Of a DNA stretch of 64,000 nt, positions 1-64,000 are shown one piece after another. A model generated the notes under the pieces. It did not search any database. It had not been told where the DNA came from and worked only from the letters and a program-made list of their open reading frames with translations. Position numbers and translations under genes: made by a program. Source of the stretch: Actinospica robiniae DSM 44927 (GTDB lineage Bacteria > Actinomycetota > Actinomycetes > Streptomycetales > Catenulisporaceae); contig NZ_KI632511.1 of the NCBI RefSeq assembly GCF_000504285.1, forward strand, positions 6,368,154 through 6,432,153. Direction: 5' to 3'. Positions within the stretch are counted from its first letter, which is position 1. Each line of letters opens with the position of its first letter.

Positions 1-882
1 AGCTTCGACCCGACCGTGGCCCGCTCGGCCGAGCTGCTCCAGACCCAGCTCGACCGGTTCGAGGAGCTGCTGGCGGACCTGCTGGAGATCAGCCGCTTCG
101 ACGCCGGCGCCGCGGTGCTCGACGCCGAACCGGTGGACCTGCGGCTGCTGTGCCAGAAGGTGGTGGACACGGCCGCGCCGCTGGCCGAGCGCAAGGGCAG
201 CCGGGTGGTCACCCGCTTCCCGGAGGACCCGGCGGTGGCCGAGGTGGACACCCGCCGGATCGACCGGATCCTGCGCAACCTGGTGGTCAACGCGATCGAG
301 CACGGCGAGGGCAAGGACGTGGTCGTCACCGTCGCGGGGGACGAGGACGCGGTCGCGGTGAGCGTGCGCGACTACGGTGTGGGGCTGCGCCCCGGCGAGT
401 CCTCGCTGGTGTTCAACCGGTTCTGGCGGGCCGACCCGGCCCGGGCCCGGACCACCGGCGGGACGGGCCTCGGCCTGTCCATCGCGCTCGAGGACGCCAA
501 GCTGCACCGCGGCTGGCTGCAGGCCTGGGGCGAGCCGGGCGGGGGCACCCAGTTCCGGCTGACCGTGCCGCGCACGGTGGGCACCGAGCTGCTGCACTCG
601 CCGATCCGGCTGGAGCCGGAGGACTCGCAGCACCATCAGCGGCACCGCCGGCTGCCGCCGGCCTCGTCGCAGACCCGCGGGCTGGTGCGCACGACCGCGG
701 CGCAGCCCTCGGCGCTCGCGAGCTCGGCCTCCCGGCTGGAGCTGACCACGAGCACCTTCGTGCTGCCCGGCCTGGACCCGGAGCCGGACGAGGCGCGGCC
801 GCCGGCCCCGCCGGCCGCGGATCAGGACAGCACCGCCGGCGACGAGGCCGGGCGGGCGCACGACGAGGGGGAACACGGGTGA
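1..882 (+). CDS. mtrB: Sensor histidine kinase MtrB, 3' part (5' end outside window)
   Basis: The reading frame is open from the first base, so the gene is cut by the window edge and the sensor, HAMP and phospho-acceptor histidine parts are missing. What remains starts in the second helix of the dimerisation domain (LLEISRFDAG), followed by an HATPase_c domain with the N box (NLVVNAIEHG), G1 (DYGVGL), F box (FNRFWR) and G2 (GGTGLGLSIA) motifs. A Pro/Ala/Glu-rich tail of about 95 residues follows. The kinase would phosphorylate the response regulator MtrA. The MtrB assignment rests on lpqB following with a one-base overlap, the standard actinobacterial arrangement. Confidence 0.9.
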   Translation, partial: SFDPTVARSAELLQTQLDRFEELLADLLEISRFDAGAAVLDAEPVDLRLLCQKVVDTAAPLAERKGSRVVTRFPEDPAVAEVDTRRIDRILRNLVVNAIEHGEGKDVVVTVAGDEDAVAVSVRDYGVGLRPGESSLVFNRFWRADPARARTTGGTGLGLSIALEDAKLHRGWLQAWGEPGGGTQFRLTVPRTVGTELLHSPIRLEPEDSQHHQRHRRLPPASSQTRGLVRTTAAQPSALASSASRLELTTSTFVLPGLDPEPDEARPPAPPAADQDSTAGDEAGRAHDEGEHG

Positions 883-2711
883 TGACCGGGCGCGGCCTCG
901 GACGGCCGCTGCGGGTGGCCGCGCTCGGCGCGCTGGCGGCGTGCACGGCCGGCTGTGTGGGCCTGCAGACGAGCGGGCCGGTCACTCCGGTGACGCAGGC
1001 GGACCTCGGCGGCTCGGACGTGCGCACGCTGCCCTCGCCGCCGTTCCCGGGGGAGCAGCCGAGCGCGATCGTCGCCGCCTTCCTGCAGTCGGCGGCCAGC
1101 GGGTCGGAGAACCTCGCCACCACCGACGCCTATCTGACCGGCTCCGCCGTGCAGGAGTGGAAGCAGGACCAGGACAACGTCCTCGTGCTCGCCGACGGCA
1201 GCCAGGGTTCGGCGAACCCGGGCGGCTCGGTCTCCGACGACGTGACGTTCGCGACCGAGACCTTCACCGGGGACCTCGTCGGCACGCTGGACGAGAACCA
1301 GCAGTACCAGGCGCAGGCGGTCGCCATGCAGTACACCTTCGAGCTGACGAAGACGAAGCAGGGCTTCCGGATATCCCATCTGCCCGACGATTTCGGCGTG
1401 GTGGTCCAGCAGAACGATTTCGTCTCCGAATACGCCCTGCAGGACATCTACTTCGGCAACGCGGCGCTCAACAACACCAAGCTGATCCCGACTCAGGTGT
1501 ACCTGCCCGCGAGCGACACCGATCTGGTCGCCGCGAACAAGCTCACCGATCTGGAGCTGCTCGGCGTGCCGGCCCGCCTCGGGTCGGCGGCGAGCAGCGG
1601 CGTGGGCAAGGCGGTGCGCAAGGGCTCCGTGCAGTTCGAGGCCGACGACACGATCCAGGTGACCCTGGCCGGGACGCCCTGCTCCAAGCCGCACGCGGAC
1701 TGCGACCAGTTCGCCATGCAGCTGGCGGCGACCTTCAGCAACGGCCTGAGCAGCACGAAGGTGAACATGGTGCGGGTCCTCGACGCCGGGGACTCGGCGT
1801 CGGGCCAGGCGAACGCCCCCAGCGCGAGCTACGACTACGGCGTCGGCGGCCGGGCCGAGAAGGTCCCCAACGTCTACATGGTCTCCGCGGACGGCCAGGT
1901 GGAGCTGATCAGCCTCAACCCGAGCTCGACCGGGGGCACGAACGCGCCCAAGGTGGTGGCGATCGGGCCGGGCAAGACCAAGTTCGGCCACGTCGCGGTG
2001 CAGCCCGGGCAGACCCGGCTCAATCTCGCGCTGACCAGCCAGGACGGCAAGAACCTGTATCTGGTCAACCAGGTGCCCTACACCGGCGGTCTGCACGCGG
2101 TGTTCACCGGCCAGGACATCTCCTCGCTCAGCTGGGACGAGTCCGGCCACCTGTGGTTCACCGCGGTGAGCAACGGCGTCACCCAGGTCTACCGCTACAG
2201 CGACGGGAACTACTACCAGGTCCAGCTCGAGGGGCTCACCGGTGAGGTGAAGTCGGTCGCCGCCGCGCCCGACTCGGACCGGGTGGCGGTCGCCTACAGC
2301 GCCGGCGGCTCGTCCGATTCCCCCGAGTCGATCGTGATCGGCGCGGCGGCCGTCCAGCCCGACGGCACCGGGACGCTCGACCTCACCGACGCGGAGACCG
2401 TGGTCGACTCCTGGAACGACATCTCCGACTTCGGCTGGTACAACGAGGATTCGCTCGCGGTGCTGGGCACCCCGGCCACCGCGGCCTCGCTGCGGCTCTA
2501 CCGGCTCTACGCCGACGGGTCGCCGGTCTACGACGCGCTGACCCAGCAGCAGGTCGAACCGAGCCCGGTCACCGACACCACGGCCATGTGCTGGAACGCC
2601 GACGGGCAGCCGATCGTCTCGACCAAGGAGGGCAAGCTCTACGAGCTGTCCGTGGAGGGACAGGACGCGCAGCCGTTGACGGACGGCCCGGTCTCCTCGC
2701 CGAGCTACTGA
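882..2711 (+). CDS. lpqB: Lipoprotein LpqB
   Basis: This is a 609-aa secreted lipoprotein of the LpqB family, a partner of the MtrAB two-component system in actinobacteria. The N-terminus has a basic start and a hydrophobic stretch ending in a lipobox (LAAC at Cys21, or TAGC at Cys25). A GerMN-like region occupies roughly residues 170-300 and a propeller-like C-terminal region follows, as usual for the family. The ATG at 882 overlaps the mtrB stop (TGATG). GAGGGGG at 865-871 is the ribosome binding site. An in-frame GTG at 879 is a less likely start. Confidence 0.92.
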   Translation: MTGRGLGRPLRVAALGALAACTAGCVGLQTSGPVTPVTQADLGGSDVRTLPSPPFPGEQPSAIVAAFLQSAASGSENLATTDAYLTGSAVQEWKQDQDNVLVLADGSQGSANPGGSVSDDVTFATETFTGDLVGTLDENQQYQAQAVAMQYTFELTKTKQGFRISHLPDDFGVVVQQNDFVSEYALQDIYFGNAALNNTKLIPTQVYLPASDTDLVAANKLTDLELLGVPARLGSAASSGVGKAVRKGSVQFEADDTIQVTLAGTPCSKPHADCDQFAMQLAATFSNGLSSTKVNMVRVLDAGDSASGQANAPSASYDYGVGGRAEKVPNVYMVSADGQVELISLNPSSTGGTNAPKVVAIGPGKTKFGHVAVQPGQTRLNLALTSQDGKNLYLVNQVPYTGGLHAVFTGQDISSLSWDESGHLWFTAVSNGVTQVYRYSDGNYYQVQLEGLTGEVKSVAAAPDSDRVAVAYSAGGSSDSPESIVIGAAAVQPDGTGTLDLTDAETVVDSWNDISDFGWYNEDSLAVLGTPATAASLRLYRLYADGSPVYDALTQQQVEPSPVTDTTAMCWNADGQPIVSTKEGKLYELSVEGQDAQPLTDGPVSSPSY

Positions 2712-2840
2712 CCCAGGCCGAGCGGCCGGCAGACTCCTGCGTCCGCGGTACCGCGACCAGGCGGGGCGCGTGGATCCGCGGCGCGCGGCGCACGTCGGCG
2801 CATCCGTGCGTGCGCTTGCGGATCGGCGCGCTCGTGGGTA

Positions 2841-2870
2841 CTGACGTCTGCTCAGCGGCCGCCCTATCAT
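2841..2870 (+). promoter_or_regulatory. Candidate comF promoter, leaderless
   Basis: CTGACG at 2841-2846 and TATCAT at 2865-2870 are spaced 18 bases apart. The ATG of comF begins 8 bases after the -10 hexamer, so transcription probably starts at or next to the start codon, giving a leaderless mRNA. No Shine-Dalgarno sequence is visible there. Inferred from sequence only. Confidence 0.45.
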
Positions 2871-2877
2871 CAGTCAG

Positions 2878-3597
2878 ATGAGGCTCAAGAGCTGGGGACT
2901 GCTGCTGGCTGACCTGCTGCTGCCGCTGGAATGCGCGGGTTGCGGCGAGTCGAGGTCCCGATCCGGGCTGGCCGGGCTGTGCACCCTGTGCGCGCTGAGC
3001 CTGTCCGGTCCGCCGCTGCCCGCCCGGCTGCCGCGGCCGGAGGCCGGGCTGGGCCCGGTGCCGCCGGTGCACGCGCTCGCGGCGTACCTGGACCCGGTGC
3101 CGGAGATCATCATCGCGCAGAAGGAGCACGGCCGGCTCGACCTCGCCCGCCCGCTCGGCGAGGAGCTGGCCCGGGCGGCGGAGGCGGCCGCGGCCGGGGC
3201 CGACCCGCTCTGGCTGGTGCCGGTGCCCTCGACCCGCGCGGCCACGCTGCGGCGCGGCCAGGACCCGATGCTGCGGATGGCCCGGGTGGCCGCCCGGCGG
3301 CTGCGCGAGTCCGGCCGCAGCGCCGCGGTGCTGCCCGCGCTCACCCACCGGCGCAAGGTGGCCGACCAGGCCGGGCTCGGCCGCCGGGCGCGGGCCGAGA
3401 ACCTGGCCGGCGCGCTCGCCGTGCGCGGGGGCAGCGCGCGGCTGCTCGGGGAGCGGGCCGTGGTGCTCCTGGACGACGTGGTCACCAGCGGGGCGACGCT
3501 GGCCGAGGCGGCCCGGGCGCTGAGCGCGGCCGGGAGCACGCCGGTGGGCGCCGCGGTGCTGGCCGCGTCCCGGTTGCGCCAGAGCCCGTCGCGGTGA
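2878..3597 (+). CDS. comF: ComF-family phosphoribosyltransferase
   Basis: The 239-aa protein begins with a Cys-rich zinc-ribbon-like part (CAGCGES, then CTLC at about residues 37-40). It ends in a type I phosphoribosyltransferase domain with the PRPP-binding signature VVLLDDVVTSGATL. The family includes the competence protein ComFC/GntX. The biochemical role in actinobacteria is not established, though a link to DNA uptake or nucleotide metabolism is usually proposed. Position between lpqB and hpf matches other actinomycetes. The ATG at 2878 is favoured by the promoter just upstream. Confidence 0.85.
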   Translation: MRLKSWGLLLADLLLPLECAGCGESRSRSGLAGLCTLCALSLSGPPLPARLPRPEAGLGPVPPVHALAAYLDPVPEIIIAQKEHGRLDLARPLGEELARAAEAAAAGADPLWLVPVPSTRAATLRRGQDPMLRMARVAARRLRESGRSAAVLPALTHRRKVADQAGLGRRARAENLAGALAVRGGSARLLGERAVVLLDDVVTSGATLAEAARALSAAGSTPVGAAVLAASRLRQSPSR

Positions 3598-3677
3598 ACG
3601 CTGGGTGTATCTCATCTTTCACCCGCGTGGATGAGCGGGAGCCGCTTGGCTCTACCGTATGCGGGCCCAGGGGATTA

Positions 3678-3698
3678 GTTTCCTGAATACGAGGAAAC
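3678..3698. promoter_or_regulatory. Inverted repeat GTTTCCT-N7-AGGAAAC upstream of hpf
   Basis: Two perfect 7-base arms (3678-3684 and 3692-3698) surround GAATACG. The site lies about 150 bases before the hpf start in an otherwise geneless 250-base stretch. Its symmetry and location suggest an operator or a small hairpin, but I recognise no regulator for this sequence. Confidence 0.35.
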
Positions 3699-3848
3699 AC
3701 GATCAGCCAGGGGCGGCCCGCGGGGCCGCGCTACCCGAACCGATCCGCTCTAAACGAGAGGCTTCTATCCCCGCATTTCCATTCATCCGCGGATGGTTCG
3801 GGCGTATGGTCGATCAAGCCTGACGGAACGAGCGAGAGGGATGCACCC

Positions 3849-4529
3849 GTGGAGATCGTCGTGAAGGGTCGCAAGGCTGAGGTGACCGACAGGTTCCGCA
3901 AGCACGTCGAGGAGAAGCTCAGCCGGGTCGAGCGCTACGACCACAAGGTGATCAGCCTCGACGTCGAACTCTCGAAGGAGCGCAACCCCCGTCAGAACGG
4001 CCGCTCGGAGCGGGTCGAGCTCACCATGCGCACCCGCGGGCCGGTGATCCGTGCGGAGGCCTGCGCCCAGGACGCCTACGCCGCGCTGGACATGGCCGTC
4101 GGCAAGCTCGAGGCGCGGATGCGCCGGGCCGCCGACCGGCGCCGGGTGCACCACGGCCGGCGCAGCCCGGTCTCGGTGGCGGTGGCCACCGCGGATCTGG
4201 CCGGGCCCGAGGCCGGCGACTTCCTGCCGCCGAGCGAGACCCGGGTGGGCGGGCACGAGCGGCACATGGTCGGCTCGATCGAGGTCGAGGGCGAGGGGCC
4301 GCTGGTGGTGCGGGAGAAGACCCACGCGGCCCGGCCGATGGCCCTGGACCAGGCGCTCTACGAGATGGAGCTGGTCGGCCACGACTTCTTCCTGTTCGTG
4401 GACTCGGAGAGCAAACTGCCCTCGGTGGTCTACCGCAGGCGCGGCTACGACTACGGCGTGATCCGTCTCGACGAGGACGCGTCCCACTACAGCCAGTACG
4501 AGGCGGAACTCGGCCGGGCCGCGGCCTGA
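3849..4529 (+). CDS. hpf: Ribosome hibernation promoting factor, long form
   Basis: The protein has 226 aa. Residues 1-110 form the S30AE/HPF domain (MEIVVKGRKAEVTDRF, then YDHKVISLDVELS). A linker follows, and a C-terminal dimerisation domain (about 165-220) carries the conserved stretch MALDQALYEMELVGHDFFLF. Long HPFs bind the 30S subunit and drive 100S ribosome dimers in stationary phase or stress. The start is GTG at 3849, with GAGAGGG about 8 bases upstream. Neighbours comF and a LuxR-type regulator match other actinomycetes. Confidence 0.93.
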   Translation: MEIVVKGRKAEVTDRFRKHVEEKLSRVERYDHKVISLDVELSKERNPRQNGRSERVELTMRTRGPVIRAEACAQDAYAALDMAVGKLEARMRRAADRRRVHHGRRSPVSVAVATADLAGPEAGDFLPPSETRVGGHERHMVGSIEVEGEGPLVVREKTHAARPMALDQALYEMELVGHDFFLFVDSESKLPSVVYRRRGYDYGVIRLDEDASHYSQYEAELGRAAA

Positions 4530-4573
4530 CCCCGCCGATCCGGTAGAGTGATCCGCCCGCTCGCGGCCCCGCG

Positions 4574-4614
4574 CGTGCAAGTGTGCGTATGCACGTCGCG
4601 CGGAGGGCTATTAT
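4574..4614 (+). promoter_or_regulatory. Inverted repeat and TATTAT -10 candidate before the response regulator
   Basis: CGTGCA (4574-4579) and TGCACG (4590-4595) form an inverted repeat with a 10-base spacer. TATTAT at 4609-4614 is an A+T-rich hexamer in very GC-rich sequence, about 105 bases before the regulator's start. It could be a -10 element with an operator just upstream. No good -35 match is visible. Confidence 0.35.
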
Positions 4615-4718
4615 CAGGAGTCATCGACCCCAGACGATGATGGTCCGACTACGCGGTGTGTCCGGTCGAGTTCCGGCCGGACACACGGCGAGCGGTGGAG
4701 TCCGAGGGAGGGGCTTGG

Positions 4719-5447
4719 ATGACCGGGACTCGGCCAGGGCCCGCGGTGCCGGCGCAGCGCGGAGACGACGAACCGATCAGGGTTCTGCTGGTGGACGACC
4801 ACGCGCTGTTGCGCCGGGGGCTGGACATCGTGCTGCAGACCGAGCCGGACATCGCCGTGGTCGGCGAGGCGGCGGACGGCAGCGAGGCGGTGGCCAAGGC
4901 GGCCGAGCTGCTGCCGGACCTGGTGCTGCTCGACGTCAAGATGCCCTCGCGCGACGGGATCGGCGGCGGGATCCAGGCCGCCGCGGCGATCAAGGAGGTC
5001 GCCCCGTCCACCCGGATCGTCATGCTCACCATGAGCGAGGAAGAGGACGACCTCTACCAGGCGATCAAGGCCGGGGCGTCGGGCTACCTGCTCAAGGGCA
5101 TCGCCCCACACGAGATCGCCGACTCGATCCGCGCCGTGGTCGGCGGCCAGTCGCTGATCTCCCCGCCCATGGCGGCGAAGCTGCTGACCGAGTTCGCCAC
5201 CATGGTGCGCCACGGCGAGGACCGCAAGAACCCGGGCCCGCCGGCGCCGCGGCTGACCGACCGCGAGCTCGAGGTGCTCAAGCTGATCGCCACCGGCGCG
5301 AACAACAGCAAGATCGCCAAGACCCTGTTCATCAGCGAGAACACGGTCAAGAACCACGTGCGCAACATCCTGGAGAAGCTCCAGCTGCACTCGCGGATGG
5401 AAGCGGTCATGTACGCCGTCCGCGAGAAGATCCTCGACCTGCCCTGA
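4719..5447 (+). CDS. NarL/FixJ-family response regulator
   Basis: The protein has 242 aa from the ATG at 4719, chosen because GAGGGAGGGG lies 5-15 bases before it; the frame is open further upstream. The receiver domain (about 20-135) has the acidic pair D26-D27, phospho-acceptor D72 in LVLLDVKMP, and a conserved K in YLLKG. A LuxR-type helix-turn-helix follows at about 180-240 (LTDRELEVLKLIATGANNSKIAKTLF). It is a DNA-binding response regulator without an adjacent kinase gene. A related regulator sits beside hpf in Streptomyces. Target genes are unknown. Confidence 0.85.
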   Translation: MTGTRPGPAVPAQRGDDEPIRVLLVDDHALLRRGLDIVLQTEPDIAVVGEAADGSEAVAKAAELLPDLVLLDVKMPSRDGIGGGIQAAAAIKEVAPSTRIVMLTMSEEEDDLYQAIKAGASGYLLKGIAPHEIADSIRAVVGGQSLISPPMAAKLLTEFATMVRHGEDRKNPGPPAPRLTDRELEVLKLIATGANNSKIAKTLFISENTVKNHVRNILEKLQLHSRMEAVMYAVREKILDLP

Positions 5448-5557
5448 CCCTCCGTCAGGCGCGCCGTCCGGCCCGCGCGGCAACGCGTTGGCGGCCGGGT
5501 GCGCGCATACGGCATCATGGATCGCGATCCCTCGCCCAGGGCGGAGGAACGCGGCGA

Positions 5558-5628
5558 TCCCGGGTCGTCTAGCGGCAGGACATCAGATTTTGGTTCTGAG
5601 TACGGAGGTTCGAATCCTCCCCCGGGAG
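5558..5628 (+). tRNA. tRNA-Gln (anticodon TTG)
   Basis: The cloverleaf is complete. The acceptor stem pairs TCCCGGG (5558-5564) with CCCGGGA (5621-5627). The anticodon stem pairs TCAGA with TCTGA around loop TTTTGGT, giving anticodon TTG at 5590-5592. The T arm is GGAGG-TTCGAAT-CCTCC. The discriminator is G5628. CCA is not fully encoded, so it would be added enzymatically. The gene lies directly upstream of glmU, as in Streptomyces. Confidence 0.95.
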
Positions 5629-5782
5629 CACCGAGGCCGTGCCCGCACACCGGCGTCGGACCCGGCGGCGGTGCGAAGCCGTGGCCTGGACGGCCTACCT
5701 GCAAGATCACGGCGGCACCCTGCGTTCACGGCCAGCCGGTAGGCTCGGCGGCGAAACCCTCGTCGACGTGGAGGCAGTCAAC

Positions 5783-7255
5783 GTGCCCACTGAGAATCGA
5801 CCCGCCGCGGTCATCGTCCTCGCCGCCGGCGGCGGTACCCGGATGAAATCGGCCACCCCCAAGGTGCTGCACGAACTGTGCGGACGGCCCCTGGTGGGCC
5901 ACGTCGTGGCGGCGGCCCGGGCGCTCGAGCCGCGGGAGCTCGCGGTGGTGGTGGGCCACGGGCGCGAGCAGGTGGCCGCGTACCTGGCCGAGGCGGAGCC
6001 GGCGGTGCGGGCCGTGGTCCAGGAGGAGCAGCACGGCACCGGGCACGCCACCCGCATCGCGATGGAGGCGCTGGGCGCCGAGCAGGAGCTCGACGGCACG
6101 GTCCTGGTCGTCACCGGCGACGCTCCGCTGCTCACCCCGGCCACCCTGCGCGCGCTGCTGGCCGCGCACGAGGGCGCCGGACGCGCGGTCACCGTGCTCA
6201 GCGCGATCGTGCCGGACCCGGCCGGCTACGGCCGGATCGTGCGTGAGGACGGGGCCGTGGTCGCGATCGTCGAGCAGCGGGACGCCGACGCCGCGCAGGC
6301 CGAGATCACCGAGATCAACTCCGGGCTGTTCGCCTTCGACGCCAAGGTGCTGCGCGAGGCCCTCGGCCGGGTCCGGCGGGACAACTCGCAGGGCGAGGAG
6401 TACCTGACCGACGTGCTCGGCATCGCCGTGCAGGACGGCCTGGCCGTCGGCGCGCACGTGGTCGAGGACTGGCACGAGACCCTGGGCGTGAACGACCGGG
6501 TGCAGCTGGCCGAGATGCGCCGGCTGCTCAACCGCCGGATCAACGAGCACTGGATGCGCGAGGGCGTGTCCGTCATCGACCCGGCCACCACCTTCATCGA
6601 CGTGCAGGTCACCCTCGAGCGCGACGCCGTGCTGCACCCCAACACCCAGCTGCACGGCACCACCGTGATCGGCGAGGGCGCCGAGGTCGGGCCGAACTGC
6701 ACGCTCACCGACACGATCGTGGGCACCGGCGCGGTGGTCGTCAACACCACCAGCGAGGGCGCCGAGATCGGCCCGGAGGCGACCGTCGGCCCGTACACCT
6801 ACCTGCGCCCCGGCACCCGGCTCGGCCTCCGCGCCAAGGCCGGCGGCTTCGTGGAGATGAAGAACGCGGAGCTCGGCGAGGGCTCGAAGGTGCCGCACCT
6901 GTCGTACGTCGGCGACACCCGCATCGGCGTCGGCTGCAACCTCGGCGCCGGCACCATCACGGCGAACTACGACGGCGTGGCCAAGCACCGCACCGAGATC
7001 GGCGACTACGTCTTCGTCGGTTCGAACAGCGTGCTGATCGCGCCGGTCAAGCTCGAGGACGGCGCGTTCGTCGCGGCCGGATCCGCGGTCAACAGCGCGG
7101 TCGGCCCCGGCGAGCTGGCCGTGGCCCGCGGCCGGCAGCGCAACATCGCCGGCTACATCGAGCGCAAGCGGCCCGGCAGCAAGGCCGCGCAGGCCGCCGC
7201 GCTCGCCCGCGAGGCCGGCCGGACCGGCTCGGCCGAGGAAGCGCCGGGCGACTGA
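5783..7255 (+). CDS. glmU: Bifunctional UDP-GlcNAc pyrophosphorylase / GlcN-1-P acetyltransferase GlmU
   Basis: The 490-aa enzyme carries out the last two steps of UDP-GlcNAc synthesis for peptidoglycan. The N-terminal uridylyltransferase half has the signature LAAGGGTRMKS and GTGHATR. The C-terminal half (from about residue 260) is a hexapeptide-repeat left-handed beta-helix ending with the acetyltransferase region (LGAGTITANYDG). GTG at 5783 is chosen because GGAGG (5770-5774) is 8 bases upstream and the conserved N-terminus begins a few residues later. The frame is open further upstream, but that stretch covers the tRNA. Confidence 0.95.
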   Translation: MPTENRPAAVIVLAAGGGTRMKSATPKVLHELCGRPLVGHVVAAARALEPRELAVVVGHGREQVAAYLAEAEPAVRAVVQEEQHGTGHATRIAMEALGAEQELDGTVLVVTGDAPLLTPATLRALLAAHEGAGRAVTVLSAIVPDPAGYGRIVREDGAVVAIVEQRDADAAQAEITEINSGLFAFDAKVLREALGRVRRDNSQGEEYLTDVLGIAVQDGLAVGAHVVEDWHETLGVNDRVQLAEMRRLLNRRINEHWMREGVSVIDPATTFIDVQVTLERDAVLHPNTQLHGTTVIGEGAEVGPNCTLTDTIVGTGAVVVNTTSEGAEIGPEATVGPYTYLRPGTRLGLRAKAGGFVEMKNAELGEGSKVPHLSYVGDTRIGVGCNLGAGTITANYDGVAKHRTEIGDYVFVGSNSVLIAPVKLEDGAFVAAGSAVNSAVGPGELAVARGRQRNIAGYIERKRPGSKAAQAAALAREAGRTGSAEEAPGD

Positions 7256-7260
7256 GCCGT

Positions 7261-7318
7261 CCGCACCGACGCCGAACGGCGGGTGCGGGGTCCGATCCCG
7301 GCAATCGGGATGAACCCC
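7261..7318 (+). terminator. Two consecutive hairpins downstream of glmU
   Basis: Hairpin 1 pairs CCGCACC (7261-7267) with GGTGCGG (7282-7288), with an inner GCCG-AA-CGGC stem. Hairpin 2 pairs GGGGT...ATCCCG (7287-7300) with CGGGAT...ACCCC (7306-7318) around loop GCAAT. They share a few bases, so they are alternatives or stack in series. There is no U-run, as is common for actinobacterial terminators. They separate glmU from prs. Confidence 0.5.
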
Positions 7319-7485
7319 ACACCGCCGTACGGTGTCCGGCGGGGTGAGGGCCGGACAATTTCTGCGACAATAGGGCGGGGCAGATCCCTCCGTCTGGCGA
7401 CGGAACGGGTGGCAGCCCCCGGTTCCACCGAATACGCCACAGGATCGGGCACAACCCGTCGAAGCCGTTAAGGGAGCATCTCGCA

Positions 7486-8463
7486 GTGACCGGGATCGAG
7501 GCCACCGGCCAGAAGAAACTGATGCTGTTCTCCGGCCGGGCGCATCCGGATCTGGCCGAGGCCGTGGCCGACCAGCTCGGCATAGAGCTCGCGCCGACCC
7601 AGGCCAGAGACTTCGCCAACGGCGAGATCTACGTCCGCTTCGAGGAGTCGGTGCGCGGCAGCGACGCGTTCGTGCTGCAGAGCCACGCCGCTCCGATCAA
7701 CCAGTGGATCATGGAGCAGCTGATCATGGTCGACGCGCTCAAGCGCGCCTCGGCCAAGACCATCACCGTGATCATGCCGTTCTACGGCTACGCCCGGCAG
7801 GACAAGAAGCACCGCGGCCGCGAGCCGATCTCGGCCCGGCTGATGGCGGACCTGTTCAAGCAGGCGGGCGCGAACCGGCTGATGGCCATCGACCTGCACA
7901 CCGACCAGATCCAGGGCTACTTCGACGGCCCGGTCGACCACCTGTGGGCGATGCCGCTGCTGGTCGACTACATCCGGGAGAACATCGACCGGGAGCGGCT
8001 GACCATCGTCTCCCCGGACGCGGGCCGGGTGAAGGTGGCGGACAAGTGGTGCGACAAGCTCGCCGCGCCGCTGGCCATCGTGCACAAGCGCCGCGACGTC
8101 AACGTGGCCAACCAGGTCTCCGTGCACGAGATCGTCGGCGACATCAAGGACCGGGTCTGCGTCCTGGTCGACGACATGATCGACACCGCCGGCACCATCT
8201 GCGCCGCCGCCGACGCGCTCTACGAGAACGGCGCGGCCGAGGTCGTCATAGTCGCCACCCACGCGGTCTTCTCCGGCCCGGCGGTGGACCGGCTCAAGAA
8301 CTCCCGGGTGAGCAAGGTCATCGTCACCGACACCCTGCCGCTGCCGGACGAGCGCCGCTTCGACAAGCTCACCGTGCTCTCGGTCGCCCCGATCGTGGCC
8401 CAGGCCATCTCGGAGGTCTTCGACAACGGCTCGGTGACCTCGATGTTCGAGGGCGTCGCCTAG
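7486..8463 (+). CDS. prs: Ribose-phosphate pyrophosphokinase
   Basis: The 325-aa enzyme makes PRPP from ribose-5-phosphate and ATP, feeding nucleotide, His and Trp synthesis. Visible motifs are the ATP/flexible-loop segment YGYARQDKKHRGREPIS, the DLHTDQIQGYF segment and the PRPP-binding loop VLVDDMIDTAGT. GTG at 7486 follows AAGGGAG (7470-7476). The order glmU-prs-rplY-pth is standard for actinomycetes. Length fits class I PRPP synthetases. Confidence 0.96.
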   Translation: MTGIEATGQKKLMLFSGRAHPDLAEAVADQLGIELAPTQARDFANGEIYVRFEESVRGSDAFVLQSHAAPINQWIMEQLIMVDALKRASAKTITVIMPFYGYARQDKKHRGREPISARLMADLFKQAGANRLMAIDLHTDQIQGYFDGPVDHLWAMPLLVDYIRENIDRERLTIVSPDAGRVKVADKWCDKLAAPLAIVHKRRDVNVANQVSVHEIVGDIKDRVCVLVDDMIDTAGTICAAADALYENGAAEVVIVATHAVFSGPAVDRLKNSRVSKVIVTDTLPLPDERRFDKLTVLSVAPIVAQAISEVFDNGSVTSMFEGVA

Positions 8464-8478
8464 ACCCCGCACGTTCGA

Positions 8479-8502
8479 GGGCGTGGCCGGGAGGCCGCGC
8501 CC
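8479..8502 (+). terminator. Hairpin downstream of prs
   Basis: GGGCGTGGCC (8479-8488) pairs with GGCCGCGCCC (8493-8502), with one G-U pair and a GGGA loop. It starts 15 bases after the prs stop. No U-tract follows. Confidence 0.45.
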
Positions 8503-8509
8503 GACCCGC

Positions 8510-8515
8510 TAGACT
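8510..8515 (+). promoter_or_regulatory. Candidate -10 element for rplY
   Basis: TAGACT matches the main sigma factor -10 consensus and lies just after the prs hairpin, about 170 bases before rplY. No convincing -35 is seen, so this is tentative. Confidence 0.35.
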
Positions 8516-8684
8516 TTCCGCAACGCCCGGCGAGGGAGTGGCCGGCGGCGCATCCGCGCTGCCGACGGGCTCCGTGATCGACGTGCTGATCGCGCTCCAG
8601 GCGCGGACGGGGCCACCCGCCGCGCGCGGGGTCGATTCGCCAGATCGTCCAGGCTGAAACCGACCCCACCAAGGAGGCATCACC

Positions 8685-9308
8685 ATGTCCGAGATCAAGA
8701 TAAGCGCCGAGGCGCGCGAGAACTTCGGCAAGGGCGCGGCTCGCCAGCTGCGCCGCGACGGCCGCATCCCGGCCGTGCTCTACGGGCACAAGGAAGAGGT
8801 CGTGCACCTCTCCCTGCCGGAGCACGAGCTCTTCCTCGCGCTCAAGACCCCGAACGTCCTGCTGAACCTGGACTTCGGCGGCAAGAGCCAGCTGGCCATC
8901 CCGAAGGCCGTGCAGAAGGACCCGGTCCGGCGCACCCTCGAGCACGTCGACCTGCTGCTCGTGCGCCGCGGCGAGAAGGTCACCGTGGACGTGCCGGTGA
9001 TCACCACCGGCGACATCGCCCCGGGCGGCCTGCTCGAGCTGGTGGCGACCTCGCTCTCGGTCGAGGCCGAGGCCACCCACATCCCGGCCTCCTTCGAGGT
9101 CTCGGTCCAGGGCCTGGAGGAGGGCCAGCAGGTCCTCGCCGGCCAGGTCTCGCTGCCCAACGGCGTCTCGCTGGTCACCGACGCCGAGGCCGTCGTCGTG
9201 CACGTGCTCACCCCGGCCGCGAACCTGGTCGAGGAGGAGCCCGCCGAGGGCGAGGCCGAAGAGGGCGCCGAGGCCGAGGGCGAAGAGGGCGAAGCGGACG
9301 CCGAGTAG
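8685..9308 (+). CDS. rplY: 50S ribosomal protein L25/general stress protein Ctc
   Basis: The 207-aa long-form L25 (Ctc/TL5 type) binds 5S rRNA. The N-terminal L25 domain (about 1-95) includes GKGAARQLRRDGRIPAVLYG. The beta-rich C-terminal TL5 domain (about 95-185) is followed by a Glu/Ala-rich acidic tail (about 185-207) typical of actinobacterial homologues. AAGGAGG at 8671-8677 is a consensus ribosome binding site for the ATG at 8685. Confidence 0.94.
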   Translation: MSEIKISAEARENFGKGAARQLRRDGRIPAVLYGHKEEVVHLSLPEHELFLALKTPNVLLNLDFGGKSQLAIPKAVQKDPVRRTLEHVDLLLVRRGEKVTVDVPVITTGDIAPGGLLELVATSLSVEAEATHIPASFEVSVQGLEEGQQVLAGQVSLPNGVSLVTDAEAVVVHVLTPAANLVEEEPAEGEAEEGAEAEGEEGEADAE

Positions 9309-9326
9309 TCTGCGTATTCTGCACGC

Positions 9327-9902
9327 ATGAACGAACCCTGGTTGGTGGTCGGGCTCGGAAACCCCGGGCCCGGCTACGCCGCCACCCGGCACAACGCCGG
9401 CTTCATGGTCGTCGACCTGCTCGCCGAGCGGATGTCCGGCCGGTTCAAGGCCGGCAAGGGCGGCGCGCACGTGCTCGAGGGCCGGATCGCCGGCCAGCGG
9501 GTGGTGCTGGTCAAGCCGCAGTCCTACATGAACCTCTCCGGCGGCCCGGCCGCCGCCGCCCAGAACTTCTACAAGGTCCCGCTCGAGCAGATCGTCGTCG
9601 TGCACGACGAGCTCGACATCGACTTCGGCGCCCTGCGGCTCAAGCGCGGCGGCGGCGACGGCGGGCACAACGGGCTGAAGTCGCTCACCAAGTCCCTCGG
9701 CTCCCGCGAGTACCTGCGGGTGCGGGTCGGCATCGGCCGCCCGCCGGGCCGCCAGGACCCGGCCGACTTCGTGCTCAAGCCCTTCTCCTCCACCGAGGCC
9801 AAGGAACTCGCGCTGAACGTCGACCGGGCCGCCGACGCCGTCGAGGCGCTGCTCACCGGCCCGCTGGAGACCGCGCAGAACCGGTACCACGCGGGCGTCT
9901 GA
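9327..9902 (+). CDS. pth: Peptidyl-tRNA hydrolase
   Basis: The 191-aa enzyme recycles peptidyl-tRNA released from stalled ribosomes. It has the N-terminal signature [20 protein letters not shown] containing the catalytic His, and the second signature [23 protein letters not shown]. It lies 18 bases after rplY and is probably cotranscribed with it. The usual mfd does not follow. A convergent gene begins 12 bases downstream, with GACGCGGCGTC between them as a possible shared small hairpin. Confidence 0.95.
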
Positions 9903-9914
9903 GCCGACGCGGCG

Positions 9915-10631
9915 TCAGGAGCCTTCCAGGCCCAGTTGCTTGGCGTCCTGGTAGAGGCCGAGCAGTTTCGGCGAGGACCCGAACGCGGTCCACTGCGTCT
10001 TGGTCATCTCGCTGACCGCGCCGTCGATCTGAAAGGTGAGGAACTCGTTCGGGCCCTGCCAGGACTCGACCATCACCGAGGGGTTGCCGGAGCTGTTCTC
10101 GCCGATGGTGACGACGGCGTAGACGGCGTTTCCGGTGGGTGCGTCCGGGGGGTGGCTGCCGAAGCCGACGGAGTAGTAGACCCAGAACGTGATCTTCCCG
10201 TGCGGTGTGTCGATCTGGTAGTCCAGGTCCGGGTACGGGCCGCCGTTCGGGTCCGGATTCCAGGTGACCTTCTGGTCCGGATAGGGCCAGATCGACTGCA
10301 GCGTCGAGGTCGCGCTCTCCTCGAACCGGGAGAGCTGCGAGGCCGAGACCGTCGGTGTCCGGGGGCCCGAGCCGGTCGGCTGAGGTCGTGTCACCTGCCC
10401 TGGTCCGCCCGAGTCCTCGGACCCTACGGCAGCGTGGTCGGAGCCCGGATGCGCCCAGGGCGAGGCGATGGTGAGCGTGCCGACGCCGAGCACCAGCGCC
10501 GTGCTCACGCTGACGAGGGTGGCGCGCTTGGCGGCGGTGCGCCGACGGTGGACGCGCTCCACGTCGTCGAGCTGGTCGGGCAGTTCGGGCAGGTCGGCGA
10601 CGGCCGTGCCCATCAGTTCGTGCAGGTCCAT
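9915..10631 (-). CDS. Single-pass membrane protein encoded with a sigma factor
   Basis: I do not recognise this 238-aa protein. The N-terminal 37 residues are basic and cytoplasmic (VHRRRTAAKRAT). One membrane segment spans about residues 38-60. The extracytoplasmic part has a Ser/Pro/Gly linker and then a domain from about residue 100, with a repeated tyrosine/proline pattern (YPDLDYQ, FWVYYSVGFGSHPPD). Its start is 20 bases after the sigma gene stop, with GGAG upstream, so the two genes form an operon. By position and topology it may modulate the sigma factor, but it shows no zinc anti-sigma HxxxCxxC motif. Confidence 0.7.
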   Translation of the reverse strand: MDLHELMGTAVADLPELPDQLDDVERVHRRRTAAKRATLVSVSTALVLGVGTLTIASPWAHPGSDHAAVGSEDSGGPGQVTRPQPTGSGPRTPTVSASQLSRFEESATSTLQSIWPYPDQKVTWNPDPNGGPYPDLDYQIDTPHGKITFWVYYSVGFGSHPPDAPTGNAVYAVVTIGENSSGNPSVMVESWQGPNEFLTFQIDGAVSEMTKTQWTAFGSSPKLLGLYQDAKQLGLEGS

Positions 10632-10650
10632 GGTGCTCTCCTTCTTCGTT

Positions 10651-11160
10651 TCAGTGCGCGACGAGTTCGGTGAACTGATCGCCGAGCAGGTTCCTGAGTT
10701 TCTCCAGGGATCTGGAGCACTGGCTTTTCACGTTGCCCTCGCTGCAGCCGAGCGCCGCCGCGGTCTGCTCGATCGTCAGGTCCTCCCAGTAGCGCAGGAT
10801 CACCATCGCCCGCGGCTTGGGCGGCAGCTGCCGGAGGGCCTGAAGGATCGTCAGCCGCAGATCCGTCGTCGCGTCGTGCGCGGGGGCGTGGTGCGCCGCG
10901 GACCGGCTGCTCGCCAGCGTGTGGATCTCCGCCTCGCGCCGCAGCCGGCGCCGCTCGGACAGGAACGTGCGCACCAGCGCCGTGTGCACGTAGCCGTCGG
11001 GATTGTCCGCGTCCCGCACCCGGTTCCAGGACTTCAGCAACGCCACCAGGGTGGACTGGACCAGGTCCTGGGCCCGGTCCCGGTTGCCGCACAGCAGGTA
11101 CGCGGTCCGGTAGAGCTGTTGTTGTCGCTCGCGGGCGAAGGCCGCGAAATCCTCATCCAT
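10651..11160 (-). CDS. RNA polymerase sigma factor, SigE family (ECF type)
   Basis: The 169-aa protein has region 2 at about residues 10-75 (RTAYLLCGNRDRAQDLVQSTLVAL) and region 4 at about 105-160 (LPPKPRAMVILRYWEDLTIEQTAAALGCSEGNVKSQCSRSLEKLR). This matches the actinobacterial SigE-family ECF group, which is often encoded with a membrane protein. The ATG at 11160 gives the usual family N-terminus (MDEDFAAFARERQQQLYRTA). The frame stays open upstream through hemL antisense, but that part is not coding. It is divergent from hemL with only 60 bases between. Confidence 0.88.
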   Translation of the reverse strand: MDEDFAAFARERQQQLYRTAYLLCGNRDRAQDLVQSTLVALLKSWNRVRDADNPDGYVHTALVRTFLSERRRLRREAEIHTLASSRSAAHHAPAHDATTDLRLTILQALRQLPPKPRAMVILRYWEDLTIEQTAAALGCSEGNVKSQCSRSLEKLRNLLGDQFTELVAH

Positions 11161-11220
11161 ACCCACTCTGAGCGCCCCCGGCGTGCCCGGGTTGCAGGGA
11201 GCCGATGAGAGACTGGGACG

Positions 11221-12525
11221 GTGAGCTACGACTACGACGCCCCCGCCTCGGCCAGACTCTTCGACCGCGCCCAGCTGGTCACCCCCGGCGGGGTCAACTC
11301 GCCGGTGCGCGCGTTCCGCGGCGTGGGCGGCACGCCCCGGTTCATGGTGTCCGGCAAGGGCGCCTACCTCACCGACGCGGACGGGCGCGAGTACGTCGAC
11401 CTGGTCTGCTCCTGGGGGCCGATGATCCTCGGGCACGCGCACCCGGCCGTGCTCGAGGCGGCGGGCGCCGCGCTGGCCCACGGCACGTCCTTCGGCACGC
11501 CGAGCGAGGGCGAGGTGGCGCTGGCCGAGGAGATCACGGCCCGGATCGCGCCGGTCGAGCAGGTGCGGCTGGTCTCCTCCGGCACCGAGGCCACCATGTC
11601 CGCGATCCGGCTCGCCCGCGGCTACACGGGCCGCTCCAAGGTGGTGAAGTTCGCCGGCTGCTACCACGGCCACGTCGACGCGCTGCTCGCGGCGGCCGGC
11701 TCCGGCCTCGCGACGCTCGCCCTGCCGGACACCCCCGGGGTGACCGGCACGCAGACCGGCGACACCATCGTGCTGCCGTACAACGACCTCGACGCGGTAC
11801 GGGCCGCGTTCGCCGAGCACGGTGGCGAGATCGCGTGCGTGATCACCGAGGCGGCCGCCGGGAACATGGGCGTGGTCCCGCCGCTGCCGGGCTTCAACGC
11901 GGGTCTGCGTGAGTTGTGCCACACCCACGGCGCGCTCTACATCTCCGACGAGGTGATGACCGGCTTCCGCACCTCGCGCGAGGGCTGGTTCGGCATCGAC
12001 GGGGTGGTGCCGGACCTGATGACCTTCGGCAAGGTCATGGGCGGCGGCTTCCCGACCGCCGCGTTCGGCGGCCGGGCCGAGGTGATGGCCCAGCTCGCCC
12101 CGAACGGCCCGGTCTACCAGGCCGGCACGCTCTCCGGGAACCCGGTGGCCACCGCGGCGGGCCTGGCCACGCTGCGGCACTGCACCCCGGAGGTCTACAC
12201 CCATCTGGAGGCGACCGCGAAGACGATCGCGTCCCTGGCCTCCGAGGCCCTCGCCCGCGAGGGCGTGGCGCACCGGGTGCAGTTCGCCGGCACCATGTTC
12301 TCGATCTTCTTCACCGACGCCGAGGTGGTGGACTACGCCACCGCGAAGACCCAGGACACCGACCGGTTCAAGGCCTTCTTCCACGCCATGCTCGCCCACG
12401 GCGTCTACCTGCCGCCGAGCGCGTTCGAGGCCTGGTTCGTCTCGGCCGCGCACGACGACGCCGCGGTGGCCCGGATCGCGGACGCGCTGCCCGCGGCGGC
12501 CCGAGCAGCCGCCGCGCACTCGTAG
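11221..12525 (+). CDS. hemL: Glutamate-1-semialdehyde 2,1-aminomutase
   Basis: The 434-aa PLP enzyme converts glutamate-1-semialdehyde to 5-aminolevulinate for haem synthesis. It has the N-terminal [20 protein letters not shown], the substrate loop [20 protein letters not shown], the PLP site DEVMTGFR and the Schiff-base lysine in [13 protein letters not shown] at 11221 has no clear Shine-Dalgarno and may be leaderless. It heads a run of cytochrome c maturation genes, linking haem supply to haem insertion. The same order is seen in Streptomyces. Confidence 0.95.
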
Positions 12526-12526
12526 G

Positions 12527-13201
12527 ATGAGCGACATGACGCAGATCGATCCCGGGGTCAAGACCGTCGTGCACGTGATGCGCCACGGCGAGGTGCACAA
12601 CCCCCAGGGCATCCTCTACGGACGCCTGCCCGACTTCCACCTGTCCGAGCTCGGCCGCAAGATGGCCGAGCGCGGTGCCGAGTTCTTCGCCGAGCGCGAC
12701 GTGGTGCACGTGGTCGCCTCGCCGCTGGACCGGGCGCAGGAGACCGCGGCGCCGATCGCGGCCCGGCGCGACCTCGAGGTGGCCACCGACGGCCGGCTGA
12801 TCGAGGCGGCGAACTTCTTCGAGGGCAAGCGCTTCAGCGTCGGTGACGGGGTGCTCAAGAAGCCGCAGACGTGGCCCAAGCTCTACAACCCGCTGCGCCC
12901 GTCCTGGGGCGAGCCGTACAAGGAGCAGGTGGCCCGGATGCGCGCCGCGATCGAGACGGCCCGGGACAACGCGCTCGGACACGAGGCGGTGTGCGTCAGC
13001 CACCAGCTGCCGATCTGGGTCTCCCGGCTCGCCGCGGAGCACCGGCCGCTGTGGCACGACCCGCGCAAGCGGCAGTGCTCGCTGGCCTCGGTCACCTCGT
13101 TCGTGTTCGTGGGCGAGCAGCTCGTCGGGCTCGAGTACCACGAGCCCTCCGGGGACCTGCTGCCGATCAAGGCCACCAAGAAGTTCGTCGCGGGGGCCTG
13201 A
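12527..13201 (+). CDS. Histidine phosphatase (phosphoglycerate mutase) family protein
   Basis: The 224-aa protein has the phospho-histidine signature MRHGEVHNP with the RHG motif, the paired arginine region ASPLDRAQETA, and a second catalytic His in VSHQLPIWVSRL. The family contains mutases and phosphatases, and the substrate cannot be told. It starts one base after the hemL stop. ATG 12527 and ATG 12536 are both possible starts. The Cys-free C-terminus ends KATKKFVAGA. Its position before the ccs genes is conserved in actinomycetes. Confidence 0.85.
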   Translation: MSDMTQIDPGVKTVVHVMRHGEVHNPQGILYGRLPDFHLSELGRKMAERGAEFFAERDVVHVVASPLDRAQETAAPIAARRDLEVATDGRLIEAANFFEGKRFSVGDGVLKKPQTWPKLYNPLRPSWGEPYKEQVARMRAAIETARDNALGHEAVCVSHQLPIWVSRLAAEHRPLWHDPRKRQCSLASVTSFVFVGEQLVGLEYHEPSGDLLPIKATKKFVAGA

Positions 13202-13289
13202 CGGCGGCCGCAGGGGCCCTCACCTGAGTCAGCCTGAGAACGGCTGACCCGACGGCTTCGTCCGAAATCGGCCGTGCGAGACTCTTCGC

Positions 13290-13874
13290 ATGGTCGCATC
13301 GAACCCAGGCCGTCGGGCCGGAGCGCTCGCGCTCTCGCTGTCCGCCGCCGCAGCGCTGCTGGCCGGCTGTTCCGGCTCGGGCAGCTCCGACGGGGGCAAC
13401 ATCGGGTACGTCAACGTCGCCACCGGTATCACCCAGATCAAGGCGGCGGACCGGCAGGCCGCCCCCAAGCTGGCCGGCAGCACGCTGGACGGCGCCGCGT
13501 ACACGACGTCGTACTCGGGGCACGTGACCGTGATCAACGTCTGGGGCTCCTGGTGCACGCCGTGCCGGGAGGAGGCCGCGAGCCTGGCCGAGACGTACCA
13601 GAAGTACGAGGGCAAGGGCGTGCAGTTCCTCGGCATCAACACCCGGGACGACAACGCCGCGGCGCTGACCTACCAGGCGCACTTCGACATCGGCTACCCC
13701 TCGCTGCAGGACCCGAACGAGACGCTGGTGCTCGACCTCAAGCAGATCATCCCGGCCACCAGCGTTCCGGCCACCGTGATCGTGGACGCGAACGGCAAGG
13801 TCGCGGTGCGCTGCCTCGGCAGCATCACCGAGCCCGAGCTCGCCAAAGAGCTCGACTACGTCCTCGGGAGCTGA
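13290..13874 (+). CDS. TlpA/ResA-like thioredoxin lipoprotein for cytochrome c maturation
   Basis: The 194-aa protein has a signal sequence and lipobox (LLAGC, Cys about 29), so it is anchored outside the membrane. The thioredoxin fold carries WCTPC in NVWGSWCTPCREEA and the cis-Pro segment TSVPATVIVD. ResA/CcsX-type proteins reduce the haem-binding cysteines of apocytochrome c. It is followed 3 bases later by ccdA, its likely electron donor. GTG/ATG choices nearby do not change the signal peptide. Confidence 0.9.
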   Translation: MVASNPGRRAGALALSLSAAAALLAGCSGSGSSDGGNIGYVNVATGITQIKAADRQAAPKLAGSTLDGAAYTTSYSGHVTVINVWGSWCTPCREEAASLAETYQKYEGKGVQFLGINTRDDNAAALTYQAHFDIGYPSLQDPNETLVLDLKQIIPATSVPATVIVDANGKVAVRCLGSITEPELAKELDYVLGS

Positions 13875-13877
13875 CCG

Positions 13878-14699
13878 GTGTCGTCTGTCCAGCCCCTGAT
13901 CTACAGCGGCTCGCTGCTGCTCGCGGTCCCGGTGGCCGTCGCCGCCGGGGCGGTCTCCTTCGCCTCGCCGTGCGTGCTGCCGCTGGTGCCCGGCTACCTC
14001 TCCTACGTCACCGGCATGTCCGCGGTGGACGCGCAGGACCGGCAGTCGGCCGAGCGGACCGCGGCCGACGGCGAGGCCGCGGCCGGGCGGTGGTCGCGCT
14101 TCGGCGCCCGGCACCGGACGCTGCTCGGCGCGCTGCTGTTCGTGCTGGGCTTCTCCGCCGTGTTCGTCTCCGCCGGGGCCGCCTTCGGCTACGCGGGCGC
14201 GCATCTGCTGGCCCATCAGCGCGGGCTGGACATAGCCTTCGGCCTGGTCATGATCCTGATGGGGGTCTTCTTCGCCGGCCTGGTGCCGGACCGCTGGAGC
14301 TCCCTGCTGATGCGCGACGCGCGGGTGCACTACCGCCCGGCGATGGGACTGGTCGGCGCGCCGCTGCTCGGGGTGGTCTTCGGCCTCGGCTGGACCCCCT
14401 GCCTCGGGCCGACCCTGGCGGTGGTCCAGGAACTGGCGGTGGATCAGGGCACGGCCGTTCGCGGCGCGGTGCTGGCCGCGTTCTACTGCCTCGGTCTCGG
14501 CCTGCCGTTCCTGCTCACCGCGCTGCTCTTCGGCCGGGCGATGCAGGCGATCGGCTGGCTCAAGCGGCACTACACCGCGATCACCCGGCTCGGCGGCGGC
14601 ATGCTCGCCCTGGTCGGACTGGCCCTGGTCAGCGGGGTCTGGCAACAGCTGATCGCGCATATGCAGAGCCTGGTGCACGGATTCAACCTGCCCCTGTGA
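13878..14699 (+). CDS. ccdA: Cytochrome c biogenesis protein CcdA
   Basis: The 273-aa, six-helix membrane protein carries reductant across the membrane to the TlpA-like protein. The paired transmembrane Cys motifs are visible: FASPCVLPLVPGYLSY in helix 1 and GWTPCLGPTLA in helix 4. A hydrophilic loop of about 40 residues follows helix 1. GTG at 13878 is 3 bases after the previous stop. The operon order TlpA-CcdA-ResB-CcsB is a complete system II set. Confidence 0.93.
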   Translation: MSSVQPLIYSGSLLLAVPVAVAAGAVSFASPCVLPLVPGYLSYVTGMSAVDAQDRQSAERTAADGEAAAGRWSRFGARHRTLLGALLFVLGFSAVFVSAGAAFGYAGAHLLAHQRGLDIAFGLVMILMGVFFAGLVPDRWSSLLMRDARVHYRPAMGLVGAPLLGVVFGLGWTPCLGPTLAVVQELAVDQGTAVRGAVLAAFYCLGLGLPFLLTALLFGRAMQAIGWLKRHYTAITRLGGGMLALVGLALVSGVWQQLIAHMQSLVHGFNLPL

Positions 14700-14757
14700 C
14701 TCCCGCGAGAGCGTAGAAGGACCGTTGGACGCGGGGATGACGAGAAGGACAGCCCAA

Positions 14758-16554
14758 GTGAGTGAGACAGCGCAGGAGGCCGCCGAGGCGGCCGGGCCCG
14801 AACCCGCGCCCGACGAGGGGGCGGCCGCGACCGCGCCGGCCGACCAGGCCGCCGAGGGCGGCTTCGTCGCGCCCGGCTCCGCCGAGGACGCGGCCGAGGC
14901 CCTGGCGACCGAGCGGGCGGAGAAGCTCTCCACCGCGCCGAAGGCCGACGACGCCGCCATAGCGGTGCCGCGCCTCGGCGCCCTCGGCATGGCGCGCTGG
15001 TTCTGGCGGCAGCTGACCTCCATGCGCATCGCGCTGGTGCTGCTGTTCATGCTGTCGCTGGCCGCGATCCCCGGCTCGATCCTGCCCCAGCTGAGCATCG
15101 ACCCGTCCAAGGTCACCACGTTCTACCAGACGCACAAGACCTGGGCGCCGATCCTCAACGACCTGCAGCTGTTCAACGTGTTCGAGTCGACCTGGTTCGG
15201 CGCGATCTACCTGCTGCTGTTCATCTCGCTGATCGGCTGCATCGTGCCGCGCTCGTGGGCGCACTACAAGGCGATGCGCACCAGCCCGCCGGCCGCGCCG
15301 CGCAACCTCAAGCGGCTGCCGGTGCACGCCTCGTTCACCACCACCTCCGCGCCGGACGAGGTGCTCGCCCTGGCGGCGAAGCGGCTCAAGACCCGCCGGT
15401 TCAAGGCCGTGCGCGGCACCGACCGCACCGGCAACGGCTGGATCTCGGCGGAGAAGGGCTACCTGCGCGAGACCGGCAACCTGCTCTTCCACCTCTCCCT
15501 GATCGGCATCCTGGTCGGCGTGGCGATGGGCCACTTCTTCGGCTTCAAGGGCGCGGTGCTGGTCACCGAGGGCGGCGGCTTCAGCGACACGGTCGCCAAC
15601 TACGACAGCCTCACCCTCGGCCCGGCCGTGGGCCCGCAGGACCTGCCGAACTTCCGCTTCACGCTGAACAAGTTCTCCGCCACCTACCAGGAGAGCGGCG
15701 ACCAGTTCGCCCAGCCGCGCACCTTCGACGCCTACGTCACCCTCTACGACACGCCCGCCAGCAAGCCGAACAAGGTCGACGTCCAGGTCAACAAGCCGAT
15801 CAACGTCAACGGGACGAACGTGTTCCTGGAGAGCCACGGCTACTCCCCGGTGGTCGAGGTCAAGGACGGCCAGGGTCACGTCCTGTTCGACGGGCCGCAG
15901 ATCTTCCTGAGTGACGGCGACGAGTACTTCAACTCCAGCGGCGCGATCAAGGCCCCGGGCTACGGCTCGAGCAGCGGCGCCGACCTCGGCTTCTCCGGCT
16001 GGTTCCTGCCGGACGCGTTCGTGCAGACCGGCGCCATGCCGACGTCGATCTTCCCGGCGGCGGAGAACCCGATGCTGATCCTGTCCGCCTACTCCGGCGA
16101 CCTGAACATGGACGGCGGCGAGGACCAGAGCGTCTACAGCCTGGACACCTCGAAGATGAAGCAGCTCGACGTGAAGTCCAAGAGCTCGAGCGCCGACTCC
16201 GGCAACGCCCTGGAACTGAAGGTGGGCGACACCGCCACCCTGCCCGGCGGGCTCGGCTCGATCACCTTCGTCGGGTACAAGCAGTGGGCGCAGTTCAACA
16301 TCGCCGACGACCCGGGCCAGAAGGTGGTGCTGCCCTCGGCGGTGCTCGCCGTGCTCGGCCTGGTCGGCTCGCTCGGCATCCGCCGCCGCCGGATCTGGGT
16401 GCGGGTGACCGAGCAGGAAGACGGCACCCGCCTGGTCGAGGTGGCCGGCCTGGCCCGGACCGAGGGCGCGACGCCCACCGCCGAAGTGACCCAAACCGCG
16501 CAAGCCCTGGCCGCCGCCGTCCGGCGTCCCGTTCCCGATGGAGCCTCCGCGTGA
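14758..16554 (+). CDS. resB: Cytochrome c biogenesis protein ResB (CcsB partner)
   Basis: The 598-aa ResB-family protein starts with an Ala/Glu/Pro-rich cytoplasmic stretch of about 75 residues. Membrane segments follow (SMRIALVLLFMLSLAAIPGS, then AIYLLLFISLIGCIVPRS, LFHLSLIGILVGVAMGHFFG), then a large extracytoplasmic domain, and a final helix near residue 535. GTG at 14758 is chosen for GAGAAGGA 8 bases upstream; in-frame ATG 14737 and TTG 14725 are alternatives. It forms the haem export and ligation complex with the next gene, overlapping it by GTGA. Confidence 0.92.
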   Translation: MSETAQEAAEAAGPEPAPDEGAAATAPADQAAEGGFVAPGSAEDAAEALATERAEKLSTAPKADDAAIAVPRLGALGMARWFWRQLTSMRIALVLLFMLSLAAIPGSILPQLSIDPSKVTTFYQTHKTWAPILNDLQLFNVFESTWFGAIYLLLFISLIGCIVPRSWAHYKAMRTSPPAAPRNLKRLPVHASFTTTSAPDEVLALAAKRLKTRRFKAVRGTDRTGNGWISAEKGYLRETGNLLFHLSLIGILVGVAMGHFFGFKGAVLVTEGGGFSDTVANYDSLTLGPAVGPQDLPNFRFTLNKFSATYQESGDQFAQPRTFDAYVTLYDTPASKPNKVDVQVNKPINVNGTNVFLESHGYSPVVEVKDGQGHVLFDGPQIFLSDGDEYFNSSGAIKAPGYGSSSGADLGFSGWFLPDAFVQTGAMPTSIFPAAENPMLILSAYSGDLNMDGGEDQSVYSLDTSKMKQLDVKSKSSSADSGNALELKVGDTATLPGGLGSITFVGYKQWAQFNIADDPGQKVVLPSAVLAVLGLVGSLGIRRRRIWVRVTEQEDGTRLVEVAGLARTEGATPTAEVTQTAQALAAAVRRPVPDGASA

Positions 16555-17597
16555 GCATCAACGAGACATTCGCGCACTACAGCAATCTGTTCATCATCCT
16601 GGCGCTGACCATGTACGCGATCGCGTTCGTGGCCTACACCGCGGAGTGGGCCTTCGGCACGCGGTCCCGGTTCGGCCGCAAGGTCGAGCAGGTCGGCTCG
16701 AAGCAGGAGGCCCGGCTGGTGCGCCAGGCGGCGGCCCCGGCGGTGGAGTCGGTGAACGCGGCCGACGGCGGCAACGGCGTGACCGTGCTGACCCGCGCGG
16801 TGGCCGAGGACGAGGAGCCGACGATCTCCAACGGCAACCTGCGGGCCGAACTGGTCGGCCGCTTCGCCGTGATCGTCAGCGTGCTCGCGTTCGCCTTCCA
16901 CTTCGCCGGCGTGCTCTGCCGCGGCCTGGCCGCGCACCGGGTGCCGTGGGCGAACATGTACGAGTTCTCCTGCGCCGCCTCGCTGGCCATGAGCCTGGCC
17001 TACGTGGTCCTGCTCGGCCTGCGCAAGAAGGTGCGCTGGCTCGGTCTGCCGGTCACCTTCATCGTGCTGATCACCCTGGGCATCGCCTGGACGCTGCTCT
17101 ACACCGACGCCGAGGAACTGGTCCCGGCGCTGCACTCGTACTGGCTCTACATCCACGTCACCGCGGCTGTGATCAGCACCGGCGCCTTCGGCGTGGCCAC
17201 CGTGGCGACGCTGCTCTACCTGGTCAAGGCGGCGAACGAGGAGGGCGGGCTGTCCCGGCTGACCGACGCCCTGGACCGGCTGCCGTCCTCGGTGGCGCTG
17301 GACCGCACCGCGTACCGGGTGATCGCCTTCATCTTCCCGCTGTGGACCTTCGCCATCATGGCCGGCGCGGTCTGGGCGGAGAAGGCCTGGGGCCGGTACT
17401 GGGGCTGGGACCCCAAGGAGACCTGGTCGTTCATCGTCTGGGTGGTCTACGCCGCCTACCTGCACGCGCGGGCCACGCACGGCTGGAAGGGCAAGGCCGC
17501 GGCCTACGTCGCGCTGCTGGCGTTCGCCTGCGTGCTGTTCAACTACTTCGGTGTGAACACGATGCTCACCGGCAAGCACTCCTACGCGGGACTGTAA
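16551..17597 (+). CDS. ccsB: Cytochrome c biogenesis protein CcsB (haem handling, CcsA/CcmC type)
   Basis: The 348-aa multi-pass protein has the tryptophan-rich haem-binding motif WGRYWGWDPKETWSF and conserved flanking histidines (SYWLYIHV, and LTGKHSYAG near the C-terminus). With ResB it forms the system II synthase that attaches haem to CXXCH motifs outside the membrane. GTG at 16551 overlaps the resB stop. A hydrophilic loop of about 60 residues follows the first helix. It is the last gene of the hemL-ccs run. Confidence 0.93.
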   Translation: MSINETFAHYSNLFIILALTMYAIAFVAYTAEWAFGTRSRFGRKVEQVGSKQEARLVRQAAAPAVESVNAADGGNGVTVLTRAVAEDEEPTISNGNLRAELVGRFAVIVSVLAFAFHFAGVLCRGLAAHRVPWANMYEFSCAASLAMSLAYVVLLGLRKKVRWLGLPVTFIVLITLGIAWTLLYTDAEELVPALHSYWLYIHVTAAVISTGAFGVATVATLLYLVKAANEEGGLSRLTDALDRLPSSVALDRTAYRVIAFIFPLWTFAIMAGAVWAEKAWGRYWGWDPKETWSFIVWVVYAAYLHARATHGWKGKAAAYVALLAFACVLFNYFGVNTMLTGKHSYAGL

Positions 17598-17651
17598 AGG
17601 TCTGTAGACCGTTCTGTAACAACCGGGCGACGAACCCCAAATCGGGAAACC

Positions 17652-17679
17652 GGGGCTAATCGCCCCTCGTCTCTCTCTT
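17652..17679 (+). terminator. Hairpin with pyrimidine tail after ccsB
   Basis: GGGGC (17652-17656) pairs with GCCCC (17662-17666) around TAATC, followed by TCGTCTCTCTCTT. A second small palindrome, GGTCT-GT-AGACC, is at 17600-17611 just after the stop. Together they probably end the cytochrome c operon. Confidence 0.4.
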
Positions 17680-17741
17680 CGGACATCAGGCGCGGCGGCT
17701 GAGGTACGGCCGCCGCCGCCGTGTCGGGAAGGACGAGGATC

Positions 17742-19346
17742 ATGCACGACGGCGGTTCGGAGACCGAGGAGTTGTGGAACCCGCCGCCTGAGGGCCAGGT
17801 CAACAGGGAACTGGACCTGGACGAGCTGGGCGGCGGCGGGCGCCGCCGCGGGCGCGGGCGGACCGGCGGCTCACCCTCGCGCCGGCGCAAGATCCTGAAG
17901 TGGACCGCGATCGGCACCGCCGCGGTCGTGGCCGTGGTGGCCGGCCTCGGCACCTACCTGGTGCTGCACCTCGACGGGAACATCAAGCACACCGCGCTGC
18001 TGCCGACCGGGATCACCCAGTCCTCCGAGGCCCCGGACAAGTTCGGCGACACCGCCATGAACATCCTGGTCATCGGCACGGACGCGCGGGTGAGCGCGGC
18101 GGACTGCTCGCTCGGCGGGGACTGCTCGAGCAGCGGCAGCGGGAACTCGGACGTGATGATGGTCGTGCACCTCGCGGCCGACCGGTCCAACTCGACCATC
18201 ATGTCCATACCCCGGGACACCATGACCCAGGTCCCCGACTGCGGCTCGAACAAGTCGTACTACGGGATGATCAACTCCTCGATGCAGTACGGCGCCTCCT
18301 GCACCGTCGCCACCGTGAACAAGCTCACCGGCCTGACCATCGACCACTACATGGAGGTCGACTTCGAGGGCGTCGTGAACATGTCCGACGCGCTCGGCGG
18401 CGTCCCGGTGTGCGTGAGCGACTCGATGTACGACAAGGACTCGGGCCTGCGGCTGAACGCCGGCACCACGGTGGTCAAGGGCAAGCAGGCGCTGGAGTTC
18501 GTGCGCACCCGGCACGGCTTCTACGACGGCTCCGACCTCGGCCGCGAGAAGGCGCAGCACATCTTCCTGTCCGACATGATCCGGCAGCTGCGCTCCGAGG
18601 CCTCGCTCACCAACCTGGGCAACCTCTACTCCATAGCCAACGCGGCGACCAAGTCGCTGCAGGTGGACAACGGACTGGCCGGGGTGACCAACCTGATCAG
18701 CCTGTTCAACACCATGAACAAGGTCCCGACCGACCGGGTCACCTTCGTCACCATGCCCTGGGAGCTCGACCCGGCCAACACCGAGCGGGTGATCCCGGAG
18801 CAGGCCCAGGCCGAGAAGATGTTCAGCAACATCAAGAACGACGTCGCCTACTCCGGCACCAAGAGCGCCGACTCCGCCACCTCGAGCCCCGGGACCGACA
18901 GCGCCACGCCCGATTCCGGCAGCGCCTCGGACGTGGTCACCTCGCAGGTGCACGCGCGGATCCTGAACAGCACCGGCGTCTCCGGCCGCGCCGCCGACCT
19001 GACCGAGGCGCTGACCTCGGCCGGCTTCAGCTCGGCCGACCTGTCCACCGGCAACATCGCCTCGACCGCGAAGACCGTGGTCTACTACCCGTCCAACCGG
19101 GCCGACTCCGCCGCGGCGGTGGCCGACGCGCTGGGCATCCCCAGCACGGACCTGGTGAAGTCGAGCTCGTACTCCGAGGTGACGGTCGTCGTCGGCACGG
19201 ACTGGAGCACCGGCACGAGCTACCCGGCGAGCGGCGGCGGCGCGTCGGCGACGTCCGCGGCCAGCGCGCCGTCCGAGTCCTCGGCCCTGAACGCCGCCAC
19301 CACCGGCCAGTGCGTGCAGGTCGCCTCCAACGACATCGTGCACTGA
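17742..19346 (+). CDS. LytR-CpsA-Psr family glycopolymer ligase
   Basis: The 534-aa protein has a cytoplasmic N-terminus rich in Gly/Arg and one membrane helix at about residues 55-75. The LCP domain (about 105-290) carries the conserved Asp/Arg motifs (LVIGTDAR, IMSIPRDTM, FVRTRHGFYDGSDLGR). A C-terminal LytR_C domain (about 405-500, QVHARILNSTGVSGRA) and Ser/Ala tail follow. LCP enzymes attach teichoic-acid-like or arabinogalactan-like polymers to peptidoglycan outside the cell. ATG 17742 is chosen for GAAGGACGAGG upstream; GTG 17721 is an alternative. Confidence 0.9.
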   Translation: MHDGGSETEELWNPPPEGQVNRELDLDELGGGGRRRGRGRTGGSPSRRRKILKWTAIGTAAVVAVVAGLGTYLVLHLDGNIKHTALLPTGITQSSEAPDKFGDTAMNILVIGTDARVSAADCSLGGDCSSSGSGNSDVMMVVHLAADRSNSTIMSIPRDTMTQVPDCGSNKSYYGMINSSMQYGASCTVATVNKLTGLTIDHYMEVDFEGVVNMSDALGGVPVCVSDSMYDKDSGLRLNAGTTVVKGKQALEFVRTRHGFYDGSDLGREKAQHIFLSDMIRQLRSEASLTNLGNLYSIANAATKSLQVDNGLAGVTNLISLFNTMNKVPTDRVTFVTMPWELDPANTERVIPEQAQAEKMFSNIKNDVAYSGTKSADSATSSPGTDSATPDSGSASDVVTSQVHARILNSTGVSGRAADLTEALTSAGFSSADLSTGNIASTAKTVVYYPSNRADSAAAVADALGIPSTDLVKSSSYSEVTVVVGTDWSTGTSYPASGGGASATSAASAPSESSALNAATTGQCVQVASNDIVH

Positions 19347-19397
19347 CCCGGTAGGGGCCGGGCGTCGGCGGCCGACCGGGACGCTACGATCGGCCCC

Positions 19398-20471
19398 ATG
19401 CACGTCCTGCTGAGTTTCGCCGCCTCCCTGGACGGCTTCCTCGACGACGCCTCGCCGAACCGGCTGCTCCTGTCCAACCCGGCGGACTTCGACCGGGTGG
19501 ACGCCGTCCGGGCCGAATGCGACGCGATCCTCGTCGGGGCGGGCACCGTCCGCGCAGACGACCCGCGGCTGCTGGTGCGCTCGGCCGAGCGGCGGGCCGC
19601 GCGGGTGGCCAGGGGCCTGCCGCCGAGCCCGCTGCGGGTGGTGCTCGGCGGAGCCGGCGGGATCGATCCCGGCGCCGCGGTGCTGACGGTTCCGGGCGCC
19701 GAGACCGTGGTGATCGAGGGCCGTCCGGAGCCGCGCGCGGTGCTGGCCGAGCTCGAGCGGCGCGGTGTACGACGTCTGATGGTCGAGGGCGGATCCGCCG
19801 TGCTCGCCGCGTTTCTGGCCGCGGACCTCGTCGACGAGATCCAGCTCGCCTCGGCGCCCTTCCTGATCGGCGACGCCGTCGCGCCGCGCGCGTTCGGGCT
19901 GCCCGGCGCCGCCGTGTTCCCGCAGAGCCCGTCCCGCCGGATGATCCTGGCCGAGTCGCGCGCCCTCGGCGACGTGCAGTACTCGCGTTATCTGGTGCGC
20001 CGCGGCCATTCCGACGAGGAACTGCTGCGGCTGACCGTCGAGCTCTCCCGTTCCTGCCCGCCGGTGCTCAGGGCTTATTCGGTCGGCGCGATCATCGCGG
20101 CGCCGGACGGCACCGTGCTCAGTACCGGATACTCGCGCGAACCGCTCTACGGGCTCGGCGATCCGTCAGCCAACCACGCCGAAGAAGTGGCCATCGCCAA
20201 GCTGGGGCACGACGATCCGCGGCTGCGCACCGCGACGATCTACAGTTCGCTCGAACCCTGTTCCCCGCGCGCCTCACGCCCCGTCAGCTGCAGCGACCAC
20301 ATCCTCGCGGCCGGCATCCCCAGGGTCGTGCTGGCCTGGCGCGAACCGGCCCTGCTCGCCGTGTGCGACGGCGCAGAAAGGCTGCGGGCCGCCGGGGTGG
20401 AGGTGGTCGAGCCGGAAGGCTTCGCCGCCGCCGTCGGCGAGGTAAACAGGGTCGTTCTGTCTCAGGATTGA
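19398..20471 (+). CDS. RibD-like reductase-deaminase with reversed domain order
   Basis: The 357-aa protein has a RibD_C/dihydrofolate-reductase-like domain first (about 1-205: LLSFAASLDGFLDD, LVGAGTVRADDPRL, LMVEGGSAVLAAFL) and a cytidine-deaminase-like domain second (about 215-340), with zinc ligands in NHAEEVAIAK and in SLEPCS...SCSDH. Canonical RibD has the deaminase first. The spacing between the two Cys ligands is one residue longer than in the usual PCxxxGRTPPC motif. It may act in riboflavin synthesis or modify another pyrimidine or purine. No other rib gene is nearby. Confidence 0.75.
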   Translation: MHVLLSFAASLDGFLDDASPNRLLLSNPADFDRVDAVRAECDAILVGAGTVRADDPRLLVRSAERRAARVARGLPPSPLRVVLGGAGGIDPGAAVLTVPGAETVVIEGRPEPRAVLAELERRGVRRLMVEGGSAVLAAFLAADLVDEIQLASAPFLIGDAVAPRAFGLPGAAVFPQSPSRRMILAESRALGDVQYSRYLVRRGHSDEELLRLTVELSRSCPPVLRAYSVGAIIAAPDGTVLSTGYSREPLYGLGDPSANHAEEVAIAKLGHDDPRLRTATIYSSLEPCSPRASRPVSCSDHILAAGIPRVVLAWREPALLAVCDGAERLRAAGVEVVEPEGFAAAVGEVNRVVLSQD

Positions 20472-20596
20472 ACATACTGAATAACAACTCGGACACACAT
20501 CAACCTGAGGCCCTGGCTAGGCGTCATGTCATCGGGCTACAACCCCGGTGAGACCTGCTTGAGGGGCAGGGCCGCCGTCAGCGCAGGGAGAGCGCA

Positions 20597-21322
20597 GTGT
20601 CCGCATTCCGCCGTTCCATCCCGTTCATCGCCGGAGGCGTCCTGCTCGCCGCCTCCGCGTTCGCCGCCTCCGGATGCTCGGCCACGGCCGAAGCCGAACC
20701 CGTCGCGCACGCCGCGGGGGCCACCGCCGCGGCCACCACCACCACGTCCGCCGCGTCGCCGTCCGCGTCGCCGTCCGCGTCGCCGTCCGCGTCGCCGTCC
20801 GCGTCGCCGTCCGCCTCGCCGGCCGCGACCTCGGCGAGCCCGTCGCCGTCCGACTCCCCGTCGGCCTCTAAGTCCAGCGCCGCCGCCACGCCCTCGACCA
20901 CCCCGAAGAGCAAGCCGTCGACCGAGTCCGCGGCCGACGTCCTCGCCGCGAAGAACGCCGCGCTCAAGCGCGAAGGAGTGCCCTGCGACGCGACCGCTAT
21001 AGCCTGCGTCTCGCTGTCCAAGCAGGAGGCCTGGCTGCTCAAGGACGGCAAGGTCGTCTACGGCCCGGTCAAGGTCGCCACCGGCCGCGCCAGCCTGCCC
21101 ACGCCGGCCGGGGACTTCAAGGTCTACTACAAGGTGGTGGACGGCTGGTCGACCACCTACAGCGCCCCGATGCCCTACAGCGTCTTCTTCTACAAGGGCG
21201 ACGCCTTCCACGAGGACCCGGTCACCGTGCGTTCCCACGGCTGCGTCCACCTGTCGCTGACGCACGCCGAGTACTTCTACAAGTTCCTGCACCTCGGGGA
21301 CAAGGTGGAAGTCCGGTCCTGA
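20597..21322 (+). CDS. L,D-transpeptidase (YkuD domain) lipoprotein
   Basis: The 241-aa secreted protein has a signal peptide with a possible lipobox (AASGC, Cys27). A low-complexity Ser/Pro/Ala linker spans about residues 45-115, including repeated SPSA. The YkuD domain (about 135-240) has the active-site motif SHGCVHLS. Such enzymes make 3-3 crosslinks in peptidoglycan or attach proteins to it. GTG at 20597 follows AGGGAGAG. It is monocistronic by spacing, though close to the RibD-like gene. The linker would let the catalytic domain reach into the wall. Confidence 0.87.
   Translation: MSAFRRSIPFIAGGVLLAASAFAASGCSATAEAEPVAHAAGATAAATTTTSAASPSASPSASPSASPSASPSASPAATSASPSPSDSPSASKSSAAATPSTTPKSKPSTESAADVLAAKNAALKREGVPCDATAIACVSLSKQEAWLLKDGKVVYGPVKVATGRASLPTPAGDFKVYYKVVDGWSTTYSAPMPYSVFFYKGDAFHEDPVTVRSHGCVHLSLTHAEYFYKFLHLGDKVEVRS
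20761..20820 (+). repeat. 12-bp tandem repeat encoding SPSA units
   Basis: Four identical copies of GTCCGCGTCGCC (20761-20808) are followed by a one-base variant (20809-20820), all in frame in the L,D-transpeptidase linker. The exact nucleotide identity, not only amino-acid identity, points to recent slippage. Confidence 0.9.
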
Positions 21323-21353
21323 CAGTCGACCGGGGCGGTGGATACTTGTCGAC

Positions 21354-22820
21354 ATGGCCTATGAAGATCTCCGCTCGTTTCTCAAGGCCCTCGAGAAGGA
21401 GGGCGAGCTGCGCCGGGTGAAGGCGGAGGTCGACCCCTACCTCGAGATCGGCGAGATCACCGACCGGGTGCAGAAGCACCGGCCGGCCGGGCAGCTCGGA
21501 CCGGCGCTGCTGTTCGAGAACGTCAAGGGCTCGAAGCTGCCGCTCGCCATGAACGTCTTCGGGAGCGAGCGGCGGCTGTGCCTCGCCCTCGGGCTGCAGA
21601 GCCTGGACGAGATCGGCGACCGGATCGCCGGTCTGCTCAAGCCGGAGATGCCGCACGGCGTCTCCGGCTTCAAGGACGCGCTGGGCAAGGCGGCGCAGCT
21701 GCGCACCGTGCCGCCGAAGAAGGTGCGCACCGCGCCGTGCCAGGAGATCGTGCTCAGCGGCGACGAGGTCGACCTGGACCTGCTGCCCGCGCTGCACACC
21801 TGGCCGCAGGACGGCGGCGCGTTCTTCAACCTGGGCCTGACCCACACCAAGCACCCGGAGACCGGCCAGCGCAACCTGGGCCTGTACCGCCTGCAGCGCC
21901 ACGACGCGCGCACGGTCGGCATGCACTGGCAGATCCACAAGGACTCCACCAACCACTACGCCGTCGCGCAGCGCCGCGGCGAGCGGCTGCCGGTCGCGAT
22001 CGCGTTCGGCTGCCCGCCGGTGGTCAGCTACGCGGCCACCGCGCCGCTGCCGGCGGACATCGACGAGTACTTGTTCGCCGGATTCATCCAGCGCGAGCGG
22101 GTCGAGCTGGTGGACTGCAAGACGGTGCCGCTGCAGGTGCCCGCGCACTGCGAGGTGGTGCTCGAGGGCTGGCTCGAGCCCGGCGTCACCCGGCCCGAGG
22201 GCCCGTTCGGCGACCACACCGGCTTCTACACCCCGGTCGAGCCGTTCCCCGCGCTGACCGTCACCACCATGACGATGCGCAAGAACGCGATGTTCCAGTC
22301 CATCGTGGTCGGCCGGCCGCCCACCGAGGACGGCCCGCTGGGCAAGGCCACGGAGCGTTTCTTCCTGCCGCTGCTCAAGATGATCATCCCGGACATCGTC
22401 GACTACGACCTGCCGGAGACCGGCGGCTTCCACAACTGCGCCATCGTCTCGATCGACAAGCGCTTCCCCAAGCACGCGCAGAAGGTGATGCACGCGATCT
22501 GGGGCGCCGGCCTGATGTCGCTGACCAAGCTGATCGTGGTCGTCGACGCGGACTGCGACGTGCACGACTACGCCGAAGTGTCCTGGCGCGCCTTCGGGAA
22601 CGTGGACTACGCGCGCGACCTGATGCTCACCGAGGGCGCCGTGGACCACCTGGACCACGCCTCCTACCAGCAGTTCTGGGGTGGCAAGATCGGCCTGGAC
22701 GCCACGCGGAAACTGCCCGAGGAGGGGTACACGCGCAACGGCGGCTGGCCCGAGATGATCGTCTCCGATCCGGCCACCGCGGCCAAGGTGGATCGGCGTT
22801 GGAAGGAGTACGGCCTGTGA
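21354..22820 (+). CDS. mqnL: UbiD-family decarboxylase of the futalosine menaquinone pathway
   Basis: The 488-aa UbiD-family enzyme would use prenylated FMN from the UbiX-type partner (23753) to remove the ring carboxylate late in menaquinone synthesis. The family region EGPFGDHTGFYTP and the residues GLYRLQRHDARTVGMHWQIHKD are present. The C-terminus (NGGWPEMIVSDP) is typical. It overlaps the following prenyltransferase by GTGA. The trio decarboxylase-prenyltransferase-UbiX matches the mqnL-mqnP-mqnM set of Streptomyces. Specificity is inferred from the mqnE, mqnA and mqnC neighbours. Confidence 0.88.
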   Translation: MAYEDLRSFLKALEKEGELRRVKAEVDPYLEIGEITDRVQKHRPAGQLGPALLFENVKGSKLPLAMNVFGSERRLCLALGLQSLDEIGDRIAGLLKPEMPHGVSGFKDALGKAAQLRTVPPKKVRTAPCQEIVLSGDEVDLDLLPALHTWPQDGGAFFNLGLTHTKHPETGQRNLGLYRLQRHDARTVGMHWQIHKDSTNHYAVAQRRGERLPVAIAFGCPPVVSYAATAPLPADIDEYLFAGFIQRERVELVDCKTVPLQVPAHCEVVLEGWLEPGVTRPEGPFGDHTGFYTPVEPFPALTVTTMTMRKNAMFQSIVVGRPPTEDGPLGKATERFFLPLLKMIIPDIVDYDLPETGGFHNCAIVSIDKRFPKHAQKVMHAIWGAGLMSLTKLIVVVDADCDVHDYAEVSWRAFGNVDYARDLMLTEGAVDHLDHASYQQFWGGKIGLDATRKLPEEGYTRNGGWPEMIVSDPATAAKVDRRWKEYGL

Positions 22821-23737
22821 CCACGGTCAACGACGCGACCGGGGCGGTACCGGCCCGCGGCCTCGGCGGCAAGGCGAAGGCGTTCAAGAACCTGGTGCTG
22901 CTCGAGCACTCGGTGTTCGCGCTGCCCTTCGCCTACATCGCCGCCCTGACGGCCATGTTCTCCGATTCGAAGACGGTGCACTGGCGCCAGCTGGTGCTGG
23001 TGACGATCGCGATGGTGGGCGCGCGCAGCTTCGCCATGGCGGTCAACCGGATCATCGACCGCGAGTTCGACGCGCGCAATCCGCGCACTGCCCGGCGCGA
23101 GCTGGTGACCGGTGTGCTCTCGGTCAAGACCGCCTGGGTCGGCGCGATCACCGCTCTCGCGGTGTTCCTGGCCGCGGCCGCGTCGCTCAACTGGCTGGCC
23201 TTCTGGCTGGCGCCGCTCGCGGTGCTGCCGCTGGTGCTCTACCCCTACGGCAAGCGGTTCACCAACGTCCCGCACGCGCTGCTGGGCCTGGCCCAGGCGA
23301 TCGGCCCGATCGGCGCGTGGGTCGCGGTGACCGGCACGTGGAGCTGGGACGCGGTGGTGCTCGGCCTGGCCGTGGGCATCTGGATCGGCGGGTTCGACCT
23401 GATCTTCGCGCTGCAGGACATCGAGACCGACCGCGAGCAGGGTCTCGGCTCGGTGCCGGCCAAGTGGGGCGTGGCCGTGGCGCTGAACGCCGCGCGCGGC
23501 TCGCACGTGGTGACCATGGCGCTGTTCATCCTGTTCGGCGGGCTCACCCACGCCGGGGCGTTCTGGTGGTTCGGCATCGTCGTGGTGGCCGCGGCCTTCG
23601 TCTACGAGCACGCGCTGCTCAGCCCGACCGACCTGACCCGCCTCAACCGCGCGTTCTTCACCGTGAACGGCTTCGTCGGCATCGCGCTGTTCTGCTTCGC
23701 GCTGATCGACCTGCTGGTGCGCGGTCTGCGCGGGTGA
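22817..23737 (+). CDS. mqnP: UbiA-family prenyltransferase of the futalosine menaquinone pathway
   Basis: The 306-aa membrane protein has about eight helices. The first Asp-rich motif is NRIIDREFDARNPRT, and the second is LQDIETDREQGLGS. These bind Mg2+ and prenyl diphosphate. It attaches the isoprenoid tail to the naphthoate-type ring made by the futalosine route. GTG at 22817 overlaps the mqnL stop; the frame is open far upstream but that part is antisense to nothing and shadowed by mqnL. The polyprenyl diphosphate substrate may come from the synthase at 51613. Confidence 0.88.
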   Translation: MTTVNDATGAVPARGLGGKAKAFKNLVLLEHSVFALPFAYIAALTAMFSDSKTVHWRQLVLVTIAMVGARSFAMAVNRIIDREFDARNPRTARRELVTGVLSVKTAWVGAITALAVFLAAAASLNWLAFWLAPLAVLPLVLYPYGKRFTNVPHALLGLAQAIGPIGAWVAVTGTWSWDAVVLGLAVGIWIGGFDLIFALQDIETDREQGLGSVPAKWGVAVALNAARGSHVVTMALFILFGGLTHAGAFWWFGIVVVAAAFVYEHALLSPTDLTRLNRAFFTVNGFVGIALFCFALIDLLVRGLRG

Positions 23738-23752
23738 CGTAGCGTCAAAGCC

Positions 23753-24430
23753 ATGAGCGAGCCTGATTCGTCCCGGTATGCGCCGCGCCGACCCTGGGTG
23801 GTCGGGATCTCCGGCGCGTCCGGGACCCCGTACGCGCTCTCCGCGATCGGCGGGCTGCTGGGGGCGGGGGAGCAGGTCGACCTGGTGGTCAGCCGGGCGG
23901 CGCGGCTGACCATCCTGGACGAGACCGGGATCTCGTTCCGCGACGCGCACTGGCGCGAGGACCTGGCCGCACTGCTGGACTGGAAGAGCACTGACCCGCG
24001 GTTGGACGCGGTGCGCTACTGGCACGCGGGGGACTTCGCCGCGGGCCCGTCCTCCGGCAGCTATCCGGCCAAGGGCATGGTGGTCATCCCCGCGACGGCG
24101 GCGGCAGTGGCCGGCATCAGCATCGGACTGTCGAAGGATCTGCTGCAGCGCGCGGCTTCGGTGAATCTGAAGGAGCGCCGGCCGCTGGTGATCGTGCTGC
24201 GCGAGGCACCGCTGAGCTCGAGCACACTCGAGCAGTTGCTCGCGCTCAGCCGAGCCGGCGCGGTGGTGCTGCCCGCGTCCCCGGGCTTCTACGCGGGCGG
24301 CCAGAGCGTGCAGCGGCTGGTGGACTTCGTGGCCGGCAAGGCCCTGGACGCGCTTGGCGTCCAGCACGATCTGCTGCGCCGCTGGTCGGGCACGCTCGGC
24401 GAGGCCCGGCTCGAAGACGGGGCGGAATAG
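23753..24430 (+). CDS. mqnM: UbiX-family flavin prenyltransferase
   Basis: The 225-aa protein makes the prenylated FMN cofactor needed by the UbiD-type enzyme. It has the N-terminal flavin-binding GISGASGTPYALSAI, a KGMVVIPATAAAVAGISIGLSKDLLQRAASVNLKERRPLVIVLREAPLS block split over conserved UbiX positions, and the C-terminal PASPGFYAGGQSV. It follows mqnP by 15 bases. A 53-bp tandem repeat starts at its last base. Confidence 0.9.
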   Translation: MSEPDSSRYAPRRPWVVGISGASGTPYALSAIGGLLGAGEQVDLVVSRAARLTILDETGISFRDAHWREDLAALLDWKSTDPRLDAVRYWHAGDFAAGPSSGSYPAKGMVVIPATAAAVAGISIGLSKDLLQRAASVNLKERRPLVIVLREAPLSSSTLEQLLALSRAGAVVLPASPGFYAGGQSVQRLVDFVAGKALDALGVQHDLLRRWSGTLGEARLEDGAE

Positions 24431-24578
24431 CGCGAGGCGCCGGACCCGGTCGGGGAGATCTGGGTGGGGGACGGCTCGGAAAGCGCGAGGCGCCGGACCC
24501 GGTCGGGGAGATCTGGGTGGGGGACGGCTCGGAAAGCGCGAGGCGCCGGACCCGGCCGGAGGGAGGGGGACGGCTCGG
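24430..24578. repeat. 53-bp tandem repeat, two full copies and a degenerate third
   Basis: The unit starts GCGCGAGGCGCCGGACCCGG. Full copies start at 24430 and 24483 and are identical. A third starts at 24536 and is shortened and altered in its second half, ending near 24578. The repeat starts at the last base of the mqnM stop and sits between convergent genes. It contains GGCGCC and CCGGACCCGG symmetric stretches. It shows no coding signature. Confidence 0.9.
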
Positions 24579-24626
24579 GTGCGGCGCCTCGGGGGGAGAG
24601 CGGTCAGATGGTCTTCGGCGCGCTGG

Positions 24627-24743
24627 TCAGCGCGCGGTCTTCGTACGCGGGCGCTTGCGGGCGATCTTGACCAGGCGGGCCTGGCGCGCCTCGGCGAGCC
24701 GCTCGGCGTGAAGGGCTTTCAGGAACTCGGTGTTGTAGATCAT
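24627..24743 (-). CDS. Small basic protein, 38 aa, unknown function
   Basis: The peptide starts MIYNTEFLKALHAERLAEAR and ends RPRTKTAR. It is predicted to be helical with a strongly basic C-terminal half (K/R at about one third of residues). GGAG and GAGG occur in the loop just upstream of the ATG. The codons use G/C at the third position, as in neighbouring real genes. It is divergent from the lrp gene and convergent with mqnM. I do not recognise a family. A nucleic-acid or ribosome-binding role would fit the charge but is not shown. Confidence 0.6.
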   Translation of the reverse strand: MIYNTEFLKALHAERLAEARQARLVKIARKRPRTKTAR

Positions 24744-24774
24744 CTTCTCCGCAGCCTCTTTAAAATTGAAGATG
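24741..24774 (-). promoter_or_regulatory. 5'UTR helix enclosing the start codon of the 38-aa gene
   Basis: In the mRNA, CATCTTC (24774-24768) can pair with GAAGATG (24747-24741), where the final ATG is the start codon. The 20-base loop holds the A+T-rich AATTTTAAAG and the GAGG/GGAG ribosome binding sequences. The helix would hide the start codon. This suggests translational control, but folding has not been tested. Confidence 0.4.
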
Positions 24775-24787
24775 TTGTCGTCTGTAT

Positions 24788-24804
24788 GCCTTAGATTCTA
24801 AGGC
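24788..24804. promoter_or_regulatory. 17-bp palindrome GCCTTAGATTCTAAGGC
   Basis: Two perfect 8-base arms flank a single central base. It lies in the divergent region between the 38-aa gene (minus) and the Lrp-type regulator (plus), about 45 bases from the former and 147 from the latter. A site of this symmetry in a region controlled by a transcription factor gene suggests autoregulation by the Lrp-like protein, which is an inference. Confidence 0.5.
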
Positions 24805-24950
24805 TCCAAGGCGGGAATGTCTAATTGATCACAGGCGTGGTTCGGGCCTTCGCGCGCGGCGGTACCCTGGGACCCGACCCGCGCGCCCCCTTCGCGCCGG
24901 TTCTGGCGGGATCCGGGCGCGACCCGGACGGGCGGAAGGCGGAGAGCACG

Positions 24951-25406
24951 GTGGACGCGGTCGACCGCACCCTGGTGGAGGCGCTGCGAGCCAACGGGCG
25001 GGCCACCTACGCCGAACTGGCCCGGCTGGTGGGCCTGTCCGGCCCGAGCGTGACCGACCGGATCAACCGGCTGGAACAGGCCGGGGTGATCACCGGCTAC
25101 CGCGCGGCGGTGAACCCGGGCTCGCTCGGGCTCGGGGTGACCGCGCTGATCGGCGTGCTGCTCTCGGACGCCGCCGACCACGACGACGTCGCCCGCCGGC
25201 TCAAGGACGTGCCCGAGATCGAGGACTGCTGGTTCGTGGCCGGCGAGGAGTCCTACCTGCTCAAGGTGCGCGCCGCCGACCCGCTGGGCCTGGAGAAGAT
25301 CATCGGCCGGCTCGGCCGCATCCGCGGCGTCGCCCGCACCCGCACCACCATCGCCCTGTCCACCAAGTGGGAGGGCCGGCAGATCCCCATCCCGGCCGAG
25401 GACTGA
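24951..25406 (+). CDS. Lrp/AsnC-family transcriptional regulator
   Basis: The 151-aa protein has an N-terminal helix-turn-helix (VDAVDRTLVEALRANGRATYAELARLVGLSGPSVTDRINRLEQAGVITGY split across residues 1-50) and a C-terminal RAM ligand-binding domain (about 60-145). GTG at 24951 is chosen for GGAG at about 24940 and because it gives the normal family length; an open frame extends back to 24825. It sits just before mqnE, as in Streptomyces, so it may respond to an amino acid or aromatic precursor and control local genes. Confidence 0.88.
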   Translation: MDAVDRTLVEALRANGRATYAELARLVGLSGPSVTDRINRLEQAGVITGYRAAVNPGSLGLGVTALIGVLLSDAADHDDVARRLKDVPEIEDCWFVAGEESYLLKVRAADPLGLEKIIGRLGRIRGVARTRTTIALSTKWEGRQIPIPAED

Positions 25407-25460
25407 TCCCGGCGTAGGCTGGGCCCGCTATCTACTGCCGAAGGTGTGAAGGAGCGGGCC

Positions 25461-26624
25461 GTGGACGTCGGTCTCAAGCGGGAACTGGAAGCCAAGGTGC
25501 TCGCCGGCGAACGGCTCGAGCGCGCCGACGGCGAAGCCCTCTACGCCTGCGACGACCTCGCCTGGCTCGGCTCGCTCGCGCACGAGGTGCGCACCCGCAA
25601 GAACGGCGACCGGGTCTACTTCAACGTCAACCGGCACCTGAACATGACCAACGTCTGTTCGGCCTCCTGCGCCTACTGCTCCTTCCAGCGCAAGCCGGGC
25701 GAGAAGGACGCGTACACGATGCGCATCGAGGAGGCCGTGCGGCTGGCCAAGGAGATGGAGCCGGACGGCATCACCGAGCTGCACATCGTCAACGGCCTGC
25801 ACCCGACCCTGCCGTGGCGCTACTACCCCAAGTCGATCAGCGAGCTCAAGGCCGTGCTGCCGAACGTCTCGATCAAGGCGTTCACCGCGACCGAGATCCA
25901 CTGGTTCGAGCGGATCTCGGGCCTCAGCGCGGACGAGATCCTGGACGAGCTGATCGAGGCCGGCCTGGAATCGCTCACCGGGGGCGGCGCGGAGATCTTC
26001 GACGAGGAGGTGCGCCGCCGGATCGTGGACCACGAGACGCACTGGGAGGACTGGTCGCGCATCCACCGGCTCGCCCACGGCAAGGGCCTGCGCACCCCCT
26101 CGACCATGCTCTACGGCCACATCGAGGAGCCGCGTCACCGCGTCGACCACGTGCTGCGGCTGCGTGAGCTGCAGGACGAGACCGGCGGCTTCGCCGTGTT
26201 CATCCCGCTGCGCTTCCAGCACGACTACCACGACTCCAAGGACGGCAAGCAGCGCAACCGGCTGATGGACCAGCCGATGGCCACCGGAGCCGAGGCGCTC
26301 AAGACCTTCGCCGTCTCCCGGCTGCTGCTCGACAACTTCGACCACGTCAAGTGCTTCTGGGTGATGCACGGACTCGGCACCGCCGGGCTCTCGCTCAACT
26401 ACGGCGTCGACGACCTCGACGGCTCCGTGGTCGAATACAAGATCACTCATGACGCGGACGAGTTCGGCACGCCGAACAAGATGACCCGCGACAGCCTGCT
26501 CGACCTGATCCGCGACGCCGGGTTCACCCCGGTCGAGCGCAACACCAGGTACGAGGTCGTGCGCGAGTTCCCCGGGCCGGACCCGCTGCGCCGGGAGAAC
26601 CCGCAGTCGATGGCGTTCGCATAG
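25461..26624 (+). CDS. mqnE: Aminodeoxyfutalosine synthase
   Basis: The 387-aa radical SAM enzyme joins 3-[(1-carboxyvinyl)oxy]benzoate with SAM-derived adenosine to give aminodeoxyfutalosine. The cluster motif is CSASCAYCSF. Downstream features include ELHIVNGLHPTLPWRYY and TEIHWFERISG, typical for MqnE. GTG at 25461 is 6 bases after AAGGAG; GTG 25446 lies in the same frame but before that ribosome binding site. Other steps of the pathway are encoded nearby. Confidence 0.93.
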   Translation: MDVGLKRELEAKVLAGERLERADGEALYACDDLAWLGSLAHEVRTRKNGDRVYFNVNRHLNMTNVCSASCAYCSFQRKPGEKDAYTMRIEEAVRLAKEMEPDGITELHIVNGLHPTLPWRYYPKSISELKAVLPNVSIKAFTATEIHWFERISGLSADEILDELIEAGLESLTGGGAEIFDEEVRRRIVDHETHWEDWSRIHRLAHGKGLRTPSTMLYGHIEEPRHRVDHVLRLRELQDETGGFAVFIPLRFQHDYHDSKDGKQRNRLMDQPMATGAEALKTFAVSRLLLDNFDHVKCFWVMHGLGTAGLSLNYGVDDLDGSVVEYKITHDADEFGTPNKMTRDSLLDLIRDAGFTPVERNTRYEVVREFPGPDPLRRENPQSMAFA

Positions 26625-26730
26625 GGGAGCGGCGGGGGCGGCGGCCGCCGTCTCCGGCGCCGGCGAAGTCGCGCGGCGTTTCGCGTGAAACTTCATGCGG
26701 CCGAGTGTGAATCCATGCAACAATGGGCGC

Positions 26731-27285
26731 ATGACGGTGGAATTCGTGTCCGACCCGGAGCTGACCGACCTGCTCCAGGCGGAGATCGTGGCCTGTTGGA
26801 CGGATGTGACCAACGCGGGCGGAGCCGTCGGCTTCGTGCCGCCGGTCAGCATGGACGACGTGGAGCTGACGGCGCGTGAGCAGTTCGCCGGCGTGCTCGG
26901 CGGGCGCGACCGGCTGGTGATCGGGCGCGAGACGCAGGGGGAGCGGGCCGGCACCCTGGCCGCGCTCGCCTTCCTGGTCGGCAACGCCTTCGCCTTCACC
27001 GCGCACTGGCAGAGCGTCAAACGCGTGATGGTGCACCCGGACCACCAGGGCAAGGGCTACGGCTACCGGCTGATGGCCGAGCTCGCCGCGGTCGCCCGGG
27101 AGGGCGGGGTCGAGCAGCTGCACCTCGACTGCCGGGGCGGCACCGGCAACGAGCTGTTCTACAAGAAGTGCGGATACAACGAGATCGGGCGCATCCACAA
27201 GGGGCTGAAGCTGCCGGAGCGGCCGGGCGACGAGCCGGGGGCGACCCCGTACCGGGACCTCATCCTCATGGCGCTGGAGCTGTGA
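26731..27285 (+). CDS. GNAT-family N-acetyltransferase
   Basis: The 184-aa protein has the acetyl-CoA binding motif VKRVMVHPDHQGKGYGYRLMAEL (motif A core HQGKGYG) and a C-terminal FYKKCGYNEIGR segment, both typical of GNAT enzymes. The acceptor is unknown. ATG 26731 follows CAACAAT closely and may be leaderless; an upstream ATG at 26695 is possible. It lies between mqnE and mqnA without an obvious link to menaquinone. Confidence 0.82.
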   Translation: MTVEFVSDPELTDLLQAEIVACWTDVTNAGGAVGFVPPVSMDDVELTAREQFAGVLGGRDRLVIGRETQGERAGTLAALAFLVGNAFAFTAHWQSVKRVMVHPDHQGKGYGYRLMAELAAVAREGGVEQLHLDCRGGTGNELFYKKCGYNEIGRIHKGLKLPERPGDEPGATPYRDLILMALEL

Positions 27286-27299
27286 GGTACCGTGAATCC

Positions 27300-28504
<1,205 letters not shown>

Positions 28505-28560
28505 CGGCAAGAAGATGCAAGGTCCGGGCGGAGCGCGACGCGAGAAGTAGGGTGTAGGCC

Positions 28561-29706
28561 ATGACTGACGTGCTGGAGCGGGCCGCCGAGGGCGGACGGA
28601 TCACCGAGGACGAGGCGCTGGAGCTCTACCGCCACGCGCCCCTGCACGAGCTCGGCAAGGCCGCGGACACCGCGCGCCGGCTCAAGCTGCCCTACCTCGC
28701 CGACACCGCGACGTACATCATCGAACGCAACATCAACTACACGAACGTCTGCGTGACGGCGTGCAAGTTCTGCGCGTTCTACGTCCCGCCCAAGTCCCCG
28801 GACGGCTGGTCGCGCGACCTCGAGGAGATCCTGCGCCGCTGCGGCGAGACGGTCGAGCTCGGCGGCACCCAGGTGATGTTCCAGGGCGGGCACCACCCCG
28901 AATACGGGGTCGAATACTACGAGCGGGCGTTCTCCGCGATCAAGGAGAGCTACCCGGAGCTGGTGATCCACTCCCTCGGCGCCTCCGAGATCCAGCACAT
29001 GGCCAAGGTCTCCGGCGTGGGCATCGAGGAGGCGGTCACCCGGATCAAGGCGGCCGGCCTCGACTCGCTGGCCGGCGCCGGCGCCGAGCTGCTGCCCGCC
29101 CGTCCGCGCACCGTGATCGCCCCGCTCAAGGAGTCCGGCGAGCGCTGGCTGGAGATCATGGAGACCGCGCACACGCTCGGCCTGGAGTCCACCTCCACCA
29201 TGCTGATGGGCACCGGTGAGACCAACGCCGAGCGGATCCGGCACCTGGCCATGATCCGGGAGGTGCAGGAGCGCACCGGCGGCTTCCGCGCCTTCATCCC
29301 GTACACCTACCAGCCGCACAACAACCATCTCAAGGGCCGTACCCAGACCACCACGCTGGAGTACCTGCGGCTGATCGCGGTGGCGCGGCTGTTCCTGCAC
29401 AACGTCAACCACATCCAGGGCTCCTGGCTGACCACCGGCAAGGAGGCCGGCCAGCTGAGCCTGCACTACGGCGCGGACGACCTCGGCTCGGTGATGCTGG
29501 AGGAGAACGTGGTCTCCTCGGCCGGCGCCCGGCACCGCTCCAAGCGCAGCGAGCTGATCCACCTGATCCGCTCGGCCGGCCGGATCCCGGCGCAGCGTTC
29601 GACCACCTACGAGCTGCTCGCCGTGCACGAGGACCCGAGCCAGGACCCGGTCGACGACCGCGTGCGCTCGCACATCGCCTCGACCGCGCTGACCCTGGTC
29701 GATTAG
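28561..29706 (+). CDS. mqnC: Cyclic dehypoxanthinyl futalosine synthase
   Basis: The 381-aa radical SAM protein cyclises dehypoxanthine futalosine. The cluster motif is CVTACKFCAFY, followed by GGTQVMFQGGHHPEYGVEYY, LGASEIQHM and YTYQPHNNHLKG, all MqnC hallmarks. The ATG at 28561 lies 56 bases after mqnA. The next gene begins after about 80 bases. It is clearly distinct from MqnE (25461), its paralogue. Confidence 0.94.
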   Translation: MTDVLERAAEGGRITEDEALELYRHAPLHELGKAADTARRLKLPYLADTATYIIERNINYTNVCVTACKFCAFYVPPKSPDGWSRDLEEILRRCGETVELGGTQVMFQGGHHPEYGVEYYERAFSAIKESYPELVIHSLGASEIQHMAKVSGVGIEEAVTRIKAAGLDSLAGAGAELLPARPRTVIAPLKESGERWLEIMETAHTLGLESTSTMLMGTGETNAERIRHLAMIREVQERTGGFRAFIPYTYQPHNNHLKGRTQTTTLEYLRLIAVARLFLHNVNHIQGSWLTTGKEAGQLSLHYGADDLGSVMLEENVVSSAGARHRSKRSELIHLIRSAGRIPAQRSTTYELLAVHEDPSQDPVDDRVRSHIASTALTLVD

Positions 29707-29786
29707 AGCCCACCGCCGCGCCCCCGGCAGCGCGCGTGAATCAGACCTGTGCGCCGTCGGCGCGAAGAGGGCGGTTCGGTAAGGTC

Positions 29787-31067
29787 ATGCGCATGCAGAC
29801 CCTCCACAGCGCGCCGATAGTCCTGCCCGTGTCCGCGGAGCCGATCGGCGACGGCGCGGTGCTCGTCGACGGGGACCGGGTGGCGGCCGTCGGACCGCGG
29901 GCCGAGCTGGCCGCGGCCCACCCGGGCGTGCGGGAGCGCCGCTGGGCCGGCGTGCTGACCCCGGGCCTGGTCAACGCGCACGCCCATCTGCAGTACACCG
30001 ACTTCGAGGACCTCAACGCGCTGGGCCAGCCGTTCCCCGTCTGGATCAGCCAGCTGACCGCGCGCCGGCCGAGCTTCACCGAGGCGATGTGGTGCGAGTC
30101 CGCGCGCCGCGGCGTGAACCTGATGCTCGACTCGGGCACCACCGCCGTCGCCGACATCGTCACCGACGCCTGCGTGCTGGCGCCGACCGCGCGCAGCGGC
30201 ATCGGCGGCATCTCCTACCTCGAGGTCGTCTTCCAGGACGCCCGCAGCTGGTCCGAGTCCGGCCGCACCCGGCTGCTCGACCAGCTCGCCGCCGCCCCGG
30301 CCGGCCGACGCGTCGGCGTCTCCCCGCACACGCCGTTCACGGTCGCCGGCGCCGTCTTCGCCGACGCGGTGGCCATCGCCCGGGACAAGGGCCTGCGGAT
30401 CCACCCGCACGTGGCCGAGTCGCCCGCCGAGTCGCGGTACGTGGCCGAGGGGACCGGTCCGTTCGCGGAGACGATGGCCAAGGCAGGCAAGGCGATGGAG
30501 CTCATCCGCGACGGCGGCAGCGGCCTGACCCCGACCGGCTACCTGGACAAGCTCGGCGTCCTCGGCCCGGACGTGCACGCGGCCCACTGCGTGCACTGCG
30601 ACGCGGCCGACCGCGCCGTGCTGCGCGAACGCGGCGTCTACCCGGCGCTGTGCGCGCGGTCGAACAAGATCTTGCAGTCCGGCCAGCCGCCGGTGGCCGA
30701 TTACCTGCGCGAAGGCTCGCCGTTCGGCATCGGCACCGACTCGCTGGCTTCATCCCCGTCGCTGGACCTGCTGGAGGAGGCCGCGGCGCTGCGCGAACTG
30801 GCGCGGGCCCAGGGCTACCACGAAGCCGACCTCGACCGCCGGATCTTCGAGGCCGCCACCCTCGGCGGCGCCGGCGCGATGGCCCTCGCGGACGCGGGCC
30901 GGATCGAGCCGGGCGGCCCGGCCGACCTCGCCGCCTTCGCCATCCCCGGCCTCGCCGGCCTGGACCCCGCCGACGCCTACTCCGCCCTCCTCGACGCCGC
31001 CGCCGAGGGCGCCCACCGCTGCCTCGTCACCGTGCTCGGCGGCACGCTCGTGCACCGCGCGGCCTGA
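29787..31067 (+). CDS. Amidohydrolase, candidate aminodeoxyfutalosine deaminase
   Basis: The 426-aa metal-dependent hydrolase has the HAHLQYTDF metal motif, later His ligands (HPHVAES, AAHCVHCDA) and the Asp-containing GTDSLASSPSLDLLEE. Some actinomycetes deaminate aminodeoxyfutalosine with such an enzyme (MqnX type), and it lies between mqnC and menG, so this role is likely but inferred. Cytosine- or adenosine-deaminase-like activity is the alternative. ATG 29787 or ATG 29793 may start the gene; TAAGGT just upstream could be a leaderless -10. Confidence 0.75.
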   Translation: MRMQTLHSAPIVLPVSAEPIGDGAVLVDGDRVAAVGPRAELAAAHPGVRERRWAGVLTPGLVNAHAHLQYTDFEDLNALGQPFPVWISQLTARRPSFTEAMWCESARRGVNLMLDSGTTAVADIVTDACVLAPTARSGIGGISYLEVVFQDARSWSESGRTRLLDQLAAAPAGRRVGVSPHTPFTVAGAVFADAVAIARDKGLRIHPHVAESPAESRYVAEGTGPFAETMAKAGKAMELIRDGGSGLTPTGYLDKLGVLGPDVHAAHCVHCDAADRAVLRERGVYPALCARSNKILQSGQPPVADYLREGSPFGIGTDSLASSPSLDLLEEAAALRELARAQGYHEADLDRRIFEAATLGGAGAMALADAGRIEPGGPADLAAFAIPGLAGLDPADAYSALLDAAAEGAHRCLVTVLGGTLVHRAA

Positions 31068-31092
31068 GGGCGGCGCGGCGGTCGCCGCCGGC

Positions 31093-31782
31093 TCAGGCGC
31101 GGCCGCGGTGGAGGGTGACGATGCCGCCGGTGAGGTCGCGCCAGGCGACGTTGCGCCAGCCGGAGGCCTGCAGCAGCGTGGCCAGGCCGCGCTGGTCGGG
31201 CCAGGCGCGGATGGACTCGGCCAGGTAGACGTAGGCCTCAGGGTTCGATGAGGCGCGGCTGGCGATCGCGGGCAGGGCGCGCATCAGGTACTCGAGGTAG
31301 ACCGTGCGGAACGGGGCGAAGGTCGGGTGCGAGAACTCGCACACCACCAGGCGGCCGCCCGGCTTGGTCACCCGGCGCATCTCGCGCAGCGCGGCGGTGG
31401 TGTCGGAGATGTTGCGCAGCCCGAAGGAGATCGTCACCACGTCGAACACGCCGTCGGCGAAGGGCAGGCGCATCGCGTCGCCGGCGCAGAAGTCCAGGAA
31501 CGGGTTGCGCTCGCGGCCGACCTCGAGCATGCCCAGCGAGAAGTCGCACGCCACCACGCTGGCGCCGGCCTGCTGGAACGGCACCGAGGAGGTTCCGGTG
31601 CCGGCGGCCAGATCCAACACGCGCTCACCCGGTCGGGCGTCGACCGCATGGGCCACGGCCTTGCGCCACAGGCGGGTCTGACCGAGCGACAACAGGTCGT
31701 TCGTCAGGTCGTAGCGCTCGGCGACTCCGTCGAACATGGCGGCGACTTCATGCGGTTCCTTGGCCAACGACGCTCTGCTCAT
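31093..31782 (-). CDS. menG: Demethylmenaquinone methyltransferase
   Basis: The 229-aa SAM-dependent UbiE/MenG protein methylates demethylmenaquinone to finish the quinone ring. Motif I is [15 protein letters not shown]; post-I includes [15 protein letters not shown]; the C-terminal motif is [23 protein letters not shown] 31782 gives the normal family N-terminus ([25 protein letters not shown], split here as start and motif); an ATG 18 codons upstream is less likely. It runs opposite to its neighbours. Confidence 0.93.
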
Positions 31783-31834
31783 GCCCCTATCCTGGCATCT
31801 ATCGGAATGCGGGTGAGCGAAGGGGCTCCAAAAC

Positions 31835-33439
31835 ATGACGCGGCGCTCTGACCAGGCTCGCGTCGCCCCTTACACCCGCGTTCTGTCGGCCGTGTTGATC
31901 TGTGTGATCGCGGCCGTCACGGCGCTGGTGAGCGCCTCCTGCGGCTCGTCCTCGACAAGCTCCGGGCCGCAGTTCTCTGCGAACGGGCCGAACGAATCCT
32001 CCGCCGGGATCGACGTGGCGGCCGAGAACGGCAAGGCGGGCACGCGCGCTTGGGCCGTCGCGGGCGGGGCGCTCGGGGCGCAGAACGCCATCGAGGGCTA
32101 CACCGACCACGCTTCCGTCGCCCCCGGCCAGTCGTTCCACCTGTACGTCTCCACGACGGCGCCCGCGTTCACCGTGGCCGCCTACCGGATCGGGTACTAC
32201 GGCGGCGCCGACGGACACCTGGTGTGGCAGTCCCCGCGGACCAAGGGCGTCCGTCAGACGGCTCAATCGGTCGATCCGGCCACTCATACGGTCGAATGCG
32301 AATGGCAGCCCTCGCTCACCGTCGCCACGGCGGGCTGGGTGCCCGGCGAGTACCTGCTCAAGCTCGTCTCCTCGGCCGGGAACCAGCGGCTGGTGCCGCT
32401 GATCGTGCACTCCACGGCCACCGCCGGGCACATCGTCCTGCTGGCCGGCATCACCACCTGGCAGGCCTACAACACTTGGGGCGGCTATTCGCTCTATCGG
32501 GGGTCAGATGGCTCATACGCCACCCGGGCCAGGGCGGTGTCCTTCGATCGGCCGTATCTCGACCCTGACGAGGCCGAGGGCGACGGCCTGTTCTTCCCCT
32601 TCGACCAAGCGCTCGTGTCCTTCGCCGAACAGCACGACCTGCCGGTGGCCTACGAGACCGACCTCGAGCTCGAGACGAGTCCGCAGCTGTTCCAGGGCGC
32701 CCGCGCGATCGTCTCCGACGGCCACGACGAGTACTACTCGCAGGCCATGCGCGCCACCCTGCAGGATGCCCGCGACCAGCAGTCCACCAATCTCGCGTTC
32801 CTCGGCGCGAACGCGGTCTTCCGGCACATCCGTTGGGGCTCGACCCGGCTCGGCGCGGACCGGCTGGTCGTCTGCTACAAGGACGCGACCGAGGATCCGC
32901 TCGCCGCGAGCGACCCGACCCAGACCACGCAGGACTGGCGCTACGCCCCGGATCCGCGGCCGGAGAACGTGCTCACCGGCTCGCTCTACCAGTGCAATCC
33001 GGTCGACGCGCCGTACGTCGTCTACGACCCGGCCAACTGGATCTTCGCCGGCACCGGAGCGACCAAGAGCACTGCGTTCCCGGGCCTGGTCGGGCCGGAG
33101 TTCGACCGCGTCGTCGACATCGCGACCACGCCGCACCCGATCGAGGTGCTGAGCCATTCGCCGTTGACCTGCCAGGGCTCGGCCAGCTACCAGGAGTCGG
33201 CCTATTACACGGTGGCATCCGGCGCGGCCGTCTTCGACGCGGGCACGATGCGCTGGGAGTGCGCGCTCGGCAGCCAGTGCTCCTCGCACTTCGGCCAGGC
33301 CGCGCGCGCCTTCGTCCGCCGGGCCACGCTCACCCTGCTCACCGCGTTCGCGCGGGGACCGGCCGGGCGCGCCCACCCCGCCGTCGACAACTCCGCGGCC
33401 GACCACGCGCCGCAGGGCGAGGGAATGGGCGTCGACTGA
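31835..33439 (+). CDS. Secreted protein with N,N-dimethylformamidase beta-subunit-like domain
   Basis: The 534-aa protein has a signal sequence with possible lipobox SASC (Cys36). The rest resembles the large-subunit C-terminal domain of dimethylformamidase: [64 protein letters not shown]. In this family the active site is poorly defined outside true DMFase. Homologues are found in many actinomycetes, but the substrate is unknown. It starts 53 bases from the divergent menG and lies before menJ. GC use appears slightly lower than in its neighbours. Confidence 0.7.
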
Positions 33440-33482
33440 GCCGTAGCGGTCACGGCCGTGGCCGCCATCCGGGCCGACAATC

Positions 33483-33509
33483 GTTCCGGAAATCCGTTCC
33501 GGATAGACT
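33483..33509 (+). promoter_or_regulatory. Direct repeat and -10 element at menJ
   Basis: GTTCCGGA occurs at 33483-33490 and 33496-33503 with a 13-base period, and TAGACT (33504-33509) follows immediately. The GTG start of menJ is 7 bases after TAGACT, so the transcript is probably leaderless. The repeats would occupy the spacer and -35 region, suitable for a regulator. Inference from sequence. Confidence 0.45.
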
Positions 33510-33515
33510 TCCCAT

Positions 33516-34826
33516 GTGCAGAGCTTGAGTGAGAATCAGGCCGACGTCATCGTCGTCGGCGCCGGTCCGGCCGGTTCGTCCACGGCGTACCACCTGGCCA
33601 AGGCCGGGCTGGACGTACTGCTGCTGGAGAAGACCTCGTTTCCGCGCGAGAAGATCTGCGGTGACGGCCTGACCCCGCGCGCGGTCACCCAGCTGGTCCG
33701 GATGGGCATCGACACCTCGGTGGACAACGGCTGGCTGCACAACAGGGGTCTGCGCATCATGGCCGGCGGCGTGCAGCTCGAGCTGGACTGGCCGGAGCTG
33801 GCCGCCCATCCCAACTACGGCCTGGTGCGTCCGCGCTCGGACTTCGACGAGCTGCTCGCCCGGCAGGCCAAGGGCGCCGGGGTGCGGCTACTGGAGAACT
33901 GCAACGTCTCCGGCCCGATCCTGGACCCGCGTACCTCCCGCATCGTCGGGGTGAGCGCGAAGCTCGGCGCCGGCGCGGGCGACGACGCCGCGGGTGACGC
34001 GGGCGCGGCCCGCGAGGTGGAGTTCCGCGCCCCATTGGTGGTGGCGGCCGACGGCAACTCGACCCGGCTGTCCATCGCGATGGGCCTGCACAAGCGCGAG
34101 GACCGCCCGATGGGCGTGGCCTACCGCGCGTACTACAAGAATCCGCGGCACAACGACGACTACCTCGAATCCTGGCTCGAGCTGACCGACTCGAAGCAGC
34201 CGGACCGGCTGCTGCCCGGGTACGGCTGGATCTTCGGCATGGGCGACGGCACCTCGAACATCGGCCTGGGCATCCTGGACACCTCCAAGGCCTTCGGCAA
34301 GGTCGACTACCGCGACATGATGCGCCGTTGGCTGGCCGGCACCCCGGAGGAGTGGGAGCTGACCGAGGACAACCGCACCTGCCCGATCCGCGGTGCCGCG
34401 CTGCCGATGGGCTTCAACCGCAAGCCGCACTACACCAGGGGCCTGCTGCTCGTCGGCGACGCCGGCGGCATGGTGAACCCGTTCAACGGCGAGGGCATCG
34501 CCTACGCCATGGAGTCCGGCGAGCTCGCCGCCCGCGTCATCGCGCAGGCGAAGGCGCGCACCGGCACCTACGAGCGCGAACTCGCCCTGTCCGACTACCC
34601 GCGCATCCTCGGCGAGACCTACGGCGGGTACTACACCCTCGGCCGGGTGTTCGTGAAGCTGATCGGCAACCCGAAGGTGATGAAGCTGGCCACCCAGCGC
34701 GGCCTCTCCCACCCGATGCTGATGAAGTTCACCCTGAAGCTGCTGGCGAACCTGACCGATCCGCGCGGCGGCGACGCGATGGACCGGATCATCAACGGTC
34801 TGGCCAAGGTGACGCCGCGGGCCTAG
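33516..34826 (+). CDS. menJ: Geranylgeranyl reductase family protein, MenJ type
   Basis: The 436-aa FAD enzyme has the Rossmann motif DVIVVGAGPAGSSTAYHLA, the EKTSFPREKICGDGLTPRAV segment and the GD motif GLLLVGDAGGMVNPFNGEGIAYAMESG. MenJ saturates one isoprene unit of menaquinone in actinobacteria; this role is inferred from the location between the menaquinone genes and nuo. GTG at 33516 is probably leaderless. A strong terminator follows. Confidence 0.88.
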   Translation: MQSLSENQADVIVVGAGPAGSSTAYHLAKAGLDVLLLEKTSFPREKICGDGLTPRAVTQLVRMGIDTSVDNGWLHNRGLRIMAGGVQLELDWPELAAHPNYGLVRPRSDFDELLARQAKGAGVRLLENCNVSGPILDPRTSRIVGVSAKLGAGAGDDAAGDAGAAREVEFRAPLVVAADGNSTRLSIAMGLHKREDRPMGVAYRAYYKNPRHNDDYLESWLELTDSKQPDRLLPGYGWIFGMGDGTSNIGLGILDTSKAFGKVDYRDMMRRWLAGTPEEWELTEDNRTCPIRGAALPMGFNRKPHYTRGLLLVGDAGGMVNPFNGEGIAYAMESGELAARVIAQAKARTGTYERELALSDYPRILGETYGGYYTLGRVFVKLIGNPKVMKLATQRGLSHPMLMKFTLKLLANLTDPRGGDAMDRIINGLAKVTPRA

Positions 34827-34872
34827 GCCGTGTCTTCGAACTAGCGTCGGATCAGGCCGCGGCGTAGCCGAG

Positions 34873-34908
34873 AAAGCCGCCGGGGGCAGCGCGCCCCCGG
34901 CGGCTTTT
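34873..34908 (+). terminator. Strong intrinsic terminator after menJ
   Basis: AAAGCCGCCGGGGGC (34873-34887) pairs perfectly with GCCCCCGGCGGCTTT (34893-34907) around loop AGCGC, ending in TTTT. It is the clearest factor-independent terminator in the window and isolates menJ from the nuo control region. Confidence 0.9.
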
Positions 34909-34944
34909 CGTTGCCCGCGCTCGTGCACGAGATCACAAGCTCTC

Positions 34945-34992
34945 TGTCACGACTGTCACCGTCGTGTCATGACGGGATCACGAACATGTCAT
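34945..34992 (+). promoter_or_regulatory. Repeated TGTCA(C/T) motifs
   Basis: TGTCAC/T occurs at 34945, 34954, 34965 and 34987, spaced 9, 11 and 22 bases, that is near whole helical turns. CACGAC (34948-34953) and GTCGTG (34961-34966) also form a dyad. Phased direct repeats of this kind suit an OmpR-type response regulator. No specific regulator can be named. Confidence 0.35.
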
Positions 34993-35141
34993 CGCGCCGT
35001 CTCCGCGCCGTCACCACGCGGCCGGACGCGCGACCTGCGGGTTTCGGCGTGGCAACAGAGATCGGCTTCTACATTAAGTAGAGTCGCCGCGTCAAAACGA
35101 TCTCAGGAATCGGATCATCCATGCGGCTTTCACCCTCGGGA

Positions 35142-35159
35142 TTGTGACGGCCCTCACAA
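35142..35159. promoter_or_regulatory. Candidate Rex operator 1
   Basis: TTGTGACGGCCCTCACAA has perfect 6-base arms (TTGTGA, TCACAA) and matches the TTGTG-N8-CACAA outline of the Streptomyces Rex operator. Rex represses respiratory genes, including nuo, when the NADH/NAD+ ratio is low. This site is about 330 bases upstream of nuoA. Confidence 0.75.
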
Positions 35160-35162
35160 GCC

Positions 35163-35217
35163 GTGATCATCACTAAATGTCCGGTTCATGATCGACGATC
35201 AATTCGGATCTATCCGA
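35163..35217. promoter_or_regulatory. Cluster of three short palindromes
   Basis: GTGATCATCAC (35163-35173), TGATCGACGATCA (35189-35201) and TCGGAT-CT-ATCCGA (35204-35217) lie in sequence directly after Rex site 1. Each is a perfect dyad. They could bind regulators or act together as a control segment; none can be assigned. Confidence 0.45.
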
Positions 35218-35233
35218 TTAGCCCTGACCTGGG

Positions 35234-35249
35234 CGTGATGCAGATCACG
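35234..35249. promoter_or_regulatory. CRP/FNR-type dyad
   Basis: CGTGATGCAGATCACG has 6-base arms and contains the GTGA-N6-TCAC core recognised by CRP/FNR-family regulators. It lies about 240 bases upstream of nuoA. Actinobacteria carry such regulators, but none is encoded in this window. Confidence 0.5.
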
Positions 35250-35450
35250 AAGCGCGGCGCGCGGTGTAAGGACTACGTTACAGATCAGCAAGAGCCCGCA
35301 CTCCAGGGCCGTGGCGGACATCACAGCCACCGCGGCGTAGGATGTCGGCCAGCTAGGCAGTGTGCGGTGGTTCGGCAAGCCCCGGCCCGGGTGCGAGGTC
35401 GCGTCCGGGAGCGCAGAAGCGTGACGCGAAGGGCACCTGACGCGTTGTGC

Positions 35451-35468
35451 TTGTGAATTTCTTCACGA
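35451..35468. promoter_or_regulatory. Candidate Rex operator 2
   Basis: TTGTGAATTTCTTCACGA differs from the TTGTGAA-N4-TTCACAA Rex consensus at one position. It ends 21 bases before the nuoA ATG, close enough to block the promoter or early elongation. With site 1, two Rex sites bracket about 330 bases. Confidence 0.75.
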
Positions 35469-35489
35469 GTAGGGAGATGGCAGCGCGGG

Positions 35490-35849
35490 ATGGATACGTA
35501 CGTACCGGTGCTCCTCCTGGGCCTGATCGCGGGCGGATTCGCGGTGTTCTCCGTGATCATGGGGGCGATGACCGGACCCAAGCGGTACAACCGGGCCAAA
35601 TACGACGCCTACGAATGCGGCATCGAGCCGACCCCGCAGCCGGCCGGCGGCGGGCGCTTCCCGGTGAAGTACTACCTGACGGCGATGCTCTTCATCGTCT
35701 TCGACATCGAGATCGTCTTCCTCTACCCCTGGGCCGTGGCCTTCGACTCACTGGGCTGGTTCGGCCTGACGGAGATGGTCCTGTTCATCGTCACGGTCTT
35801 CGTCGCCTACACGTACGTGTGGCGGCGGGGCGGACTCGAGTGGGACTAG
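35490..35849 (+). CDS. nuoA: NADH-quinone oxidoreductase subunit A
   Basis: The 119-aa protein has three membrane helices. The first is near the N-terminus (VPVLLLGLIAGGFAVFSVIMGA), followed by the conserved loop YDAYECGIEPTPQPAGGGRFPVKYYLTAMLFIVFDIE in parts, whose DIE and ECG motifs are typical. It is the first gene of a 14-gene complex I operon. ATG 35490 follows GGGAG about 14 bases upstream. The pre-gene region holds Rex-type sites. Confidence 0.95.
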   Translation: MDTYVPVLLLGLIAGGFAVFSVIMGAMTGPKRYNRAKYDAYECGIEPTPQPAGGGRFPVKYYLTAMLFIVFDIEIVFLYPWAVAFDSLGWFGLTEMVLFIVTVFVAYTYVWRRGGLEWD

Positions 35850-35858
35850 GAGATCCCC

Positions 35859-36416
35859 ATGGGTATTGAGGAGAAGGTGCCGAGCGGCTTCCTGCTCAGC
35901 ACGGTGGAGGGCCTGGCCGGCTACATGCGCAAGGGCTCGCTGTGGCCCGCGACCTTCGGCCTGGCCTGCTGCGCCATCGAGATGATGGCCACCGGCGCGG
36001 GACGCTACGACCTCGCCCGCTTCGGCATGGAGGTCTTCCGCGCGTCGCCGCGGCAGGCCGACCTGATGATCGTCGCGGGCCGGGTGAGCCAGAAGATGGC
36101 GCCGGTGCTGCGGCAGATCTACGACCAGATGCCGAACCCCAAGTGGGTGCTGTCGATGGGCGTGTGCGCCTCGTCCGGCGGCATGTTCAACAACTACGCG
36201 ATCGTCCAGGGCGTGGACCACGTGGTCCCGGTGGACATCTACCTGCCCGGCTGTCCGCCGCGGCCGGAGATGCTGATGGACGCGATCATCAAGCTGCACG
36301 AGGAGATCCAGAAGATGCCGCTCGGCGTCGACCGGGTCGCGGCCGCCCGGGCGGCCGAGGAAGCCGCGCTCAAGGCCGTCCCCACGATCGAGATGAAGGG
36401 GCTGCTGCGCGGATGA
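35859..36416 (+). CDS. nuoB: NADH-quinone oxidoreductase subunit B
   Basis: The 185-aa subunit carries the terminal cluster N2, which reduces quinone. Conserved residues are seen in [19 protein letters not shown] and [10 protein letters not shown], giving the four Cys ligands. It forms the Q module with NuoC, D and I. Its TGA (36414-36416) overlaps the ATG of a small ORF in the 82-bp intercistronic element. Confidence 0.97.
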
Positions 36417-36496
36417 TGAGCGAGCTTGCGAGCGAATCGATGAACACAGTGTGCGCGCGAATGCGCCGACCGAGCGCTAGCGAGGTCGCGTCATGA
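36416..36496 (+). CDS. 26-aa linker mini-ORF between nuoB and nuoC
   Basis: The ORF starts MSELASES and ends PSASEVAS. Its ATG overlaps the nuoB stop (TGATG), and its TGA overlaps the nuoC ATG (ATGA). A near-identical 26-codon ORF lies between nuoC and nuoD, with only two amino-acid changes (M9T, N10G). The nearest upstream purine run, AAGGGG, is 14 bases off, so initiation would rest on coupling. Whether the peptide is made or functional is unknown. It may merely keep ribosomes moving between genes. Confidence 0.4.
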
Positions 36497-36497
36497 G
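36416..36497 (+). repeat. 82-bp intercistronic repeat, copy 1
   Basis: This sequence differs from copy 2 (37221-37302) at 5 of 82 positions. It begins and ends with ATGAG and fills the space between the nuoB stop and nuoC start. The 3' half contains CGACC...GGTCG around CGCTAGCG. GAGG (36482-36485) in it provides the nuoC ribosome binding site. Confidence 0.95.
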
Positions 36498-37224
36498 TGA
36501 GAATCAGAACCTTCCTGAGAACGCCGGCGCCGAGGTCCCGCAGCCGCTCGCGATGCAGGCGGCCGAAGTCGTCGCGGTGCGCCGGGGCATGTTCGGCGGC
36601 AACGGAAACGGCGGCGACACCTCCGGCTACTCCCGGCTGGTGCGGGTGATCGAGTTCCCCGGCCAGTCCCCGCGGCCCTACGGCGGCTACTTCGACGAGG
36701 TCGAGAACGAGCTGTTCGGCGCGCTCGAGGAGCAGGGCCTGGCACCGGAGACCGCGATCGAGAAGGTGGTGGTCTACCGCGACCAGCTCACCTTCCACGT
36801 CCGCCGCGAGCACCTGGTGCAGGTGGCCAGGACCCTGCGCGACGACGCGGCGCTCCGGTTCGAGCTCTGCCTCGGCGTGTCCGGGGTGCACTTCCCCGAG
36901 GAGGCCGGCCGGGAGTTGCAGATCCTGGTGCCGCTGCTCTCGATCTCGCACAACCGCCGGGTGCACCTGGCGACCGGCTGCCCGGACGAGGACCCGCACG
37001 TGCCCTCGCTGACCGGCGTCTACCCCGCCACGGACTGGCACGAGCGGGAGACCTGGGACATGTTCGGGATCGTCTTCGACGGCCACCCGGCGCTCACCAG
37101 GATCCTGATGCCGGACGACTGGCCCGGCCACCCGCAGCGCAAGGACTACCCGCTCGGCGGCATCCCGGTCGAGTTCAAGGGCGCCCAGATTCCGTCGCCG
37201 GACCAGCGAAGGAGCTACCGATGA
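36493..37224 (+). CDS. nuoC: NADH-quinone oxidoreductase subunit C
   Basis: The 243-aa protein is the 30-kDa subunit. It has a variable N-terminus of about 75 residues, then the conserved domain with [15 protein letters not shown] and the signature [40 protein letters not shown] in pieces. It pairs with NuoD in the peripheral arm. ATG at 36493 is preceded by GAGG at a 7-base distance, supplied by the repeat. Confidence 0.96.
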
Positions 37225-37301
37225 GCGAGCTTGCGAGCGAATCAACGGGCACAGTGTGCGCGCGCATGCGCCGACCGAGCGCTAGCGAGGTCGCGTCATG
37301 A
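37221..37301 (+). CDS. 26-aa linker mini-ORF between nuoC and nuoD
   Basis: The ORF is 26 codons long, starting MSELASES and ending PSASEVAS. Its ATG overlaps the nuoC stop, and its TGA overlaps the nuoD ATG (37298). It has a good ribosome binding site, AAGGAG (37209-37214), 6 bases upstream and still within nuoC. That site would suit the original nuoD start before the element was inserted. Function is not known. Confidence 0.45.
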
Positions 37302-37302
37302 G
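37221..37302 (+). repeat. 82-bp intercistronic repeat, copy 2
   Basis: It is the same element as 36416-36497, with five substitutions. ATGAGCG occurs at both ends. It carries GAGG (37287-37290), 7 bases before the nuoD start. No third copy was noticed in the window. Confidence 0.95.
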
Positions 37303-38707
37303 CGTTGACGTAGCAGCTGCTGTCGACGAGGGCGCCGAGCAGCCCGACCCGAAGCAGAACACGAACGTGTACGTGGGCGACCCGTACGCGCCGGGCGCCG
37401 AGGCGGCCGGGGAGCAGGTCTTCACGCTCGCCGGCGGCGACTGGGACGAGATCGCCCGCGAGCTCTCCCGCAACGAGGGCAGCGCGCCCGAAGAGCGCAT
37501 CGTGGTCAACATGGGACCGCAGCACCCTTCCACGCACGGCGTGCTGCGCCTGGTGGTGGAGACCGAGGGCGAGACCGTCACCGAGGTGCGCTGCGGCATC
37601 GGCTTCCTGCACACCGGGATCGAGAAGAACCTGGAGTTCCGCAACTGGACCCAGGGCGTCACCTTCGTCACCCGGATGGACTACACGACGCCGTTCTACC
37701 AGGAGGTGGCCTACTGCCTCGCGGTGGAGAAGCTGCTCGGGGTGGAGGACCAGATCCCCAAGCGGGCCAACGTGATCCGGGTCCTGCTGATGGAGCTCAA
37801 CCGGATCGCCTCGCACCTGGTGTGCATCGCCACCGGCGGCATGGAGATGGGCGCGCTGAGCGCGATGATCTTCGGCTTCCGCGAGCGCGAGCTGGTGCTG
37901 GACATCTTCGAGATGATCACCGGCCTGCGGATGAACCACGCGTTCGTCCGGCCCGGCGGAGTGGCCCAGGACCTGCCGCCCGGCGCGGTGGACAAGATCC
38001 GCGAGTTCCTCGCCCTGATGCCCACGCGGATCAAGGACATCGAGGCGCTGTGCAATGAGAACGCGATCTTCAAGGGCCGCACCGAGAACGTCGGCTACCT
38101 GGACCTGACCGGCTGCATGGCCCTGGGCATCACCGGGCCCTGCCTGCGCGCCACCGGCCTGCCGCACGACCTGCGCAAGTCCCAGCCGTACTGCGGCTAC
38201 GAGGACTACGAGTTCGACGTCGTCACCTGGGACACCGCGGACGCCTACGGGCGCTACCGGATCCGGATGGACGAGGTGCGCCAGTCGCTGCGGATCGTGG
38301 CCCAGTGCCTGGACAAGCTCGAGCCGGGCCCGGTGATGATCGAGGACCGGAAGATCGCCTGGCCCGCGCAGCTGGCCCTGGGCGGGGACGGCATGGGCAA
38401 CTCGCTCGACCACATCCGGCACATCATGGGCGAGTCCATGGAGGCCCTGATCCACCACTTCAAGCTGGTGACCGAGGGCTTCCGGGTGCCGCCCGGCCAG
38501 GTGTACGTCGGCCTCGAGTCGCCCAAGGGCGAGATCGGCTGCCACGCGGTCTCCGACGGCGGGACCCGGCCCTACCGGGTGCACTTCCGCGACCCCTCGT
38601 TCAACAACCTGCAGGCCGTGGCGGCGATGTCGGAGGGCGGCATGCTGGCCGACCTGATCGTGGCCGTCGCGTCCATCGACCCAGTGATGGGAGGTGTAGA
38701 CCGATGA
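37298..38707 (+). CDS. nuoD: NADH-quinone oxidoreductase subunit D
   Basis: The 469-aa protein is the 49-kDa subunit, which helps to form the quinone pocket. It has [43 protein letters not shown] and the C-terminal DPVMGGVDR. An N-terminal extension of about 65 residues precedes the core. It starts inside the end of repeat copy 2 and ends with ATGA overlap with nuoE. Confidence 0.97.
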
Positions 38708-39404
38708 GCACCGCCGAACTCGGGCTTCCGTCCGTGCCGGCCAAGGGCTATCCCGAGGACGTGAAGGACCGGCTGGACCAGGACGCCGACGCGGTCATCG
38801 CGCGTTACCCGGTCAAGCGCTCGGCCCTGCTGCCGCTGCTGCACCTGGTGCAGGCCGAGGAGGGCTACGTCTCCGGCGACGGCATCCGGTACTGCGCCGA
38901 GAAGCTCGAGCTCTCCACGGCCGACGTCACCGGCGTCGCCACGTTCTACACCATGTACAAGCGGCGCCAGGTCGGCGACTACCACGTCGGGGTGTGCACC
39001 AACACCCTGTGCGCGGTGCTCGGCGGCGACGAGATCTTCGCCGCGCTCAAGGCCCACCTCGGCGTGGGCAACGACGAGCGCACCGCCGTCAGCCCGGAAG
39101 GCAGGAGCCTGACGCTCGAGCACATCGAGTGCAACGCCGCCTGCGACTTCGCCCCGGTGATGACGGTCAACTGGGAGTTCTTCGACAACATGACCCCGGA
39201 CAAGGCCAAGGCGCTGGTCGACGACCTGCTCGCGGGCCGTCCTGCGGTGGCCAGCCGCGGTCCGGCGGTGTGCTCCTTCCGGGAGACCGAGCGGATCCTG
39301 GCCGGATTCGAGGACCGGCGCGAGGACGCGGTGGACGGCGGCGGCTCGGCCGGCGCCGAGTCGCTGGCGGGCCTGCGCATCGCGCAGCAGCGGGGAGAGA
39401 CGGC

Positions 39405-39408
<4 letters not shown>
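38704..39408 (+). CDS. nuoE: NADH-quinone oxidoreductase subunit E
   Basis: The 234-aa protein is the 24-kDa thioredoxin-like subunit holding a 2Fe-2S cluster. Cys ligands are in [15 protein letters not shown] and [13 protein letters not shown]. The C-terminal tail of about 60 residues (Ala/Gly/Arg-rich) is longer than in E. coli but normal for actinomycetes. The start overlaps nuoD and the stop overlaps nuoF (ATGA). Confidence 0.96.
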
Positions 39409-40721
<1,313 letters not shown>

Positions 40722-40723
40722 GC

Positions 40724-43279
40724 ATGAGCGTCACCACAGCGGACATCCCCGCCCAGCCCAACGGCGGCGAACTCGAGGTCCCGCCCGGGCACGTGCAGCT
40801 GACCGTGGACGGGATCGCGGTCGTGGCCAAGAAGGGCGAGCTGGTCATCCGGGTCGCCGAGCGGCTCGGCATCGCCATCCCGCGCTTCTGCGACCACCCG
40901 CTGCTCGACCCGGTCGGCGCCTGCCGGCAGTGCCTGGTGGAGGTGGAGGGTCAGCGCAAGCCGCTGGCCTCGTGCACCACCACCGTGGCCGACGGCATGG
41001 TGGTCAAGACCCAGCGCACCTCGCCGATAGCGGACAAGGCACAGCAGGGTGTGATGGAGCTGCTGCTGATCAACCACCCGCTGGACTGCCCGGTGTGCGA
41101 CAAGGGCGGCGAGTGCCCGCTGCAGAACCAGGCGCTGAGCAACGGCCGCGGCGAGACCCGGTTCGAGGGCCTCAAGCGCACCTTCGCCAAGCCGATCAAC
41201 GTCTCGACCCAGGTGCTGCTCGACCGCGAACGCTGCGTCAACTGCGCCCGCTGCACCCGCTTCTCCGAGCAGATCGCCGGCGACCCGTTCATCGCCCTGA
41301 TCGAGCGCGGCGCGCAGCAGCAGGTGGGCATCTCCACCGCCGGGGACCAGGACTTCGAGTCCTACTTCTCCGGTAACACGGTGCAGATCTGCCCGGTCGG
41401 CGCGCTCACCGGCGCGGCCTACCGCTTCCGCTCCCGCCCGTTCGACCTGGTCTCCACGCCGACCGCGTGCGAGCACTGCGCCTCCGGCTGCGCGCTGCGC
41501 ACCGACCACCGGCGCGGCAAGGTGCTGCGACGCCTGGCCGGGGAGGACCCGGAGGTCAACGAGGAGTGGAACTGCGACAAGGGCCGCTGGGCCTTCCAGT
41601 ACCCGACCCTCGGCGACCGGATCACCGGTCCGCTGGTGCGCAGGGACGGCGAGCTGGTGCCGGCCTCCTGGCCCGAAGCGCTGCGCACGGCCGCGGCCGG
41701 ACTGCGCACCGCCCGCGGCCAGGCCGGCGTGCTGGTCGGCGGGCGGGTGAGCCTCGAGGACGCGTACGCCTACGCGAAGTTCGCCCGGCTCGCCCTGGAC
41801 ACCAACGACATCGACTTCCGGGCCCGGCCGCACAGCCACGAGGAGGCCGAGTTCCTCGCCTCGCACGTGGCCGGCCTCTCGCCGGACGGCGCCGAGGAGG
41901 CGAACCGGGCCGCCGTCACGTACGCCGACCTGGAGAAGGCCCCGGCGGTGCTGCTGGTCGGGTTCGAACCCGAGGACGAGTCCCCGATCGTCTTCCTGCG
42001 GCTGCGCAAGGCCTTCCGGGTCAACAAGACCCAGGTCGTGGCCATAGCGCCGTTCGCCACGCGCGGACTGCGCAAGTGCGGCGGCACGCTGCTCAAGGCC
42101 GCGCCGCACACCGAGCCGGAGTTCCTGGGCGCGCTCGGCGCCGGCAGCTACGACGCAGGGCTCGACCACGCGGGCCTGGCCGCGGCCAAGACGCTGCGCG
42201 AGGAGGGCTCGGTCATCCTCGTCGGCGAGCGGCTGGCCGGAGTGCCCGGCGGCCTCAGCGCCGCGGTGCGCCTGGCCAAGGCCACCGGAGCCCGGCTCGC
42301 CTGGGTGCCGCGGCGGGCCGGCGAGCGCGGCGCGGTCGAGGCCGGCGCGCTGGCCAACCTGCTGCCCGGCGGCCGGCCGATCGGCGACCCGCTCGCCCGC
42401 GGCCAGGTCGCCACGGCCTGGGGCGTCAGGGCCCTGCCGACCCTGGAGGGCCGGGACGGCGACGCGATCCTGACCGCCGCCCGCTCCGGCGAGATCGGCG
42501 CCCTGCTCGTCGGCGCGGTGGACCCGGACGACCTGCCCGACCCGGCCGGCGTGCGCTCCGCCCTGGACGCGGCCGGCTTCGTGGTCAGCCTCGAACTGCG
42601 CCGCAGCGCGGTGACCGAGCGCGCCGACGTGGTGCTGCCGGTCGCGGCCGTGGCGGAGAAGTCCGGCACCTTCCTGGACTGGGAGGGCCGGGTGCGCCGG
42701 TTCGAGCAGGCGCTGAGCCCCGAGGTGGTGCAGACCCACGGCGGCCACGTCACCGACCTGCGCGTGCTCGACCGGCTCGCCGACGCGATGGACGTGCACC
42801 TGGGCCTGCCCGACGTGGCCGCGGCCCGGCGCGAGCTCGACGAGCTCGGCGTCTGGGACGGCCCGCGGGCGCTGCCCCCGCGCGCCGAGGTGCTGACCCT
42901 GCCCGCGCCCGGCGTCGGCCAGGCCGTGCTCGCCACCTGGCACCAGCTGCTCGACGACGGGCGGCTGCAGGACGGCGAGAAGTTCCTGGCCGGCACCGCG
43001 CACCGCGCGGTGGTGCACCTGTCTCCGGCCACGGCCAAGGAGATCGGCGCCTTCGCCGGCGCGCCCGTCTCGGTGCGCACCGACGCCGGCGCGGTGGTGC
43101 TGCCGCTGGAGATCGCCGACCTGCCCGACCGGGTGGTCTGGCTGCCGACGAACTCCCCGGGCTCGCACGTGCGCGCCGCCCTGTGCGCGGACACCGGGGC
43201 CATCGTGACGCTGGCCGCCGAGGCGCCCGCGTCCGCCGCCACCGCCGGCGAGGCGGGCGCCGAGGAGGAGGAGCGCTGA
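40724..43279 (+). CDS. nuoG: NADH-quinone oxidoreductase subunit G
   Basis: The 851-aa protein is the largest Fe-S subunit. The N-terminal 2Fe-2S domain has [21 protein letters not shown] in parts. Then come a His-Cys ligand region ([17 protein letters not shown]), 4Fe-4S ligands ([16 protein letters not shown]) and CEHCASGC. A molybdopterin-oxidoreductase-like region (about 220-780) follows, without cofactor. A Glu/Ala-rich tail ends the protein. It starts 3 bases after nuoF and overlaps nuoH. Confidence 0.96.
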
Positions 43280-44640
43280 TGGCGAACATGGACCACTGGG
43301 TGATCAACGGGTTCGACACCCACATCCCGTGGTGGTTCCTGCTGGCCGCGATCAAGGCGGTGGCCGCCTTCGCGATGCTGGTCGTGCTCACCCTGTTCAA
43401 CATCTGGTTCGAGCGCCGCGTGGTGTCCCGGATGCAGATGCGGGTGGGCCCGAACCGGGTCGGCCCGCAGGGTCTGCTGCAGTCGCTGGCCGACGGCGTG
43501 AAGCTCGCGCTCAAGGAGGACATCGTCCCGACGAACGCCGACAAGCCGGTGTTCTGGGCGGCCCCGGTGATCTCCACCATCCCGGCGTTCCTCGCCTTCG
43601 CGGTGATCCCCTGGGGCGGCGCGGTCTCGATCTTCCACCACTGGACCACGCTGCAGCTGGTGGACCTGCCGATCGGCGTGCTCTACATCCTCGCGGTCTC
43701 CTCGATCGGCATCTACGGGATCGTGCTGGCCGGCTGGAGCTCGGGCTCGACCTATCCGCTGCTCGGCGGCATCCGCTCCTCCGCCCAGATGATCTCCTAC
43801 GAGATCGCCATGGGCCTGAGCTTCGCCGGGGTGTTCCTGTACGCCGGGACGATGTCCACCAGCGGGATCGTGGCCGCGCAGGCGCACATCTGGTACATCA
43901 TCCCGCTGTGCGTCTCCGGGCTGATCTACATGATCTCGATGGTGGGCGAGACCAACCGCGCCCCCTTCGACCTGCCCGAGGCCGAGGGCGAACTGGTCGG
44001 CGGCTTCCACACCGAGTACACCTCGCTGAAGTTCGCCCTCTTCTTCCTGGCCGAGTACATCAACCTGGTCGTCGTCTCCTGCCTGGCGATCACGATGTTC
44101 TTCGGCGGATGGCGGGCTCCGGCCCCGATCGCGCACTGGTGGCACGGCGCGAACGCGGGCTGGTTCCCGATGATCTGGTTCCTGGCCAAGCTGCTGATCT
44201 TCGTGTTCGTCTTCATCTGGCTGCGCGGCACGCTGCCCCGGCTGCGCTACGACCAGTTCATGCGGCTGGGCTGGAAGGTGCTCATCCCGGTCTCGCTGGT
44301 CTGGCTGCTGCTGGTCGCGGTGATCCGCCAGCTGCGCAACGCCGGGGACATGGACTCCGGCCACCTGGTGCCGATCTGCCTGGCCGCGGCCGCGCTCTTC
44401 GTGGCCCTGCTGGTCGGCCTGGAGGTGCGCGAGCGCAACCAGGACGCGCGCGATCTGCGCCGGCGCAACGCCGAGGAGGCACTGCGCGAGCAGGACGCCT
44501 CCGGCTTCGCCGGCGGCTTCCCGGTGCCGCCGCTGCCCGGCCAGGTGCGGCCGGTCGTCGCCCGGCGCGCCCCGCGCACCCCGAGCCTCGCCCTGGCCGC
44601 CAACGGCCATTCCACGGAGGAGTCGTCTGATGGCGAGTAA
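43279..44640 (+). CDS. nuoH: NADH-quinone oxidoreductase subunit H
   Basis: The 453-aa membrane subunit couples the quinone chamber to the proton channels. It has about eight helices, with the signature [25 protein letters not shown] in pieces and [24 protein letters not shown]. After residue about 370 comes an Arg/Glu-rich cytoplasmic tail of about 70 residues, present in actinobacterial NuoH. The start overlaps nuoG and the end overlaps nuoI by 11 bases. Confidence 0.97.
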
Positions 44641-45301
44641 GAAGCAGCCCCCGAAGGGCGCGTCGGGGGCGGAGACCGCCAAGGCGGGACCGCTGGCCGG
44701 GGTGGCCGGCTTCGGAGTGACCTTCCTGACCCAGTTCAAGAAGCCGAACACCGAGCGCTACCCGGAGCAGAAGGTCCCCACCCAGCTGCGCTTCCACGGC
44801 CGCCACCAGCTCAACCGGCACCCGGACGGGCTGGAGAAGTGCATCGGCTGCGAGCTGTGCGCCTGGGCCTGTCCGGCCGACGCCATCTACGTCGAGGGCG
44901 CGGACAACACCGAGGAGGAGCGCTTCTCCCCGGGCGAGCGCTACGGCCGGGTCTACCAGATCAACTATCTGCGGTGCATCCTGTGCGGCCTGTGCATCGA
45001 GGCCTGCCCGACCCGCGCGCTGACCATGACGAACGAGTACGAGCTCGCCGACACCAGCCGCGAATCGCTGATCTACACCAAGGACCGGCTGCTCGCGCCG
45101 ATGGGCGAGGGCATGGTCCCGCCGCCGCACCGGATGTACCAGGACGGCGCCGGCCACGAGGTGACCGAGAAGGAGTACTACCGCGGCGAGGTCCCGCGCG
45201 CCGACGACGACCTGCTGCGGCCGCTGCTCGCCGCGGCCCGCGCCGCCGACGCGGCGGCCGCGGGCTCGGCCGCGGGCTCGGGCTCGGGAGAGGAGTCCTG
45301 A
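44630..45301 (+). CDS. nuoI: NADH-quinone oxidoreductase subunit I
   Basis: The 223-aa subunit has two 4Fe-4S clusters (N6a, N6b): [17 protein letters not shown] and [16 protein letters not shown]. It transfers electrons to NuoB. The C-terminus is Ala/Gly/Ser-rich. It overlaps nuoH at its start and nuoJ at its end. Confidence 0.97.
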
Positions 45302-46092
45302 TGGGGAACACCGGCCACGGCGAGACCTTCCTGTTCTGGATCGGTTCGGCCGTCTCCGTGCTCGGCGCGCTGGGCCTGATCTTCTCCAAGAAGATCGTGC
45401 ACGCGGCGCTGTGCCTGTGCTCGGTGATGCTCTGCCTGGCCTTCTTCTACATGGCCCAGGGCGCCGTCTTCCTCGGCGTCGTGCAGATCGTCGTCTACAC
45501 CGGCGCGGTCATGATGCTGTTCCTGTTCGTGCTGATGCTGATCGGCATCGAGTCGCAGGACTCGCTGACCGAGACGATCCGCGGCCAGCGCTGGCTGGCC
45601 GTGCCGCTCGTGATCGGCTTCGGCGCGGTGCTGCTCGGCGTGTACGCGCACGCGAACCTGCCCGCCTTCGTCGGCACCGACGCGGCGAACGCCAAGGGCG
45701 GCGGCAACGTCCCGGCGCTGGCCCAGCTGCTCTTCTCCCGCTACTACTGGGCCTTCGAGGTCTCCTCGGCGGTGCTGATCGTCTCGGCCGTGGGCGCGAT
45801 GGTGCTCACCCACAAGGAGCGCATCGCCCCGCGCAAGTCGCAGCGCGAGATCTCGATCGAGCGCTTCGAGCGCTGGGGCCGCGGCGAGAAGGTCTCGCTC
45901 ACCGGCCTGCCCAACCCGGGCGTCTACGCGCAGCACAACGCGGTGGACACCCCGGCGCTGCTGCCCGACGGCACGCCGAGCGAGGCGAGCGTCAACGCCA
46001 CGCTGCGCGGCCGCGACACGGTCCGCGGCTTCCGACCGCTGCCGCTGCCCGGCCAGGCGAACGGCAAGCAGAGCAAGGAGGTGTCGAAGTGA
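45301..46092 (+). CDS. nuoJ: NADH-quinone oxidoreductase subunit J
   Basis: The 263-aa membrane protein has five helices; the third contains the conserved [19 protein letters not shown] cytoplasmic tail of about 80 residues (from [12 protein letters not shown]) extends beyond the E. coli length, as in other actinomycetes. ATG at 45301 overlaps the nuoI stop. The end overlaps nuoK. Confidence 0.95.
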
Positions 46093-46388
46093 ACCCGGAC
46101 AACTACCTCTACCTGTCCGCGATCCTGTTCACCCTCGGCGCGCTCGGGGTGCTGATCCGGCGCAACGCCATCGTCGTGTTCATGTGCATCGAGCTGATGC
46201 TGAACGCGGCGAACCTGGCCTTCGTCACCTTCGCCCGGATGCGCGGCGCCCTGGACGGGCAGATCATCGCGTTCTTCACGATGGTGGTGGCCGCGGCCGA
46301 GGTCGTGGTGGGCCTCGCGATCATCATCATGGTCTTCCGTACCCGCCGTTCGGCCTCGGTCGACGACGCCAACCTGCTGAAGTACTAG
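46089..46388 (+). CDS. nuoK: NADH-quinone oxidoreductase subunit K
   Basis: The 99-aa, three-helix subunit has the conserved membrane glutamates in [15 protein letters not shown] and [15 protein letters not shown]. It takes part in proton translocation. GTG at 46089 overlaps the nuoJ stop (GTGA). Confidence 0.95.
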
Positions 46389-46394
46389 GAATAG

Positions 46395-48335
46395 GTGGCC
46401 TCGACGATGCCCTCGTCCTACGCGCCGCTCGCGGCGACCGGTACCTTCGCCCTGACCGCCTGGGTGATCGCCCTGCCGCTGGCCGGGGCCGCGATCCTGC
46501 TGCTCGGCGGGCGCAAGTCGAACCGCTTCGGCCACCTGCTCGGCTGCGCGGCCGCGCTCGGCTCGTTCGTCCTCGGCGCGGTGCTCTTCTTCGCCCTGCT
46601 GGCCAAGCCGGGCGACCAGCGCTCCTACGACCAGCACGTCTACACCTGGATCCCGGTGCCCGGCTTCACCGCCGACGCCGGGTTCCACCTGGATCAGCTC
46701 TCGATCGTCTTCGTGCTGCTGATCACCGGCGTGGGCTCGCTGATCCACATCTACTCGGTCGGCTACATGCAGCACGACGAGAACAAGCGCAAGTTCTTCG
46801 CGTACCTGAACCTGTTCCTGGCCGCGATGCTCGTGCTCGTGCTCGCCGACAACTACCTGCTGCTCTACGCCGGCTGGGAGGGCGTGGGCCTGGCCTCGTA
46901 CCTGCTGATCGGGTTCTGGCAGCACAAGCCCTCGGCGGCGGTGGCGGCCAAGAAGGCGTTCATCGTCAACCGGGTCGGCGACATCGGCCTGTCGGTGGCG
47001 GTGATGCTCATGTACACCACCTTCGGCAGCTTCGCCTTCGGGCCGGTGTTCAACGGCGTGCCCGCCGCCAAGACCGGCACGCTCACCGCGATCGGCCTGC
47101 TGCTGCTGCTCGGCGCCTGCGGCAAGAGCGCGCAGTTCCCGCTGCAGTCCTGGCTCGGCGACGCGATGGAGGGCCCGACCCCGGTCAGTGCTCTGATCCA
47201 CGCGGCGACGATGGTGACCGCGGGGGTGTACCTGATCGTGCGCTCCAACGCGATCTTCGACGCCGCCCCGAACGCGCGCCTGGTGGTGACCATCGTGGGC
47301 GCGATCACGCTGATGTTCGGCGCGATCGTCGGTTGCGCGAAGGACGACATCAAGAAGGCGCTGGCCGGCTCGACCATGTCGCAGATCGGCTACATGATCC
47401 TGGCCGCCGGGCTCGGCCCGATCGGCTACGCGTTCGCGATCATGCACCTGGTCACGCACGGCTTCTTCAAGGCGGGGCTGTTCCTCGGCGCCGGCTCGGT
47501 GATGCACGGCATGAACGACGACGTGAACATGCGCCACTACGGCGCCCTGCGCAAGTACATGCTCTGGACCTACGTCACCTTCGGCCTCGGCTACCTGGCG
47601 ATCATCGGCTGCCCGCCGTTCTCCGGGTACTGGTCCAAGGACAAGATCATCGAGGCCGCGTTCAGCCAGGGCGGCACCTCCGGCTGGATCCTCGGCTTCA
47701 CGGCTCTGCTCGGCGCGCTGGTCACCGCGTTCTACATGACCCGGGTCATGCTGATGACCTTCTTCGGCACGAAGCGCTGGGTCGAGGACGAGCACGGCCA
47801 CGAGCCGCACCCGCACGAGTCGCCGCGGACCATGGTGTTCCCGATGGCCCTGCTGGCCGTGGGTTCGGTCGCCGCGGGCGCCCTGTTCTCGTACCACAGC
47901 TCGTTCGTGAACTGGCTCGCCCCGGTCACCGGCCACAGCGAGGGCAAGCTGCCGTTCAGCCAGCTCGAGATGCAGGCGATCATCCTCGGCGCGGTCGCGC
48001 TCGGTTTCCTCTACGCCATGAACCTCTACTTCCGCCAGGAGGTCCCGGCGACGGCCCCGGCCGGCGCCTTCGTCACCCGGGCCGCGCGCCGCGACCTGTA
48101 CGGCGACGCGTTCAACGAGCTGGTGTTCATGCGCACCGGCCAGTACCTGACCAGAGTCCTGGTCTACTTCGACCTCAAGGGCGTGGACGGCGCGGTCAAC
48201 GGCATCGCCGCGGGCCTCGGCGGCAGCTCCGGCCGACTGCGCCGGCTGCAGACCGGCTTCGTCCGCTCCTACGCCCTGTCGATGTTCGGCGGCGCCACGC
48301 TGCTGATCGTCGCCCTCCTGCTGGTAAGGGGTTAA
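46395..48335 (+). CDS. nuoL: NADH-quinone oxidoreductase subunit L
   Basis: The 646-aa antiporter-like subunit has about 16 helices, including [18 protein letters not shown], the lysine helix [31 protein letters not shown] in parts, and [22 protein letters not shown] long lateral helix near the C-terminus is expected from the family. GTG 46395 is used; ATG 46407 is an alternative start. Confidence 0.96.
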
Positions 48336-48339
48336 CTCG

Positions 48340-49887
48340 ATGTCCAGCTTCCCCTATCTGACCGTCACGATCGCCTCGCCGCTCGTCGGCGTCGCCGGGA
48401 TCGCGCTGCTGCCACGCGGGCAGCAGAAGCGGGCCAAGGAGATCGCCGTGGCGACCTCCGTGCTCACCCTGGTGCTGGCGATCATCGACGCGGTGAAGTT
48501 CAACGTCGGTGGAGCCCAGTACCAGCTGACCGAGAATCACTCCTGGATCTCCCAGTTCCACATCAACTACAGCATCGGCGTCGACGGGATCGCGCTCGTC
48601 CTGATCCTGATGACGGCTGTGCTGGTGCCGGTGGTGCTGCTCGCCTCCTGGCATGACGGGAAGAACACCCCGCGGGCCTTCTTCAGCCTGATGCTGGTCC
48701 TGGAAGTCATGATGATCGGTGTCTTCGCGGCCACCGACGTCTTCATGTTCTACGTGCTCTTCGAAGCGCTGCTGATCCCGAGCTACTTCCTGATCGGCTC
48801 GTACGGGCAGAGCGGGGAGAAGCACCGGTCCTACGCCGCGGTGAAGTTCCTGCTCTACAACCTGCTCGGCGGCCTGCTGATGCTGGCGGCGGTGATCGGC
48901 CTGTACGTGGTCGCCAACCGCACCGTGGCCGATCCGTTCAACTTCCCGGCCCTCGCGCACGCGGTGTCCACCGGGCAGCTGCACTTCAGCACCGGCGTCG
49001 AGCGCTGGCTCTTCCTCGGCTTCTTCATCGCGTTCGCGGTCAAGGCGCCGCTGTGGCCGTTCCACACCTGGCTGCCGGACGCCGCCGCCGAGGCCACGCC
49101 GGGCACCGCCGTCCTGCTCGTCGGCGTGCTCGACAAGATCGGCACCTTCGGCATGCTCCGGTTCTGCCTCGAGCTGTTCCCGAACGCCTCGCACTACTTC
49201 ACCCCGGCGATCCTGGTGCTCGCGGTCATCAGCACCCTGTACGGCGCGCTGCTGGCGATCGGGCAGAAGGACATGAAGCGCCTGATCGCCTACACCTCGA
49301 TCTCGCACTTCGGCCTGATCACCCTCGGCGTGTTCGCCTGGACCGCCCGCGGCCAGGTCGGCGCGACGCTCTACATGGTCAACCACGGCCTGTCCACCGG
49401 CGCGCTGTTCCTGCTCGCCGGATTCCTGATCACCCGCCGCGGCTCGACCGAGATCGACGCCTACGGCGGTGTGCAGAAGGTGGCGCCGCTGCTCGCCGGG
49501 ACCTTCCTGGTGGCCGGCCTGTCCTCGCTGGCGCTGCCGGGCCTGAGCTCGTTCGTCAGCGAGTTCCTGGTGCTGGTCGGCACCTTCGAGAAGTACCCGG
49601 TCGCGGCGATCTTCGCGGTCACCTCGATCGTGCTCGCCGCGGTCTACATCCTGTGGCTCTACCAGCGCACCATGACCGGGCCGGTGACGGCGGCGGTCAG
49701 CGGCTTCAAGGACCTGAGCCGGCGGGAGATCGCCGCGGTGGCCCCGCTGCTCGCGCTGATCCTGGTGCTCGGCTTCGCGCCCGGCATCCTGACGAAGTAC
49801 ATCAACCCGGCCGTCACCCAGTCGACGTCCCTGTCGGTGACGCAGCATCCGTCCACCGCGACCCAAGCCCAGGGGAGCCAGCAGTGA
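48340..49887 (+). CDS. nuoM: NADH-quinone oxidoreductase subunit M
   Basis: The 515-aa antiporter-like subunit has the conserved helices IGVDGIALVLILMTAVLVPV, FYVLFEALLIPSYFLIG and FVKAPLWPFHTWLPDAAAEATPGTAVLLVGVLDKIG-type regions. Proton-channel Glu and Lys residues are present. It begins 4 bases after nuoL and overlaps nuoN with GTGA. Confidence 0.96.
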   Translation: MSSFPYLTVTIASPLVGVAGIALLPRGQQKRAKEIAVATSVLTLVLAIIDAVKFNVGGAQYQLTENHSWISQFHINYSIGVDGIALVLILMTAVLVPVVLLASWHDGKNTPRAFFSLMLVLEVMMIGVFAATDVFMFYVLFEALLIPSYFLIGSYGQSGEKHRSYAAVKFLLYNLLGGLLMLAAVIGLYVVANRTVADPFNFPALAHAVSTGQLHFSTGVERWLFLGFFIAFAVKAPLWPFHTWLPDAAAEATPGTAVLLVGVLDKIGTFGMLRFCLELFPNASHYFTPAILVLAVISTLYGALLAIGQKDMKRLIAYTSISHFGLITLGVFAWTARGQVGATLYMVNHGLSTGALFLLAGFLITRRGSTEIDAYGGVQKVAPLLAGTFLVAGLSSLALPGLSSFVSEFLVLVGTFEKYPVAAIFAVTSIVLAAVYILWLYQRTMTGPVTAAVSGFKDLSRREIAAVAPLLALILVLGFAPGILTKYINPAVTQSTSLSVTQHPSTATQAQGSQQ

Positions 49888-51449
49888 GCACTCTCGCCGC
49901 AGCCACCACCTTCCATGCGCCGCCGGTCGAATTCGGCAAGCTCTCGCCGATGCTGATCGCCTTCGGCGCGGCGACCCTGGGCATCCTGGTCGAGGGCCTG
50001 GTGCCGCGGGCCTCCCGCTACCGGGTGCAGGTCGGCCTCGCCCTCGTGGGCATCGCCGCCGCGTTCGGCGCCGTGCTCGCGCTGTCCAAGACCGGCGTGC
50101 AGCTCGTCGCGCAGGGGTCGGTCGCCATAGACGGCACGACGCTCTTCCTGCAGGGCACGATCCTGGTGATCGCCTTCGTCGGCTTCCTGGTGATCGCCGA
50201 GCGCAAGACCGACCAGAACCAGGACGCCTTCGCCGCGCAGGGCGCCTCGGTGCCCGGCTCCCAGTCCGAGCGGGACACCACCCGGATGGGCTGGCAGAGC
50301 ACGGAGATCTACCCGCTGCTGATGTTCTCGGTCGGCGGCATGCTGCTCTTCCCGGCGGCCAACGACCTGCTGACCATGTTCGTCGCGCTCGAGGTGCTCT
50401 CGCTGCCGCTGTACATCGTCTGCGGCCTGGCCCGGCACCGCCGGCTGCTCTCGCAGGAGGCCGCGCTCAAGTACTTCCTGCTCGGCGCGTTCTCCTCGGC
50501 GTTCTTCCTGTACGGCGCGGCCATGCTCTACGGCTACGCCGGCTCGGTGAACCTCGACGTGATCGCACAGCACGTGGCGCACCCGGACGCCGGCTCGGCC
50601 CTGCTCTACGCCGGCCTGGCCATGCTCGGCATGGGCCTGCTGTTCAAGGTCGGCGCCGCGCCGTTCCACATGTGGACCCCGGACGTGTATCAGGGCGCGC
50701 CGACCCCGGTGACCGGCTTCATGGCCGCGGCCACCAAGATCGCCGCCTTCGGCGCGCTGGTGCGGGTGCTCGACGTGGGCCTCGGCGGCCCGAACGCGGT
50801 CACGGTGTGGCGCCCGGTGCTCCAGGCCGTGGCCGTGATCACCATGCTGGTCGGCGGCATCCTGGCGCTGACCCAGCGCGACATCAAGCGGATGCTGGCC
50901 TACTCGGCCATCCTCAACGCCGGCTACCTGCTGATCGGCGTGACCTCCACCACCGCGCAGGCCCGGGCGGCGGTGCTGTTCTACCTGCCGGTGTACGGCG
51001 TCGCCATCATCGGCGCGTTTGCCGTGGTGACCCTGGTGCGCGACGCCGGCGGCGAGGCCACCGACCTGAGCCGCTGGGCCGGCCTGGGCAAGCGCGCCCC
51101 GATCCCGGCCGCGCTGCTCGCGGTGTTCCTGCTGGCCTTCGCCGGCATCCCGTTCACCTCGATCTTCATCGGCAAGTTCGCCATCTTCCAGGCGGCCCTG
51201 AACGCCGGCGCCCCCGCGCTGGTCATCGTGGCCGTACTCGCCAGCGCCCTGGCCGCGTTCTTCTACCTGCGCGTGGTCGTGGTGATGTTCTTCTCCGAGC
51301 CGCTGCCGGACGGGCCGACCATCGCCCACCCGTCGATCGCGGTGAAGACGGCGCTGGCCGTGGCGGCCCTCGCCACGGTGGCCCTGGGCATCGCGCCGAG
51401 CCTGTTGCTGCACCTGGCGAACAACTCGGCGGGCATTCTGGCCAAGTAG
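49884..51449 (+). CDS. nuoN: NADH-quinone oxidoreductase subunit N
   Basis: The 521-aa antiporter-like subunit is the last of the operon. It has MFVALEVLSLPLYIVCGLAR, FKVGAAPFHMWTPDVYQGAPTPVTGFMAAATKIA in pieces and TQRDIKRMLAYSAILNAGYLLIG. GTG at 49884 overlaps nuoM. About 160 bases follow before the next gene. Confidence 0.96.
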   Translation: MSTLAAATTFHAPPVEFGKLSPMLIAFGAATLGILVEGLVPRASRYRVQVGLALVGIAAAFGAVLALSKTGVQLVAQGSVAIDGTTLFLQGTILVIAFVGFLVIAERKTDQNQDAFAAQGASVPGSQSERDTTRMGWQSTEIYPLLMFSVGGMLLFPAANDLLTMFVALEVLSLPLYIVCGLARHRRLLSQEAALKYFLLGAFSSAFFLYGAAMLYGYAGSVNLDVIAQHVAHPDAGSALLYAGLAMLGMGLLFKVGAAPFHMWTPDVYQGAPTPVTGFMAAATKIAAFGALVRVLDVGLGGPNAVTVWRPVLQAVAVITMLVGGILALTQRDIKRMLAYSAILNAGYLLIGVTSTTAQARAAVLFYLPVYGVAIIGAFAVVTLVRDAGGEATDLSRWAGLGKRAPIPAALLAVFLLAFAGIPFTSIFIGKFAIFQAALNAGAPALVIVAVLASALAAFFYLRVVVVMFFSEPLPDGPTIAHPSIAVKTALAVAALATVALGIAPSLLLHLANNSAGILAK

Positions 51450-51612
51450 CGGCGAAGCCGCCTAGGGCAGAGGGAAATCGGGAACATCGACCGGGCCGCG
51501 ACGAGGATGAAGTCACGGCCCGGCCGCGTGCCATAGCCCGATGTCGATGCACTAGGTTGGGAATCGGTAAGAGTAGACGACGGGTGACCCGATCGGGTGA
51601 GAGGCGAATGGC

Positions 51613-52635
51613 GTGAGCGTGCAGGTGGCGACCGAACGCGCGGGCAGCCTGCCCTGGGGCCTCGTCACCAGTGACCCCGGCCTGGTGGCCCGGGCGCGCA
51701 CGGGCCTCGCCGAGGTGGAGGAACTGCTGCTGCGCTGCGCGCACAGCGACCACGCGCTGATCCGGGAGTCCGCCGTCCACCTGGTCGAGGCCGGCGGCAA
51801 GCGGTTCCGTCCGCTGCTGACGGTCGTGGCCGCCGAGTTCGGCGAGCCCTCGGTGCCGCAGGTGGCCGTGGCCGGCTGCGTGGTGGAGCTGACCCACCTG
51901 GCCACGCTCTACCACGACGACGTGATGGACGAGGCCACCATGCGCCGGGGCGTGCCGACCGCGAACGCCCGCTGGGACAATACGATCGCGATCCTCACCG
52001 GCGACTACCTGTTCGCCAAGGCCTCGATGCTGCTGGCCGATCTGGGCCCGGAGGCGGTGCGGCTGCAGGCCGCCACCTTCGAGCGGCTGGTGACCGGCCA
52101 GATCAACGAGTGCATCGAGCCGGGCCCGGACGAGAGCGCGATCGACCACTACCTGAAGGTGCTCGAGGACAAGACCGGCTCGCTGATCGCGACCTCCCTG
52201 CGCTTCGGCGCGCTGCTCTCCGGCGCGTCCCCGACCGTGGTCGAGCAGCTGACCCGCTTCGGCGAGACCTTCGGCGTGGCGTTCCAGCTCGTCGACGACA
52301 TCATCGACATCGCCGGCGAAGCCGAGCAGTCCGGCAAGCTCCCCGGCACCGACCTGCGCGAGGGCGTCCCCACCCTCCCCACGCTCTACGCCCTGGCCTC
52401 CACCGACCCGGAGTCGGCCCGCCTGCGCGAGCTGCTGTCCGCCCCGATCGAAGAGGACGAACTCGTCCTCGAAGCCCTCGACCGCCTCCGCGCCCATGCC
52501 GCGATGGACCAGGCCCGCGTTACCGCCCGCCGGTACGCCGAAGAAGCCCGCACCATGCTCGAGGGCCTCCCTGACATCCCGGCCCGCGACGCCCTGCACG
52601 CCCTCTGCGAGCTGGTCTACTCCCGCACGGTGTGA
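51613..52635 (+). CDS. Polyprenyl diphosphate synthase
   Basis: The 340-aa trans-prenyltransferase has the first Asp-rich motif in LYHDDVMDEATMRRG and the second in FQLVDDIIDIAGE, plus GGKRFRPLL. A small residue pattern before the first motif (THLATLYHDD) agrees with a long-chain product, but chain length cannot be read with certainty. It probably makes the tail used by MqnP; such a gene follows nuoN in Streptomyces. GTG at 51613 is the start. CCCGATCGGG lies just upstream. Confidence 0.9.
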   Translation: MSVQVATERAGSLPWGLVTSDPGLVARARTGLAEVEELLLRCAHSDHALIRESAVHLVEAGGKRFRPLLTVVAAEFGEPSVPQVAVAGCVVELTHLATLYHDDVMDEATMRRGVPTANARWDNTIAILTGDYLFAKASMLLADLGPEAVRLQAATFERLVTGQINECIEPGPDESAIDHYLKVLEDKTGSLIATSLRFGALLSGASPTVVEQLTRFGETFGVAFQLVDDIIDIAGEAEQSGKLPGTDLREGVPTLPTLYALASTDPESARLRELLSAPIEEDELVLEALDRLRAHAAMDQARVTARRYAEEARTMLEGLPDIPARDALHALCELVYSRTV

Positions 52636-52660
52636 CGGGCGCGGGGCCGGGAGATCGAGA

Positions 52661-52930
52661 TCAGTCCCTGAATACGTGCTCGGCTTTCGTGGCATGGACG
52701 GCACGGATGTACCAGATCTCGAGGCTCGTTTCGTTGGTGCAGTTCCGGATGCGCTCGAACTGCGCGGAGTCGAGGGAGATACGCCGCATTTCCAGCTTTT
52801 CCAGCAGGAGATCGGCCAAGCCCTTGGCTCTTGCGGTGGCTAGATTAGCCTCGATGATCGAGTTGAAGATGCCCCGGTAGAACCACGGCACCGCACTGTC
52901 GTCGGGGTAGGCGCCCGGGCCCTGCGGCAT
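52661..52930 (-). CDS. Short protein resembling the C-terminus of the upstream Rpn-type nuclease
   Basis: The 89-aa product has no nuclease core. Its residues from about 28 onward (ARAKGLADLLLEKLEMRRIS, then FERIRNCTNE, RAVHATKAEHVF) align with the last 60 or so residues of the preceding gene (AEAKGMAKLLLKSLDLRGIV, then RERIATCTDE, RAVTATTAEDVF). Its ATG overlaps the stop of that gene (TGATG), so the two are translationally coupled. It may be a decayed partial duplication or a small partner that binds the nuclease. Published work on E. coli Rpn proteins describes small C-terminal products that inhibit the nuclease. Confidence 0.7.
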   Translation of the reverse strand: MPQGPGAYPDDSAVPWFYRGIFNSIIEANLATARAKGLADLLLEKLEMRRISLDSAQFERIRNCTNETSLEIWYIRAVHATKAEHVFRD

Positions 52931-53826
52931 CAGAGGTCTCCGGAGCGGTCGTTGAAGACGTCCTCGGCGGTGGTGGCGGTGACCGCGCGGGCGAACCACT
53001 CCTCGATGAGCTGCTCGTCCGTGCACGTCGCGATGCGCTCGCGCTGCTCGTCGCTGATGACGATGCCCCGCAGGTCCAGGCTCTTCAGCAAGAGCTTGGC
53101 CATGCCCTTGGCCTCGGCCTTCGCCTTGGCTTCGTCGAGCATGCCCTGGATCATGGGGCCGTAGACGACGTGACTGTTCGCTGCCATCAGTTGCCTCCAG
53201 AAGTCTCCGACGTCGGTCCTGCCCAGCGTGAGGTCGATGTTGTTCGCGACGGCGACAGCCGTGGGTTCGGGTGCGGTCCCGACGGCCTTCGCCGCCGCTT
53301 TGAGTATGGCATTGATGTGGCGTGAACCGAGGTGGACCGTCACGGAAAGCGCGGTGTAGTAGAGGTCCATAGCGGCGGCGTGGTCGTCGATGATCATCTC
53401 GACATTGCTGGGGCCGAGCACGATCGGGCGAACGTACAACGAGTCGCCCAGTCCGTGGCCGAAATCGAAGCCCTTGCGCGCCCATTCTTCGCACCGCTTG
53501 CTGCTGGTGACGACAACGAGCGTGACCGGGAGGCTGTAGCGGTTGGCCAGGGTCATCCCGTAGTAGCCCCAGGCCCTCGGCTTGTCGTGATCCGTCTGCA
53601 GTTGGGTTTCGAAGGCGAAGATGCCTTCCCTCCCATCTGCTGTGCGGAATTTGAACACGCGGTCGACGCGGCGCTCGACCGGTTCGACGGTGCTGAGATC
53701 AGTGCCGAGGCGCTCGATCTCCTCGAATTTCGAGAAATGCACACCGCAGCGTTCGAGTGCTCGGACAATGAGATCCGGATCATCGTCGAAAAGGGTGTGG
53801 CTGACCTCATGGTGATTGGTGACCAT
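52930..53826 (-). CDS. Rpn-family (PD-(D/E)XK nuclease-like) protein
   Basis: The 298-aa protein resembles actinobacterial Rpn-type proteins. Residues 1-65 include MVTNHHEVSHTLFDDDPDLI and RRVDRVFKF. The nuclease-like core at about 50-115 has D-x(n)-E-x-Q (VDRVFKF, FAFETQLQ), followed by KPRAWGYYGMTLANRYSLPV. A helical C-terminus (from about 225) has the EAKAKAEAKG coiled stretch. Related E. coli proteins promote recombination-type damage and act in phage defence. It seems to have less GC-rich codon use than its neighbours, consistent with transfer. Confidence 0.8.
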   Translation of the reverse strand: MVTNHHEVSHTLFDDDPDLIVRALERCGVHFSKFEEIERLGTDLSTVEPVERRVDRVFKFRTADGREGIFAFETQLQTDHDKPRAWGYYGMTLANRYSLPVTLVVVTSSKRCEEWARKGFDFGHGLGDSLYVRPIVLGPSNVEMIIDDHAAAMDLYYTALSVTVHLGSRHINAILKAAAKAVGTAPEPTAVAVANNIDLTLGRTDVGDFWRQLMAANSHVVYGPMIQGMLDEAKAKAEAKGMAKLLLKSLDLRGIVISDEQRERIATCTDEQLIEEWFARAVTATTAEDVFNDRSGDL

Positions 53827-53860
53827 GCGGTCACCCTAAGCTCTGTACAGAGGATTATCG
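53818..53860 (-). promoter_or_regulatory. Promoter and palindromic operators of the Rpn-type gene
   Basis: On the minus strand, GATAAT (53859-53854) is a good -10 element. The perfect 12-base palindrome CTCTGTACAGAG (53841-53852) follows at the expected transcription start. GGTGACC-N4-GGTCACC (53818-53835) covers the start codon. Such an arrangement suits repression by a protein at the promoter and possibly a start-codon hairpin. Confidence 0.5.
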
Positions 53861-53992
53861 CCCGAATCCCGCGCGACCACCGTTTCGAGTGACGAGCGGG
53901 GTCGCTCGTACGAGGGTACGGCGACGTAGTGGGACATGCTTGGTGTCCGAAACCCGCCAGATCGTGTCGGTGGGCAGGCGCATGATGGAGGC

Positions 53993-55459
53993 ATGGCTTC
54001 TACGACTCCGCTGACGGACGAGCACCGCTACCAGGCGGTGCGCGGGCGCGACCCCCGGTTCGACGGGGTGTTCTTCACGGCTGTGACCAGCACCGGGATC
54101 TACTGCCGGCCGAGTTGCCCGGCGACCACGCCGAAGCGCGAGAACGTGCGGTTCTACGCTTCGGCGGCGGGGGCGCAGGCGGCCGGGTTCCGAGCCTGCC
54201 GGCGCTGCCGGCCGGACGCGGTGCCGGGGTCGGCCGAGTGGAACGTGCGTGCGGACGTCGTCGGGCGGGCGATGCGGCTGATCAACGACGGGGTGATCGA
54301 CCGCGAGGGCGTGGGCGGGCTGGCCGGGCAGTTGGGTTACAGCGAACGGCAGGTGCAGCGGCACTTGGTCGCCTCGCTGGGTGCCGGGCCGCTCGCGCTG
54401 GCTCGCGCGCAGCGCGCGCACACGGCGCGGGTGCTGCTGCAGACCACGCCGCTGGCGGCCGCGGACGTCGCGTTCGCCGCCGGGTTCTCCAGCATCCGGC
54501 AGTTCAACGACACGATCCGCGAGGTATACGCGGCCACGCCCACCTCGTTACGCGACGCCGTCGCCACGGCGACAGCGAAGCGCGGGACGTCGGCCGGCAC
54601 CGGGATCCCGCTGCGCTTGGCGTACCGCGAGCCGTATGCGCGCGGGCACGTCTTCGACTTCCTCGGCGCTCGTGCCATCCCCGGAATCGAGGAGATCCTG
54701 GGACCGCCGGGAGACCGGGTCTATCGGCGAACCCTGCGGTTCGAGCACGGGCCCGGCATCATCGAGGTGCACGAGCGGGTCACCGGCGGCGCCTGGCTGG
54801 AGTGCCGGCTCGATCTGGCCGACCTGCGCGGCTTCACCGCCGCGATCGGCCGGGTGCGGCGGCTGTTCGACCTCGACGCGGATCCGGTGGCGGTGGCCGA
54901 GACCTTCGCCCCGGACCAGATCCTCGGCCCGCTGACGCTGAAGAACCCGGGCATCCGCTCGGTCGGCGCGGCCGAGCCGCAGGAGATGGCGATCCGCGCG
55001 GTGCTCGGCCAGCAGATCACCGTCGGCTCGGCCCGCGCGCTCGCGGGCAAGCTGGTCGCCGCCCGCGGCGAGCCGCTGGAGAATCCGAGCGGCGGGCTGA
55101 CGCACCTGTTCCCGCTCGCGGCCGACCTGGCCGAGGCGGACTTCGCCGAGCTCGGCATGCCGGCCTCGCGCAAGGAGACGCTGCGCACGGTGAGCCGGGC
55201 GCTGGCCGACGGCAGCCTGCGGCTCGACGCCGGGGCCGACCGGGAACAGGCCCAGCGGGAACTGCTGGCGCTGCGCGGGATCGGGCCGTGGACGGCGGGC
55301 TACCTGCGGATGCGGGCACTGAGCGACCCGGACGTGCTGCTGCCCGGCGACGTGGTCATCAAGGGGGCGCTGAAGCGTGCCGGATTAGGCCGCGAGGAGA
55401 CAGAGCGCTGGCACCCCTGGTCTTCGTATGCGATCCACTACCTTTGGAGCAACTCATGA
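53993..55459 (+). CDS. Ada-type regulator/AlkA DNA-3-methyladenine glycosylase fusion
   Basis: The 488-aa protein has three parts. The Ada methyl-phosphotriester zinc domain (about 10-80) has FTAVTSTGIYCRPSCPATTP and FRACRRCRPD, giving the four Cys. An AraC helix-turn-helix follows at about 90-190. AlkA N-terminal and HhH-GPD glycosylase regions (about 205-485) end with LRGIGPWTAGYLRMRAL and catalytic Asp in LLPGDVVIKGA. It senses methylated DNA and removes alkylated bases. The Ogt activity is a separate next gene, overlapped by ATGA. ATG 53993 is preferred to an upstream start. Confidence 0.92.
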   Translation: MASTTPLTDEHRYQAVRGRDPRFDGVFFTAVTSTGIYCRPSCPATTPKRENVRFYASAAGAQAAGFRACRRCRPDAVPGSAEWNVRADVVGRAMRLINDGVIDREGVGGLAGQLGYSERQVQRHLVASLGAGPLALARAQRAHTARVLLQTTPLAAADVAFAAGFSSIRQFNDTIREVYAATPTSLRDAVATATAKRGTSAGTGIPLRLAYREPYARGHVFDFLGARAIPGIEEILGPPGDRVYRRTLRFEHGPGIIEVHERVTGGAWLECRLDLADLRGFTAAIGRVRRLFDLDADPVAVAETFAPDQILGPLTLKNPGIRSVGAAEPQEMAIRAVLGQQITVGSARALAGKLVAARGEPLENPSGGLTHLFPLAADLAEADFAELGMPASRKETLRTVSRALADGSLRLDAGADREQAQRELLALRGIGPWTAGYLRMRALSDPDVLLPGDVVIKGALKRAGLGREETERWHPWSSYAIHYLWSNS

Positions 55460-55992
55460 GCACCCCTGACACCTTCGGCACCGTCATCTACACGCGGATG
55501 GACAGCCCGGTCGGCGACCTCGTCCTTGCGGGCGTGCGTTCGCCTTCGGCGCCCGGCGGTGTGGCGCTGTGCAGCGTGAAGATGGAGAAGTGGAAGGGCG
55601 ACGTGCGCGTCGAAGCGGACTGGGAGTACGCCCCGGACGCCTTCGAACACGCCGTCGGCCAACTCGAGGCCTACTTCGCCGGCACCCTCAAGTCGTTCGA
55701 CCTCGAATTCGCCACCCACGGCACGCCGTTCCAGGAGCGGGTCTGGGCAGCGCTGCGAGAGATCCCGTACGGCACCACGACGACCTACGGCACCATCACG
55801 GCCGATCTCGGGTACGAGCGGGTGCAGGCGCGCGCGGTGGGCAGCGCGATCGGCTCCAACCCGCTCGGCATCGTCGTCCCTTGCCACCGCGTGCTCGGTG
55901 CGAAGGGCGCGTTGACCGGCTACGCCGGCGGCCTGGAGAACAAGGAGGCGCTCCTGGTGCTGGAGGGCGTGCTCCCGCAGCCCCTGGCGTAA
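55456..55992 (+). CDS. ogt: Methylated-DNA--[protein]-cysteine S-methyltransferase
   Basis: The 178-aa DNA repair protein has the active-site motif IVVPCHRVLG with acceptor Cys, and TPFQERVWAALREIPYGTTTTYG before it. It removes methyl groups from O6-methylguanine in a single-turnover reaction. ATG at 55456 overlaps the AlkA-fusion stop, so both repair genes form an operon that the Ada domain may autoregulate. Confidence 0.94.
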   Translation: MSTPDTFGTVIYTRMDSPVGDLVLAGVRSPSAPGGVALCSVKMEKWKGDVRVEADWEYAPDAFEHAVGQLEAYFAGTLKSFDLEFATHGTPFQERVWAALREIPYGTTTTYGTITADLGYERVQARAVGSAIGSNPLGIVVPCHRVLGAKGALTGYAGGLENKEALLVLEGVLPQPLA

Positions 55993-56008
55993 AGGCCCTG
56001 CCTTACCG

Positions 56009-56014
56009 GATAAT
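56009..56014 (+). promoter_or_regulatory. Candidate leaderless -10 element
   Basis: GATAAT ends 7 bases before the ATG of the next gene. This spacing gives a leaderless transcript. TTACCG lies directly before it; no good -35 is identified. Confidence 0.45.
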
Positions 56015-56021
56015 CCCGCCC

Positions 56022-56753
56022 ATGGCTGCGAAATCGACGACCTCCACCCGCATTCCGCGTTGGCTGTGGCAGGTCGAAAAGGCGGCGGAGAAGGGGGCCA
56101 AGAGGAAGCCCCACGTCAGTATCGACGCCGCGTTTCGTTCGACGGCCCGGTTACTGTGGGTCGAGGCAGGCTGTTGGGTGCTCTTCGGCGCCGGTGAGCT
56201 GGTCAGCGCCTGGCTGCGGACTCGAAACCACGGCAGACCGCCATTCGGCGGCATACTCAATGTGGGCCCCATGCTGGTGGCGATGCTGGCCACGGCAGGG
56301 TTCTCCTACGGCATCAACTGGGTGGGCGCGTTGTTGTTGCGGGCGCGGACGCACGGGCCTGTCGGCCGGCTGTGGGTGGCGCGGCAGCCGTCGATCCGCC
56401 GCTGGCGCCGGTACACCTCCTGGCCGTCGTCGCTGTTCCTGGTCGCTTTCCTCGCGATCCTCCCGGTGACGCACATCCTCTACGATCCGCCGCCGCACAG
56501 CGTCATCCGCGCGCAGATCGAGAACTACGCCGCGGCCAGCCTGAGCCTGGTTTATGCCGCCCTCACGGTTTTCGTCTTCCGGCGGGTGAACCGGGAGTGC
56601 TTCGAGAGCGCGCGAGCGGACCTGATCCTGGCCGAGCCGCAGCTGGCGGCCGGTCAGCTGCCCGCCGCGGGGGCCGCGGGGGCCGCCGTGTTCGAGGACG
56701 TGATCGAGGACGCCGTGCCCTCCGGCTGGTCGGGCCGGGGGATCCGGGGCTGA
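56022..56753 (+). CDS. Multi-pass membrane protein, unknown function
   Basis: The 243-aa protein has a basic N-terminus (about 1-35) and about four membrane segments: WVEAGCWVLFGAGELVSAWL, GPMLVAMLATAGFSYGINWV, SLFLVAFLAILPVTHILY and AASLSLVYAALTVFVF. A cytoplasmic Ala/Gly tail ends it. I do not recognise a family. The last 100 bases overlap the end of the convergent rarD gene, so one or both C-terminal tails are constrained by the other strand. Confidence 0.65.
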   Translation: MAAKSTTSTRIPRWLWQVEKAAEKGAKRKPHVSIDAAFRSTARLLWVEAGCWVLFGAGELVSAWLRTRNHGRPPFGGILNVGPMLVAMLATAGFSYGINWVGALLLRARTHGPVGRLWVARQPSIRRWRRYTSWPSSLFLVAFLAILPVTHILYDPPPHSVIRAQIENYAAASLSLVYAALTVFVFRRVNRECFESARADLILAEPQLAAGQLPAAGAAGAAVFEDVIEDAVPSGWSGRGIRG

Positions 56754-57685
56754 GGCCCGTCCGGTGCGTCCGGCCGGCCTTGCCCGGCCCGGGCCGCCTG
56801 GCGCAGGCCGTCCCAGGTCAGCACGACCAGCGCGAGCCACACGATGCCGAAGCCGACCCACTCGCTGCCCGCCGCCTTCTCGTGCACCACGAACACGCCG
56901 CAGGCCAGCTGCAGGATCGGCGCGAGGAACTGCAGCAGGCCCACGGTGGAGAGCGGAAGCCGGTTCGTGGCCCCGGCGAACAGCAGCAGCGGCACCAGCG
57001 TGACCACGCCGGCGAAGGTCAGCAGCGCCGTGATGTACCAGGCGACGTGGCCGTACGCGGCGGTGCCGTCGACCTGAAGGAAGGTCATATAGCCGAGTGC
57101 GGGCAGGAATTGGAACGCGGACTCGACCGCCATCGACTCCTGCGCGGGCACCTTGGCGAGCTTCTTGCACAGGCCGTAGCAGCCGAAGGACGCGGCGAGC
57201 ACGAGCGCGATCCAGGGCAGCTGGCCGTAGGCGACACCGAGTTCGACCACGGCCGCGGCGCCGATCCCGACTGCCAGCCACTGGACCGGGCGCAGCGTCT
57301 CGTGCAGGATCAGCACGCCGAAGACGATCGTGACCAGCGGGTTGAGGAAGTAGCCGAGCGAGGTCTCGAGCACCCGCCCGGCGTTGACCGCCCAGATGTA
57401 GGTGCCCCAGTTCACGCTCACCAGGGCCGCGGCGGCGCCGAGCAGCGCGATCTTGCGCGGGGTGCGGCGCAGTTCGGCGAACCAGGACCAGTGCTTGCGG
57501 GCGGCGAGCAGGACGGCCACCGCGACCAGGGACCAGATCATCCGGCTGGCCAGGATCTCCAGCGCCCCGGCGGGCTTGAGCAGCGGCCAGTACAAGGGGA
57601 ACAGGCCCCACAGGGCGTAGGCCGCTATCCCGTATATGAGGCCGCGTCGCTGCTCGGTCGCGGCCGCCTGCGCTGTCATAGGCAT
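56654..57685 (-). CDS. rarD: EamA-family transporter RarD
   Basis: The 343-aa protein has about ten helices in two EamA repeats. It begins GLIYGIAAYALWGLFPLYWPLL, and RLPLSTVGLLQFLAPILQL and FGIVWLALVVL are near the end, as in RarD (chloramphenicol-sensitive protein) family members. Its substrate is unknown. The C-terminal tail of about 50 residues (Pro/Arg/Ala-rich) is encoded in the part overlapping the opposite gene. Starts at M1 (57685) or M3 are both possible. Confidence 0.88.
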   Translation of the reverse strand: MPMTAQAAATEQRRGLIYGIAAYALWGLFPLYWPLLKPAGALEILASRMIWSLVAVAVLLAARKHWSWFAELRRTPRKIALLGAAAALVSVNWGTYIWAVNAGRVLETSLGYFLNPLVTIVFGVLILHETLRPVQWLAVGIGAAAVVELGVAYGQLPWIALVLAASFGCYGLCKKLAKVPAQESMAVESAFQFLPALGYMTFLQVDGTAAYGHVAWYITALLTFAGVVTLVPLLLFAGATNRLPLSTVGLLQFLAPILQLACGVFVVHEKAAGSEWVGFGIVWLALVVLTWDGLRQAARAGQGRPDAPDGPQPRIPRPDQPEGTASSITSSNTAAPAAPAAGS

Positions 57686-57702
57686 GAGTGTAGTTAGATT
57701 AT

Positions 57703-57783
57703 TACCGTACTGGTACCACGGTTGTAGCGGCGCCGGCGCCGCCTGGTACCGCGTTTACCCGTGCGCTCCGATCCGGTGGTACC
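57703..57783. promoter_or_regulatory. GGTACC motifs at 33-base intervals upstream of rarD and the 57864 gene
   Basis: GGTACC begins at 57712, 57745 and 57778, exactly 33 bases apart. The first lies in TACC-GTACT-GGTA (57703-57715) and in ACCGT...ACGGT. The region is between divergent genes and just outside the likely rarD promoter (TACACT on the minus strand near 57690). It may be an operator array. Confidence 0.4.
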
Positions 57784-57863
57784 GCCTCGAAGACGAGAGT
57801 GTTCCTTGTCAGCACGACAAGCCACCGGCCGCACGAGGCGGCCACGAGTTCCGGAGCGTTGAG

Positions 57864-58388
57864 ATGTCGTCTTCCGTGTCCCAGGCCCTGCTGGTCAACG
57901 TGCTCGTGCTGGGCTCGGTGCTCGCCACCGACCTGGGTCCGGCCCGCAAGATCGGCAAGGCCCGCATCCTGCGACCGCTGATCGTGGCCGCCGTGATCGT
58001 CCCGCTGTTCATCAAGAGCCCGGCCGCCTCCGGCACCGGCCTGGTCCTCGAACTCGCCGGCATCCTGCTCGGCACGGTCTGCGGCCTGGCCGCCGCCGCG
58101 CTGATGCGGGTGCGCCGGGTGCCGGAGACGGGCAAGCCGGTCTCCCGGGCCGGGTGGGGCTACGCGGCGCTGTGGACGGCCGTGATCGGCGCGCGGATGG
58201 CCTTCTCCTACGGCAGCGTGAACTGGTTCCCGGGCCAGCTGGTGCGCTTCGGCATAGCCCACCAGCTCACCGTCGCGGCCCTGACCGACGCGCTGGTGTT
58301 CATGGCGATCGCGATGCTGGTGGCGCGCACCCTCGGCCTGGCCGCCCGCGCGGCCCGCACCCCGAGCCTGGTCCCGGCCGCCGCCTGA
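57864..58388 (+). CDS. Membrane protein with DUF1453-like features
   Basis: The 174-aa protein has about five helices (VSQALLVNVLVLGSVLA, ILRPLIVAAVIVPLF, GLVLELAGILLGTVCGLAAAALM, then a helix near 100 and ALTDALVFMAIAMLVAR). RVRRVPETGKPVSRAGW links helices 3 and 4. The layout resembles CcdC/DUF1453-type proteins, but this is not certain. ATG 57864 is the likely start because the transmembrane pattern begins there. A strong hairpin follows. Confidence 0.65.
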   Translation: MSSSVSQALLVNVLVLGSVLATDLGPARKIGKARILRPLIVAAVIVPLFIKSPAASGTGLVLELAGILLGTVCGLAAAALMRVRRVPETGKPVSRAGWGYAALWTAVIGARMAFSYGSVNWFPGQLVRFGIAHQLTVAALTDALVFMAIAMLVARTLGLAARAARTPSLVPAAA

Positions 58389-58405
58389 CCCGGCGTCACC
58401 ACCCG

Positions 58406-58445
58406 AACGTGTGTACCCCCGTCGGATGACGGGGGTACACACGTT
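58406..58445 (+). terminator. Long perfect hairpin after the 57864 gene
   Basis: AACGTGTGTACCCCCGTC (58406-58423) pairs perfectly with its complement at 58428-58445 around GGAT. The stem is 18 base pairs and ends in TTT. It is a strong terminator for the plus-strand gene; it also could act on transcripts from the other strand. Confidence 0.85.
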
Positions 58446-58475
58446 TGCGCTCTGATGGCCTAGAGTGTCCGGATT

Positions 58476-58799
58476 GTGAGACATATCAGCGTATTCAGTT
58501 CCGCCGCCGTCGGCGCCCTCGTCGCGGTGGCCGGGGTCTACGCCGGGCCGCGGGTGCCGCGGCGCACGAACCTGGACTGGGCGCTGGCCGCGGCGGCCAC
58601 CTCCGCCGCGGCCGCGGGGGTCTGGGGCTTCCGGCATCAGCAGCTGCTCGCCACGATACTGCCGTTCCTGCTGGTCAGTTATGCCGCGGGGGAGTGGCGC
58701 CGGCGCGCCGCGACGGCCCCGGCCGAGCCGACGGGGCGCGTTGCGGCTCAGCCCTCTTCCTCCTCGTCGCCGTTGCCCTCGCGGGGCAGCAGGCGGTAG
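58476..58799 (+). CDS. Small membrane protein, 107 aa
   Basis: It has two hydrophobic segments (about 6-24 and 55-72, LLATILPFLLVSYAAGEW) and a basic, Ser/Pro-rich tail. TAGAGT (58461-58466) is 9 bases before the GTG at 58476, giving a leaderless start. No family is recognised. Its last 52 bases overlap the end of the opposite permease gene. It could be real, but it is less certain than the others. Confidence 0.5.
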   Translation: MRHISVFSSAAVGALVAVAGVYAGPRVPRRTNLDWALAAAATSAAAAGVWGFRHQQLLATILPFLLVSYAAGEWRRRAATAPAEPTGRVAAQPSSSSSPLPSRGSRR

Positions 58800-61201
58800 G
58801 ACGGGTTCGTCATGGCCAGGTAGCCCTCGGTCTCGCCGACCATGCCCTCGACCCTTATCTTCGCGCCCGGCTCGATGCCCGGGATGGAGCGGCGGCCGAG
58901 GAAGACCAGGGTGATGCCGCCGGTCTCGTCGTAGAGCTCGGCCTCGAGCGCGGGGGAGCCGGAGACCGGGCCGACGTAGACCGAGCGGATCCGGCCCTCG
59001 AGCGTGGCCCGGTTGCGCCAGCGCACCTCGCGCACGGCGATCGGGTCGTGCGGGTTCGCCGGAGCCTGAGCCTCCTCGTCCGGGGTCGGGCACTCGGTGT
59101 TGAGCAGCATCTTCTTGGTGCGCCGGGCCGGACGCGGCGGACGGGGGCCGTGGTGCTCCGGCCCGTTGCCGGTCGGGGTCTCGCCGGTGTCCATCTCCTC
59201 GATCGCCTCGACCACGTCGAAGGGTACGATCATGGCCGCGACGTGCGGCAGCCGGGAGACCGCCGAGGCGATCTTGTCCGCGGTGCGGTCGTGCAGCAGT
59301 CGGCTGGTCGGGGCGAACGCGCGCCGCGGCAGCATGATGGTCACCTCGCTGCTCGACTCGTCGGCCGTGCGCGCCGCGAGTTCGGCCGCGGCCCGGCGCA
59401 GCCGGCGGTCCGGCACCTCGATCACCTCGAGCGGGACGTCGGCGGCGACCGAGGCGTCCCAGCGCTTGCGAAGATGCTCGGCGTGCTTGGAGTCGATCAT
59501 CAGGTGCACCGCGCGCAGCTCCACCGGGCGCAGCGACCGGGCGTAGCGCAGGGCCTTGACCACGGCCAGGTCCACCGAGTCCACCAGGACCAGCACGGTG
59601 TTGCGGGTCAGTGTCGGCACGCTGGCGCTCGCCGGGGCGCCGGCCAGCGCGGCCGCCTCCCGGCGGTATCGCTCGTTCAGCTTGATCAGCGCGAACACGC
59701 CGATCGGGAAGACCACAACGACCAGCCAGGCGCCCTCGGTGAACTTGAACACAGCGAAGATCAGCACGACCGCGGCGCTGAGCACGCAGGCCGTGCCGTT
59801 GATCACCAGCTTGATCGTGCGGTTCTTCTCGTTGCGGCGGGAGTGGTAGCGGAACAGGCCGGCCGCGGCCATGGTGAAACCGGTGAACACGCCGATCGCG
59901 TAGAGCGAGACGAGCCGGGTCAGGTTGCCGTCGGTGCCGATCAGCAGCAGCAGCGACAGGCCCGCGAGCACGATGATGCCGTTGGAGAAGGAGAGCCGGT
60001 GGCCGCGGTGCAGGAACTGGCGCGGCAGGAAGGAGTCCTCGGCCACGAACGAGGCGAGGAAGGGGAAGCCGTTGAACGAGGTGTTGCCGCCGGCGTAGAG
60101 GATCAGCGCCGTGGCCAGCTGCACGATCGTGAGCATCACGTTGCCGAACGCGCCGTGTCCCCAGATCAGGCTGGCGAGCTGGCCGATCACGGACGGGCTG
60201 CCGCTGGAGTAGGGGGTCGCCTGCGTCTTCCAGGCCAGGATCGAGATCGCGAGCACCAGGGTGCCCAGCATCAGCGACATCCAGAACATGGACTTGCGCG
60301 CGTTGCGGCCGTTGGGCTTGCGGAAGACGGACACGCCGTTGGAGATGGCCTCGAGCCCGGTCAGCGAGGAGCCGCCGTTGGCGAAGGCGCGCAGCAGTCC
60401 GGAGATCGCGGCGAAGGTCAGGATGGCCTGGGTGCCGGCGCCCGTGTCGAGGTGCAGGCCGAGCGCGCCGCCGTAGCGCGGGTCGGTGAAGTTGTTCGCC
60501 TGCGGCAGGTCGCCGACCACCAGGCGGACGAGGCCGGCGATGACGGTCAGGCCGATCATCGCCACGTAGAAGTACATCGGGAAGGCGAAGGCGCGGCCGG
60601 CTTCACGGATGCCCCGCAGGTTGCCGTAGCACAGCAGGCAGATCATGAAGATGGAGATCCACAGGCTCCACCCGGTGATGTCGATGTTGAACGTCAGCGA
60701 CAGATAGGAGGAGACGGCGATGGTGCCGGCCGAGATCTGCACGGCGACGGTCACGACGTAGTCGATCAGCAGCGCGACGGCGGCGACCTGGGCCACCTTC
60801 ACGCCGAACTGCTCGCGCGCGACCACGTAGGAGCCGCCGGCGCGGGTGTACACGGACACGACGTCGCGGTAACAGAGCGTCAGGACGAACAGCAGGACCA
60901 GGATGACGCCGGTGATCGGCATCACCAGCACGAATCCGGTCAGGCCGAACACCGGGATCAGCTGGGTGAGCATCTGCTCCGTGCCGTACGCGGAGGAGGA
61001 GATGCAGTCCGGCGCGAGCACGCCGAGGGCGATCGGGCGGGAGAGCTTCTCGCCGTAGAGCTGGTCGTTGACCAGCGGCTTGCCCAGCGCCTTGCGCTTG
61101 ATCCGGTAGCCGAGGCTCTCCGGGATGTTCACCGCCGTGGCGGACAACGCGGGCGGCTGCGCCGTCTCGGTGCCGGCCGTCCTCGTGGTCGAGGTGGTCA
61201 T
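58748..61201 (-). CDS. APC-superfamily permease fused to an OB-fold domain
   Basis: The 817-aa protein has an amino acid-polyamine-cation permease core (about 45-500; AYGTEQMLTQLIPVFGL, AGGSYVVAREQFG, NGGSSLTGLEAISNGV, ILYAGGNTSFNGFPFLASFVAEDSFLPRQF in parts) of the kind linked to potassium or amino acid uptake. A USP-like cytosolic part follows (about 515-660: NTVLVLVDSVDLAVVKALRYARSLRP in parts). Then comes an OB-fold domain (about 715-805: LEGRIRSVYV, LVFLGRRSIPGIEPGAKIRVEG). In Streptomyces the OB-fold protein is a separate gene near TrkA. ATG 61201 is the start. Confidence 0.82.
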   Translation of the reverse strand: MTTSTTRTAGTETAQPPALSATAVNIPESLGYRIKRKALGKPLVNDQLYGEKLSRPIALGVLAPDCISSSAYGTEQMLTQLIPVFGLTGFVLVMPITGVILVLLFVLTLCYRDVVSVYTRAGGSYVVAREQFGVKVAQVAAVALLIDYVVTVAVQISAGTIAVSSYLSLTFNIDITGWSLWISIFMICLLCYGNLRGIREAGRAFAFPMYFYVAMIGLTVIAGLVRLVVGDLPQANNFTDPRYGGALGLHLDTGAGTQAILTFAAISGLLRAFANGGSSLTGLEAISNGVSVFRKPNGRNARKSMFWMSLMLGTLVLAISILAWKTQATPYSSGSPSVIGQLASLIWGHGAFGNVMLTIVQLATALILYAGGNTSFNGFPFLASFVAEDSFLPRQFLHRGHRLSFSNGIIVLAGLSLLLLIGTDGNLTRLVSLYAIGVFTGFTMAAAGLFRYHSRRNEKNRTIKLVINGTACVLSAAVVLIFAVFKFTEGAWLVVVVFPIGVFALIKLNERYRREAAALAGAPASASVPTLTRNTVLVLVDSVDLAVVKALRYARSLRPVELRAVHLMIDSKHAEHLRKRWDASVAADVPLEVIEVPDRRLRRAAAELAARTADESSSEVTIMLPRRAFAPTSRLLHDRTADKIASAVSRLPHVAAMIVPFDVVEAIEEMDTGETPTGNGPEHHGPRPPRPARRTKKMLLNTECPTPDEEAQAPANPHDPIAVREVRWRNRATLEGRIRSVYVGPVSGSPALEAELYDETGGITLVFLGRRSIPGIEPGAKIRVEGMVGETEGYLAMTNPSYRLLPREGNGDEEEEG

Positions 61202-61559
61202 GTGTCCCGTAGCCTCTGCTCGCTTGGTCCTGCCCTCGGGCCCTTAGCCCGCTGTGGTATCGGTGCACAAGAGGCTTTTGCCGCCTTCTGACGCCTTTGG
61301 CGACTTTCTCATGCCCATACCAATGATCGTTCCTACCACCCCGCCGGTCCGTTCATCCACTTGTCGGGCCAAGTGCGGAGTGAGAACTCTGCAAGAAGAA
61401 TTGAGTTAGGCCGAATGAGTTACCGAACTGTGGCCTGGGCGGCGCGGCGGCCACGTGTGCGGGCCCGGTGACGCCGAGAGCCCCACCCGCCTGACCTGGT
61501 GTGAGGTCGGGCGTGGTGGGGCTCCGCAAGCCGAGCAGAATGACGGCGCCGCCGGACTG
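61202..61559. other. Geneless region between korB and the permease gene
   Basis: No ORF with protein features was found. On the permease mRNA, CGGGC-TAAG-GCCCG-like pairing and GGC-AAAA-GCC stems occur in the 5'UTR. No riboswitch consensus was recognised. GGGA lies just before the permease ATG as a weak ribosome binding site. A long hairpin at 61479-61523 closes the korB end. Confidence 0.6.
61479..61523 (-). terminator. Long hairpin downstream of korB
   Basis: AGCCCCACC-CGCC-TGACCT (61479-61497) pairs with AGGTCG-GGCG-T-GGTGGGGCT (61504-61523), with one bulge and one G-U pair. The stem has about 19 pairs around a short loop. It ends korAB transcription; no U-run is present. Confidence 0.7.
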
Positions 61560-62582
61560 TTACTCGCCGACGGTCCAGGTGTCCGCGCCGGCCAGCAACG
61601 CGGCGAGGTCGGGCGTGTTCGATCCGTGGCCGGCGTCCGCCAGCTGCTGCTCCATCAGATCGTCGTACGTGGGCCGGATCACACTCCGGAAGACGCCGAT
61701 CGGGGTGGGCGAGAGGCTGGCCGGGTCCTGCAGCCGGGCGACGGCGAACGCGTAGGTCGGGTCGTCATCGGTCGGATCGTGCAGCACCGCCGGACGCTCG
61801 TCCGACTCCTCGACGGCGGTCAGCGCGCCGCGCTCGCCGTCCCAGACCACCTTGCGGTCGCCGTAGACCAGCGGGGCGCCGGCCTCGAGCCGCAGCAGGT
61901 GCTGGTCCCGCTCGCCCGGCGCCTTGAGGTGCTCGAACGCGTTGTCGTTGAAGATGTTGCAGTTCTGGTAGATCTCCACCAGCGCCGTGCCCTTGTGCTG
62001 CGCGGCCGCGGTCAGCACCCCGGTCAGGTGCTTGCGGTCCGAGTCGATGGTCCGGGCGACGAAGGTGGCCTCCGCGCCGAGCGCCAGCGAGATCGGGTTG
62101 AACGGGGCGTCCAGCGAGCCGTACGGAGTCGACTTGGTGACCTTGCCGGGCTCGGAGGTGGGCGAGTACTGGCCCTTGGTCAGCCCGTAGATCCGGTTGT
62201 TGAACAGCAGGATCTTCAGGTTCACGTTGCGCCGCAGGGCGTGGATCAGGTGGTTGCCGCCGATGGACAGGGCGTCGCCGTCGCCGGTGACCACCCACAC
62301 CGACAGGTCGGTGCGGCTCGCGGCCAGGCCGGTGGCGATCGCCGGGGCGCGGCCGTGGATCGAGTGCATGCCGTAGGTGCTCAGGTAGTACGGGAAGCGC
62401 GAGGAGCAGCCGATGCCGGAGACGAACACGATCTTCTCGCGCTCCAGGCCGAGGCTCGGCAGGAAGCTCTGCACCGCCGCCAGCACCGCGTAGTCCCCGC
62501 AGCCGGGGCACCAGCGCACCTCCTGGTCGGACTTGAAGTCCCGGGCGACCGGCGCGCCGTTCTTGACGGTCACATCAAGCAT
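61560..62582 (-). CDS. korB: 2-oxoglutarate:ferredoxin oxidoreductase beta subunit
   Basis: The 340-aa thiamine diphosphate subunit has the Cys motif RWCPGCGDYAV, GIGCSSRFPYYLSTYGMHSIHGR in parts, and the TPP motif VVTGDGDALSIGGNHLIHALRRNVN. It decarboxylates 2-oxoacids and reduces ferredoxin with KorA. Its start overlaps the korA end by 8 bases. Specificity for 2-oxoglutarate is the usual actinobacterial case; pyruvate is an alternative. Confidence 0.92.
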   Translation of the reverse strand: MLDVTVKNGAPVARDFKSDQEVRWCPGCGDYAVLAAVQSFLPSLGLEREKIVFVSGIGCSSRFPYYLSTYGMHSIHGRAPAIATGLAASRTDLSVWVVTGDGDALSIGGNHLIHALRRNVNLKILLFNNRIYGLTKGQYSPTSEPGKVTKSTPYGSLDAPFNPISLALGAEATFVARTIDSDRKHLTGVLTAAAQHKGTALVEIYQNCNIFNDNAFEHLKAPGERDQHLLRLEAGAPLVYGDRKVVWDGERGALTAVEESDERPAVLHDPTDDDPTYAFAVARLQDPASLSPTPIGVFRSVIRPTYDDLMEQQLADAGHGSNTPDLAALLAGADTWTVGE

Positions 62583-64000
62583 GGAAGTTCTTCGCCCCTT
62601 CGACGGAACGGCTCGCGACCTCGAGCAGGATCCGCCCGATCTCCTCGGCCAGCTCGGTGGAGGTGAACGGAAGCCCGCGCACCTTGTTGTAGCCGGTCGC
62701 GTCCACCAGGAACTGCGCCCGCACCAGCAGTGCGAGCTGACCCAGGTTCATCTCCGGGATCAGCACCCGGTCGTACCGGGCGAGCAGCTCGCCCAGGTTC
62801 GGCGGGAACGGGTTGAGGTGGCGCAGGTGCGCGTGCGCGACCTGGCCGCCCTGCTCGCGCACCAGCCGGCAGGCGGCCTGGGCCGGGCCATAGGTCGAGC
62901 CCCAGCCGAGCACCAGCAGCCGTGCCTCGCCGGAGGGGTCGTCCGCCTCCAGCGGCGCGATGGTCTTGGCGATCCCGGCCACCTTGGCCGCGCGGGTGCG
63001 CACCATGTGGTCGTGGTTGGCCGGGTCGTAGGAGATCTCGCCGGTGACGTCCGCCTTCTCCAGGCCGCCGATCCGGTGCTCGAGCCCCGCGGTGCCGGGC
63101 AGCGCCCAGGCCCGGGCGAGCGTCTCCGGGTCGCGCTGGTAGGGCATGAACGGCGCGCCCTGGTACTCCTCCGGCCGGGCGAAGCGCACGGTCAGGTCGG
63201 GCAGGTCCTCGACCCGCGGGATGCGCCAGGGCTCGGAGCCGTTGGCCAGGTAGCCGTCGGAGAGCAGGAACACCGGGGTGCGGTAGGTCAGCGCGATCCG
63301 GGCGGCCTCGAGCGCGGCGTCGAAGCAGTCGGCCGGCGAGCGCGGGGCCACGATCGGGACCGGCGACTCGCCGTTGCGCCCGAACATCGCCTGCAGCAGG
63401 TCGGCCTGCTCGGTCTTGGTGGGCAGGCCGGTGGACGGCCCGCCGCGCTGGATGTCGCAGATGACCAGCGGCAGCTCGAGCGAGACGGCCAGGCCGATCG
63501 CCTCGGACTTCAGCGCCACGCCCGGGCCGGAGGTGGTGGTCACGCCCAGGGCGCCGCCGTACGAGGCGCCGAGCGCCGCGCCGATGGCCGCGATCTCGTC
63601 CTCGGCCTGGAAGGTGCGCACGCCGAAGGCCTTGTGCTTGGCCAGCTCGTGCAGGATGTCCGAGGCCGGGGTGATCGGGTAGGAGCCGAGGAACAGCGTC
63701 AGCCCGCTGCGCTGGGCGGCCGCGACCAGCCCGTAGGCCAGCGCCGGGTTGCCGGAGATGTTGCGGTAGCGCCCGGCCGGGTGCGAGGCCGGGGCCACCT
63801 CGTAGGAGACCTCGAACTCCTCGGTGGTCTCGCCGAAGTTCCAGCCGGCCTGGAAGGCGGCCCGGTTGGCCGCGATGATCTCCGGCCGCTTGGCGAACTT
63901 CTGCTCCAGGAAGCGCAGCGTCTGGTCCACCGGCCGGTGGTAGAGCCAGGAGAGCAGGCCGAGGGCGTACATGTTCTTGGCCCGCTCGGCCTCTTTGCGC
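62575..64000 (-). CDS. korA: 2-oxoglutarate:ferredoxin oxidoreductase alpha subunit, partial
   Basis: The reading frame stays open to the window edge (RKEAERAKNMYALG before the visible Met), so the N-terminal part is missing and about 474 residues are seen. The visible part has the end of the gamma-type domain, the alpha domain (NISGNPALAYGLVAAAQRSG, SYPITPASDILHELAKH, TTTSGPGVALKSEAIG) and the C-terminal domain (LLVLGWGSTYGPAQAACRLVRE). The usual actinobacterial fused KorA has over 600 residues. It overlaps korB by 8 bases. Confidence 0.93.
   Translation of the reverse strand, partial: RKEAERAKNMYALGLLSWLYHRPVDQTLRFLEQKFAKRPEIIAANRAAFQAGWNFGETTEEFEVSYEVAPASHPAGRYRNISGNPALAYGLVAAAQRSGLTLFLGSYPITPASDILHELAKHKAFGVRTFQAEDEIAAIGAALGASYGGALGVTTTSGPGVALKSEAIGLAVSLELPLVICDIQRGGPSTGLPTKTEQADLLQAMFGRNGESPVPIVAPRSPADCFDAALEAARIALTYRTPVFLLSDGYLANGSEPWRIPRVEDLPDLTVRFARPEEYQGAPFMPYQRDPETLARAWALPGTAGLEHRIGGLEKADVTGEISYDPANHDHMVRTRAAKVAGIAKTIAPLEADDPSGEARLLVLGWGSTYGPAQAACRLVREQGGQVAHAHLRHLNPFPPNLGELLARYDRVLIPEMNLGQLALLVRAQFLVDATGYNKVRGLPFTSTELAEEIGRILLEVASRSVEGAKNFHA

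Follow-up and report, generated by a model that had tools for sequence, protein, structure and literature searches.

Among the described systems closest to the locus reported here, the Rpn proteins of E. coli, internal starts are supported by experiments, and rpnS copies that arose independently and stand as separate genes downstream have already been described (PMC10327210). In RpnC, inhibition is reported to be lost when one or the other partner gains one repeat and to return when both do (Zhong et al., PMC10327210). Residues D63, E82 and Q84 of RpnA have been probed by mutation (PMC5350276). In the open-licence literature on RpnL and RpnS, PMC10327210 was found, and none of the matches listed concerned the actinobacterial family considered below.

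A related arrangement occurs in the window, the whole 64,000-nt stretch of Actinospica robiniae DSM 44927 DNA analysed here, where the locus is read, with moderate probability, as a divergent actinobacterial Rpn toxin-antitoxin cassette comprising RpnL, an internal RpnS and a second RpnS. Three products would be made: RpnL, a nuclease of 298 aa; RpnS, of 85 aa, from codon 214 of the same gene; and the second RpnS, of 89 aa, from a coupled gene. Either small protein would use its long first helix to pair with the corresponding helix of RpnL, thereby keeping the nuclease silent, with the second gene raising the inhibitor supply or uncoupling that supply from RpnL synthesis. We infer that the cassette is expressed, that its products bind one another, that RpnL is toxic and inhibited by its partners, and that the system may act in phage defence. 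Because the internal start is kept in the long gene, the separate small gene would add to the intragenic inhibitor, not replace it; the preliminary description had presented the separate gene as a 'different genetic solution', a view at odds with the retained internal start and deprived of its novelty by the copies already described in E. coli (PMC10327210).

The rpnL-like gene (52930..53826, minus strand; 298 aa) encodes a PD-(D/E)XK core at about residues 1-160, a helical middle and a helical C-terminal part. An in-frame ATG at codon 214 opens a predicted gene-within-gene, rpnS (52930..53187, minus strand; 85 aa), with an internal Shine-Dalgarno GGAGG (53194..53198, minus strand) that lies 6 nt 5' of the ATG at 53187 and uses the Arg codon AGG. 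The separate small gene, the second rpnS (52661..52930, minus strand; 89 aa), is a diverged copy of the C-terminal/RpnS part: its residues 18-89 align with residues 222-293 of the 298-aa protein ungapped over 72 aa, with 32/72 identical (44%; E 8e-18 for this one pairwise comparison), and the two small forms of the window, internal RpnS and 89-aa copy, have the same length over the aligned residues. The junction reads TGATG, the stop TGA (52932-52930) and the start ATG (52930-52928) having one base in common, and a GGAG within the final codons of that gene's long neighbour (52938..52941, minus strand), 7 nt 5' of the small gene ATG, is a possible ribosome site. Earlier observations that the 89-aa gene starts on the stop of the long gene and matches its C-terminal end are borne out by this layout, and the view of a coupled small gene derived from the C-terminal part gains further support from the alignment and from the full-then-small order of pairs elsewhere. 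Programmed frameshifting at the junction was set aside, since a TGATG preceded by GGAG is compatible with re-initiation.

Both genes and their upstream region lie within one 1306-nt segment (52638..53943), situated between polyprenyl-synthase-like and Ada-like genes, in place of which a genome of the same genus, with flanks 86-88% identical, has 63 nt. The GC content of the two genes is 63.0 and 61.4%, compared with 70.4% for the window and about 70-76% for neighbouring stretches. Because the segment is replaced by 63 nt in the same-genus relative and its genes are lower in GC, the cassette, both genes included, is probably a horizontal arrival; loss of the cassette in that relative, instead of gain here, could also account for the difference in content. 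Upstream of the long gene, 14 nt 5' of its ATG, a 12-bp perfect palindrome, CTCTGTACAGAG (53841..53852), has 2 occurrences in the 9.9-Mb genome, that is, one other place, and carries weak statistical support. With loops of up to 4 allowed, the best hairpin was equalled in 14/300 shuffles, and no sigma-70-like promoter was found within 52500-54050, findings that detract from the earlier proposal of a palindromic promoter region exerting tight control; as an operator the palindrome was rejected, its support in the shuffle test not going beyond about 5%.

Rpn homology of the long protein is established by profile-profile comparison (hhalign) against E. coli RpnA/B/C/E and six actinobacterial Rpn proteins, which aligned 281 columns at a probability of 98.1 and an E of 8e-14, the value for one single comparison, and brought the catalytic residues of the window family and Rpn into register, D55/E73/Q75 corresponding to D63/E82/Q84 of E. 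coli RpnA (PMC5350276). With D55, E73 and Q75 all present, the nuclease residues of the 298-aa protein are intact, and the refuting case named in the preliminary description, a long protein lacking an intact core, does not hold. In the 62-member alignment E73, Q75 and W277 are invariant, and D55, H6, K82, W86 and Y89 are conserved in at least 90%. The predicted structure (pLDDT 91) places a PD-(D/E)XK core in residues 1-160, with EndoMS/NucS as top fold match (Z 9.0, rmsd 2.8, 101 residues) and restriction enzymes and other PD-(D/E)XK nucleases below it; a Z of 9 is just moderately over the level that the fold-search tool terms common, and a Foldseek search of the long model against the PDB returned a best E of 0.012. 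The Rpn-type nuclease of the preliminary description is upheld by the full-length profile match and the PD-(D/E)XK model, and the 298-aa protein is, on sequence and model, a divergent Rpn relative not filed under curated Rpn models, with predicted nuclease activity.

Neither of the window's two proteins had a significant match in Pfam, NCBIfam or PADLOC, the sole NCBIfam row standing at E 0.15, and neither matched TIGR01784 or PF14261/DUF4351, the curated cut-off not being reached. Weak matches within the family were obtained for TIGR01784 in 4/62 members (best 4e-4) and for DUF4351 in 2/62 members (best 7e-4) and 5/54 C-terminal parts (best 5.7e-5); because unrelated-looking models score as well (FliH 6/62, best 5e-5; Yae1_N 2/62 and 5/54), these matches alone are not decisive. 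In PHROGs the 62 members yielded one match, to a family labelled 'transposase' (E 9e-4); PDB sequences searched by profile matched at chance level only, and a scan of genome contigs with the 298-aa protein gave no relative. The family is common, with 77/394 sampled genomes of the class matching at E 1e-10 or better. The label divergent Rpn now becomes available for a widespread actinobacterial family that none of the curated libraries searched matched significantly. With regard to phage defence, the absence of a PADLOC match counts neither for nor against a possible role. Phage records contained no match with the 298-aa protein or with the small copy of a related pair, L093; among plasmid records the 298-aa protein had matches in two, both actinobacterial and 2.7 and 11.9 Mb in size, and the C-terminal part of L093 had none.

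Downstream copies of the C-terminal domain recur in other actinobacteria. Among 98 loci around family members, which are best matches and no random sample, a second C-terminal domain lies within 1.5 kb in 12, the window included, and in 12/12 it is downstream on the same strand. Wider searches, limited to the best 150 rows each, gave 34 pairs in full-to-small order, none in small-to-full order and none on opposite strands, so that the resemblance exceeds what chance would give and similar pairs are found in other actinomycetes, where the preliminary description had proposed to look for them. A small neighbour accompanies 33/197 listed full-length frames, 18/105 in one search and 15/92 in the other, the second having been seeded with the small copy of L032; these pair counts are no unbiased frequency. 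The copy is thus largely missing in relatives, which the preliminary description would have taken as the mark of a pseudogene remnant, but absence alone does not make the window copy a remnant, because copies appear to arise repeatedly: their own parent is the closest relative for 29/42, which suggests that most arose independently. In L179/L182 and L180/L184, small copies from two genomes are nearest each other. Relative to the internal start, the onset of the duplicated DNA lies in the range -63 to +17 nt in 15/15 placeable pairs, and the duplication ends at the stop or at most 24 nt from it in 16/16, the check covering 16/41 pairs picked mainly for similarity, with L050 among them not placeable against the internal start. 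As judged from these boundaries, the duplicated unit is the small gene and no random 3' end. The closest-parent, dN/dS, further-loci and length comparisons left out L157, L160, L165 and L177 (tandem full-length copy or broken long gene), and the length comparison also left out L050, for which the internal-start coordinate is missing.

At the family level, the spacing between the internal start and the invariant Trp belongs to a single class modulo 4 in 62/85 cases, in agreement with published descriptions of four-residue repeats in RpnS; in the two proteins of the window no clear run of repeats is apparent. Of 40 copy-parent pairs, 33 are unequal in the length of the C-terminal part, 30 by a net multiple of four residues, and the L093 pair is identical at 76/76 positions, yet shifted in length by +8. 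The second small gene might on this evidence be no plain helper, instead serving as an antitoxin of altered specificity or as a recombination donor for repeat-number switching. This alternative is unlikely, if worth serious attention: copies that differ from their own parent by fours, even otherwise identical ones, argue for it, as do E. coli ypaA, likewise four residues longer than RpnE, and the loss of inhibition on a one-repeat mismatch in E. coli RpnC (PMC10327210), whereas the window pair is among the seven pairs with no length difference, and its copy should, by the E. coli rule, therefore be able to bind its own RpnL. A broader and decidedly tentative proposal is that the intragenic inhibitor, which would necessarily match its own toxin, has been repeatedly copied out and that the repeat number of the separate copies drifts by fours; the copies would then form a store of inhibitors of other specificity, or donor cassettes switching toxin specificity by recombination, with the window locus as a case kept in register. 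Repeat-shifted copies thereby pose a testable question, namely whether repeat number sets specificity and whether the copies are helpers, spares or immunity factors.

Returning to the cassette reading, the 89-aa copy is probably functional, an assessment drawn from its sequence features. The gene has an open frame, a coupled start and the GGAG, its GC by codon position is 57/44/83 (GC3 83%), as expected of coding sequence, and family-conserved positions are kept preferentially, at 13/16 compared with 18/55 for a 70% cut-off (p 7e-4), 11/14 compared with 20/57 at 80% (p 0.004) and 5/6 compared with 26/65 at 90% (p 0.053). In related genomes a stop lies inside 2/103 listed small-frame domain matches (stops, not frameshifts, being counted), and dN/dS is below 0.6 in 29/41 pairs, a value to which the parent's own constraint contributes. 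These features count against the doubtful alternative that the gene is a decaying 3'-end duplicate of no function, with internal RpnS alone acting. Decay would nevertheless fit the pairwise dN/dS of 0.95 between the window copy and its parent, which gives no overall sign of purifying selection, the failure to find, among the 13 other genomes of the host's taxonomic family, a relative nearer to the 89-aa protein than the parent is, and the state of some other copies, which look decayed or have no usable start (L052, L167) or appear frame-shifted (L075). The near-invariant D270 is Asn in the copy. The model of the 89-aa protein (pLDDT 82) has helices at 16-48, 55-63, 67-79 and 83-86, a long first helix followed by shorter ones; fold searches with it gave nothing above Z 3.9 and a best Foldseek E of 2.8, and 7TH0, the RpnA_S three-helix bundle with its long dimerising helix, was absent among the matches listed.

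Evidence for the internal start comes from codon choice across the family. Codon 214 of the window gene stands in the context TGGAGGCAACTG-ATG, a start missed in the preliminary description, and in 85 intact homologues the codon is ATG in 67, GTG in 11, TTG in 5 and another in 2, giving a start codon in 83/85. At 29 further loci, picked because they carry a downstream copy, a start codon is present in 29/29 and a Shine-Dalgarno core in 28/29; the internal-start signal is, in these sequences, retained even where a separate copy exists. Every Val at this position is GTG (11 + 13) and every Leu is TTG (5 + 1), compared with 40% of Val codons and 9% of Leu codons elsewhere, and the probability of GTG/TTG-only usage, ignoring relatedness, is ~3e-10 for the 85 homologues and 2e-6 for 62 non-redundant genes. 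The Shine-Dalgarno core occurs in 59/62 non-redundant genes, compared with 96/1016 other in-frame start-like codons, and synonymous resampling of the upstream codons gives a z of -10. Ranked by hybridisation energy among the start-like codons of its gene, the internal site comes first in 36/62 genes, second in 14 and lower in 12. GGAG persists though the residues encoding it vary (Trp-Arg, Leu-Glu, Trp-Glu, Met-Glu), and Arg at residue 211 has the codon AGG in 29/31, compared with 9% elsewhere. A small product is, from these nucleotide patterns, very probably encoded within the long gene, the evidence extending over 114 examined genes (85 + 29) that are related to one another. It is highly improbable that Met, Val or Leu at 214 reflects a protein constraint with no internal start, since such a constraint, which might arise because this stretch links two protein parts and could require a hydrophobic residue, and with which the 12/62 genes whose site is outside the two best ribosome-site matches would agree, is contradicted by the exclusive use of GTG and TTG, by a GGAG that stays as upstream residues change among subgroups, and by the AGG preference at Arg 211.

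Further family members illustrate a range of gene states. The host genome carries a second intact member, L002 (C1:7488488-7489348). It shares the internal start, here TGGAGGAAGATG-ATG, and no further C-terminal domain lies within 1.5 kb of it. At a third locus in this genome (L188:2334-2962; C1 about 913833-914461), approximately residues 58-142 of the nuclease core are missing and the frame changes; the C-terminal frame is intact, a W-R-T-M-M motif occupying the place of the internal start, and the locus is a possible orphan inhibitor. Elsewhere, at L170, two small C-terminal copies share one 207-aa open frame downstream of a long gene. In 13 loci examined in all, stand-alone C-terminal frames with no nuclease core in the stretch examined are found at L135, L142, L150 and L016, and nuclease-core fragments only at L146, L148, L149 and L012; the small frame can, judging by these loci, outlive the nuclease.

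Type II toxin-antitoxin pairs with overlapping genes consist of two coupled genes, for a toxin and a small partner. The window locus likewise has two coupled genes; its small partner, in contrast, duplicates a portion of the toxin. TIGR01784-type actinobacterial Rpn proteins (L119, L120, L121, L122, L124, L125) have the same domain order as the window family, and both share a His-Asp/Glu near the N-terminus, D..E-x-Q, EGR-type repeats and a similar C-terminal W-x-x-R-x-x-T-A stretch, but they form a separate sequence group, found in 3/60 class genomes at E 1e-5 compared with 77/394 at E 1e-10 for the window family. Catalytic residues occur in RpnA in the same order and at near-equal spacing to those of the window protein, with nuclease activity measured for RpnA and predicted for the window protein (Kingston et al. 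2017, PMC5350276). E. coli rpnE-ypaA and rpnC-rpnC_S resemble the window family in encoding a PD-(D/E)XK nuclease with D..E-x-Q, in an internal start at the domain boundary, in four-residue repeats and in having, downstream, a separate copy that stems from its own parent (PMC10327210). The present analysis extends this picture by showing how large the actinobacterial Rpn branch is, by supporting conservation of the internal start at the nucleotide level, by locating the boundary of the duplication and by showing that copy and parent often mismatch in steps of four residues. For ypaA, no mention of the four-residue excess over RpnE was found in the consulted portions of PMC10327210. The E. coli K-12 ypaA locus (L117:3817-4002) bears a RefSeq pseudogene label, yet its frame is open from start motif to stop. 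The same internal-start layout is present in E. coli RpnA, at M244, and in K-12 the internal ribosome site marks the beginning of the ypaA copy. E. coli Rpn and the window family differ in sequence, with 11% identity over the aligned profile columns and curated models that miss the window family, and in the copy itself, ypaA having four residues more than RpnE, whereas the window's two small forms are equal over their aligned part.
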